36,724 nt of DNA from positions 1 through 36,724 of the IMG/VR virus record IMGVR_UViG_3300005935_000054; one strand, given 5' to 3'. Shown piece by piece: positions 1-36,724 of the stretch; position 1 is the first letter of the stretch; the number at the start of each line of letters is the position of its first letter. Origin of the DNA: a virus. Under the pieces are notes generated by a model that worked only from the letters and a program-made list of their open reading frames with translations, searched no databases and had not been told where the DNA came from. Both the position numbers and the translations under genes were made by a program.

Positions 1-1710
1 TGTTTGATTATTTGCTGTAAAGTGTATTGTATCATTAGTATAAGTCCCCGGATTTATTATAAATATAACACCTTCGGTTACATTATCATCTAATGCAGCC
101 TGAATGGTAGTATAGTCCTGCCCTCCGTCCGCACAGATATTAATTACTTTATCGCATTTTCTGGTATAACTACTACCTATTTCTTGTAAAGCAGATTCCA
201 CGTTAGCAGCAGTATAATAATCACCTGTATCTGTTATAGATATGTCAGCAGCAACAAGAGTAGCTGAACTTGTTCCCCCACTACTTTTAGCATTGAACCC
301 CCTTAAGTCATAAAAGAGATTCCCTTCGTCATCTACTTTCTGTAATTCCCCATTAGCTTTTATGATAACGGCATACATATAGATTAATTCAGGGTTTGGC
401 AATCCTGCCGTATTCATGCGGGTTACTTCTGTTTCAACTGCCGCCCTAGCCTGAATTGCATTTGAATACTTATCTTGTCCTACAAGTTTTACAACTCCCC
501 CAGAATCATTTAATGGAACTCCCATGAAGAAATTAATAGTAACATCATTCCCAGTAAGAGCCGTTTTTTCCCAGACAGTTCCGCTTGTATTTTCATTCCA
601 GACGACTGCCGCCCCGCCATCTAGGTAACCAAGTAGATTATCGGCAGTATCAGTCAGCCAATCGCCATTTGCCCCATCTCGGTATAACCATCTATTTGTA
701 GCAGAAGCGGCTACATCATGTTGAATATCCTCATCAAAGAACACCCCTGAGTTGACCTGAGCATAAGTAGTTCCTCCGTCCGTAAGTCCTGAAATTGATA
801 AACCACTTGAATATAAAGCCCCTAAGGTAAAGTGATTGGCTAAGTGGGTAGCTCCATCCATACCGTGCCCGTGCCGCTCATTGGCTGCTAAATCAGGGAT
901 TAATGATTGATTTGCAGTAGCGTTCCAATAAATAAGAGCTGTAGTTGCATATTGAATAAAGTGAACTCTTGCTAAACTTGCATTTAAAACAGTTTGTAAG
1001 ACCCCATCGTTATCAAAATAAATATAATAAGTCCCTGATGTGGCTGGGACAATAATTGTTTCTGTTTCTGTTTTAGTAAACTTTTTACCGTTGGTATAAA
1101 AACTAAAAGAATCTTGTCCTCCCTTAACCGCAACGGAAAGAGTTCTAGTAGAATCTACAAAAGTTATATCAGGCATGGTATCAGGTTCATTTAAATTATA
1201 ACCACTTTCATATTGCTGAATCTCTCCTATTTCTGCAAGAGCTGTTTCAACCTCTGTTCCTTCAAAATAAGTGCCCGTATCAGTTATTGGTATATCTACT
1301 GCTGATACCTGATTAGCTCCAGTGCCAAAATCAATATGAGTATCATTAATACCATCAGCTTTTACCCTTAAAGTATCTGTATTTATTTCAATTGTAGAGT
1401 CATCTACTTTCACCTCAAGGCTACCATCAACATTCTGAGCCAATCCACTACCAGCCACATCAGCAGCTATTTTAGTTTTATCTACAGCATCAGTATTAAT
1501 CTTAGCTGTCTTAACTCCTAAATCTTTTAATTGTAATTTATTAGATCCATTTACTTCTATACCGTCATCATCCACTTGAATGACAAAATTAAATATTTTA
1601 GAGGCTGCCGTATAAGTAACAGAAATGGCAGTTTGAGTACCGCCTGTTATCATATCAGCAAGCGTAGAAAATATTTGACATATATCTATATTTTTAAAGG
1701 GTATTCTCAT
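1..1710 (-). CDS. Tail fibre or spike protein (3' end beyond window)
   Basis: The frame is open for exactly 570 codons from an ATG at 1710 to the window edge, so the C-terminus is not seen unless the window ends join. AGGGA lies 8 nt before the start. Two copies of an ITDTG-Y-...-VE-AL-EIG motif, common in phage tail fibres, occur at about residues 138-162 and 488-512. From about residue 523 the text (ADGGQDYTTIQAAL, then PGTY) is the usual opening of a pectin-lyase-like right-handed beta-helix, as in receptor-binding or polysaccharide-degrading spikes. It is the last of the virion genes in this direction and follows the ejection proteins by 3 nt. The receptor-binding role is inferred from this and from its place. 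Confidence 0.8.
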   Translation of the reverse strand, partial: MRIPFKNIDICQIFSTLADMITGGTQTAISVTYTAASKIFNFVIQVDDDGIEVNGSNKLQLKDLGVKTAKINTDAVDKTKIAADVAGSGLAQNVDGSLEVKVDDSTIEINTDTLRVKADGINDTHIDFGTGANQVSAVDIPITDTGTYFEGTEVETALAEIGEIQQYESGYNLNEPDTMPDITFVDSTRTLSVAVKGGQDSFSFYTNGKKFTKTETETIIVPATSGTYYIYFDNDGVLQTVLNASLARVHFIQYATTALIYWNATANQSLIPDLAANERHGHGMDGATHLANHFTLGALYSSGLSISGLTDGGTTYAQVNSGVFFDEDIQHDVAASATNRWLYRDGANGDWLTDTADNLLGYLDGGAAVVWNENTSGTVWEKTALTGNDVTINFFMGVPLNDSGGVVKLVGQDKYSNAIQARAAVETEVTRMNTAGLPNPELIYMYAVIIKANGELQKVDDEGNLFYDLRGFNAKSSGGTSSATLVAADISITDTGDYYTAANVESALQEIGSSYTRKCDKVINICADGGQDYTTIQAALDDNVTEGVIFIINPGTYTNDTIHFTANNQT

Positions 1711-1713
1711 TAT

Positions 1714-3357
1714 TTATTCCCTAAATTGAGCAGCTCCAGTAGCTACTCCTCTTGTTATTTGTGGAGTTATACGTGGGCTTTTAGCATAAAGTTTTAATAA
1801 TTCTCTTTGGACTGATGGAGATTGTTGTAATATTAATGATGTTCCAAGTACAGGATCAAACCCTGCAAGACCAGCCGCACCAGCTCCAGCCGCTAATTGA
1901 CCAGCTTTACCAATACCTTGACGAGCTGCCATAAGTGACATCCATTTAGATAATCCACCAGTGAAATCTTGTTGTAAGGCTAAATCTTCAAGTTCCTCCA
2001 TGAACATATTTCCTTTTGGTAACATTTTTTCTAAGGCTTTTAATTTGTCACCGTATTGTTTCATCTCTCCGCCTCTTGTATGTGTTTTTAATAGCTTCTC
2101 TGGGGTTATTCCGCCTATTGCTTTATTTGCATCTATTAAATCTGAATAATATTTATTAGCTTTAGAATATTCAGGGCTAATATCTTCTATAATGCCTTTT
2201 AATTCATTTTGTAATTTATCTAGTAATCTATCTTTTTGTGTCCATTCAGTTTTATTATATGGTATTTTTTCTTGCAATGTGAGTTTAGCCTGATGTAAAT
2301 TAGGTAAAGTAACACCAGCAGATTCATCAACTATTTTTGCAAAATTTTCTACTGGTAATCCATTTTCGATCATTTCACTTGTTGATAATATTTCATTACC
2401 AACTTCATATAAATCATCTTTATTTAATTTTAGTTTTGATTTGATTCTATTTATCGTAGATTTTGCCCCGTCATAGGCTGTGCTAAAATCAGCACCTTGA
2501 TATGTTTTTTCTATAGTATCATCTATCGCTCCTAAAACTTGTTCAGAGGAAGCTTGTTTCATCGGTAGTAATTTGCCAACTTCCTCTCCTACGTCTTTAC
2601 CAGCTATATCTTTTGCTTTGCTTAATGATGATTCTATTTTCTTTGATAAAGGTATAAAATCGGTTTCACTATATCCTTTTTTAAATGGTTGTCCTCCACT
2701 CATTATACTTTTTAATGCTTTTGAGTAGGATTCTTTTGGGATACCTGCAACTAATTCAGCAATTTTAGGCTGTACTTTTTCCCCCAAAATAGGGATAGCA
2801 CCACCAAACATACCACCAATACTAGCTCCAACACCAGCAGTCTTTGCTATTCCTGATAAATCTGCACCTGATTCAGCAGCACTTAATCCAGATATACCTC
2901 CACCAATTAAAGCATTCTTTAAAGCAGAGCTTCCTAGCCTAGCTCCAAAGGTAGCACCAGTACCAACACCAGCTCCTATTGGTAGCGTTGATACAACTTC
3001 ACCCCCAAATTTAGCAGCCTTGCCGGCAAATGATTGAGGGTCATAGTCTAAAGATTCTAACAGTTGGCTATGTACTGATTTAGGCTTATTTAACAATTGT
3101 TCCTCAGTTAATGGTTCTTTACCTATCATTTCTCTTAATTTAGTACCAGCTATATCACCAATTTGTTGACCAATCTTACTAGCACCACGAGGTAATAGAG
3201 ATAGACCACTTACTGCTCCACGTGATACATCCTCTATTCCGCCTATTTCACGTTCTGGTTGTTTTGTCACAGCAGCAGGTTGTACATCTTCATCCAACCA
3301 TCTTATAGAACCTTGTTTTTTTTGAGTTGGCTCTTCATCCAACCATCTTATAGCCAT
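1714..3357 (-). CDS. Probable DNA ejection (internal virion) protein, 547 aa
   Basis: The ATG at 3357 overlaps the previous stop as TAATG and has GAGGAG about 10 nt upstream; an in-frame ATG at 3366 sits too close to that site. The N-terminus carries two copies of IRWLDE(E/D), about 16 residues apart. Residues about 120-200 are a long Gly/Ala-rich stretch (GAGVGTGATFGARLG and similar) of amphipathic helix type, and a second Ala/Gly-rich stretch follows around residues 480-510. Such glycine-rich, membrane-active segments are typical of podovirus ejection proteins (P22 gp7/gp16/gp20 class). Place between the stabilisation protein and the tail fibre fits that role. No enzyme motif seen. Specific homology was not tested. 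Confidence 0.65.
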   Translation of the reverse strand: MAIRWLDEEPTQKKQGSIRWLDEDVQPAAVTKQPEREIGGIEDVSRGAVSGLSLLPRGASKIGQQIGDIAGTKLREMIGKEPLTEEQLLNKPKSVHSQLLESLDYDPQSFAGKAAKFGGEVVSTLPIGAGVGTGATFGARLGSSALKNALIGGGISGLSAAESGADLSGIAKTAGVGASIGGMFGGAIPILGEKVQPKIAELVAGIPKESYSKALKSIMSGGQPFKKGYSETDFIPLSKKIESSLSKAKDIAGKDVGEEVGKLLPMKQASSEQVLGAIDDTIEKTYQGADFSTAYDGAKSTINRIKSKLKLNKDDLYEVGNEILSTSEMIENGLPVENFAKIVDESAGVTLPNLHQAKLTLQEKIPYNKTEWTQKDRLLDKLQNELKGIIEDISPEYSKANKYYSDLIDANKAIGGITPEKLLKTHTRGGEMKQYGDKLKALEKMLPKGNMFMEELEDLALQQDFTGGLSKWMSLMAARQGIGKAGQLAAGAGAAGLAGFDPVLGTSLILQQSPSVQRELLKLYAKSPRITPQITRGVATGAAQFRE

Positions 3358-4751
3358 TATTCCCATACTCCTCTTTTACCATTCATGGTAAATTCTGTAC
3401 CTATCGGTAAATTTGCAGCTTCTACCTCTGCCCTTGATGTGAAATTTAATTTTCCTGTTTCTGCTATCTTAGTTGCTCCTTGTTCTGCAAGTTCTACTGT
3501 TTTTTCACCATAACCAGCTCTTTGTCCATATAACATTGACTCTAGTGTTTTGTTTTTGTTTTCTATTGAGCTTCTCATGCTTTTTAGCTTGGCTTTCACT
3601 ATTTCCCCGTTGTCAAATTCATTTGGCAAAAATACTTGATATGCCTTTCTTTCTCTGTCTGACATTTGTGCTCCCGTTAGCCATTTTCTATATTCTGCTG
3701 TTATTCTGTCTATAGATGTTCTAGTTTTTATTCCTTGTTTATCAAACCTATTTGTTACTGCATCTCCTAAAAAACCATACATAAACTTGTATGCTTCAGG
3801 GTTATTTTCTATCAATTTTAAACCATCATCTATGTTAGTTAATGATGACTTTCCTTCTATCATTGTTTTTTGAGCTGCTGTTTGTGCTCCAGTTGTCAAC
3901 GGTAAATTACCCATACCAGTTAATTTTGCTTTCTCTGTATCAACTAATCCTTTATTTTTTAAATTTTGTAATGCTGCTTCTGCTTGATTCTCTATTCTTT
4001 GTACATCTTCTGCTGAACCATATTCCATGCCAGCTAATTCTTTTTCTCCCGCAAATTTAGTTTCAGCAACGCCAGTAGCTTCCTTTCCAGCTCTTTCTTT
4101 TTCGTAATGTTTTGATAAATATCCGACAGTTTCTTTCCATTTTTCAGGATCATAGCCCATTTGACTAGGAGACATCCCCTTCATTGTTTCAAATTTCTGT
4201 TTATAATATTCTGTAACCGGATCGGATTTTTCTTCTATTTCTTCTTCTGGTGCTGTTAAGTCTCTTATTTGTGATTGTAACCCAGAAACTACTGCTCCTG
4301 CATTTCTTTCTGCCATCTCTGTAGTCAATGGATCTCCCTGAAATTTTTGATATAATGGATTTCTTTCTGCCTCTCCAAGCTGCTGATATAATCGTTGTGT
4401 TGGATCTGTTGTTTGAGGTTGCATTTCTGGTTGAGGTTGCATTTCTGGAGGCTGTGCCATTTGTCTTTGAGATAATGCTTGTTCTAATTGTGAAGCCATT
4501 TCAGGTTGAGCACCCATTTGTGGTGAAGGCATTTCAGGTTGTATTGTTTGAGGAGCTATATTAGGTTGTGCTTGTGGCATCATTTCAGGCTGCATAAAAT
4601 GATTTGAATCTGGTACTCTTTCAAGTCCCAGCCTTTCTTTAATCATAGCTTCCAAACTCTTACCTACGGTATATTCCTCAAGCTCTTTTCTTCTTTTTTC
4701 TTCTTCAAGTTCATTAGGATCTATAACAGGATATTGAGAATTCTGATACAT
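3357..4751 (-). CDS. Probable DNA ejection (internal virion) protein, 464 aa
   Basis: AAGGAA precedes the ATG at 4751. Residues about 50-115 are very rich in Gln, Pro and Met, with short repeats of the PEMQPQ type, indicating a disordered linker. The rest is charged and helical (EKELAGMEYGSAEDVQRIENQAEAAL region), followed by a more globular C-terminal third. Low-complexity plus coiled-coil architecture, and location in a block of three similar genes between the stabilisation protein and the tail fibre, suggest one of the proteins packed in the capsid and injected with the DNA. The Pro/Gln repeats may vary in number between relatives. Function is inferred from order, not from a recognised domain. 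Confidence 0.6.
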   Translation of the reverse strand: MYQNSQYPVIDPNELEEEKRRKELEEYTVGKSLEAMIKERLGLERVPDSNHFMQPEMMPQAQPNIAPQTIQPEMPSPQMGAQPEMASQLEQALSQRQMAQPPEMQPQPEMQPQTTDPTQRLYQQLGEAERNPLYQKFQGDPLTTEMAERNAGAVVSGLQSQIRDLTAPEEEIEEKSDPVTEYYKQKFETMKGMSPSQMGYDPEKWKETVGYLSKHYEKERAGKEATGVAETKFAGEKELAGMEYGSAEDVQRIENQAEAALQNLKNKGLVDTEKAKLTGMGNLPLTTGAQTAAQKTMIEGKSSLTNIDDGLKLIENNPEAYKFMYGFLGDAVTNRFDKQGIKTRTSIDRITAEYRKWLTGAQMSDRERKAYQVFLPNEFDNGEIVKAKLKSMRSSIENKNKTLESMLYGQRAGYGEKTVELAEQGATKIAETGKLNFTSRAEVEAANLPIGTEFTMNGKRGVWE

Positions 4752-4766
4752 TATATTATTCCTTTC

Positions 4767-5582
4767 TTATGCCATTCCCAGCATGCTCATTAGTTCTTTT
4801 TGTTGCTGTTGACGCTGTAATAAAGCCATCTGTTGACGCTGTACATCCATACTCTGCATTCCAGCTAAATTGGATATTCCAGCCCCTGCTGTTTGATATT
4901 GACCCATTTTACTTCTTTGTGCTAATTCAGCAAGCCCTTGAGCGTATGCCTCGTTAACGCCGCCCATATCTTCACTTGCTACGCTTGATCCAAACATACC
5001 ACGTCTGTTCATTTCATTAGTCTTAGCTCTTGCTACGTCATCATATGATGATTTTAATCTACTAGCTCCTAAGTCATAAGAAGCTTTTTCTGCTGCGGCT
5101 GCTTGTGGTGATACTGCACCCATTCCGCCAGCACTTGCCATTGAACCTGATGCTTCAGCATTTTGACCTGTGTTTGAGTATATACCTTGAGGACTTGCGG
5201 CAGTTGACGTTCCACTCCCAAACATACCACCTTGTTGCGATGATTGTGCTGGCATACTACCTATATAGGCTCGTGCCTGGTTTTTTGCTTGTGCAAGATT
5301 GTTGCCAAAATCCCCAGCGAATTTTTTTACAGGCTTGCCTTCACGGTTAAATACCCAAGCATCCGCAGCCCCAGCGTTCATATCTACCCCTAAGGTTCCC
5401 ACTGTATAACCGCCGCCTCCACCTTGTTGTTGCCCTTGTTGCAGGTATCCCATTCTTCGTTCTTCATCAGCCAGCATTTGATCTCTTTTACGTTTTTCAT
5501 CTATATACATTTGGTTTTTAGCTTTTTCTGCTGTCCACCTAGCGGCATTTCTTGCGTTTATTGCATCCGTTCTTTCTGACAT
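4767..5582 (-). CDS. Probable DNA ejection (internal virion) protein, 271 aa
   Basis: AAGGAA precedes the ATG at 5582. The first 50 residues form a charged helix (ARWTAEKAKNQMYIDEKRKR), followed by a Gly/Gln-rich segment near residue 50, an Ala/Ser/Gly-rich middle, and a C-terminal helix rich in Gln (QRQQMALLQRQQQQKE). This composition is common for the smallest of the three ejection proteins in P22- and T7-like phages. It is the first gene after the DNA stabilisation protein and 15 nt from its neighbours on either side. No catalytic motif is visible. A structural role is likely; the exact protein class is an inference. Confidence 0.55.
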   Translation of the reverse strand: MSERTDAINARNAARWTAEKAKNQMYIDEKRKRDQMLADEERRMGYLQQGQQQGGGGGYTVGTLGVDMNAGAADAWVFNREGKPVKKFAGDFGNNLAQAKNQARAYIGSMPAQSSQQGGMFGSGTSTAASPQGIYSNTGQNAEASGSMASAGGMGAVSPQAAAAEKASYDLGASRLKSSYDDVARAKTNEMNRRGMFGSSVASEDMGGVNEAYAQGLAELAQRSKMGQYQTAGAGISNLAGMQSMDVQRQQMALLQRQQQQKELMSMLGMA

Positions 5583-5597
5583 AACTATATTCCTTTC

Positions 5598-7673
5598 TTA
5601 AATTTCATTAGTTGTTCTAATATCTATAAATGTAAATGCGTATAATAAAAAATCTTCATCGGCTGCATCTGTTGTTAGCCCAAGTTTTATTGATTTCCAT
5701 TCATCCCTTATATTTAATATTTCATCGAATTTTCTATTATTAGCATCCTTCTCGCTTGAAAAGTCTATATCTTCTGTATCAGCGTCATCTTCTTGACCAT
5801 CATACACAACATTGAAAGTAAATTTATTATCATACGTAGAGTTGAACCAAGACAAGATTTGTTCACAGTTTTTTATCCTTGAACTAGCAAAGGTCATATC
5901 AGGAAACCATAAAGCAGAATCTATAGCAGTGCTATCAAAGGTAGCTCCATCATCTTCTTTATAAATCTTTCCGGTTGATGTTCCTGTATAAATTTCACCC
6001 TTAAAATGACAAGCGCATGTTATTGCGTTAGCTTCCCTCGTAGTCCATATTGCTTTAGCTCCAGTATCTTGATTTATAAAATTAACTACATACGCCTTAT
6101 AGAGCGTTGTATTACCCGTTACTGGAATATAGCACCATATTTGTTTACGCTTTTCATAAGGTACTATTATAATATCGTCTAATCTATCTTGGTCTATCTC
6201 CTCGAGCAAATTAGCTATTTTATAACTTAAAGGACTTTTGAATTGTACTTGTGATATGTCGCCTGTTACTTCAATAGGATATAACCCACTATTGAAAAAA
6301 GTATAAATTTTCTGATCCAGTTTACAATTAGCAAATTTTGAAAAAATACCGTGCCCTGACCACATGTCAAATTTAAAGTCAGATGTATCATGTCCTGATA
6401 AGTAGTAAACATCGGATGTTGTGAATATAAGAAGATAACAACCAAAAACTTTCATATCAATTATTGTGCCATTAAAATCTACTTTATTACCAGCATCCTG
6501 TGCCGTTGTCCAGTCAGTCATTGATCCGGCAGCAGTCCAAAATATAGACGTGCCATTTGCTATAAAGATACGTCCATGAAATGCAGCTCCGCAAGTTCCA
6601 TATACTTCTTTAGCGGTATAAAATCCTGTTTGACTTATTGTAGTACCATCATCTATAAATGGGTCATCTGCTCCAGTAATACATATTAAATTACTCTTAA
6701 ACTGGAAGAAATAAGGAGTAGTACCAACAATTGATCCCTTTGCTGGGTTTTCATCTTCAGATACTGTATATTGGAATACCGTATCATTATCATTTCCTAC
6801 TATATACATTGTAGTACCATCTGGTTTAAAGAATACGGCAGAAAGTGTTGTATCCTCACTACTTATGTCTTTGCTCTTAGAATCATAACTAGCTGTTGAT
6901 ATATCCCACGCTGTTGATAGTGTATACTGATAGACCGTATCATTATCATTTCCTGCTATATACATCGTAGTACCATCTGGTTTAAAGAATAATCCACGTG
7001 GTATTGTATCCTCACTACTTATGTCTTTACTCTTGCTGGCATAGCTGGCAGTTGATACATCCCATGCTGTTGATAGTGTATACTGGAAAATTGCATCATT
7101 AACATCTCCTCCTACATACATTGCAGTACCATCCGGTTTAAAGAATACACCCGTAGATGCTGCTATTTGACTACTTATGTCTTTACTCTTGCTGGCATAG
7201 CTGGCAGTTGATACATCCCATGCTGTTGATAGTGTATACTGATAGACTGTAAGATTAGCACTCCCAATTATATACATCTTAGTGCCATCTGGATTAAAGA
7301 ATAAGGCATCAATTCTATCTTCTTGACTACTTACATCTTTGCTCTTAGAATCATAACTAGCTGTTGATACATCCCATGCTGTATCTAAAAATGCAATTGT
7401 GCCACCACTTTCACTAATTCTATAATAATTACCATTATCGTCTATACCAGCCATACTAAAAGCACCTGATACTTCATGCTCTGTTAATCCTACCCATCCA
7501 CCAGAAGCAAGTTCAAGTTTAGAAGTTTGACCCCTCCCTCTTCTTATTGTTTTGCCCAATATATCTATATTCTTGGCTTCGTCACAGTACAAAATCCCTG
7601 CTTCTTTTTCAATACCAAAGGATTCTCTCGCGTCAAGTCCACCAAAAACTTTAAATATATTTTTATCTGCCAT
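5598..7673 (-). CDS. P22 gp10-like DNA stabilisation (tail hub) protein with beta-propeller repeats
   Basis: The N-terminal 60 residues (FGGLDARESFGIEKEAG, then CDEAKNIDILG) and the C-terminal half (tail-hub-like beta strands with VYYLSGHDTSDF and IWCYIPVTG) look like the packaged-DNA stabilisation or hub proteins that plug the portal vertex in podoviruses. Between them, residues about 99-306 hold four 52-residue repeats of the form AWDVSTASY-SKSKD(I/V)SS-FFKPDGT-MYI-G-ND-VYQYTLS, likely beta-propeller blades. Repeats 2 and 3 are almost identical in DNA as well, so duplication is recent. The start overlaps the preceding small gene by 11 nt. Total length (691 aa) exceeds the usual gp10 (about 470) by roughly the repeat block. 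Confidence 0.65.
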   Translation of the reverse strand: MADKNIFKVFGGLDARESFGIEKEAGILYCDEAKNIDILGKTIRRGRGQTSKLELASGGWVGLTEHEVSGAFSMAGIDDNGNYYRISESGGTIAFLDTAWDVSTASYDSKSKDVSSQEDRIDALFFNPDGTKMYIIGSANLTVYQYTLSTAWDVSTASYASKSKDISSQIAASTGVFFKPDGTAMYVGGDVNDAIFQYTLSTAWDVSTASYASKSKDISSEDTIPRGLFFKPDGTTMYIAGNDNDTVYQYTLSTAWDISTASYDSKSKDISSEDTTLSAVFFKPDGTTMYIVGNDNDTVFQYTVSEDENPAKGSIVGTTPYFFQFKSNLICITGADDPFIDDGTTISQTGFYTAKEVYGTCGAAFHGRIFIANGTSIFWTAAGSMTDWTTAQDAGNKVDFNGTIIDMKVFGCYLLIFTTSDVYYLSGHDTSDFKFDMWSGHGIFSKFANCKLDQKIYTFFNSGLYPIEVTGDISQVQFKSPLSYKIANLLEEIDQDRLDDIIIVPYEKRKQIWCYIPVTGNTTLYKAYVVNFINQDTGAKAIWTTREANAITCACHFKGEIYTGTSTGKIYKEDDGATFDSTAIDSALWFPDMTFASSRIKNCEQILSWFNSTYDNKFTFNVVYDGQEDDADTEDIDFSSEKDANNRKFDEILNIRDEWKSIKLGLTTDAADEDFLLYAFTFIDIRTTNEI

Positions 7674-7830
7674 TTTGTTCCCTTTTCATCGCCTCTTGAG
7701 CAAATCCCTTGCCTAGTCCAATCGCAAAGGCTTCAATAGCTTTTATTAAAAATTCCTGTAGTTCAGGACTAGAAATTATTTCTTTAATATCTTCTTTTTT
7801 ATCTTTTAGTATTTCAATTGCTTTTTGCAT
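7663..7830 (-). CDS. Small helical protein, 55 aa
   Basis: The ATG at 7830 lies within the 3' end of the upstream gene (17 nt overlap) and the stop overlaps the next start by 11 nt, so it is translationally packed between two genes. The protein is a Lys/Glu-rich helix followed by an amphipathic, fairly hydrophobic helix (LIKAIEAFAIGLGKGFAQEA). The function is not recognised. It could be a small membrane-associated virion or lysis accessory factor, but there is no clear transmembrane segment. Confidence 0.6.
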   Translation of the reverse strand: MQKAIEILKDKKEDIKEIISSPELQEFLIKAIEAFAIGLGKGFAQEAMKREQNGR

Positions 7831-8314
7831 TAATCTTTTCCTTACTTTTATAGATAGGTAAGTTAAATATATCAGCAGGAGTCATTATTGAGGTATTTAC
7901 ATCTTTTAATATTCTCATAAATTCATATATAGCCCCAACCAGTTCAGAGCATACATAAAGCTTGTTATCTTCTTTTGGAGTGTATAAACCAAAACACAAA
8001 ATGTAGGGAATAAATTTAGTAATTTGCATAAAATCGTAGGGTTTATACAATTGAGCATCTATAAACATTTTCAGTAATTTGGGATCTCTATAAATCTTTA
8101 CCCTTTGTGAAGGTTCAAGTTCACAACGATAATAAGTTTTATTTTTGATTTTATCAAGAGTAGAAATTCTTATACCAGATAAACTAGCTTCAATGAATTG
8201 ATTACCATAAAGCATCATAGCTACATGAGTTATATTAGACCCAGTAAACTTAGATATAAGCTTTCCAAATATACCGTTATTATCCTCGAACGCTAAACAA
8301 TCGCCTATTTTCAT
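7814..8314 (-). CDS. Permuted NlpC/P60 (YiiX/LRAT-like) cysteine hydrolase
   Basis: The opening KIGDCLAF, the motif ITHVAMMLYGNQFIEA near residues 29-44 and a late YVCSELVGAIYEF near residue 124 match the permuted NlpC/P60 (YiiX/LRAT-like) fold, in which the catalytic His (H31) precedes the catalytic Cys (C126). Family members cleave amide or ester bonds in cell-wall peptides or lipids. In a virion operon it may locally digest the envelope during DNA entry, which is inference. It starts by a 4-nt ATGA overlap with the upstream zinc-ribbon gene and overlaps the next gene by 17 nt. It has no signal peptide. Confidence 0.7.
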   Translation of the reverse strand: MKIGDCLAFEDNNGIFGKLISKFTGSNITHVAMMLYGNQFIEASLSGIRISTLDKIKNKTYYRCELEPSQRVKIYRDPKLLKMFIDAQLYKPYDFMQITKFIPYILCFGLYTPKEDNKLYVCSELVGAIYEFMRILKDVNTSIMTPADIFNLPIYKSKEKINAKSN

Positions 8315-8529
8315 TCTTGACCTCTTTCTTGACCTCTTTTATTAAACTGTTCTTTATATAATTCTTTATAATGTTGAGGATTATCTCTAAATTTAGCTGA
8401 ACAATCTTTATGACAAAACATAGGTTGATTTGCATATTCTCCAGAATTTTCAAATGTATCACCACATACTACACATTTATCTGTATAATAATATTGAGTA
8501 TCTCTTAAATATCCCAATTTTGTTTTCAT
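8311..8529 (-). CDS. Small zinc-ribbon protein, 72 aa
   Basis: It contains CVVCGDTF and, 17 residues on, CHKDC, giving a CxxC...CxxxC site that probably binds zinc (residues about 19-43). The C-terminal tail is charged (RGQERGQE, an internal duplication). AAGGGAAG precedes the ATG, and the stop overlaps the next gene start as ATGA. It resembles short treble-clef proteins in phage morphogenesis operons, but I cannot assign a function. Confidence 0.65.
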   Translation of the reverse strand: MKTKLGYLRDTQYYYTDKCVVCGDTFENSGEYANQPMFCHKDCSAKFRDNPQHYKELYKEQFNKRGQERGQE

Positions 8530-8581
8530 TCTTACTTCCCTTTTTTCTTTTTTGATTTACACTTCATTAACATAATTCACC

Positions 8582-9433
8582 TCATACAATAAAATACGGA
8601 GTATTAGCCTTTGAACCTCTAGATTCTCTCCACATTTGTTTACGTTTATTTTGATAAAGTTGCATATACTTTGCTCTTCTTTGGTTATCGCCATAGTAAA
8701 GTTCCATAAGTGCCTTATATTCTATGATGGTATGAAACTTACTAGGAAAATTAGGTTCATCATCTTCATAATCAAAAGAATTTTTATAATAATCTACAGC
8801 ACCGGAAGCGTGGGTATAAGTTAAATTAGCCGAAAGTGTTAAATAGTCATCTGTGGTTATAGAACCAATAGTGCCTATTTCTTCTCTTGGGGTATTCGGT
8901 TCTATGGTTACAGAGTTACCCACGCTGAATCCTTCTGTTTCAGAAACATAAACTTTAGCCTGTGCACTTGCACATGATGCGTCTATAGCTCCTACGTATT
9001 TTGACCATTTATCTGATTCATAAAATATTGTAAGAGTATAAACTGCATCAGGTATTGGATATAGCTTTATTTCTTCACCAAATATAGTATATTGTGATGG
9101 TTCATTAGTTTCTGAATTATTATTCATTATAGTTATGTCTTCATAACTAGGGTTGTAACATAGTTTCTTTATCGAGTCATTAGAGTTTGTAGAAAGCATA
9201 GAGTCAATAATACCATAATTATTTTTATAGCATTCCTGATCTATTACAGTGCTTAATGTAGTTTTTAACTTTCTGAAATCATAAGAATTAGTAAAATAAA
9301 TATCCTCAGAAGCATTTTTAATAGCTTCTTTGATTTTATTATACTTATTACTTGAAATCTCGCTAAAAAGACTCGGTTGCTTGCCAAGTTTTATTTTTGA
9401 TATTTCTTGTATTAATTGAAAATAATTTGACAT
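8582..9433 (-). CDS. Head-to-tail adaptor (P22 gp4-like)
   Basis: The N-terminal helical part (residues 1-110) and the C-terminal helix (FHTIIEYKALMELYYGDNQRRAKY, an aromatic and charged helix) match the plan of podovirus adaptor proteins that extend the portal. A phrase IKLYPIPDAVYTLTIFYE around residue 130 is typical of this group. A beta-rich insertion (VYVSETEGFSVGNSVTI, then IGTIGSI) sits at about residues 163-215 and is probably an exposed accessory domain. Its place between the coat block and the stabilisation protein agrees. There is a 148-nt interval to the next small gene start but only 14 nt on the upstream side. Confidence 0.65.
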   Translation of the reverse strand: MSNYFQLIQEISKIKLGKQPSLFSEISSNKYNKIKEAIKNASEDIYFTNSYDFRKLKTTLSTVIDQECYKNNYGIIDSMLSTNSNDSIKKLCYNPSYEDITIMNNNSETNEPSQYTIFGEEIKLYPIPDAVYTLTIFYESDKWSKYVGAIDASCASAQAKVYVSETEGFSVGNSVTIEPNTPREEIGTIGSITTDDYLTLSANLTYTHASGAVDYYKNSFDYEDDEPNFPSKFHTIIEYKALMELYYGDNQRRAKYMQLYQNKRKQMWRESRGSKANTPYFIV

Positions 9434-9447
9434 TGTTAATTAACCCT

Positions 9448-10041
9448 TTATGCTTTATCTGGATCTTTTGGCATTACAGATGGTGTTTTTAGTATTTCAG
9501 TTGGTGTTTTGCCTAGTTCTTTTGCTATTACTTCTACCATTGCATCAGGAACTTTAATTTCATAATGTTTGAATTTAATATTGAACTGGTCGTCCTGATA
9601 ATCAATATTAATCCTTGAACCCAATTCTTTATTCATAAAACTTTCTTTTTTAAGTTCAGCTCCTAATCCTCTACCAGCAAAGTATGTCAATACTGCACCA
9701 CCGTTTTGCGGCGTTGTCTGTTTATTTGATCTGCAAAATACGCTATAAACAGCTCTACCTTCATCTTTTTTATGCTTTATTTCTGTATCACCAGCTTTTA
9801 TGTTGTGATTTATATCATAAGCAAAAACCTTTACCCTTGGATTGTAAAAATCAGTAATTATTATTGTCTTGAATCCTCTTTTAGCTTCATTAATGGATTC
9901 TTCTGATATTCCATCCTCAAGTTTACTTAATAGATGTTCCTTTTCTGATGGAGTCATATTTAATAGCAATTCATCCATGGTTGGTTCTTTTTTTGCTTGA
10001 TTCATAGTGGGCTGTTGTGGTGCAAAATTCTTGTTTGTCAT
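9448..10041 (-). CDS. Virion-operon protein of unknown function, 197 aa
   Basis: AAAGGA precedes the ATG. After a disordered Gln/Pro-rich start, a charged helix (DELLLNMTPSEKEHLLSKLEDG) is followed by a mixed beta region (FKTIIITDFYNPRVKVFAYD). It lies directly after the coat gene, separated by a strong hairpin. It is not recognised; candidates are a head completion or minor head protein. Confidence 0.6.
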   Translation of the reverse strand: MTNKNFAPQQPTMNQAKKEPTMDELLLNMTPSEKEHLLSKLEDGISEESINEAKRGFKTIIITDFYNPRVKVFAYDINHNIKAGDTEIKHKKDEGRAVYSVFCRSNKQTTPQNGGAVLTYFAGRGLGAELKKESFMNKELGSRINIDYQDDQFNIKFKHYEIKVPDAMVEVIAKELGKTPTEILKTPSVMPKDPDKA

Positions 10042-10076
10042 AATTTTTCCTTTCTTATCTCTCTAACCGGTTAGGG

Positions 10077-10099
10077 GGAGGTAGGATTCACCTACCTCC
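10077..10099 (-). terminator. Stable hairpin after the coat gene (attenuator or mRNA stabiliser)
   Basis: GGAGGTAGG at 10077-10085 pairs with CCTACCTCC at 10091-10099 across a 5-nt loop. A second short palindrome (TAACCGGTTA) follows on its left. There is no T run after it in the minus direction, so it is more likely a partial terminator or a 3'-end stabiliser that raises coat expression over the genes downstream. Confidence 0.6.
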
Positions 10100-10107
10100 T
10101 ATTTACT

Positions 10108-10950
10108 TTATTCTGTTACGATCATTTTTCCTAAGGCTGCCTCGTTTAACACTTTTGAGCCATAAACAAAAAGACCTTGTAAATAAATATAAAAATCATC
10201 TTTATTTACTTCGATTACTCTCATTTCTTCCATCTGTGAAACGTAAGAAATAGCTTCATTTGTACCATACATAACGTTAAATACGGCAGCTGCGGCAGTA
10301 AAGTTAGTACTTAACATTACATCGAATCCAGCCCATTGTTTAACTGAGCCTGTTCTTATAACTGCATCACCTTTGGCAGTCGCTTGTGTTGCATACGGAG
10401 ATGTAAGTAGATACGAATAATGGACAGGGTTAAGTATTATCCATGGAGCTTTACCGTCAAAGCCTTTACCCTGATCATCTAGTGAATTACTTAATTGAAG
10501 GTTTTCACGTGCTTCTACGAATTTGTCGTAAATATTATTAGCTGTCATTGTAAATTCAGTAATGAGGTTATCAGAACTAGATTGAGCTACATGACTTAAT
10601 ATTCTTGTATCTCTTACTAATCCCATTGCTATTTTTTGTCTCTGTGACCAACCAGCTTTTAAATCGATATTGGCTTGTTTCTTGTCAATTTTCCCGATAG
10701 GAATACTAAAGTTTTTAATCTGGTCTATGTTGAACTCTGTTTGAGATAATGAAGAGCTATCATGTACAATGGTAGCACCATCATTAATAGTAATATCGCC
10801 ATATTTATTGATGTATAGCGTGTCACCATCTTTTAATTCACTCTCATGATTTCTGTTCACGCATTGCATAGCTGAGCCGTAATTGTCGAAATTATTAAGT
10901 AATTTCTTAGAAAAATAGGCTGCTATTGCGTCCTTGTTGTAAGTTGCCAT
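10108..10950 (-). CDS. Major capsid (coat) protein
   Basis: At 280 residues, positioned after the scaffold and a decoration-like gene, this is the best coat candidate. Features seen in HK97-fold coat proteins of this phage group are the N-terminal helix, an early LKDGDTLYINKYGDITI beta stretch, the KAPWIILNPVHYSYLL segment (a 'proteins-are-defined-here' core strand and turn), and SVKQWAGFDVMLSTNF near residue 205, typical of the A-domain of P22/T7-like coats. The ATG follows AAGAAAGGGACAAGGAA. A stable hairpin after the stop suits a highly expressed gene. Assignment rests on order and these stretches, not on a profile search. Confidence 0.75.
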   Translation of the reverse strand: MATYNKDAIAAYFSKKLLNNFDNYGSAMQCVNRNHESELKDGDTLYINKYGDITINDGATIVHDSSSLSQTEFNIDQIKNFSIPIGKIDKKQANIDLKAGWSQRQKIAMGLVRDTRILSHVAQSSSDNLITEFTMTANNIYDKFVEARENLQLSNSLDDQGKGFDGKAPWIILNPVHYSYLLTSPYATQATAKGDAVIRTGSVKQWAGFDVMLSTNFTAAAAVFNVMYGTNEAISYVSQMEEMRVIEVNKDDFYIYLQGLFVYGSKVLNEAALGKMIVTE

Positions 10951-10989
10951 TTCCTTGTCCCTTTCTTATATTAAATAATAATCATCTAT

Positions 10990-11421
10990 CTAGTAGTAAG
11001 GTTTATAGATTAAAGTAACTACGATTTTACCTGCTGTCATTGCAGCGACTTTTATTTCATAATAAATTTGTAATGCTGTTTGACCTACATTAATTTTAGT
11101 AGCATCCGTCCCCTGTCTTGGGATTCCTCCTACTAAATCATTATCAGCATCTATACTTGCTAATGCTTCGGCAGAAAGAATGTCGGCAGGTTCTGATGAG
11201 CTATCAATACCCATTGAGAGCGTCGGACTTCCTCCTGAAGTACATGCTGTTTTAACATAGAATGTTGCATCTGTTAAATAATGATCTTTAGGAGCAAAAG
11301 CACCTGTAATGGTGTGTACTGCTAATGTGGCGTTAGCTGCTACGCCAAAGTCGAGGGTGATTTTCTGAATCTTTTCATATCCAGCGTCTACCATGTTTAC
11401 TTTTTTTGCGTTGTCTGACAT
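10990..11421 (-). CDS. Beta-rich head decoration-like protein, 143 aa
   Basis: Lies between scaffold and coat. The protein is rich in Ala, Thr and Gly with alternating hydrophobic residues (ATLAVHTITGAFAP, GKIVVTLIYKPYY), indicating a small beta-sandwich. Similar short beta proteins next to coat genes are capsid decoration or head-fibre subunits. AAGGAA precedes the ATG. No specific family recognised. Confidence 0.5.
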   Translation of the reverse strand: MSDNAKKVNMVDAGYEKIQKITLDFGVAANATLAVHTITGAFAPKDHYLTDATFYVKTACTSGGSPTLSMGIDSSSEPADILSAEALASIDADNDLVGGIPRQGTDATKINVGQTALQIYYEIKVAAMTAGKIVVTLIYKPYY

Positions 11422-11436
11422 AATTTTATTCCTTTC

Positions 11437-12405
11437 TTATCCGTTAAATAACATCTTTTTAAAATAACCTTCTTCGTCTAATTTATTAAAGTCAGCATAG
11501 TTCATTTTCTCAATGCCTTCTGCTGTCGTTGGATTTTGTTTATTAACCTTTTGTGTTGTGTTTACGGAACTGTTCATCATAGCTTGTTTTACATCGTTTG
11601 TTTGTTGGTCAAGTATTTCTTTGTTAACACCCAAGGCTCTTGCATCTCTGAATATTTTTAAAAAGTCCTTCTGTTCTGATTCTTCAAATTTATCTATATA
11701 TTTTTCTTTAAATTTATTTAGAACATATTTTTCTTGTTCGTCTTTTGCGTTTTCTGTGATGAATCCATCCCATTGTGAAGAATGGTGTAAATTCAATGAT
11801 TCTTGATACTCACCAGCCAACGGCTGTTCTTTAGTTGTATAATTTTGATTGATTTGCCCTATGTCATTTAAAAAATTATAAACATCACTTGAATTTAAAT
11901 ATTGTGTAAATCCAGAATAATCACCTGTAGAAAAGCCATCTATGGCTAGTTTTTTAACTATTTCATAATTAGGTACTTTTTCCATTACTTGAGTAGTTTC
12001 ATTGAGCATATCAACCATTGGAGCATTAGCATTTCTTATATATCTATCAAACAGGCTTGCAAAGTCTTTTACTTTATTTTGCTGTAAAGAACTATAATCT
12101 TTTTCAATTAATTGAACTTCTCTTGCCTGCGGTTTTGCTTCTTCCTGATTAACTTTAATAAGCTCTGCTAATTCTGTTTTTGTATACTCCTTATCATTAA
12201 GCAATATTTTATCTTCAATTACTTCTTTAGCTGGTTCTTGTTCCTTTTTCTCAAAATCCTTAACAAAACCCTCGTAATCATCAGATTCTATTTTTTCAAC
12301 AACAGGAGTTTCAACAGGTGTAGCATCAGTTTTAATATCTGCGACCTGCTGATCTGCTTGTACTTCAATTGTTGGCTGTACTGCTGTATTTTGTCCTTCG
12401 TCCAT
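11437..12405 (-). CDS. Capsid scaffolding protein
   Basis: 322 residues, strongly acidic in the first 100 (VEKIESDDYEGFVKDFEKKE) and helical and charged elsewhere, immediately upstream of the coat genes. This composition and position are standard for podovirus scaffolds, which direct procapsid assembly and then leave. GGAGA lies 11 nt before the ATG. The C-terminus (FNKLDEEGYFKKMLFNG) has the short basic/aromatic helix that usually binds coat protein. The first 118 nt overlap another open frame (12288-12599) in a different register. Confidence 0.75.
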   Translation of the reverse strand: MDEGQNTAVQPTIEVQADQQVADIKTDATPVETPVVEKIESDDYEGFVKDFEKKEQEPAKEVIEDKILLNDKEYTKTELAELIKVNQEEAKPQAREVQLIEKDYSSLQQNKVKDFASLFDRYIRNANAPMVDMLNETTQVMEKVPNYEIVKKLAIDGFSTGDYSGFTQYLNSSDVYNFLNDIGQINQNYTTKEQPLAGEYQESLNLHHSSQWDGFITENAKDEQEKYVLNKFKEKYIDKFEESEQKDFLKIFRDARALGVNKEILDQQTNDVKQAMMNSSVNTTQKVNKQNPTTAEGIEKMNYADFNKLDEEGYFKKMLFNG

Positions 12406-12599
12406 TCGGCTTCGTCTCCGTAATTACTACTACTAAACTGTTTATCAAATTCATCTAAATTGTTTGCTTTTTTATCAAAATACTCAAATATCTCTAGTAT
12501 AGTTGCTGCTCTGCTTATAAGGTCTTGTGGTGCATTTAATTTTATACTGTTGCGCAATTCCTTATAAAAGTGGCGCTTGCCCTCCTTCCATGCCGGCAT
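12288..12599 (-). CDS. Possible small overlapping gene between portal and scaffold
   Basis: An open frame starts inside the last codons of the portal gene and continues 118 nt into the scaffold gene. The part that lies in the otherwise empty 156-nt gap reads as a plausible protein (APQDLISRAATILEIFEYF, then NNLDEFDKQFSSSNYG). The ATG at 12599 lacks a good ribosome site; AAGGAGG lies just downstream of it, so the true start is unclear. The tail that overlaps the scaffold is lysine- and leucine-rich and may not be selected. It may be a portal-coupled accessory gene. Confidence 0.4.
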   Translation of the reverse strand: MPAWKEGKRHFYKELRNSIKLNAPQDLISRAATILEIFEYFDKKANNLDEFDKQFSSSNYGDEAEWTKDKIQQYSQQLKYKQISRSQILKLMLHLLKLLLLKK

Positions 12600-14430
12600 T
12601 TGCACCAGCTTGAGCATTTGGAGGGATTCCTCCCTGTTCGGGTTGCATTCCATTCATACCTCCCATCATTGGTTGTGGCATAAGTAATTTACCGAAATCT
12701 TCTTGCTCATATGCAGAGCCGATAATATTCATTAATTCATTTATATTAATGATCCCTTGTCCTGTTTCACTTGCGTAAGGAGCAATTTTAGTTAATAATT
12801 GCTCTATATATTCCATATTATTCATTTTCTTGTCAGTAGATACCTGTGCATCAATAATGCTATAAGTAAAATTAGATTGTCTAACCTCACTATCCATTAC
12901 TCCAGCTTGTTCTTCACCTTGTCCATTTTTATATCTTATATTTTCATCTTTATCTTGCATATTTGCTTGTAGTTCTCCAAGTTTTTCAAACATAGGAATA
13001 ATATCCTGTTCAAGTAGTTTTTCGTTCTCGTATGAGAATAATACATTCTGACCTTGCATAATCATTTTATTTTCTCCAAGGGTACGAGCTTGTTTAGGAG
13101 CGTCCCCAGAAGAGAGTTTAAATCTTTGTGTTTGTTCTTCAGCTTCACCTTTAAGGTACTCAAGAAAAGAAATTCCTGAATTTAATCCTGTGGCAAAGTC
13201 AAGTTCTTTTAATACATTATTTAGATTGTCCCCATTAAGAACATCTAATCTAACAGGTATTATGCCATTTTCTTTTACATCAACACCTTCAATAAAGACC
13301 TCCTCCTTGCCTAGATAGCACTTGTTAATACTTAATCCTATAGCTGTGTTAATCTTATTTAATGTTTCAGTAGTTGCTAGGGAATTAGAGATAAGCCCAG
13401 CTAATAAGGGAATACCTCTTTTAGTCTCAGGATCAACTTCATAAGGGCAATAAATATATGAACATTGTACGTTTGGATTGTATGCAAAATAACCAACAAA
13501 TTTCCCAGCAATTATACAAATTTTCATATTTGGATAAAATTCATCCTTGCCATTACCTCTTTCTAGGTTGAAATCACCCTCTGCTTCTAAAACCTCAATC
13601 ATCCCATCTTTTATTCTAAAATCATCATTTTTATTTGAATTTGAATCACTTTTTATAGCGTCTTTTAGTTCTGTTAATTGTTCTGAAGTTAAGAATTCTT
13701 TATAATTCTCATTATTTATTATTTCCTGATATGTCTTGTATGCAGGATGTATTTTTAGAGTATTTTCAAAATCGTCAACTCTTGCTACATCAAATACTAA
13801 ATCTTCCGGTTCGATATTCTTAATACTTGCTCCATCATATTTTAATATCTTTTGATATTCCCATTTATTTAGAGGTATTTGCATGCCCATAAAGTCAACT
13901 GTAGCCTTACGTCTTACATTGACGTATGACTGCTTCCAGTTAACATAAGTTATTTTTTCCCCTTTTAAATACCAATTCTCTATGCCTTTTCTAAACTCTT
14001 TCTTTGCTTTTGATTTCTTTATTAGGTTCAATAAAGATTCTTTTTGCAATGCTGAAAAAGTTGTCCTTGTTTCTTCATCAAATTCTGTTTCTATGTCAAC
14101 AGCAATAATATTAGATAATGCTTTGTAAGTAGAACTATATGTATGAGCCACAGAAGTATTTAGTATACGCTTGGCTGTAGAGTCTTTAAGTTTTATTTTT
14201 CTAAATCTTACTTTATCTTTTTCATTTTGATAACTATCTTTGTCCTCTACGTTATCTACTACTTCATTTACGTCAATTAACTCTTGAGATTGCTTAATTA
14301 ACTTTATTTGCGGCTGTCTAGCTTCATCCCACTTATCAAAAGATTTCACAATTATACTGACAATATCATCATTGTCAGCTTTATTATATTTTACATTAGG
14401 ATCTATTTTTTCTATTATTGTTTCTGGCAT
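12562..14430 (-). CDS. Portal protein
   Basis: 622 residues, first large gene after the late promoter, followed by scaffold and coat. The text shows the portal plan: N-terminal helical region with KWDEARQPQIKLIKQSQELID, wing-domain strands (YVNWKQSYVNVRRK), a stretch around residues 440-455 (RFKLSSGDAPKQARTLGENKM) resembling the portal clip or stem helix region, and a Met/Gly/Gln-rich tail. It forms the dodecameric channel for DNA packaging. AAAGGA sits 7 nt before the ATG in the loop of a small hairpin (arms TTTTCAT and ATGAAAA), which could tune translation. Confidence 0.8.
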   Translation of the reverse strand: MPETIIEKIDPNVKYNKADNDDIVSIIVKSFDKWDEARQPQIKLIKQSQELIDVNEVVDNVEDKDSYQNEKDKVRFRKIKLKDSTAKRILNTSVAHTYSSTYKALSNIIAVDIETEFDEETRTTFSALQKESLLNLIKKSKAKKEFRKGIENWYLKGEKITYVNWKQSYVNVRRKATVDFMGMQIPLNKWEYQKILKYDGASIKNIEPEDLVFDVARVDDFENTLKIHPAYKTYQEIINNENYKEFLTSEQLTELKDAIKSDSNSNKNDDFRIKDGMIEVLEAEGDFNLERGNGKDEFYPNMKICIIAGKFVGYFAYNPNVQCSYIYCPYEVDPETKRGIPLLAGLISNSLATTETLNKINTAIGLSINKCYLGKEEVFIEGVDVKENGIIPVRLDVLNGDNLNNVLKELDFATGLNSGISFLEYLKGEAEEQTQRFKLSSGDAPKQARTLGENKMIMQGQNVLFSYENEKLLEQDIIPMFEKLGELQANMQDKDENIRYKNGQGEEQAGVMDSEVRQSNFTYSIIDAQVSTDKKMNNMEYIEQLLTKIAPYASETGQGIININELMNIIGSAYEQEDFGKLLMPQPMMGGMNGMQPEQGGIPPNAQAGANAGMEGGQAPLL

Positions 14431-14450
14431 TTTTCATCCTTTATGAAAAG

Positions 14451-14480
14451 TAGAGGGGGAAGGAGTATAGCCCCCCTCTA
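14451..14480 (-). terminator. Strong hairpin upstream of portal
   Basis: TAGAGGGGG at 14451-14459 pairs with CCCCCTCTA at 14472-14480 across a 12-nt loop. In the minus direction it is followed by CTTTT. It lies between the 218-aa protein and the portal gene, so it probably acts as a partial terminator that sets the ratio of the two upstream beta proteins to the portal. Confidence 0.55.
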
Positions 14481-14492
14481 ACCGTTGAGGAG

Positions 14493-15149
14493 TTAGTCTA
14501 TTCTTATACAATGAACTATAAGAATTCCATCAAGAGTTCCTGAAGCGTCACCTTTAACACAAAGGTCTCCGCCTGCACCACTTGCTATTGTAGAAGCTGC
14601 ATCATCGAAAGATAACGCTGATGTTTTAATTTTATCTGCATCATCTGCCGCCACTGCTTCGGTTATTGCTGTACCAATTGAAGAAGCCGTGCCTTGGCAT
14701 ACCTGCCATGTTGCTGCTGCGTCTGGTGCTGAAGTGTTAGTAAGCTCAGCACCAACTACAATATATTTAAATGCTGAGTCTTGAATTAAGCTTGCTCCAT
14801 CAGCATCAAGATTGCTTATTGTGGATACGATGTCGAACGGTATTCCGAAAACTGCGGTTGAACCTAAAGCTATTGAATCAAGTTCAGTGCCGTTTACGTT
14901 TGTTATTACGTTACCTGAACCATCAACATCAAGAGTCTTATTAGTTAATATATCAGCAGTTGCCTTACCGATAAGTGTATCAGTTGCATCAGTTATAGCA
15001 GTATCAATATCTTCAAAAGCATCAATTAGCCTTTGAGAAGCTACGATTCCTTCTCTTTCAAAGTTTGTTCCTGTGTTGTGAGCATAAACAGGTAATGATA
15101 CTACATCTATCATTATTCCTGCTAATAAAATTGCGATAAATTTTTTCAT
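14493..15149 (-). CDS. Beta-rich virion-operon protein with N-terminal signal peptide
   Basis: AAAGGA precedes the ATG. The N-terminus MKKFIAILLAGIMIDVVSL has a basic start and hydrophobic core, followed by PVYA-H, a good signal-peptidase I site after Ala23. One Asp inside the hydrophobic stretch is unusual. The rest is Ala/Thr/Asp-rich beta sequence (ADILTNKTLDVDGSGNVITNV), the style of phage fibre and decoration proteins. It is the second gene of the late operon. It may be a secreted or envelope-located factor, or a virion protein whose leader has another use. No family recognised. Confidence 0.65.
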   Translation of the reverse strand: MKKFIAILLAGIMIDVVSLPVYAHNTGTNFEREGIVASQRLIDAFEDIDTAITDATDTLIGKATADILTNKTLDVDGSGNVITNVNGTELDSIALGSTAVFGIPFDIVSTISNLDADGASLIQDSAFKYIVVGAELTNTSAPDAAATWQVCQGTASSIGTAITEAVAADDADKIKTSALSFDDAASTIASGAGGDLCVKGDASGTLDGILIVHCIRID

Positions 15150-15171
15150 GCTATATCCTTTCTTAAATTTA

Positions 15172-15552
15172 TTAAATGTTTATTGGTTGTACTTTTACAG
15201 TACATGTTCCAGTTCCACTATTTCCTGTAGCTACTGCTTTCACCCAATTGCCTACCCCTGAAAATAAAATACAACGGGATGCTGTTAAAGCTCCGGTTGT
15301 TAATTGCAATGGGTCGTCTGTTGTAGGTACTAATGTTGTCGCATCGTAGGCATCAATATAAGTTCCTGCCTGTAGATCTGATGTTTCAATATCTATTGTC
15401 CAGTTGGGAGTTCCAGTTGATCCCAATACTACATAAACTAAAATTGAATTAAAATATTTTGTTTCAACGGCAGTTGTGTCAGCGGATGATACTGTTGCTG
15501 CAATAGCATTATGAACTGTCGTTATTAGCTCACTTTTGGCATCGAATTGCAT
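15172..15552 (-). CDS. Small beta-rich virion-operon protein, 126 aa
   Basis: The start is taken as the ATG at 15552, because GAGGT lies 8 nt before it; an upstream TTG in the same frame at 15564 overlaps that ribosome site. The protein is Thr/Ala/Ser-rich with a beta pattern (WTIDIETSDLQAGTYIDAYDA, ending GTGTCTVKVQPINI). It is the first gene behind the late promoter, about 50 nt from it. Probably a capsid decoration or fibre subunit; the family is unknown. Confidence 0.6.
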   Translation of the reverse strand: MQFDAKSELITTVHNAIAATVSSADTTAVETKYFNSILVYVVLGSTGTPNWTIDIETSDLQAGTYIDAYDATTLVPTTDDPLQLTTGALTASRCILFSGVGNWVKAVATGNSGTGTCTVKVQPINI

Positions 15553-15604
15553 TTTATACCTCAAAATTAATTAAATCACACATAAAGTTAACACATCTTA
15601 ATAT

Positions 15605-15633
15605 ATTATATACCTAATATTAAGAAATGTAAA
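15605..15633 (-). promoter_or_regulatory. Late operon promoter, TTTACA-17-TATAAT
   Basis: On the minus strand the -35 TTTACA is at 15633-15628 and the -10 TATAAT at 15610-15605, exactly 17 nt apart. It reads into the virion genes beginning at 15552. It is a strong host sigma-70 type promoter rather than a diverged late-phage sequence. Confidence 0.75.
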
Positions 15634-15638
15634 CTTTT

Positions 15639-15668
15639 TTGAGGTCTATAAAAATTATGGAGTATAAT
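15639..15668 (+). promoter_or_regulatory. Divergent promoter, TTGAGG-18-TATAAT
   Basis: The -35 TTGAGG is at 15639-15644 and the -10 TATAAT at 15663-15668. It reads into the Cys-rich and PAPS-reductase-like pair, with AAAGGAG just before the ATG at 15689. It lies back to back with the late promoter, so the two may share control. Confidence 0.65.
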
Positions 15669-15688
15669 AAAAAGAAAAGGAGTATAGT

Positions 15689-15895
15689 ATGTACACAAAA
15701 TATGACCATCATGGAAAAATAGTAACAGTAAAAACAAATAATAAAGGTAAACATAGAGAAAATTGCTTATGTTTTACTTGCAAAAAATTCAATAAAGACA
15801 ATAAAGATAAATGCAAAATTGCTGATGCTGTTTATAGAAATTGTGTTAAATTCGGGATAACAACACCTGTTTGGGAATGTCCTGAACATGAATAA
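15689..15895 (+). CDS. Small cysteine-rich protein, partner of the PAPS-reductase-like gene
   Basis: The 68-aa protein has the pattern CLCFTCKKF, KCKIADAVYRNCVKFGI, then TPVWECPEHE, with six cysteines that probably hold zinc or an iron-sulfur centre. I know this arrangement from short proteins encoded next to PAPS-reductase-like genes in other phages and gut bacteria. It overlaps that gene by 8 nt, so the pair is translated together. AAAAGGAG precedes the ATG. Function unknown; a metal- or sulfur-carrying partner is inferred. Confidence 0.7.
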   Translation: MYTKYDHHGKIVTVKTNNKGKHRENCLCFTCKKFNKDNKDKCKIADAVYRNCVKFGITTPVWECPEHE

Positions 15896-16565
15896 ACAAA
15901 ATATTATATCATTTTCAGGCGGTAAAGATTCAACAGCAATGTTGTTGATGATGCTTGAAAGAAATATAAAAGTAGACAAAATAATAATGTTTGATACAGG
16001 TTGGGAATTTCCCCAGATGATCGAACACGTTAAACAGGTTGAAAAATATATTCAAAGACCGATAACTATTCTTCAGGATAAAAAAGGCTTTGATTATTGG
16101 CTTGGTGAACATATCAAGACTAGGGGAAAAAACAAAGGTCAAACAGGTTATGGTTTTCCTGACTTCCGTAATCGTTGGTGCACTGCTCTTAAAAGAGATA
16201 ACATCAAGCGGTATCTAAAAGATATTGATTATACAGATCATCAAGGTATCGCTTTTGATGAGTTACACCGAATAACCAATAATCAGAAAAGAGATATTAT
16301 TTATCCCCTAATCGATTGGCAGATAACAGAGAAGCAGGCTCTTGAATATTGTTATTATAAGGGTTTTTTCTGGGGTGGATTATACGAAAAGTTTGTAAGG
16401 GTTTCATGTTTTTGTTGCCCACTTCAAAGAATCAGCGAATTAAAAGTTATTTATAATGAATTCCCTAAACTTTGGCAAAAAATGCGTGAAATGGATAAAA
16501 AATCATACAGAACATTTAGAAGTGATTACACACTTGAACAATTAGAGATTAAATTTAAAAGTTAA
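15888..16565 (+). CDS. PAPS-reductase/ATP-pyrophosphatase family protein
   Basis: The N-terminus has the PP-loop SGGKDSTAMLLMML (residues 9-22), which binds ATP or a nucleotide sulfate. It continues with MFDTGWEFP, RWCTALKRD and CFCCPLQ, giving cysteines suited to sulfur transfer or an Fe-S cluster, as in DndC and phage PAPS-reductase-like proteins. Length (225 aa) is usual for the phage type. True sulfate reduction is doubtful because no partner genes are present; nucleic-acid thiolation or another adenylation step is equally possible. It sits on the opposite strand inside the late region and converges with a small gene 15 nt away. Confidence 0.8.
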   Translation: MNKQNIISFSGGKDSTAMLLMMLERNIKVDKIIMFDTGWEFPQMIEHVKQVEKYIQRPITILQDKKGFDYWLGEHIKTRGKNKGQTGYGFPDFRNRWCTALKRDNIKRYLKDIDYTDHQGIAFDELHRITNNQKRDIIYPLIDWQITEKQALEYCYYKGFFWGGLYEKFVRVSCFCCPLQRISELKVIYNEFPKLWQKMREMDKKSYRTFRSDYTLEQLEIKFKS

Positions 16566-16579
16566 GCGAATTCCCTTTT

Positions 16580-16741
16580 CTAATATTTTACTTCTTTTAT
16601 TGAGATGCCTTTTATTAAAAAGTCTGTATTGGTATGATTACTTACTAACTTATTTTCATAACAATGAATAAATGCTTGACTTTTATATGGATAGGTTTTA
16701 CTTATCTGCCTATTATATTCGAATACTGCATATTTACTCAT
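16580..16741 (-). CDS. Small protein of unknown function, 53 aa
   Basis: The ATG at 16741 overlaps the terminase stop as ATGA, so it is translationally coupled to the large terminase. The protein reads SKYAVFEYNRQISKTYPYKS and ends in IKGISIKEVKY; it looks like a compact alpha/beta miniprotein of the kind found in early phage regions. No family recognised. It ends 15 nt from the convergent PAPS-reductase-like gene and no clear terminator separates them. Confidence 0.6.
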   Translation of the reverse strand: MSKYAVFEYNRQISKTYPYKSQAFIHCYENKLVSNHTNTDFLIKGISIKEVKY

Positions 16742-18195
16742 TTAGCATCTCTTTTCCATTGATCTATAAGGCTCAATGGTCTTTCTGGAATTCTGTTTCT
16801 TAATCCTTCTATTGGAGCATATTTATTAACACAATATTGTGCATTGTCTAAGGCATGACCTAAGAATTTCAACTTGGGGTTATTTTCTATCTGCCTTCTT
16901 GTTGGTTCATCATATTCTGATGTTCCGGGTTTTATTTTTAAGTTTTCACAGTTATAAATTAAATTAGGACACCCAATAGGATCAACAAATATATAATTAT
17001 TATTGTTTATATCTCTTACTCTGTTGTTCCACGCTGCAAATCTAGCGTTTCTATCTCCATTGCTTTTACTTACTTCAAGACTAAACCTTTTCCCAGTTTT
17101 GTAATATTGATTTTCTCTATTGTACCCTCTTCTCATTAATTCATTCTGTATTATTATATAGTCATGCGATTTACTGCTTGACCGTCTTTGAAACCCTGAA
17201 GCATCGCCATTTATTACAATTCTTGATGGATGTGGGTACTCGTCTAACACAATTTTAATTAAATCTTCTGTAGCTAAATCCATTGAATACTCTTTGAAGA
17301 AATAGAATTTCTTGTTTTTTCTATCAACGTGAGATAAGATCCAGCAATTAGGAGACCAGTTGAAATCACAACTTAAATGTAAATCTATCTCTTTTGTACC
17401 CTCAGGCGTAGGTATGAAAGGTAAATAATTTACTGGTTTAACATTATTTTCTGACCAGTTCTTTACGACTAATAAATCAAGATTAACCCGAGGCTCACAG
17501 CAATACTCTTGCAACCATGTAAGATCATCAGGACAAGTGCTTTTAACATAATCAATAAACTCCTGTATTGACTCATAAGGTTTTGCATCCTTTTTAATTA
17601 ACCCATCATTTATTTTATCAAATAACCCACGATTAAGTGCACTCTCTAAAGTTACAGAATGTAATGACCAATTAGCTTTTTTAGATTTACAGTCTTTTAT
17701 AAATTGATTAAATAAGTTTTCAGTACCGTTATGAGTAGATAAAATTCTAATAGGAGCTTGCCAAACAACCCCAGAAGGTGAAGCTGCCCTCCACATCTCT
17801 TGAGGGTTCTCATGGTGAGCAAACTCATCTATGACTATTTTACCACCCTTAGAACGGAACTGTGAAGGGTTAGAAGTAAGAGCGTTTATTCTTGTGCCAT
17901 TCTTAAATTCCAATGAGAAAGCCTTTATATCTTTATCTGGGTCAATTACTATCTGCCCTAAGTTTGAACAGGCAATATTTAAAGCTTTACTCCACATCTC
18001 GCAGTATCTTATATATTCCCTTGAAGCTGATTCATCTTTAGAGGAAAACCAAACAGATTCAACCGTTTTTAATACACAGTCCTCAACATCCTCAAAGGAT
18101 TGAACATAAGTAGCTCCTATCCTACGGGATTTCTCCCATATCTTTATCTGTGATTTATCATTTAGCCAGTCTACTTGATAATCTAACCAATGCAT
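16738..18195 (-). CDS. terL: Terminase large subunit
   Basis: ATPase motor and nuclease for DNA packaging. Walker A is the deviant EKSRRIGATYVQ (residues about 21-32), as in Mu gp28-like terminases. Walker B is KIVIDEFAHHE near residue 120, with the catalytic Glu after IVID. ILSTHNGTEN near residue 150 is the coupling motif. The nuclease part begins with LHLSCDFNWSPN near residue 270, with GDASGF near 335 as a second acidic site. The length of 485 aa is normal. The small subunit is about 5.8 kb upstream (23963-24382), an unusual separation. Confidence 0.9.
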   Translation of the reverse strand: MHWLDYQVDWLNDKSQIKIWEKSRRIGATYVQSFEDVEDCVLKTVESVWFSSKDESASREYIRYCEMWSKALNIACSNLGQIVIDPDKDIKAFSLEFKNGTRINALTSNPSQFRSKGGKIVIDEFAHHENPQEMWRAASPSGVVWQAPIRILSTHNGTENLFNQFIKDCKSKKANWSLHSVTLESALNRGLFDKINDGLIKKDAKPYESIQEFIDYVKSTCPDDLTWLQEYCCEPRVNLDLLVVKNWSENNVKPVNYLPFIPTPEGTKEIDLHLSCDFNWSPNCWILSHVDRKNKKFYFFKEYSMDLATEDLIKIVLDEYPHPSRIVINGDASGFQRRSSSKSHDYIIIQNELMRRGYNRENQYYKTGKRFSLEVSKSNGDRNARFAAWNNRVRDINNNNYIFVDPIGCPNLIYNCENLKIKPGTSEYDEPTRRQIENNPKLKFLGHALDNAQYCVNKYAPIEGLRNRIPERPLSLIDQWKRDAK

Positions 18196-18199
18196 TTAT

Positions 18200-18433
18200 T
18201 TAATCCTTATTTTCTTTTGATGGAAGATGTAGTAAATTATCATTGCTTTTAATTACTTTTTTATCTTTAATTTTTTTGTAAAAACTACAATTATCCATGG
18301 TTATATCTTCGTTCAATGTGGCAAATCCATAAGAGAATAATTATAATATTGTACAATTACCCGTTTTAGAATGCACGCAAGTGGTGCATGAATCCTCTAA
18401 GTCTATAAATACAGTTCCATCTTTTTCATACAT
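18200..18433 (-). pseudogene. Four-cysteine small gene interrupted by an in-frame UAA
   Basis: From the ATG at 18433 the frame reads 30 codons, meets TAA at 18343-18341, and then stays open in the same register for 46 more codons to TAA at 18200. The reading across the stop looks continuous: SCTTCVHSKTGNC before it, and FSYGFATLNEDITMDNCSFYKK after it, together a CxxC...C...C small zinc-protein pattern. GGAGG lies 12 nt before the ATG. It is a nonsense-disrupted gene, a readthrough gene, or a sequencing error. An internal ATG at 18298 could start a 32-aa fragment. Confidence 0.6.
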
Positions 18434-18513
18434 AGTTAAAAAATCCCTCCACTTGGTACTATAAGTACTAAATTAATAATAATATTAACGAAATGTAAAT
18501 TATTGTTATTAAC

Positions 18514-18542
18514 ATTATAGTATTAATTGTACTTTGTGTCAT
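18514..18542 (-). promoter_or_regulatory. Promoter for terL block, ATGACA-17-TATAAT
   Basis: On the minus strand the -35 ATGACA is at 18542-18537 and the -10 TATAAT at 18519-18514, 17 nt apart. It drives the interrupted small gene and the large terminase. A perfect 20-bp palindrome begins 18 nt upstream of the -35, a good position for a regulator. Confidence 0.65.
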
Positions 18543-18560
18543 TTTAATATCCTTTTTAAT

Positions 18561-18627
18561 TTAATCCCGTACGGGATTAAAAACTGTTATTTTACTTTAA
18601 TTTGTCAAATTAATCCCGTACGGGAAT
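18561..18627. repeat. Twin CCCGTACGGG palindromes, candidate operators
   Basis: TTAATCCCGTACGGGATTAA at 18561-18580 is a perfect 20-bp palindrome. A second copy at 18610-18627 shares the first 16 bp and has a 12-bp perfect core. Centres are 49 bp apart, close to five helical turns. They flank the -35 side of the promoter at 18514-18542; the second copy also encodes the last codons of the upstream gene. GC-rich 10-bp cores stand out in this AT-rich DNA. No loop is present, so protein binding is likelier than a terminator. Confidence 0.7.
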
Positions 18628-18957
18628 GCCTACTAAACTAATAGAACTAATGAATTTAACAATTATTCCGCTTTCTATACAATACTTAATCTCTTTTTCC
18701 ATGCCACCTGTTATCTTATGCCCAAATACCCACAATTCATCACAGACCTTTAGAAATTCAATACCTCCATTAATACCGGCATTTCTTTCTTCTTCTATAT
18801 TATCATCTAAAAATCTAGTAAAAAACAAATGTGGTGCATACGGCGCATGCCCTAAATCACTAACGTATTTACAATAGGTTTCTGCTTTCTTTTGATTGCC
18901 TTCTAAATCACCTCTTAATGGTGAACATACAAATATTCTTTTCATTGTTTTATTCAT
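18610..18957 (-). CDS. DUF4406-like (nucleoside 2-deoxyribosyltransferase-fold) protein
   Basis: The 115-aa protein has the features of this family: KRIFVCSPLRGDLEGN at the start, CKYVSDLGHAPYAPHLFF in the middle, then FLDDNIEEERNAGI and VCDELWVFG. The family shares the Rossmann-like fold of nucleoside 2-deoxyribosyltransferases, and its phage members may act on nucleotides or modified bases, which is unproven. It overlaps the upstream gene by 8 nt, and AAAGGAG precedes its ATG. Its last codons lie in one of the CCCGTACGGG palindromes. Confidence 0.7.
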   Translation of the reverse strand: MNKTMKRIFVCSPLRGDLEGNQKKAETYCKYVSDLGHAPYAPHLFFTRFLDDNIEEERNAGINGGIEFLKVCDELWVFGHKITGGMEKEIKYCIESGIIVKFISSISLVGIPVRD

Positions 18958-19363
18958 TATTTACTCCTTTATTTGTGTTTTTAAATACCTCCTGAAGATA
19001 TATTTTTCTATAGAGAAAAAAGCTTGAAGGGGAAGTGAAGAACTGTTTTATATTTAATATAAATTCCTGTAATTTAGTTATTTTTACAGAAATTTCTTTT
19101 TGAATTTTACAATTTTTATTGAATTCACCCGTTTCTTTATCCAGAAACTTATCTGTCAATACCTCTATTAACTCATCAGCACTTATTTCAAGGTATTTAT
19201 TATATTTTAATCTAAAAGAATATTCCATAAATATATTTTTATTTTTTCCTTGAGTTTTTTTCATCTTTGTTTCTATCAAATGCAATTCTATGAAACTAAT
19301 ACTAGATAGAATCTTTGTTACAACTCTAACATCTAATACTTCTAAGTTTACTACATCTTCCAT
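18950..19363 (-). CDS. Unknown protein, 137 aa
   Basis: The protein has a Lys/Glu-rich composition with beta-leaning N-terminal strands (VVNLEVLDVRVVTKILSSISFIELHLIETKMKK region, only partly quoted) and a helical C-terminal half. It lies 1 nt from the phosphoesterase stop and overlaps the next gene by 8 nt, so it belongs to the same early-type run. GGAG precedes the ATG. I recognise no family. Confidence 0.6.
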   Translation of the reverse strand: MEDVVNLEVLDVRVVTKILSSISFIELHLIETKMKKTQGKNKNIFMEYSFRLKYNKYLEISADELIEVLTDKFLDKETGEFNKNCKIQKEISVKITKLQEFILNIKQFFTSPSSFFLYRKIYLQEVFKNTNKGVNNE

Positions 19364-19364
19364 C

Positions 19365-20492
19365 TTAATAATCTCCTTTTATCATTTTGTAATACGGTAT
19401 AAACTCAGGTATAAATCTTTTAATAGTTCCTTTTTTGTCTACATGAATTGTTACTATAAACCCTCCTACATTAGCGGCTAATCTCTTCCCCTTCATCCAT
19501 GGGGTTTGTGCCTCAAATGTTCCACACTCTAAAGCATGGATGTTTCTGTAGAATAAATACATAGCCTTATGATGATGTCCATTTAATAGTATATTAGGTT
19601 TCTCTCCTCCCATCATACTATCCATATACTTTTGTATACTATAACTTAATGCATAAGCTGAACCATCCAGAGGGTGATTGATTTCCATTCTACAGTTGTC
19701 AGTAAGATTAATAGTAACATTATGGCTACCTAGATATTCCATGTCTTTTCTACCATTAGAAATGATCCTGCCTATATCAACACCACCATTTGCTATATGC
19801 CACGCATCATGATTGCCTATGATGAATTTAGTAGTTATAAATTCTCTTTTCGGATAATAATCAATTATATAATCAGACTGTTCATCAGCTCCTATTTTAT
19901 GTAATTCATAAATATGTTCAGGTCTTCTCTTTGTAAATCCGTCTGTTATATCACCTGCATGATAAACCGTCCTGATACCTCTATCATAACAAATATCATA
20001 AAAGTTATTTAAATACGTTAATTGCTGATACTTGCTACATAAATGAGTATCACTTACAACCCCGAATCTAATTACTTGCTCACCATCCCAGTTATTGTTT
20101 ATTATAGTTTCTTTTGGTATTACCTTTGTTTCAAGTTTAAACATATCATTTGTACAGTTAATATTATAACCTTTCCTCTTCAATTGGGCAATAACACTTA
20201 TAATATCAAACCTAGATACTCCATAAATCTCTTTTAACTCATCTATTGGCTTTCCATTTTTAAGAAGTTGTAAGAATTTCTTAGTATCCTTTAAATCGTT
20301 TTTATTTTCTTCTTTTACTAATATCTTAGGGCTTACCTCTTGTTTACCTTTAAACTCTCTTATAAAGCTTCTTATATCATTACTATTAATACCTTGTATT
20401 GGATAATTTTGTTCTCTAAATAGTTTAAACGCTGGGTCACGTCCAAGTTTACCGTTATTAACCCACCAGTCATAAAATTCTTGTTTACACAT
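19365..20492 (-). CDS. Calcineurin-like metallophosphoesterase with N-terminal helical domain
   Basis: Residues about 140-340 carry all the metal-binding motifs of the superfamily: VVSDTHLCS, HAGDITDGF, IIGNHDAWH and NGHHHK. The enzyme hydrolyses phosphomono- or diesters with two metal ions. The first 130 residues are a separate helical, HTH-like part (SRFDIISVIAQLKRKGYNI), perhaps for nucleic-acid binding. Phage homologues are often near recombination or terminase genes, and a DNA-end or nucleotide role is inferred. AAAAGGAG precedes the ATG. Confidence 0.8.
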   Translation of the reverse strand: MCKQEFYDWWVNNGKLGRDPAFKLFREQNYPIQGINSNDIRSFIREFKGKQEVSPKILVKEENKNDLKDTKKFLQLLKNGKPIDELKEIYGVSRFDIISVIAQLKRKGYNINCTNDMFKLETKVIPKETIINNNWDGEQVIRFGVVSDTHLCSKYQQLTYLNNFYDICYDRGIRTVYHAGDITDGFTKRRPEHIYELHKIGADEQSDYIIDYYPKREFITTKFIIGNHDAWHIANGGVDIGRIISNGRKDMEYLGSHNVTINLTDNCRMEINHPLDGSAYALSYSIQKYMDSMMGGEKPNILLNGHHHKAMYLFYRNIHALECGTFEAQTPWMKGKRLAANVGGFIVTIHVDKKGTIKRFIPEFIPYYKMIKGDY

Positions 20493-20552
20493 AAATACTC
20501 CTTTTTGTTAACCTCATACAATCGATTTAAAGCGTTTTAAATTAATGCCTGC

Positions 20553-20705
20553 TTATGTTTTATCCTTTAATTCTTTTTTGTATTCTTTCAGAATTTCAAT
20601 AGCCACATCGCCAGCACCGCCACTAGGTCCTTTAATTTTGTCTGGAAAGTTTTCTAATATGTAGCTTGCTAATAAATCTGTTTGTCTTTCTGCACCTGTT
20701 TTCAT
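20553..20705 (-). CDS. Small protein, 50 aa
   Basis: It begins by an ATGA overlap with the preceding coiled-coil gene and has GGAG in the codons just upstream. The text KTGAERQTDLLASYILENFP and GPSGGAGDVAIEILKEYKKE matches a recurring small phage protein type of unknown function, and the GGAGD motif is probably a conserved turn. It lies in the early-type gene run before terL. Confidence 0.65.
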   Translation of the reverse strand: MKTGAERQTDLLASYILENFPDKIKGPSGGAGDVAIEILKEYKKELKDKT

Positions 20706-20851
20706 CTTCTTAACTCCTTTAATTCTTCATTCTCTTTTTTAAGTAATTTATGTTCATTCTTTAATTTATTATGCCTTCTTCTTAAATCTATTAAAACGTT
20801 TTCTCTTTCGTTGTCTTTGTTCATAATCTCTTTACATAATTTCTTAATCAT
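20702..20851 (-). CDS. Small coiled-coil protein, 49 aa
   Basis: Highly charged helix (RRRHNKLKNEHKLLKKENEEL) with heptad spacing of leucines. The start at 20851 follows AGTGAGGTAAA, and the stop overlaps the next start as ATGA. It probably forms a dimeric coiled coil. No family recognised. Confidence 0.6.
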   Translation of the reverse strand: MIKKLCKEIMNKDNERENVLIDLRRRHNKLKNEHKLLKKENEELKELRR

Positions 20852-20857
20852 TTTACC

Positions 20858-21043
20858 TCACTTTCTTTTTAATTTACTATCTTTTGGGCATAAAACTTTG
20901 TAATCGTCTATATTGTAACTCTCATAAACTTTTTTAAACCCTGAACATTGAGGCATATCTGAACTTCTAGCCTTCTTAGAAGCCCTACGTTTTTCACCTT
21001 TACTTTTTATGTTTGTATATGGTTCTCTTTTTGATCTACTCAT
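20858..21043 (-). CDS. Small basic protein, 61 aa
   Basis: Strongly basic, with Lys/Arg clusters (SKGEKRRASKKARSSD and PKDSKLKRK) and two cysteines, which suggests nucleic-acid contact. AAGGAAG precedes the ATG. It is 7 nt from the next gene. Function unknown. Confidence 0.55.
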   Translation of the reverse strand: MSRSKREPYTNIKSKGEKRRASKKARSSDMPQCSGFKKVYESYNIDDYKVLCPKDSKLKRK

Positions 21044-21071
21044 TACTTCCTTCTTAATCTAATTAATACTT

Positions 21072-21233
21072 TCATTCTTGTACCTCATGTTCTTCTATGC
21101 CAACAACATACCAATAAGGGGATCCAGTAAGATATTCTTTTCTGTAAGCCTCTGCCTTTTCTTTGTCTGAAAATATTTTAAGAATCTCGCTATCTTGCCA
21201 ATCCCAAAGTTCTTCTACTATATAAACTTTCAT
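21072..21233 (-). CDS. Small protein, 53 aa
   Basis: The protein KVYIVEELWDWQDSEILKIF followed by DKEKAEAYRKEYL is of a common small phage type with a beta hairpin and a helix. The AAAGGAG of the following gene overlaps the region beyond its 5' neighbour by 3 nt. AAAGGAGTAAATA precedes its ATG. No function known. Confidence 0.65.
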   Translation of the reverse strand: MKVYIVEELWDWQDSEILKIFSDKEKAEAYRKEYLTGSPYWYVVGIEEHEVQE

Positions 21234-21236
21234 TAT

Positions 21237-21467
21237 TTACTCCTTTATATACCCATATTTATTTATTTCTTTCTTCCATACAACTTTACTTATATCTACT
21301 ACATCAGGTTCAAAGAAGGTATCAAAGAATTTATCTAAATTTCTTACTTTCTCTAATTCTTTACTTAACTCTTCTTTGCTAAATATTTCATTCAATCTAT
21401 CAGCGTAATGATGCTTAACAAACCTATCTAATAATTTCCTAAATGTTTTTTTAAATTTTAATTCCAT
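21237..21467 (-). CDS. Unknown protein, 76 aa
   Basis: Charged helical protein (KTFRKLLDRFVKHHYADRLN, then KEELSKELEKVRNLDKFFDTFF). AAAGGAGTAGTAA precedes the ATG, and it lies 3 nt from the next gene. No family recognised; early-type context. Confidence 0.6.
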   Translation of the reverse strand: MELKFKKTFRKLLDRFVKHHYADRLNEIFSKEELSKELEKVRNLDKFFDTFFEPDVVDISKVVWKKEINKYGYIKE

Positions 21468-21470
21468 TTA

Positions 21471-21761
21471 CTACTCCTTTATTAATTTTAATGATTCTTC
21501 CATAAATTCAGTGAAATCCTCAAACTGGAATACTTCATTATTATCATCAATTAAGCTTACTACACATTCTTTTAGTGTTTCTGCCCCTACCTCTGTGGTA
21601 TACGGACAATCATTCACAAATAAAGGAGACCATCTATTATTATACTCTCTAATTATAGGAAGTAATAGGTTTCCTCTTTTAACTGCATATACGTTACGTT
21701 CATCTAAATTATTTGTGAAAATGTTTACTGCTTGTGGTGCTGGTCTAATAACTTTGTACAT
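21471..21761 (-). CDS. Unknown protein, 96 aa
   Basis: Mixed alpha/beta protein (YKVIRPAPQAVNIFTNNLDE, and a C-terminal FQFEDFTEFMEESLKLIKE). AAAGGAG lies just before the ATG, inside the end of the preceding small gene. No motif recognised. Confidence 0.6.
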   Translation of the reverse strand: MYKVIRPAPQAVNIFTNNLDERNVYAVKRGNLLLPIIREYNNRWSPLFVNDCPYTTEVGAETLKECVVSLIDDNNEVFQFEDFTEFMEESLKLIKE

Positions 21762-21762
21762 T

Positions 21763-21927
21763 TCATAACTCCTTTCTTAGTCTTATGTAATCAGCCGCTA
21801 ACGCTATTAATCTCTTTTGTTCACTTAATTCTTTAACTTGTAATATTTTAGTTCTCATACGATCCTTTAATTTATTATTGCGGTTAGGGTTATTAAAACT
21901 GTTTAAATCATTGAAGAAACTATCCAT
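21763..21927 (-). CDS. Small protein, 54 aa
   Basis: Asn-rich start (DSFFNDLNSFNNPNRNNK) followed by a helix (LSEQKRLIALAADYIRL). It overlaps the preceding gene by 8 nt and ends 1 nt before the next start, and its last codons provide that gene's AAAGGAG site. This arrangement implies translational coupling. Unknown function. Confidence 0.6.
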   Translation of the reverse strand: MDSFFNDLNSFNNPNRNNKLKDRMRTKILQVKELSEQKRLIALAADYIRLRKEL

Positions 21928-22225
21928 TTAAAATACCCCTTATTGTATTAAATCCTGATTCGCTAACCTTTTGCTTCAAAAGGAAAGTTATCATAGCTTT
22001 TAATCTATCGCCTTTACTCTCTCCAGATAAAAACTCTCCCAGCCTTACAATTTGATCTGATGTTAAAGGTTTTAATCTTACCTTTATTACCTTTAGAGTA
22101 GTTAAGACACTACAGCACTCAACTACTGAATCTCTATCCCATCCATATTCCTTATTTCCGTCCTTGTCTTCTATATCGTAAAGATAAACAGGCTTTATAT
22201 TAAATTTTTTATATAGTTCTTTCAT
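21920..22225 (-). CDS. Unknown protein, 101 aa
   Basis: The protein reads KELYKKFNIKPVYLYDIEDK and VRLGEFLSGESKGDRLKAM, a small alpha/beta fold with one Cys pair (ECCS). AAGAGGCGAATAGA at the end of the preceding gene serves as ribosome site. Unknown function. Confidence 0.6.
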   Translation of the reverse strand: MKELYKKFNIKPVYLYDIEDKDGNKEYGWDRDSVVECCSVLTTLKVIKVRLKPLTSDQIVRLGEFLSGESKGDRLKAMITFLLKQKVSESGFNTIRGILNG

Positions 22226-22226
22226 T

Positions 22227-22484
22227 CTATTCGCCTCTTAATTCTTTTAATGATTTAATATCAAGATCTGGTGCTTCCGAAATAAGTTTTCTTCCCTCTT
22301 CGTTGGTGATCCTCCAACAATGTTTCCACCATCTTGGATAACCTTCGACTTTGTATCTGAGTCCTTGCTTTGTTTGGAGTATTTCATCTATAAAACCAAT
22401 ATACCAAGGATCATAAGGGTCTTTATCCGACCATTTAGCTACTAATACATATTCACCAATTTTAGGTTTTTTGATCTTATTCAT
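22227..22484 (-). CDS. Unknown protein, 85 aa, SH3-like barrel possible
   Basis: KIGEYVLVAKWSDKDPYDPWYIGFI and RYKVEGYPRWWKHCWRIT give a pattern of short beta strands with exposed aromatics, as in small SH3-like barrels. The ATG overlaps the preceding stop as TAATG. It ends in the same residues (KELRGE) as its upstream neighbour because a 19-20 bp sequence containing the ribosome site is duplicated. Confidence 0.55.
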   Translation of the reverse strand: MNKIKKPKIGEYVLVAKWSDKDPYDPWYIGFIDEILQTKQGLRYKVEGYPRWWKHCWRITNEEGRKLISEAPDLDIKSLKELRGE

Positions 22485-22960
22485 TATTCGCCTCTTAATT
22501 CTTTATTACTAGTAGATTTTAATTTGAGATTTAAAAACTCTGTCATTAATTTATAGCTATCATAATTTTCTTGAAATTCCCTGACAATAGTGGAATATAC
22601 CCTTCTGTTATATAACCCATATCGCTTGATAAGATCATAATCAGTACCATTAAGGATATAACTTAACGCCGATGCCACCGCAGGCGATCTTGAGATACCT
22701 GCATGGCAATGAACAATAATAGTGTCTACCCCTTTGATGTTATTGTTAACGTATGATAACAATGTTTTTGCTAAAGAATTATCAAACAAAGTCCAGTTAT
22801 CATTGCCTTTGCGGTCAATGTCATGAAATTTTAAACGCAAAAGATTTGTATGAGTTATATTCGCTTTTTCGTTTTTGTCCCCAGTAATGGAAATGACTAA
22901 ACAATTTGCAGAGTATTTTATACTTTCAGCTTCACGCTGACTAAAAACTTTAAATTTCAT
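22484..22960 (-). CDS. Dual-specificity/tyrosine phosphatase
   Basis: The signature VHCHAGISRSPAVASAL (C-x5-R, near residues 86-102) is the active-site P-loop of cysteine-based protein phosphatases. The upstream Asp-bearing region (LRLKFHDIDRKG) may supply the general acid. It has 158 aa, a compact DSP size. Phage enzymes of this kind may strip phosphate from host proteins or nucleotides; the substrate is unknown. AAAGGA precedes the ATG. It heads a run of TAATG/ATGA-coupled genes. Confidence 0.8.
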   Translation of the reverse strand: MKFKVFSQREAESIKYSANCLVISITGDKNEKANITHTNLLRLKFHDIDRKGNDNWTLFDNSLAKTLLSYVNNNIKGVDTIIVHCHAGISRSPAVASALSYILNGTDYDLIKRYGLYNRRVYSTIVREFQENYDSYKLMTEFLNLKLKSTSNKELRGE

Positions 22961-23121
22961 TTACTTATCCTTTAATTACTATCATTAATAATATACGCTA
23001 TTTTAATACTAGTACCCTTGCTTATTGTAAGATTTATTTACAATTCTTAATATAAAAGTCCCTTATAGAGTGTGTTTAATAAGATAACGTATGTTTTAAT
23101 GGGTATTAAACTTAACTCCTT
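22961..23121. other. Intergenic region with weak promoter elements and an orphan ribosome site
   Basis: No gene seen. On the minus strand TTACAA followed 16 nt later by TATTAA (about 23020-22990) may be a promoter for the phosphatase. AAAGGAGTTAAG, identical to the ribosome sites of the two genes upstream, lies just after the 30-aa membrane peptide but is followed by no usable start codon. A plus-strand TTTACAATTCTTAAT copy lies at about 23032-23046. Confidence 0.4.
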
Positions 23122-23214
23122 TTACTCAATCAACCCCACCCATAAACAAAATATACCAACAGCAACAACCGACTCAATTAGTAATACTGTTAAAATTATG
23201 TCCTGTAATTCCAT
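23122..23214 (-). CDS. 30-aa single-pass membrane peptide
   Basis: AAAGGAGTTAAG directly precedes the ATG. The product is almost entirely one hydrophobic segment (DIILTVLLIESVVAVGIFCL), with a short acidic end. Such small membrane proteins in early phage regions can affect superinfection or host membranes; nothing specific is shown here. Confidence 0.6.
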   Translation of the reverse strand: MELQDIILTVLLIESVVAVGIFCLWVGLIE

Positions 23215-23231
23215 CTTAACTCCTTTATGTT

Positions 23232-23423
23232 TTAATCTATTTCAATCACATCATCTAATGTTTTTACCATCGTACACTTATAGACGCTATTATCTTTCCG
23301 GAAGTTATTACCACTTATAACCATATCAGCATCTAACATAGCGTTTTTAACCATTGAAGCCATAATTATAGTAGCTGCTAACGCTCCGATAAAAAACCCC
23401 ACTACAAGATCGTTATAATTCAT
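23232..23423 (-). CDS. Small membrane protein, 63 aa
   Basis: The start is taken at the ATG at 23423, because AAAGGAG stands just before it; longer upstream readings lack a site. Residues 6-27 (LVVGFFIGALAATIIMASMV) form one transmembrane helix, followed by a polar tail. It is probably anchored with the tail on one side of the inner membrane. No family recognised. Confidence 0.6.
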   Translation of the reverse strand: MNYNDLVVGFFIGALAATIIMASMVKNAMLDADMVISGNNFRKDNSVYKCTMVKTLDDVIEID

Positions 23424-23439
23424 ATTAACTCCTTTATTA

Positions 23440-23697
23440 CTAAATTTCCTCTGCCATAGAATACAAATAGGCTTTAATTGTTTCTTTACCTTTTTCACCC
23501 AACATACCCAAAACACTGATGAAGGTAATTGCGGAGTGTGCCAATCTTAAAGATATATATGCTTGAGATAGTATAACCTCTGGAGTCGGCTTTGGAATTT
23601 TATCCCAGTAATTATTCCAAACTGGCAAGAATGATAAATATTCAGCTTCTGTCAAGTCTTTACCTTCTTTGAATTGGTTTAAATTTATTACTACCAT
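23440..23697 (-). CDS. Unknown protein, 85 aa
   Basis: The protein has VVINLNQFKEGKDLTEAEYL and PVWNNYWDKIPKPTPE, then a helical, moderately hydrophobic C-terminal half (RLAHSAITFISVLGMLG). GGGAG precedes the ATG. It is the first gene after a well-formed promoter (23733-23761). Unknown function. Confidence 0.6.
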   Translation of the reverse strand: MVVINLNQFKEGKDLTEAEYLSFLPVWNNYWDKIPKPTPEVILSQAYISLRLAHSAITFISVLGMLGEKGKETIKAYLYSMAEEI

Positions 23698-23732
23698 AAA
23701 ATTCTATCTTAACTCCCTTATTAACTACTTAT

Positions 23733-23773
23733 ATTATACTGTAAATTAAAGCAATACATAAACTTTAATTTAC
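23733..23773 (-). promoter_or_regulatory. Promoter with overlapping 11-bp inverted repeat
   Basis: On the minus strand TATAAT is at 23738-23733, with a weak TTTATG 18 nt upstream. The perfect inverted repeat GTAAATTAAAG (23741-23751) and CTTTAATTTAC (23763-23773) covers the spacer and -35, an ideal operator position. The stretch TACAGTATAATATAAGTA around the -10 is shared with the small-terminase promoter. Confidence 0.6.
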
Positions 23774-23825
23774 AATTCTTAATGTTATATTTATTGTCTC
23801 CGTGCTGTGGGCGAACCGCATTTTT
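23769..23825 (+). ncRNA. Possible very short transcription unit
   Basis: On the plus strand TTTACA at 23769-23774 is followed after 17 nt by TATTGT (23792-23797), then by a hairpin TGTGG (23806-23810) and CCGCA (23816-23820) and five Ts. A transcript of about 20-25 nt would result. There is no open frame. It may instead be a transcription pause or a chance arrangement. Confidence 0.25.
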
Positions 23826-23867
23826 CCCAGTCATAGCTTGATTTTAATTTTTCAGTCTTTATTAAAT

Positions 23868-23951
23868 TTCACTGTGTTTAAATTTATGGTATAATGTAAA
23901 TGTATAACCTCAGATGTTCTCCCTGCCTCTGGCATAGTCTCTGGGGTTTTT
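23868..23951 (+). ncRNA. Candidate small RNA of about 50 nt
   Basis: TTCACT (23868-23873) and TATAAT (23890-23895), 16 nt apart, give a plus-strand promoter. About 7 nt later begins a stem-loop, ACCTCAGA (23907-23914) with TCTGGGGT (23940-23947, one wobble pair), followed by a T run to 23951. No protein can be encoded. The loop holds TTCTCCCTGCC, which could pair with AGGGAG-type ribosome sites. It lies antisense to nothing, between the small terminase and the next minus gene. Confidence 0.35.
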
Positions 23952-23962
23952 GACTTAAATAC

Positions 23963-24382
23963 TTAATCTCTGTAGTTTAATCCTATTTTCTTTAATTCTT
24001 TGGTAAGTTCTTCTTCGGTAACTTGTTCTTTATTAGTTAAATCAAGCTTATCCGCAGCATATAACCCCAGTAATTTACACTTATTTTCAATGCACGCCCG
24101 TGCTTCTTTAATATTATTCCCAGTTACTGCCTTAACTTGAAGCTCTTCAAACTCAGAGAAGGCTTCAGTAAGTCCATAATTTAATTTTCTTGACTTATTA
24201 GCCCTTAAATTAACTATATACTTAATGCATTTAGCATTTTTTAACAATCGAGAACCTTGAGAATATGCAGAAGCTTTAGAATAGCCTGCATTGAGCGCAG
24301 CTTGTTCAATTGTAATTTTGTTTAAAATATACTCTTCACAAAATTTTCTTTGTTTTTCATTTATGTCTTTTGATTGATCCAT
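23963..24382 (-). CDS. terS: Terminase small subunit
   Basis: NEKQRKFCEEYILNKITIEQAALNAGYSKASAYSQGSRLLKN at the N-terminus (quoted here as segments NEKQRKFCEEY, AALNAGYSKASAY and GSRLLKN) is the helix-turn-helix of Terminase_2 family small subunits, which recognise the packaging site. The rest is an oligomerisation helix (ACIENKCKLLGLYAADKLDL). The start is placed at the ATG at 24382; the frame is open further upstream, but a TTTACA-17-TATAAT promoter overlaps that extension and puts the transcript start at this ATG. There is no good ribosome site, so the mRNA may be leaderless. Confidence 0.8.
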   Translation of the reverse strand: MDQSKDINEKQRKFCEEYILNKITIEQAALNAGYSKASAYSQGSRLLKNAKCIKYIVNLRANKSRKLNYGLTEAFSEFEELQVKAVTGNNIKEARACIENKCKLLGLYAADKLDLTNKEQVTEEELTKELKKIGLNYRD

Positions 24383-24388
24383 ACTTAT

Positions 24389-24417
24389 ATTATACTGTAT
24401 TTGTAACAAATTGTAAA
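24389..24417 (-). promoter_or_regulatory. terS promoter, TTTACA-17-TATAAT
   Basis: On the minus strand TTTACA is at 24417-24412 and TATAAT at 24394-24389, exactly 17 nt apart. Seven nt after the -10 is the A of the terS ATG. The spacer holds the small inverted repeat TTTGT-A-ACAAA (24400-24410). Confidence 0.75.
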
Positions 24418-24457
24418 TTAAACTTGAATAAATACAGCTTTTTATCAAGTAATCGTT

Positions 24458-24463
24458 TATAAT
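24458..24463 (+). promoter_or_regulatory. -10 element of the divergent plus-strand promoter
   Basis: TATAAT lies about 40 nt before the ATG at 24503. The matching -35 is poor, so an activator or extended contact may be required. The leader carries AGGAG and GGAGA, the second 8 nt before the start. Confidence 0.45.
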
Positions 24464-24502
24464 AAGAGTATGAATTAATACAGGAGCAAAGGAGACAAAA
24501 AA

Positions 24503-24865
24503 ATGACAAATACTTTAAAAATCGGCATCTGCGAAGGGCGTCATGAAATACCTGGTGTAACTAAATACATTTTTGGGCGAGAAATTGCCCCTGAACTCCT
24601 CATTAACCCTGAGGAGCTGGAGAAAATGGCAGAGAAAGCTCTGCTATCTATAGCAGAATATAGTTCTGCTATAGATAGCGCATGGAAAACATGCGCAAAA
24701 TCCTTTGCAGAGCGGATTAGTCTGCCCTGCATACATGTATATGCGACGGGTTTAACCGTCGCTTTGCTGGCAACATTGAATGCCCTGCGTGATGCAGGGT
24801 GTGAAGTCATAGTCATGCACTATGACCGCGAAAAAGGGGAATATTATCCTCAAAGGATAGCTTAA
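24503..24865 (+). CDS. Unknown 120-aa protein, coding DNA built of consecutive hairpins
   Basis: GGAG lies 8 nt before the ATG. Recognisable stretches are KIGICEGRHEIPGVTKYIFG at the start and HVYATGLTVALLATLNALRDAG then HYDREKGEYYPQ at the end. I recall similar unannotated proteins in gut bacteria and phages; the strand-TG-helix pattern faintly recalls Rossmann/CARF-like CRISPR accessory proteins (Csx16 style), which is a guess. GC is well above the neighbours. Nearly the whole gene consists of adjoining inverted repeats, the largest with 16-bp arms (24643-24658 and 24664-24679). The stop codon lies inside the terminator hairpin. Divergent from terS, it looks like an independent cargo gene (moron). 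Confidence 0.75.
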   Translation: MTNTLKIGICEGRHEIPGVTKYIFGREIAPELLINPEELEKMAEKALLSIAEYSSAIDSAWKTCAKSFAERISLPCIHVYATGLTVALLATLNALRDAGCEVIVMHYDREKGEYYPQRIA

Positions 24866-25265
24866 GCTATCCTTTTTTATTGTAGTAAATAAAAGAGGTA
24901 AAACAAAATGGAAAATAAAATAATAATAAAAACCCCATTTGGGGAAGTGGAAAAAATTGAGCGAGAAAGAATGTGCGGTCAGTATAGACCAAGCATGCAT
25001 ATTGAAACAGTCTACATGCTAGACGGGGTGGAATATGATGGTATTTATGCCCTGCTTTGTGCGGCTCTCGAAGCCTGCGCAACCAGCGAAGACTGCGAAA
25101 GGCTTCAAACAGCCTTTTATAAGGCTGAAAATAAAAGGCTGTTTGAAAATGCTCAATACCAAAAGCTTGTTGAGCACATAAAAGGTAGTTTTAAGCTGCC
25201 TAAAAGTTATCGAAATTCCGATAACAGCTTTGACGCTGTTAAAATAGTTAACGATGAAATTATCG
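24575..25265 (+). repeat. Array of about 25 adjoining inverted repeats across two genes
   Basis: Arms seen, in order: 24575/24587 (4 bp), 24596/24611 (6), 24629/24639 (6), 24643/24664 (16), 24678/24690 (7, GCGCATG), 24707/24721 (5), 24729/24740 (5), 24743/24756 (7, GCGACGG), 24783/24794 (6), 24806/24819 (8, GTCATAGT), 24855 terminator. In the next gene: 24933/24941 (4), 25010/25020 (5), 25063/25072 (4), 25070/25100 (7), 25104/25131 (17), 25150/25170 (7), 25183/25196 (6), 25206/25219 (7), 25222/25235 (7), 25238/25248 (5), 25251/25262 (5). Many share their last 2-3 nt with the next repeat. Loops are mostly 4-6 nt. Confidence 0.7.
24855..24878 (+). terminator. Intrinsic terminator
   Basis: GGATAGCTT (24855-24863) pairs with AAGCTATCC (24864-24872) as a perfect palindrome, followed by TTTTTT. 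It contains the stop codon of the upstream gene, and the downstream gene at 24908 has its own GAGGT ribosome site, so read-through would be needed for co-transcription. Confidence 0.75.
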
Positions 25266-25717
25266 TGTCGTATTACAATTGCGATACCGGTACATCGTCA
25301 ACTAGCAGAGGAAGAGAGGGCTTTGATGATGCCTTAAAACTCTTTCAGGCAATCGGCCGGGAAAACGCTGAAAATGTCCAAATTAAAAAAATTACAGAAA
25401 TTACAGAAATTGAAAAAGCTGAATTTGTTGAGTTAATAGACTCAACGTTGAAAACAAAAAAATTAATAAAATGGAATGTCCTTGATGAAGATGGACTGAA
25501 AGACAGAAGGGACGATGGAGAATTTCCACTGTACATAAAAAAAATTAATAATAAATATGTAAATTTGTTATTAAAACTATTGATAAAAAATAAGATTAAT
25601 AATTTTGTTTTAATCCCAATAGTTAAAACAGGGGAGTTTTGGTTAGCTACTCTGGCTAACGAGGATGATAATTTTGGAGAAAAATACAAAATTATCAAAA
25701 TGTTAAAATCTTTTTAA
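24908..25717 (+). CDS. Unknown 269-aa protein, mosaic composition
   Basis: AAGAGGTAAAACAAA precedes the ATG. The first 160 codons (to about 25380) continue the higher-GC, inverted-repeat-rich DNA of the upstream gene; residues 40-75 form an Ala/Cys-rich helix (YALLCAALEACATSEDCERL). After a short tandem repeat of TTACAGAAA (about 25391-25410) the base composition becomes AT-rich like the rest of the phage, and the protein becomes Lys/Ile/Asn-rich (LLLKLLIKNKINNFVLIPIV). Two further repeats (25427/25440 and 25642/25655) occur in this half. No domain recognised. It may be a fusion of an imported half with a resident gene. Confidence 0.65.
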   Translation: MENKIIIKTPFGEVEKIERERMCGQYRPSMHIETVYMLDGVEYDGIYALLCAALEACATSEDCERLQTAFYKAENKRLFENAQYQKLVEHIKGSFKLPKSYRNSDNSFDAVKIVNDEIIVSYYNCDTGTSSTSRGREGFDDALKLFQAIGRENAENVQIKKITEITEIEKAEFVELIDSTLKTKKLIKWNVLDEDGLKDRRDDGEFPLYIKKINNKYVNLLLKLLIKNKINNFVLIPIVKTGEFWLATLANEDDNFGEKYKIIKMLKSF

Positions 25718-25786
25718 TTTCTGTACATAATAAAGAACAATGCAAAGTATTAAATTAAACCCCTTATAAAACATATTAAATAGTAT

Positions 25787-25834
25787 AAAACCTATAATAA
25801 GAGGTTTTAAAAGATTGTAATAGATAGATTACAA
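25787..25834 (+). promoter_or_regulatory. Hairpin followed by TTGTAAT-type inverted repeat
   Basis: AAAACCT (25787-25793) pairs with AGGTTTT (25802-25808) and may act as a weak terminator for the gene at 24908. Next, TTGTAAT (25815-25821) and ATTACAA (25828-25834) form a 7-bp inverted repeat with a 6-bp spacer, a likely operator for the small-gene operon starting at 25877. The rest of 25718-25876 shows no gene. Confidence 0.45.
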
Positions 25835-25876
25835 AATAAGACTTAGAATGTAATAGAATAATAGGAGTAAATACAA

Positions 25877-26032
25877 ATGACTAAAAATTATGAAAAAAAG
25901 ACCTGGACAGTTGAAAGTGCTTTAGTTTGGTTTAAAATAGAATTTTCAGGTGAATGGACTCGATGTATAAGATGTAATGAATTACACAGAGCTGGCTGTG
26001 TATGCCCTAATTGTAATTTAGGGAGGGATTAA
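25877..26032 (+). CDS. Small zinc-ribbon protein, 51 aa
   Basis: ATAGGAG precedes the ATG. The C-terminal half has CIRCNELHRAGCVCPNCN, five cysteines in a CxxC...CxCPxC arrangement that should bind zinc. It is the first of eight closely spaced early genes on the plus strand. Function unknown. Confidence 0.65.
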   Translation: MTKNYEKKTWTVESALVWFKIEFSGEWTRCIRCNELHRAGCVCPNCNLGRD

Positions 26033-26034
26033 AT

Positions 26035-26205
26035 ATGAATTATCAACTTCCAGGATGTACAGAACTACAATTTGAAATGATGGGCGATATAGCAGTAAAT
26101 AAGTTTCTGGTTTTTGATATATGGAGTGAAGCAGAAAAGAATAAGAAACTTAAAAAGAGATGTAAGTGGGATATTATGTATAATAAAAAAAGGAAAATTA
26201 AATGA
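26035..26205 (+). CDS. Small protein, 56 aa
   Basis: GGGAGG lies 9 nt before the ATG, within the end of the previous gene. The protein has LPGCTELQFEMMGDIAVNKF and a Lys-rich end (NKKRKIK). Its stop overlaps the next start as ATGA. No family recognised. Confidence 0.6.
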   Translation: MNYQLPGCTELQFEMMGDIAVNKFLVFDIWSEAEKNKKLKKRCKWDIMYNKKRKIK

Positions 26206-26366
26206 CTTATCAAGATAGATTAAATGATATTAAAGAAGCCGCTAAAAATACTAGTAGTTTTGCATATAGTCCTTATGTTCAGTCCCTTTATTTTAAATTA
26301 CTGGTAGCGGTTGAAAAAAAGGACAAAATCCAGACTAAAAAGTTAATTAATAGAATGGGGTTTTAA
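26202..26366 (+). CDS. Small helical protein, 54 aa
   Basis: Starts by an ATGA overlap with AAAGGAAAA upstream. TYQDRLNDIKEAAKNTSSF and SLYFKLLVAVEKKDKIQTKK suggest two helices. Function unknown; early operon. Confidence 0.6.
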   Translation: MTYQDRLNDIKEAAKNTSSFAYSPYVQSLYFKLLVAVEKKDKIQTKKLINRMGF

Positions 26367-26368
26367 TA

Positions 26369-26512
26369 ATGAAAAATAAACACGGAGGCAAAAGGCTAAA
26401 CGCCGGAAGAAAACCAACAGGAAAAACCGGAACACAATATAATAGATATGTTAAACCTGAATGGATAGAGATACTAGACAAAGTATTAATTAAATTAAGA
26501 ATAGGAGAATGA
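26369..26512 (+). CDS. Small basic protein, 47 aa
   Basis: The text KHGGKRLNAGRKPTGKTGTQ followed by NRYVKPEWIEILDKVLIKLR belongs to a frequent phage or mobile-element type in which an RxGAGRKP-like basic start leads to a short helical part. It probably binds nucleic acid. It starts 2 nt after the previous stop. Confidence 0.65.
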   Translation: MKNKHGGKRLNAGRKPTGKTGTQYNRYVKPEWIEILDKVLIKLRIGE

Positions 26513-26513
26513 A

Positions 26514-26654
26514 ATGAAAAACAAAGAATTAAACAAAGAAAAAACAACTCAAAAGACTTTTCTGTATGAATATGAAAGAGACGACGGGACTATTTTTTAT
26601 GATGAAAGCCCAAGCAGATATGATGCTGAATATTTAGGAAAAGTTGAAGCTTAA
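26514..26654 (+). CDS. Small protein, 46 aa
   Basis: Preceded by AGGAGAATGAA within the end of the previous gene. It has a charged start and an aromatic-rich centre (FLYEYERDDGTIFYDESPSR). Unknown function. Confidence 0.55.
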   Translation: MKNKELNKEKTTQKTFLYEYERDDGTIFYDESPSRYDAEYLGKVEA

Positions 26655-26670
26655 TAAGGAGAATTAAACA

Positions 26671-26823
26671 ATGAAGAAAACTATTAGTAAATTAGAAGAA
26701 ATTAAACAAAAATGCGACAATATAATAGAAGTAGAATTCGGCTCTTTGCCTGAAAATACTAAGGATGAGCTGAAGGAAATTTCTTTCACGAGATTTGTTA
26801 ATAAATTATTAAAGGAGTGTTAA
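26671..26823 (+). CDS. Small helical protein, 50 aa
   Basis: AAGGAG lies 9 nt before the ATG. Helical and charged (KTISKLEEIKQKCDNIIEVE and TRFVNKLLKEC). Its last codons hold the AAGGAG site of the next gene, which begins directly after its stop. Unknown. Confidence 0.55.
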   Translation: MKKTISKLEEIKQKCDNIIEVEFGSLPENTKDELKEISFTRFVNKLLKEC

Positions 26824-27030
26824 ATGTCAGTAGAAAATGTTGTACAAATTCAAATAGTTGAAGACTTTGGTGACAAAATATCTGAATATGAAGCTGAGGT
26901 AAACGATTGGTTAAAAAGATTACAAGAAAGGGGAAAAGAAATAATATCAATAACCCCTAATATCGTCTTTATGAAAGAGTCTTTCGGTACTAGCCTACAT
27001 AGAGAATGTACAATTGTATATAAAGGATAA
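26824..27030 (+). CDS. Small protein, 68 aa
   Basis: VVQIQIVEDFGDKISEYEAEVNDWL, in part, then ERGKEIISITPNIVFMKESF: a beta-alpha-beta miniprotein of a kind common in early phage operons, possibly a sporulation-cycle-type fold. AAGGAG 6 nt before the ATG. Function unknown. Confidence 0.55.
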   Translation: MSVENVVQIQIVEDFGDKISEYEAEVNDWLKRLQERGKEIISITPNIVFMKESFGTSLHRECTIVYKG

Positions 27031-27034
27031 TGTC

Positions 27035-27352
27035 ATGATATCAATTAAAGAATTAGAAAATCAATTAGAACAATCCAATGATGCTATTGAACGGAAAGCA
27101 TTAAGAGAGCAGATCATTGAACTGGTAAATAAAGATAAAGTAACAATCTTAGGATATACTTTTAATCTTAATCGTCCTCATAAATGGACAGTTAAGCATC
27201 TCATGGAAAAAGTAAAAACTCAGGGTGATGTTTCAATTACATCCTGTTATAAGTTAACCAAAGAATCTAGTTTAAAGGATTTTATTAAAACAGCTCATTA
27301 CCTGGAGGATTATGCTAACGAGCACTGGAGGGATTGCGATACTAAACTATAA
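27035..27352 (+). CDS. Unknown protein, 105 aa
   Basis: The start is taken at ATG 27035, with AAAGGA 7 nt before it; an ATG at 27014 in the same frame lies within the preceding gene and lacks a site. The N-terminus is helical (KELENQLEQSNDAIERKALR) and the C-terminus alpha/beta (TSCYKLTKESSLKDFIKTAH). Last gene of the operon, followed by a large palindrome. Not recognised. Confidence 0.55.
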   Translation: MISIKELENQLEQSNDAIERKALREQIIELVNKDKVTILGYTFNLNRPHKWTVKHLMEKVKTQGDVSITSCYKLTKESSLKDFIKTAHYLEDYANEHWRDCDTKL

Positions 27353-27359
27353 GAAATTA

Positions 27360-27387
27360 TACAAGGGGGCATATATGCCCCCTTGTA
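27360..27387. terminator. 28-bp perfect palindrome between convergent genes
   Basis: TACAAGGGGGCATA (27360-27373) pairs with TATGCCCCCTTGTA (27374-27387). RNA would form a stable GC-rich hairpin in either direction. No T run follows, so it may end transcription with a factor or protect the 3' end of the plus operon. Confidence 0.6.
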
Positions 27388-27453
27388 ATAAATAATAGCA
27401 TATTATATTAAATTGTCAATGTGCGTATTAATATTATACTCCATTTTTACATC

Positions 27454-27486
27454 AAAAACCCCACCCGAGGAGAAAAAAGGTGAGGT
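27454..27486 (-). terminator. Intrinsic terminator of the minus operon
   Basis: In the minus direction ACCTCACC (27486-27479) pairs with GGTGGGGT (27465-27458, one wobble) and is followed by five Ts. It ends the VRR-NUC operon, about 27 nt after its stop. Confidence 0.65.
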
Positions 27487-27512
27487 ATTTATTAAATACG
27501 AAATTAATCGTA

Positions 27513-27836
27513 TTATTTTAATAATTCTATTAATCTGTCAACATTCTCCTTGAATACTTCAAAATCTCCCATGCTGACCGTACAACCTGCCTCTCTTAAT
27601 ATTTGATGTATTTTATCTTGACATTCAGCATGTTCCTTAACCTTGCCAGCTTTTACGTCTTTAGTTTCATGATAATAACTTAATTCAGGTACACATAAAT
27701 CAGGCATTCCTTTTTTATAACCAATCGGGAAGCCTCCCTGCTGTTTGGAGAATTTAACAGCAGGGATGGCATAAACAAAGAAGTTTAAAGCTTTAGCGTA
27801 TTCAACACATAATTTCTGTTGTTCTTTCTCTGACAT
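27513..27836 (-). CDS. VRR-NUC domain nuclease
   Basis: The 107-aa protein is one VRR-NUC domain: an N-terminal Glu helix (EKEQQKLCVEYAK), FPIGYKKGMPDLCVP with the metal-binding Asp, HETKDVKAG with the ExK pair, then CQDKIHQILREAGCTV with the usual Gln helix. Such single-domain phage enzymes cut branched DNA or act in recombination and repair. It is last in its operon, 1 nt after the previous gene. Confidence 0.8.
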   Translation of the reverse strand: MSEKEQQKLCVEYAKALNFFVYAIPAVKFSKQQGGFPIGYKKGMPDLCVPELSYYHETKDVKAGKVKEHAECQDKIHQILREAGCTVSMGDFEVFKENVDRLIELLK

Positions 27837-27837
27837 T

Positions 27838-28272
27838 TTATTTATCCTTAATGAATGCAGAAATAGCCATAGTTCTTACATCTTCCGAAGAAAAGAAAGC
27901 CGTATCCACTTTTGATCTAATATAATTGGCGTTGGCTATTAATCTATCAACAGATTCCATATTATAGGTCGTAGTTGTGCGTTGTGGTTTATTACTTGTT
28001 TTGTTTTGATTATTTTCCATTGAGTTGTATATCTCCTCAGAGGTTTCTTGTTCCTCTAGTTGATTAATATAATAACCCTTTCCTTTTATGTTTTTAACTA
28101 AATCAACACAATTACCAATAGGTAAGGACGCTAACCATTGATATTTTTCATCATCATTTTTTTTCTTTGTCTTATATTCTCCAATTTCTTCGGAAAAAAA
28201 AGTGTATTCTACACCATCTCCATACTGTTGATCTTGATAGTTTAGTTTTGATTTTAAAACTGCTTTGCTCAT
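27838..28272 (-). CDS. Unknown protein, 144 aa
   Basis: Segments include YGDGVEYTFFSEEIGEYKTK, GNCVDLVKNIKGKGYYINQL and a C-terminal helix with RLIANANYIRSKVD. The beta N-terminus and acidic Gln/Asn linker could suit a single-strand DNA-associated protein beside the nuclease, which is only an inference from context. AAGGAG precedes the ATG. Confidence 0.55.
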   Translation of the reverse strand: MSKAVLKSKLNYQDQQYGDGVEYTFFSEEIGEYKTKKKNDDEKYQWLASLPIGNCVDLVKNIKGKGYYINQLEEQETSEEIYNSMENNQNKTSNKPQRTTTTYNMESVDRLIANANYIRSKVDTAFFSSEDVRTMAISAFIKDK

Positions 28273-28296
28273 TTTTCATTCTCCTTTTTAAATAAT

Positions 28297-28731
28297 TTAC
28301 GCTGTGTATACAAATTCTGACTGTTGAACTTGTTTTTTGAGTAATGTTATAAACTTATTACGTTCTTTCTTAGTACAGGATATCCAGTTTGTGTCTAGCA
28401 ATAAGTCAAGAAGCATTTCGTGTATGGCTATACTAGTAGTCCCTTCATCTCGATATTTTAGATCTGCTGTAAAATGAGTTTCAAAATTTTGAATACGACA
28501 ATTGTTATCACCAAACTCAACAAGAGCACCTCTTTCACCAGTATTTCTAATTGCATCTAGCAACTTCACGAAGTTTTCAGGCTCTTCAAAATCTGGCAAT
28601 ATCTCTTCTGTTTCCATATACTTAAAATCTTTTTCGAAATCTAATAAAGATTTTTTTCCTTGAAATTCGCCATCAACAAAAATAACTGGCTCAATTCCTA
28701 ATAATTTACTCAATTCTTCTGATTTATTCAT
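28297..28731 (-). CDS. Unknown protein, 144 aa
   Basis: Acidic protein (DFEKDFKYMETEEILPDFEE) with a C-terminal helical part (TKKERNKFITLLKKQVQQ). AAGGAG precedes the ATG. Lies between a TPR-like gene and the nuclease-associated gene. No motif recognised. Confidence 0.55.
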   Translation of the reverse strand: MNKSEELSKLLGIEPVIFVDGEFQGKKSLLDFEKDFKYMETEEILPDFEEPENFVKLLDAIRNTGERGALVEFGDNNCRIQNFETHFTADLKYRDEGTTSIAIHEMLLDLLLDTNWISCTKKERNKFITLLKKQVQQSEFVYTA

Positions 28732-28746
28732 TTTTAATTCTCCTTA

Positions 28747-28941
28747 TTAATTCTCTGCTTTTTGCTCGTTCGCCATGATAAGTTTTATTGAACATTTATC
28801 TCTTTCATTATAAGCTTCTGCACAATCAGGGCAATATCGTATAACTTCAGAAAAATCCTCGTAAGCTTTTTCATATTTACCCATTCCCATGTAGCATTTG
28901 CCTCTACCAAGAAGTGCGTGTTTAGTTGTCCAATCTAACAT
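28747..28941 (-). CDS. Single-TPR-like small protein, 64 aa
   Basis: HALLGRGKCYMGMGKYEKAY followed by EDFSEVIRYCPDCAEAYNER fits one tetratricopeptide repeat plus the first helix of a second (Gly/Ala/Tyr and Pro at their usual places). TPRs bind other proteins. Such a short one is probably an adaptor or an inhibitor of a host TPR complex, which is speculation. GAGGAGAACGAATAA upstream is its ribosome site. Confidence 0.65.
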   Translation of the reverse strand: MLDWTTKHALLGRGKCYMGMGKYEKAYEDFSEVIRYCPDCAEAYNERDKCSIKLIMANEQKAEN

Positions 28942-29061
28942 TTATTCGTTCTCCTCTTGAAATAACTCTAAATCACCATTAAAGAAGTCAAATAAGTCTG
29001 CTTCTCGTTCTTTTTGTTCAAAATCTAAATTATTTAAATGCTGTTCTTGATAGTATTCCAT
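28942..29061 (-). CDS. Small acidic protein, 39 aa
   Basis: Very acidic and aromatic (LNNLDFEQKEREADLFDFFN). AAAGGAG precedes the ATG. Its end supplies the GAGGAG site of the next gene, whose ATG directly precedes its stop by overlap. A DNA-mimic role is conceivable given the charge, but nothing else supports it. Confidence 0.55.
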   Translation of the reverse strand: MEYYQEQHLNNLDFEQKEREADLFDFFNGDLELFQEENE

Positions 29062-29075
29062 TTTTCTCCTTTAAA

Positions 29076-29192
29076 TTAATCTTCTATTATTACTTCCTTT
29101 GCCTTCTTGGCAATATCATCTGCATCTCCAAGTGCTTTTATTCCATACCATTTTTCTAACCATGCCCTAAACTGAAATATTGTAATATTCAT
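29076..29192 (-). CDS. Small protein, 38 aa
   Basis: AAAGGAG precedes the ATG. NITIFQFRAWLEKWYGIKAL followed by a Lys/Asp helix. First gene of the operon running to 27513. Unknown function. Confidence 0.5.
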   Translation of the reverse strand: MNITIFQFRAWLEKWYGIKALGDADDIAKKAKEVIIED

Positions 29193-29401
29193 GTTTTTCT
29201 CCTTTAAATTAAATAAGTAACAAAAAGGTTTTAATTTTTACATTATAACTTCGGGATTGCTTACAATTGATGCTCACCGATACATTATAACAACCTTTTA
29301 CATAAAATCACATCCTTTCTTTTAAATTTTGCGCTCTTTTTTGTTTACTCTATTATTATATATTATATTTAATAGTTTTTAAAGTGTTTGTGAATAAAAC
29401 G
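29193..29401 (-). promoter_or_regulatory. Intergenic promoter region
   Basis: No gene seen. On the minus strand the sequence GTTATAATGT occurs twice (about 29245 and 29285), and an ATATAAT run lies near 29352-29366, so up to three -10 elements precede the small-gene operon. Their -35 elements are poor. No terminator is evident for the upstream NinB-like gene. Confidence 0.4.
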
Positions 29402-30148
29402 TTACAATTTTAAAATCCATTTTAAATAATTTAACCTACAATAAACCTCAAGATCAAACCCATAAATAGCTAATCCCGATAATATATCTTTACCGTTATG
29501 TAGCTCAGTATGATGTACATGACATAGTGGGATTGTAAACCAGTCTGGGGGTTTTTGTGATGTTCCTCCACTTCCACCTTTTCTTATATGATGGTAAACT
29601 ATATTTTCTCCAGATCCACAGTATAAGCACGTCTGTTTAGTTTGATGCCTTACATAATCTTTGTCAATTACTGGGAATTTATAGTTATCCAGTAAAGTAT
29701 AATAATTATCATCTATATGCAAAAGCCAACAGTTACGTAGTTCAGGTCTTAATATACATTCTGTTTCATTCTCGATAAAATCAATACATTTATTAATGAA
29801 TTCAGACAACTCTTGCTTTGTCATTTGGCTTATCGTCTTTTGGTATGTTATTATTTCACCGTTCGGTAGTTCTTTATATTGTGTCCCAATAATTTTATGA
29901 TATAAATAAATCTTAACATCATCAGTTGTCCATTTACAAGTTTTATATCCTTCATTAATAGCTTGCCCCTCTTCATTAAAATACCTTTCTAAATCTACAA
30001 GCAAACCACCCCAGATATAACCTAATTGTTTCTTTGTCTTAACTTGTTTAGGAATTTCATAATTAATATTTATTGGAAACTTTTCAATAACTGATAATTC
30101 ATATATAATTTGATTTAATTTTTCCTGATTAAATATTATATTATTCAT
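29402..30148 (-). CDS. NinB-like recombination protein fused to an HNH/Ref-like zinc nuclease domain
   Basis: Residues 30-150 resemble NinB/Orf-type recombination proteins (VKTKKQLGYIWGGLLVDLERYF and the KTISQMTKQELSEFINKCID region). The C-terminal part has CLYCGSGENIVYHHIRKGG, then PPDWFTIPLCHVHHTELH, which is the zinc-binding HNH arrangement of DUF968/YbcO/Ref-type nucleases. The two activities together suggest processing of recombination intermediates. It overlaps the upstream gene by 4 nt. Confidence 0.7.
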   Translation of the reverse strand: MNNIIFNQEKLNQIIYELSVIEKFPININYEIPKQVKTKKQLGYIWGGLLVDLERYFNEEGQAINEGYKTCKWTTDDVKIYLYHKIIGTQYKELPNGEIITYQKTISQMTKQELSEFINKCIDFIENETECILRPELRNCWLLHIDDNYYTLLDNYKFPVIDKDYVRHQTKQTCLYCGSGENIVYHHIRKGGSGGTSQKPPDWFTIPLCHVHHTELHNGKDILSGLAIYGFDLEVYCRLNYLKWILKL

Positions 30149-30504
30149 TTTTTTAGTTCATCTATATATTTTGATATTTTCATATTTGTATCTACTCGTT
30201 TTTTATTAAGTAAATCAATTTGCTTTTGATTTTTTATTATTTCTTTTATTTTATCTAAAATTTCTTTTGATTCTATTCTTATTTTATTATATTTTTTAAT
30301 ATTAATTAAATCTCGTTCTTTTGCTAAATCAATATTGATAGGACGACCATATTTTATTCCTTGTGTCCTAAAATAATCATAGTATTTTCCGTTATATTCA
30401 ATATAATAATAATTCTTTTCTTCAAATCTGTCTGAACCATGATTTTTATCTCCAAAATAATTATATGGTGCATAGTCTGAAACAGTATAATTGTGTAGAA
30501 ACAT
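30145..30504 (-). CDS. Unknown Tyr-rich protein, 119 aa
   Basis: The N-terminal half is rich in Tyr, Asn and Asp (HNYTVSDYAPYNYFGDKNHG) and the C-terminal half is a Lys/Ile helix (ESKEILDKIKEIIKNQKQ). AAAGGAG precedes the ATG. It is translationally coupled to the NinB-like gene and is first in the operon. No family recognised. Confidence 0.6.
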   Translation of the reverse strand: MFLHNYTVSDYAPYNYFGDKNHGSDRFEEKNYYYIEYNGKYYDYFRTQGIKYGRPINIDLAKERDLINIKKYNKIRIESKEILDKIKEIIKNQKQIDLLNKKRVDTNMKISKYIDELKK

Positions 30505-30539
30505 ATTTATTCTCCTTTTATGGTAGATGAGCTACTTAT

Positions 30540-30545
30540 ATTATA
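30540..30545 (-). promoter_or_regulatory. -10 of minus promoter (TATAAT)
   Basis: The minus-strand sequence GTATAATATAAGTAG matches the -10 regions of the promoters at 23733 and 24389. The -35 position (30568-30563) reads TTTTAT and is weak. It is 36 nt before the ATG at 30504. Confidence 0.5.
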
Positions 30546-30584
30546 CTACTTTTTTTATATAAATAAAATTTATCTTAATAAAAC

Positions 30585-30624
30585 TTTACAAAGTGTTGTA
30601 AAATAAATGTAAATAATATATAAT
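30585..30624 (+). promoter_or_regulatory. Early replication-block promoter with overlapping operator
   Basis: TTGTAA (30596-30601) and TATAAT (30619-30624) are 17 nt apart and read into the gene at 30656. The inverted repeat TTTACAA-AGTG-TTGTAAA (30585-30602) covers the -35. It is suited to repression, perhaps by the RHH protein encoded second in this operon. Confidence 0.65.
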
Positions 30625-30655
30625 AATTATTACTTACAAAAATAGGAGTATAAAA

Positions 30656-30946
30656 ATGAGAATAAAAGTTAATAAAGCTAAATTTTCTAATGATTATAAA
30701 GGAGAGGTGGGATATAAAGTTAATAAATGTAAGAATTGTGGTAATTTTTATATTGAACAGGTTGGTATTCATATAGTAGAAGAAGATATGGGGTGGGCTA
30801 AATCTATTCATCATTGTGGAGGAAATTATTCATTTACCACTTTTTGTGAAAATCAATTTAAAAAGTTAAGAACTTTATTCAGAACAGAAAATGAAGCTAA
30901 AGAATACTGTATTGAAAAAATTGAAAAAGCCGGAGGAAAAAAATGA
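30656..30946 (+). CDS. Small zinc-binding protein, 96 aa
   Basis: CKNCGNFYIEQVG near residue 25 and HHCGGNYSFTTFC near residue 52 give a CxxC and HC...C site, probably for zinc. The C-terminal helix (TENEAKEYCIEKIEKAGGKK) is charged. AATAGGAG precedes the ATG. It leads the plus-strand replication block and overlaps the RHH gene by 4 nt. Function unknown. Confidence 0.65.
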   Translation: MRIKVNKAKFSNDYKGEVGYKVNKCKNCGNFYIEQVGIHIVEEDMGWAKSIHHCGGNYSFTTFCENQFKKLRTLFRTENEAKEYCIEKIEKAGGKK

Positions 30947-31104
30947 AACAAATATCAATTAGCATACCTAATGAGGTTCTAGAAAAATTAGATAAATGTG
31001 TCAAGTGGGATTTTGACAACCGGTCTAAATTTATTGTATCAGCTATCGTAGCGAAAATCAACAAAAGCTATGAGGAGAGGATACTAGATGAAATACACGA
31101 TTGA
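30943..31104 (+). CDS. Ribbon-helix-helix DNA-binding protein
   Basis: The 53-aa protein is almost exactly one RHH domain: a beta strand KQISISIPNEV, helix A (LEKLDKCVKW), an RSKF turn and helix B (IVSAIVAKINKSY). Such dimers repress their own operon. The palindrome on the promoter at 30585-30602 is the obvious candidate site. It overlaps both neighbours (4 and 17 nt), so it is made with the initiator. Confidence 0.75.
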   Translation: MKQISISIPNEVLEKLDKCVKWDFDNRSKFIVSAIVAKINKSYEERILDEIHD

Positions 31105-31831
31105 AGGATATTCACAAAAAGAAGCTCTTTCCTTAGGGTTAGATATTACTGATCTATTAATTCTGAGGTGGATACAAGATTTTTATCCAAATATGACTAA
31201 AAAGATAATCAACGAAAAAGAATATGCTTGGATAAACTATAAATATTTCCTTGAAGATATGCCATTGCTTGGCATTAAAACAAAGGATGGATTATATAGA
31301 AGACTTAAAAAAATTGAAAGTGTTGGATTATTGGAAAAATGTTGTGAAAGAAATAAAACAGGAGTTTATTCATATATCCGCATAACTGGCGATATAACTA
31401 AGCTTACATCCTCCACCCCCATACGGATGAAAATCCGTAACCATACGGATGAAAATCCGTATACCCATACGGATGAAAATCCCGATCATAATAATAAGTC
31501 TACTATAATAGATCCTTCTACTAAAGATACTAATGGGAATCTTTTAGAAAAATTATGTAGTACTAATTATATAACAGCGGAATTTAAAACCATTGTACAG
31601 GTATGGTTGGACTACAAGAAAGCAGAAAAAAGACAATCCTATAAGACTGAAAGGAGCTTGAAAGCATTCATTGATATGCTAAATGAGTACTCCCAGAATG
31701 ACAACAAAAAAGCAGAAACTGTTATAAAAAACGCGATGGCAAATAATTATATGGGTATAGTGCCATTAAAAAATCAGAGTAAGCCTAAAGAAAGCCTTGA
31801 GGAGCTAAGAAATGACGGATACAATTTCTAG
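31088..31831 (+). CDS. Replication initiator with internal iterons (lambda O-like role)
   Basis: The N-terminal 110 residues form a winged-helix part (LLILRWIQDF, then TKDGLYRRLKKIESVGLLEK), typical of DnaD/RepA/O-type initiators. A low-complexity linker (residues about 112-135) is encoded by three iterons (31420-31482), where the protein should bind. The C-terminal part (QSYKTERSLKAFIDMLNEYS) would bind the helicase loader encoded next. GAGGAG precedes the ATG. It overlaps the downstream gene by 20 nt. Confidence 0.75.
   Translation: MKYTIEGYSQKEALSLGLDITDLLILRWIQDFYPNMTKKIINEKEYAWINYKYFLEDMPLLGIKTKDGLYRRLKKIESVGLLEKCCERNKTGVYSYIRITGDITKLTSSTPIRMKIRNHTDENPYTHTDENPDHNNKSTIIDPSTKDTNGNLLEKLCSTNYITAEFKTIVQVWLDYKKAEKRQSYKTERSLKAFIDMLNEYSQNDNKKAETVIKNAMANNYMGIVPLKNQSKPKESLEELRNDGYNF
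31420..31482 (+). repeat. Three iterons, probable replication origin
   Basis: CATACGGATGAAAATCCGTA occurs at 31420-31439 and 31442-31461, and its first 17 bases again at 31466-31482. Starts are 22 and 24 bp apart, about two helical turns. Each holds an inverted repeat (TACGGAT-GAAA-ATCCGTA). They lie within the initiator gene and encode a repeated HTDENP peptide. This matches the lambda layout of origin inside gene O; AT-rich DNA follows. Confidence 0.75.
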
Positions 31832-32546
31832 AAAATGTCCCTATTGTGGTAAAAAATTCGTAAATAAAGATATAAAATTTGGGAATATATTTCATGGAAT
31901 TCCATTTCCTGATTGTAATTGTTCTGAGGAAAATGCTGAAAAAAATGTAGAAAGAGAAAAATGTATCAGGAAAAAACAAAAAATTAAACAGCTATATTTA
32001 CAAGCTGGGTTTTCTCGAAAATTAAGATCTTTCAGGTTAAAAAATTTAAGTTGTGAACACACAGAAACTGCTAAACAATATATTAAAAACTTTGCACCCA
32101 AAAGATCAAAAGGGTTATCTTTAATTGGTGCTCCGGGGAATGGTAAAACAACACTAGCAACCTGTATTGGCAAAGAACTTGTTTCAATGGGCTGTAAAGT
32201 TATAATTAAAACTTTTAATGATTACCTTGGAGAAATGCAACAAGCAGAATTTGCAAAAGATTATAAAAATAAATCTTGGCTTTTGGATCAATGGACACAA
32301 AAAGATTTAGTAATTATTGATGATTTTGGACGTGAAAAATACACAGAAACTAGACTTGTCAATACCTTTACATTTTTTGATAAACTAGTAAATAATTGTA
32401 CAAGTTTTATATTGACAGCAAATCCTGAAAGTATGGCTGCAATAAAAGAGTTCCCGGAATTCTCTGCAATACTTGACAGGATAGTAGGCGATTGTAAAAA
32501 ATTAGTGTTTACAAATTCGAGTTACAGAAGAAAAGATGAGGAGTAA
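31812..32546 (+). CDS. DnaC-like helicase loader (AAA+ ATPase)
   Basis: An N-terminal zinc ribbon (CPYCGKKF ... CNC) precedes an AAA+ core: Walker A LIGAPGNGKTTLATCIG near residue 100, Walker B KDLVIIDDFGREKY near 172, sensor-1 SFILTANPE near 205, and a box VII arginine in ILDRIVGDCK. DnaC-type proteins bring the host replicative helicase to the origin. It follows the initiator with a 20-nt overlap, as lambda O/P or DnaD/DnaC pairs do. Confidence 0.85.
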   Translation: MTDTISRKCPYCGKKFVNKDIKFGNIFHGIPFPDCNCSEENAEKNVEREKCIRKKQKIKQLYLQAGFSRKLRSFRLKNLSCEHTETAKQYIKNFAPKRSKGLSLIGAPGNGKTTLATCIGKELVSMGCKVIIKTFNDYLGEMQQAEFAKDYKNKSWLLDQWTQKDLVIIDDFGREKYTETRLVNTFTFFDKLVNNCTSFILTANPESMAAIKEFPEFSAILDRIVGDCKKLVFTNSSYRRKDEE

Positions 32547-32552
32547 TTTAAT

Positions 32553-32711
32553 ATGATAATTTCTGGCATTCAACAAAGAATAAAATTAAGGCAAAAAATT
32601 CAGTTTTACAAGAAAAAAAATAAAGTATTGCAAGATCAAATTAATTTATTGCAAGAAGAATTAAAATATTACAAAGAAGATTCAGGTAAATTAAGAATAG
32701 GAGGCAAATAA
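32553..32711 (+). CDS. Small coiled-coil protein, 52 aa
   Basis: GAGGAG precedes the ATG. Heptad-like helix (KKKNKVLQDQINLLQEELKY). The stop overlaps the next start as TAATG, linking it to the sigma factor; a partner or anti-sigma role is possible but unsupported. Confidence 0.6.
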   Translation: MIISGIQQRIKLRQKIQFYKKKNKVLQDQINLLQEELKYYKEDSGKLRIGGK

Positions 32712-33469
32712 TGACAAATGCTATCCAAGACAGCGATTATGGCATAATGTATTCTTATCTTAACCGCCTTAAAGAAATAAAAAATTTAACTAAAGAGGAA
32801 GAAATTGAATTATTCCTGAAGAAAGATAAAAAATCAAAAGAAAAATTCATGAAACATTATTTACGATTAGTATTTAGTATTGCTATTAGATACAAAGATA
32901 ATGGAGTAGAACTATCTGATTTAATACAAGAAGGCTCTATAGGGTTGTTGACAGCTTATAATAAATTTGATTTAAAATTTGGTTGTAGATTTACTACCTA
33001 TGCTATTGCATGGATAAGACGAAACATAATTAGAGCATTATGCCAAAAATCAAGAACTATCAGGATTCCAGTGTGGCTCTATGGGATATTAGCTAAATAC
33101 AAAAACGGAAAGGAATTAACAGAAAAAGAATATGCAAAAGTTCTGAGAATAAAAATGTTATCAAAAATTTGTAGCTTAGATTCTCTGGATGCTGATTTCA
33201 AGGAAAGTTTTATGAATATTATACAAGACTTAAAAAGTATTGATCCTGAAGAGGTAACAGAGTCTAAGTTAATGAAAGAATTTTGTATAAATAAAATGAA
33301 TATATTATCTGATAAAGAAAAGTATGTGATAGAATCTCGTTATGATAGTTATGAAAAGCCAAAGTCCTTTTTAAAAATAGGGCAAGAACTTAATCTAAGT
33401 AAACAAAGAATAGAACAAATAAAGACTGAAAGTATAGAAAAAATAAAGGAGGCAATAAATGATAATTAA
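32711..33469 (+). CDS. Phage sigma-70 family RNA polymerase sigma factor
   Basis: Region 1.2/2 is clear: LFLKKDKKSKEKFMKHYLRLVFSIA (quoted in part), LSDLIQEGSIGLLTAYNKFD for 2.1-2.2, and FGCRFTTYAIAWIRRNIIRAL for 2.3-2.4. Region 3 is shortened. Region 4 is FLKIGQELNLSKQRIEQIKT, an HTH at residues about 220-240. The protein should redirect host RNA polymerase, likely to late genes; no promoter class unlike sigma-70 is obvious in the window. GGAGG precedes the ATG. It overlaps the next gene by 11 nt. Confidence 0.85.
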   Translation: MTNAIQDSDYGIMYSYLNRLKEIKNLTKEEEIELFLKKDKKSKEKFMKHYLRLVFSIAIRYKDNGVELSDLIQEGSIGLLTAYNKFDLKFGCRFTTYAIAWIRRNIIRALCQKSRTIRIPVWLYGILAKYKNGKELTEKEYAKVLRIKMLSKICSLDSLDADFKESFMNIIQDLKSIDPEEVTESKLMKEFCINKMNILSDKEKYVIESRYDSYEKPKSFLKIGQELNLSKQRIEQIKTESIEKIKEAINDN

Positions 33470-33689
33470 ATGTGATAATTGTGGAGCTACAAAAGAATGT
33501 GCTTTTAAAGATGGATTAAAATATAGGGAGTGCCCTTTATGTGGAACATCTTTATATAGCACCGTGGATTTAATTATATACTATATATTAAAATTTTTAA
33601 TGGAAATAAAACTAATTAAGGAAACAATGCTGGTAAAATCAAAAGATATTAAAGTTTTTACTATTGATACAAGTAAATTAAGGAAATAA
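33459..33689 (+). CDS. Small zinc-ribbon protein with hydrophobic helix, 76 aa
   Basis: CDNCGATKEC and CPLCGTS form a four-cysteine ribbon (residues 5-30), followed by a hydrophobic stretch TVDLIIYYILKFLMEIKLI that could lie in a membrane. Read with the sigma gene (11-nt overlap). Function unknown. Confidence 0.6.
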   Translation: MIIKCDNCGATKECAFKDGLKYRECPLCGTSLYSTVDLIIYYILKFLMEIKLIKETMLVKSKDIKVFTIDTSKLRK

Positions 33690-33690
33690 T

Positions 33691-34248
33691 ATGACATACA
33701 ATATAATTTATGCAGATCCGCCTTGGAGTTATAATTCAAGAGCCAATCATAAGACAAGGTTCAGAGGAGGAGCTTGTGGACATTATGACCTAATGACAAT
33801 GAAAGAAATAAAAGCCTTACCCGTTCCTAAACTGGCTGCTGAAAACTGTGCATTATTAATGTGGTGTACTTTTCCTTATTTAGATAAGCAGATTGAGTTA
33901 TTTAAATATTGGGGATTTGTCTATAAAACAGTAGGTTTTAACTGGATAAAGCTTAATTCTAAAAATGGTAAACCTTTCTTTGGTGTTGGTTACTATGCTA
34001 AATCGAACGGAGAAGTTTGTTTGTTAGGTATTAAGGGTAAAATGAAACCAGTAAGTAATAGTGTTTCTTCAGTCATTCTTGCAGAAAGACGACAACACTC
34101 TAGGAAACCAGATGAAGTTAGAGACAGAATAGTAAAACTATTTGGAGATGTTCCTCGTATAGAAATGTTTGCTAGAGAAAAAAAAGAAGGATGGGATTCT
34201 TGGGGCAATGAAGTTGAAAACAATATAAACATGGAGGAGTATAGATGA
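33691..34248 (+). CDS. MT-A70 family adenine-N6 DNA methyltransferase
   Basis: ADPPWSYNSRA at residues 8-18 is the DPPW catalytic motif. HYDLMTMKEIKALPV, NCALLMWCTFPYL and RQHSRKPDEVRDRI are further standard motifs of phage MT-A70 enzymes, which methylate adenine in DNA. There is no partner nuclease, so it probably protects phage DNA or marks it for timing. It starts 1 nt after the previous gene and overlaps the next by 4. Confidence 0.85.
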   Translation: MTYNIIYADPPWSYNSRANHKTRFRGGACGHYDLMTMKEIKALPVPKLAAENCALLMWCTFPYLDKQIELFKYWGFVYKTVGFNWIKLNSKNGKPFFGVGYYAKSNGEVCLLGIKGKMKPVSNSVSSVILAERRQHSRKPDEVRDRIVKLFGDVPRIEMFAREKKEGWDSWGNEVENNINMEEYR

Positions 34249-34805
34249 TAAATCCCCAGTTTTCATTGAACAATGGATATATTCAAATATATATGGGTAT
34301 GGGCAAAGGGAAAACTACCGCATCTCTTGGGCTTATGCTTAGACATCTTGGGCATGGCGGTAGAGTTCTTTACACCTCATTCTGTAAAGGGCATAAGTCT
34401 TTTATTTCAGGTGAAAAAACTTTCTTTAAGATTTGTAAATTTTTACTAGGAAAACGATTTACATTTAAGCGATTTGGTAATAGAATGAAATGGGAGAGTC
34501 CTGAAAATATAACTTATGATGATAAAAGATGGGCTGTAAAAAACTGGAAGTTTATACTTGATAATTATAAAGATTATACATTAATAGTAATAGATGAAGC
34601 CACAGCTGCATTAAAATGTGGGTTGATAACAGAAAAACGATTATTAAAATTTATAGAAGAAAAACCGGATAATATAGAGCTTGTGTTAACTGGTAGAGAA
34701 TTTTCAGATAATATTTTAGATAGAGCTGATTTAATAACTAAAATGGAATGCGTTAAACATTACTTCGCTAGAGGAGTACAATCAAGAATAGGAGTAGAAC
34801 TATGA
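34245..34805 (+). CDS. CobA/CobO-like corrinoid adenosyltransferase or related P-loop ATPase
   Basis: The N-terminus YIQIYMGMGKGKTTASLGLM is the P-loop of the CobA/CobO/BtuR family. LIVIDEATAALKCGLI gives Walker B, and VLTGREFSDNILDRADLITK followed by VKHYFARGVQSRIGVE matches its C-terminal signature. The cellular enzyme adenosylates cobalamin. A central segment (residues 45-85) differs from the usual form, so substrate should be tested. The phage could supply adenosylcobalamin to a host ribonucleotide reductase; no such enzyme is seen in the window. Confidence 0.75.
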   Translation: MINPQFSLNNGYIQIYMGMGKGKTTASLGLMLRHLGHGGRVLYTSFCKGHKSFISGEKTFFKICKFLLGKRFTFKRFGNRMKWESPENITYDDKRWAVKNWKFILDNYKDYTLIVIDEATAALKCGLITEKRLLKFIEEKPDNIELVLTGREFSDNILDRADLITKMECVKHYFARGVQSRIGVEL

Positions 34806-35269
34806 TAAACCAATTTACTGAACAAGAATTTGAGGATAAACGTTTACAAATTATTATGCGAAAAGTTGATGACATAATTACTTACTTGAATGAACAGGAA
34901 AAACCTATGGGATTATCAAATGTGGTTAAATTAAAATACATAGAAGATTTTAATGGAAAATTAGATTTGAAAGCTACAGCATATAAGCTTAATGAGGTTA
35001 TCGACAATTTGAGTGGCGTAACCCCTTTCAAGAAAGAAGAAAAAATATTTCAACCAGTAGAAACTAAATGCCCTATATGTGCAGGAACTGGAATAATAAG
35101 AAATATATTTAATCAACCAGCATATTGTCCAGAATGTAATAAGCCAATGGAGAATGGCTTTTGTATAAATAATTGTAAAAGCGATAAGGCAAAGTTGGCA
35201 AAAATAAAACAAAAATTAATAGTAGGTAATTTTGATATAAACGAATTATTAGAAATTATAAGCAATTAA
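34802..35269 (+). CDS. Zinc-ribbon protein, 155 aa
   Basis: A helical N-terminal part (RKVDDIITYLNEQEKPMGLS) is followed by CPICAGTG, CPECNKPM and CINNCKSD, a pair of four-cysteine ribbons at residues about 90-130. The ATG overlaps the adenosyltransferase stop. It has no known function; a nucleic-acid-binding role is likely. Confidence 0.6.
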   Translation: MINQFTEQEFEDKRLQIIMRKVDDIITYLNEQEKPMGLSNVVKLKYIEDFNGKLDLKATAYKLNEVIDNLSGVTPFKKEEKIFQPVETKCPICAGTGIIRNIFNQPAYCPECNKPMENGFCINNCKSDKAKLAKIKQKLIVGNFDINELLEIISN

Positions 35270-35282
35270 AGGATAATTTTAA

Positions 35283-35408
35283 ATGAATGATGAAGCAATT
35301 AAAAAAGAATTTAAATGCAAATGTGGGCTTGTGATTGAATACATAGAAGAAAAGGAAGACATTATTGTTATAACTTGCGGTAAATGCGGCGAAGAATATG
35401 TAATTTAA
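35283..35408 (+). CDS. Small zinc-ribbon protein, 41 aa
   Basis: AAAGGATAATTTTAA precedes the ATG. The protein is a minimal ribbon: FKCKCGLVIEY then ITCGKCGEEYVI, with four cysteines. It is one of four zinc-binding proteins of the replication block. Confidence 0.6.
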   Translation: MNDEAIKKEFKCKCGLVIEYIEEKEDIIVITCGKCGEEYVI

Positions 35409-35427
35409 TACAATAAAGGAGTAAATT

Positions 35428-35736
35428 ATGTTTGAACTTTATTACGTACAAATAGAAAGCGATCAAGTAGGTCGCTTACCAACAAAAATACATCATAGTA
35501 AAGAAGAGGCTACTGCTGAAGCTCAAAGACTTTGTTTTCAAGAAAAATGCAATTTCTTTGTTATTAAAGTTATGGAAGAAGAAGTGGTCGATAAATTTAC
35601 ATATCATAGAGAACCTGTAATAGATAAAATGAAAGAACTAATGAAATTATATCCAGACTTAAATAACCATAATGATTATTTAAAATTTGGTAAATTAAGG
35701 ATTGAGATAAATGAAGAACTTAGAAAATTTAATTAA
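35428..35736 (+). CDS. Unknown protein, 102 aa
   Basis: AAAGGAG precedes the ATG. FELYYVQIESDQVGRLPTKIHHSKEEA in its first third and CNFFVIKVMEEEV next form an alpha/beta fold; the C-terminal part is helical. Last gene of the block; a T-arm-like element and a terminator follow. Not recognised. Confidence 0.6.
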   Translation: MFELYYVQIESDQVGRLPTKIHHSKEEATAEAQRLCFQEKCNFFVIKVMEEEVVDKFTYHREPVIDKMKELMKLYPDLNNHNDYLKFGKLRIEINEELRKFN

Positions 35737-35769
35737 TCTAACAATTCGGTTCGATCCCGAGATTAAATT
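35726..35769 (+). other. tRNA T-arm-like minihelix
   Basis: TTCGG (35745-35749), loop TTCGATC (35750-35756) and CCGAG (35757-35761) form a textbook T arm. ATTAAATT directly follows, where a tRNA acceptor strand would lie, and pairs with AATTTAAT at 35726-35733. No D or anticodon arm fits. It may be a tRNA-derived attachment site, a tRNA remnant, or chance. Confidence 0.4.
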
Positions 35770-35772
35770 ATT

Positions 35773-35804
35773 AAAGCCCCAATTAAGGGGCTTTAAGTTT
35801 TTTA
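35773..35804 (+). terminator. Strong intrinsic terminator
   Basis: AAAGCCCC (35773-35780) pairs with GGGGCTTT (35787-35794) across AATTAA, followed by AAGTTTTTT. It closes the plus-strand block and lies between convergent genes. Confidence 0.85.
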
Positions 35805-35858
35805 GGATAGTTATGACCTGAACTATATTTAATTTGCTTAGAATCGATTCTCGCTTGC

Positions 35859-36245
35859 CTAATATATTATATTATAACAATTACCAGTTTGATTTCTATC
35901 AATTCCTAAATGTACAAAATTAAGTTTCTTGTAAAATAAAACTTCATTAAAAAATTCTAATTTACACGCAAGATTATAAATTTCTTCACAATTATTATTT
36001 GTTACATCTGATGCTGTAGTTTTTTTACCCTCACAAATATGACATGAATTTTTCTTGCCTTTAACCTCTTTATTATGCTCAATACATCTACATCCTGATG
36101 TAACTGTCATTGATTTATTTAACAGATACCTGAATGTCTGTAATTTTATAAGGAATTCGTTGTCATAGTTAAAACGATTACACCCACATTTACATTTTAA
36201 TTCTTCTTCTGTAAAATTTTCTATTATTACTATTGGACTATTCAT
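35859..36245 (-). CDS. M15-family peptidase, endolysin
   Basis: ENFTEEELKCKCGCNRFN opens the M15 (VanY/Peptidase_M15_3) fold. TSGCRCIEHNKEVKG, then a His in NSCHICEG, an Asp in TASDV and the late NFVHLGID supply the zinc ligands. The enzyme cleaves peptidoglycan cross-links for lysis. The usual H-x6-D spacing is lengthened by about four residues (HICEGKKTTASD). The ATG at 36245 is chosen because it overlaps the holin-like stop as ATGA. Confidence 0.8.
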   Translation of the reverse strand: MNSPIVIIENFTEEELKCKCGCNRFNYDNEFLIKLQTFRYLLNKSMTVTSGCRCIEHNKEVKGKKNSCHICEGKKTTASDVTNNNCEEIYNLACKLEFFNEVLFYKKLNFVHLGIDRNQTGNCYNIIY

Positions 36246-36451
36246 GATAAGTTTTTTGTTACCTCTATAACTATGTAAATCAATCCAGAAAAGCCTACTA
36301 GACATCCACCGGCTTTAGTACACAACCAGAACCCACCTCTTATATTATCATTAAATCTTTCAAGGCGATCTATTCGTTCAGGTAATCCTTCGACAGAAGC
36401 TTTAATAACAGCTACATCTTCTAATAGTTTTATAGATTGGTCGTCTTTCAT
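36242..36451 (-). CDS. Holin-like protein (coiled coil plus one membrane helix)
   Basis: 69 aa: an N-terminal helical, charged segment (ASVEGLPERIDRLERFNDNI) followed by a C-terminal hydrophobic helix (CLVGFSGLIYIVIEV). This is the plan of small XhlA-like holins or holin-associated proteins. AAAGGA precedes the ATG. It is translationally coupled to the endolysin gene. Confidence 0.7.
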   Translation of the reverse strand: MKDDQSIKLLEDVAVIKASVEGLPERIDRLERFNDNIRGGFWLCTKAGGCLVGFSGLIYIVIEVTKNLS

Positions 36452-36455
36452 TTTT

Positions 36456-36722
36456 TTATCCTTTAGGGTACTTAATTTTAATTTCTTTACGTTTAGTGTT
36501 GAGAGTATTAAATTCAGTTATATCACCGTCTAGTGCTTTACAAATAGCATCTATCATATCACCAATAGGCGGATACTCATTTTGTCGGCTTTCTGCGTAT
36601 GATGTCAAAAGTTCAGCTTCGTGTTCTGCTTTTAATTCTTTTTTCGTCATTACATGCCAACCGTCAGGGACATTACCTATAAAATGCTGCGTTTCACCGT
36701 TTGAATTAATATATTTTTGCAT
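36456..36722 (-). CDS. Small tail-associated phage protein, 88 aa
   Basis: PDGWHVMTKKELKAEHEAEL, then YPPIGDMIDAICKALDGD and a final Lys-rich helix: the YP-IGDQ-DA pattern recurs in small proteins encoded between tail fibre and lysis genes of many phages, with no known function. The ATG is 2 nt from the window end, so its ribosome site is not seen. It overlaps nothing on its 3' side (4 nt from the holin). Confidence 0.65.
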   Translation of the reverse strand: MQKYINSNGETQHFIGNVPDGWHVMTKKELKAEHEAELLTSYAESRQNEYPPIGDMIDAICKALDGDITEFNTLNTKRKEIKIKYPKG

Positions 36723-36724
36723 TA

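Follow-up and report, generated by a model that had tools for sequence, protein, structure and literature searches.

Why would a virus spell a small gene as a run of inverted repeats? The window, i.e. the complete stretch of 36,724 nucleotides of viral DNA analysed here, contains such a gene at 24503-24865 on the + strand, for which the original prediction offered selection for structure, snap-back template switching, or a transcript that is itself the active molecule as possible reasons. Based on the ORF, its homologues, AF2 models with their fold matches, and folding z-scores we describe this hairpin-chain gene as probably encoding a stand-alone CARF/SAVED-like protein of 120 aa, a candidate ring nuclease or cyclic-oligonucleotide sponge.

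The gene 24503-24865 is a chain of hairpins

A purine-rich ribosome-binding region (aggagcaaaggagaca, 24482-24499, +) is located 5' of the ATG and is weakly structured (local z -0.3 for 24481-24600). Perfect hairpins, i.e. hairpins with arms of at least 6 bp and loops of 3-12 nt, are found across 24596-24875, as expected for a gene composed of adjoining inverted repeats. That hairpins occupy almost the whole gene holds for most of its length, but not for the first ~90 nt, which show little local structure. Seven perfect hairpins with arms of 6-16 bp lie within the gene, and an eighth holds the stop codon and enters a T-rich terminator. On the + strand the chain begins with 7-bp arms at 24596-24616, followed by 6-bp arms at 24629-24644 that have a GC in common with the next hairpin at 24643-24679. 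The latter has, as predicted, perfect 16-bp arms, separated by a 5-nt loop, and reaches into a protein segment missing in all relatives; the hairpin at 24678-24696 (7-bp arms, GCGCATG/CATGCGC) lies within this lineage-specific insert. A hairpin with 5-bp arms (GCATA/TATGC, 24729-24744), read from the sequence, shares a GC with the following one at 24743-24762, whose 7-bp arms (GCGACGG gtttaa CCGTCGC) fall within the conserved motif ATGLTVA. Two further hairpins, one with 6-bp arms (CCCTGC/GCAGGG, 24783-24799) and one with 8-bp arms that spans the HYD motif (24806-24826), precede an intrinsic-terminator-like hairpin with a T run at 24852-24882, which can be drawn either with 10-bp arms at 24852-24875 or as a 12-bp palindrome and has the stop codon inside. 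The boundary bases said to be common to consecutive repeats are present in the sequence at 24643-24644, 24678-24679, and 24743-24744.

The folding z-score, proposed originally as a check, bears out the structure: the minimum free energy is -145 kcal/mol as compared to -95.1 +/- 5.7 kcal/mol in dinucleotide shuffles (z -8.7; 0/100 as good), and codon-preserving shuffles have a mean of -100 kcal/mol with -120 kcal/mol as the best of 150 (z about -7.4, and -7.5 in another set of shuffles). The complement reaches z -7.9 against dinucleotide shuffles. One might argue that these values reflect the composition of a GC-richer gene acquired by an AT-rich genome, as the GC content is 0.44 in the gene and about 0.31 in its flanks, but shuffles of the same composition, be they dinucleotide- or codon-preserving, do not reproduce the fold, which refutes this explanation and leaves it with next to no probability.

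In a 120-nt sliding scan the region is among the strongest folds of the window, and its density of perfect stems ranks second among the 1,505 phage ORFs examined. The structure is fine-grained, i.e. 65% of all 36-nt windows of the gene fold below -8 kcal/mol (19% in shuffles) and only 2% are weaker than -2 kcal/mol (10% in shuffles), and the antisense, the strand that a guide RNA would carry, behaves in the same way. The mean accessibility of 8-nt windows is not below that of shuffles (z -0.1). The message shows a folding excess over codon-preserving shuffles along its length, by which ordered RNA structure in coding regions is recognized, and Rfam has no match to any part of the window at an E-value of 0.5.

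Other folded genes and regions in the window

The original prediction went too far in stating that the ordinary genes of the window show nothing similar, as the gene at 24908-25717 (+) and ORF 31088-31831 are enriched, too. The former codes for a protein of 269 aa with no family match and no phage match, is also extreme (z -11.7 against dinucleotide and -8.5 against synonymous shuffles), and contains a perfect 17-bp hairpin at 25104-25147 (+), so that the phenomenon spans two genes. Searches of IMG/VR, phages, and plasmids found no close relatives of either gene that would allow a paired-change test, and the terminase relative L080 is too distant to serve as close relative for covariation.

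ORF 31088-31831, which is situated immediately upstream of an ORF for a DnaC-like ATPase and could hold a replication origin, has 63 stem bp where 18 are expected and a local z of -6 at 31411-31530. A strong local fold (z -5.1) at 18541-18660 falls between the terminase gene and the ORF that follows. The tail-like ORF 5598-7673 carries near-identical, beta-propeller-like repeats (YQYTLSTAWDVSTASYxSKSKDIS).

A virus protein family with a predicted CARF/SAVED-like fold

Direct homologue searches with the window protein found nothing, and the family was identified by scanning virus contigs with a degenerate DNA pattern that encodes YxTGLTVAL. Seven of the proteins found in this way and the window protein constitute alignment A1, and a search with A1 yields L019-L032 from virus contigs and L033-L037 from bacterial genome contigs. 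The family is present in the Fusobacterium phages JD-Fnp1/4/6/7 and Fnu1 and, among the matches obtained here, occurs almost only in viruses. Its signature is CxGRHxIP...YxTGLTVAL...HxDRxxGxYYPQ with invariant R13, H14, G83, H106, Y114, and Q117, and, judged from this conservation, R13, H14, H106, Y114, and Q117 are candidate catalytic or binding residues. As compared to its closest relative, L019, the window protein carries an additional stretch at about residues 52-75, which is of low confidence in the model and into which the 16-bp hairpin reaches. On L028, a 206-kb phage contig, 4496-4915 is likely a further family gene (LNIGLCKSQETP...), divergent from the first one and close to it; it is also folded (z about -5) and has lost the GRH motif.

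Neither Pfam nor PHROGs has a curated family for the members tested, Pfam gives no match to PF08960 (STIV_B116-like) for the window protein, L023, and L029, and a sequence search of the PDB finds no match. NCBIfam assigns none of 17 members to a named family, and none of its CRISPR family models matches at an E-value of 0.1. Matches to CARF or SAVED profiles are not significant at the sequence level, Pfam and NCBIfam giving none and PADLOC weak ones, confined to one or two members, to SAVED4 (E 0.011) and Csx1 (E 0.0055).

AF2 models of the window protein and of the canonical member L023 have a pLDDT of 79 and 93.7, respectively, and for both proteins CARF and SAVED domains dominate the VIA-align lists, e.g. 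Cap5, SAVED-CHAT, Csa3, Can2, Csm6, and 9r8s, a viral SAVED ring nuclease. For L023 the ten top-ranking VIA matches are all CARF/SAVED (Z 6.2-7.4, rmsd 2.6-3.2, 88-91 of 91 residues). As Z stays below 8 and no Foldseek E-value is below 0.001, the CARF/SAVED fold is a good lead rather than proof. From the modelled fold and the precedent of small ring nucleases (PMC12409355, PMC12830947, PMC12751052) we infer that the window protein is a stand-alone cyclic-oligonucleotide-binding or -cleaving protein.

Hairpin density recurs in part of the family and peaks at the family gene

For the family we calculated z_syn, i.e. local folding (pairs within 50 nt) against codon-preserving shuffles. The 22 genes have a mean z_syn of -3.5 and nine of them are below -4, although these homologues are not independent of each other and several statistics were tried. 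The strongest values belong to L028 (-10.8), L021 (-7.4), the window gene (-6.3), L023 (-6.2), and L022 (-5.4), followed by L029 (-5.3), L031 (-5.1), and L019 (-5.0). About half of the family is not strongly folded, with z_syn close to zero in L030, L034, and the copy of Fnu1.

Control genes from T4, SPO1, and crAss001 have a mean z of -0.81 with 1% below -4, and none of 421 ORFs of these three phages exceeds a perfect-stem z of 6. Small genes on the same contigs but more than 8 kb away have a mean z of -0.82 (p 2.7e-6 vs the family), and those at a distance of 0.4-4 kb one of -1.81. Hairpin z is 4.7 at the family gene and falls with distance to 2.1 (up to 1 kb), 1.1 (1-3 kb), and 0.5-0.8 (farther away), i.e. 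the enrichment is centered on the family gene and fades out over ~3 kb (5/5000 permutations).

Some neighbors are strongly folded, too. L039:14781-15185 (= L023:8-412), directly upstream of a family gene, has the top stem density of the 1,505 phage ORFs, and L075:976-1473 of phage JD-Fnp4, an unrelated hypothetical gene ~2.5 kb upstream of a family gene, has z -9 to -12, whereas the JD-Fnp4 family gene is not folded.

The hairpins are built by synonymous codon choice

Each homologue has hairpins of its own, which differ in position and sequence. L021 and L031, for example, have other hairpins over the LYxTG part of the motif that the window spells as a 7-bp hairpin. Hairpin arms cover 14.3% of the nucleotides that encode highly conserved protein columns and 11.9% where the columns are variable, as compared to 5.5% and 4.3%, respectively, after synonymous shuffling. 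As the positions vary, yet the arms are as dense in invariant columns, the hairpins are built by synonymous codon choice.

The variability bears directly on the suggestion that the transcript is active by itself, as decoy, trigger, or template, with the protein as a partner. A message that folds very strongly along most of the gene would suit such a role, but nothing in this structure is conserved, several homologues retain the protein and have no hairpins, which was to count against a specific structure, and Rfam offers no match, so that this suggestion has become very improbable.

An origin at the level of DNA would require that snap-back template switching perfected imperfect palindromes in fast-evolving accessory genes, the structure being a mutational by-product. 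This would agree with stems that are mostly Watson-Crick and nearly strand-symmetric, with the position of the 16-bp perfect arms, which lie partly within the lineage-specific insert, and with one JD-Fnp4 hairpin that appears newly perfected by a cluster of changes. However, the arms are not depleted in invariant protein columns, and clusters of changes between JD-Fnp1 and JD-Fnp4 are not enriched for template switches, reverse-complement clusters (22) being no more frequent than the mirror (29) and direct (39) controls.

Strand preference is also at odds with a DNA-level origin, as the sense strand folds better than the antisense strand in 18/22 family genes (p 4e-4), exceeding a small general bias in controls. 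The window gene has no such bias (z -6.3 sense, -6.8 antisense), and the bias is absent in a larger set that was chosen by Watson-Crick hairpins and whose coding strands are uncertain. G-U and A-C mismatches occur at 15:7 in a set chosen, and thus biased, by sense folding and at 17:22 in a strand-neutral but strand-uncertain set. Taken together, snap-back switching may have had a part in the origin of the 16-bp hairpin, yet it does not explain the family-wide pattern; as sole cause the original suggestion is disfavored, and we consider an essentially mutational origin rather unlikely.

Some genes of a type III anti-CRISPR family share the trait and an anti-Thoeris family does not

As the predicted fold suggested a counter to cyclic-nucleotide signalling, we examined two known anti-defence families of phages, AcrIII-1/Crn2, the type III anti-CRISPR ring nuclease, and Tad2, which counters Thoeris. 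Of 25 AcrIII-1/Crn2 copies seven have z below -4, and among the 12 from phages of bacteria it is five. Hairpin-dense copies are found in the phages L213, L214, L215, phiFN37, and phiKSUM and in the bacterial genomes L206 and L209; all five archaeal-virus copies, most chromosomal copies, and most copies overall are not folded. The AcrIII-1 gene of L213 is an eight-hairpin chain with z about -9 and the only strong fold at its locus, the neighbors ranging from +1.8 to -2.3. Among the 54 non-redundant Tad2 genes the mean z is -0.52 and no gene falls below -4 (Fisher p 1.7e-4 for AcrIII-1 vs Tad2; the gene sets come from different phages and lineage effects are possible). No copies of Tad1/Acb2 were found as a further control. 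In Fusobacterium phage Fnu1 (L079, L218) a gene annotated as DUF1874 (AcrIII-1) occurs together with one of the new family, and neither is hairpin-rich. We found no description of hairpin-dense anti-CRISPR messages in the open-access literature.

The Tad2 result also speaks against a DNA-level origin, and it bears on a further alternative, according to which hairpins generally protect short early accessory mRNAs from host or phage RNases, or tune their translation, with no link to type III CRISPR. The folding of 24908-25717 and of several unrelated neighbors is in favor of such a general benefit, as is the family-wide sense preference. Tad2 genes, however, are likewise small viral accessory genes and do not show the trait, nor do the genes of T4, SPO1, and crAss001, and at the L213 locus the AcrIII-1 gene alone is folded. 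Overall, we regard generic protection as a minority possibility, about as probable as the mutational origin.

A possible role in the evasion of RNA-guided defence

The explanation that we tentatively prefer, while giving it somewhat less than an even chance, is a ring-nuclease-like anti-defence gene whose message structure is selected, perhaps because it hinders RNA-guided recognition or RNases. Selection for structure, as originally proposed, is supported by the extreme score against codon shuffles, the recurrence of hairpins in the family and in AcrIII-1, arms that are equally dense in invariant columns, and the sense preference of the family, although not of this gene. What we observed directly is the structure, its coding in synonymous sites, its recurrence in the family and AcrIII-1, and that Tad2 and ordinary phage genes virtually lack it. 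The folding of 24908-25717 and some other neighbors counts against the explanation, as do the family members and AcrIII-1 copies that are not strongly folded and the missing sense bias of the window gene and of the larger set.

Mechanistically, the stand-alone CARF/SAVED-like domain would probably bind or cleave a cyclic oligonucleotide second messenger, and the virus may thus use the protein to counter type III CRISPR (or CBASS) signalling, a function predicted from its fold. Selection acting via synonymous codons would give the message a succession of short stable hairpins along most of its length. This message would have to be translated at a time when guides of the host pair with phage RNA and ribonucleases, activated by the signal, destroy RNA, and the hairpins might be of benefit if every protospacer-length stretch folds onto itself, both in the message and in the matching guide, rendering recognition or decay more difficult. 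The unchanged 8-nt accessibility means that a simple version, in which no single strand is left, fails. In its boldest form, the idea amounts to a 'guide-proof' code, in which synonymous codons make almost every protospacer-length stretch of type III CRISPR antidote genes self-complementary, message and crRNA both fold, and the gene resists detection, and which evolved repeatedly, i.e. in the CARF-like family and in AcrIII-1. This bold form we think improbable.

What emerges is an extreme property of coding sequences linked to a class of function, as hairpin-dense spelling marks part of AcrIII-1 and a virus family, unnamed so far, whose predicted fold is that of cyclic-nucleotide sensors, but not the anti-Thoeris family Tad2. 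If this link is true, message structure is a new layer of the arms race between phages and CRISPR, and a folding score against codon shuffles could help to find anti-defence genes that lack homology. Even under another mechanism, selection on mRNA structure that is strong and position-free would be unusual in DNA phages.

Comparison with known systems

The family resembles CARF/SAVED sensors (Cap4, Cap5, Csa3, Can2, Csm6) and AcrIII-2, a viral SAVED ring nuclease (PMC12751052), in its predicted whole-domain fold with Z up to 7.4. It differs from them as it comprises only ~90 residues and no effector domain, has 6-18% identity, and has its own conserved R-H, G, H, Y, and Q. Small stand-alone ring nucleases are known with Csx16, Csx20, and Crn4, of which Csx16 and Csx20 are CARF-like, whereas the fold reported for Crn4 is unrelated to those of known ring nucleases (PMC12409355, PMC12830947). 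The new family is of comparable size and has conserved His and Arg as in Crn4, but it was found here almost only in viruses, and none of the 17 members compared with NCBIfam matches a CRISPR model.

With AcrIII-1/Crn2 (PF08960), which degrades cyclic oligoadenylate, the window gene has in common that it is a small phage gene and that several AcrIII-1 copies are hairpin-dense as well. The two are, however, unrelated in sequence, the cyclic-nucleotide function of the window protein is predicted, and most AcrIII-1 copies are not hairpin-rich. Finally, RNA viruses and RNA phages have ordered RNA structure on the scale of their genomes, with coding-region pairing by synonymous choice at positions that are not conserved, whereas the structure described here is limited to single genes of double-stranded DNA phages.
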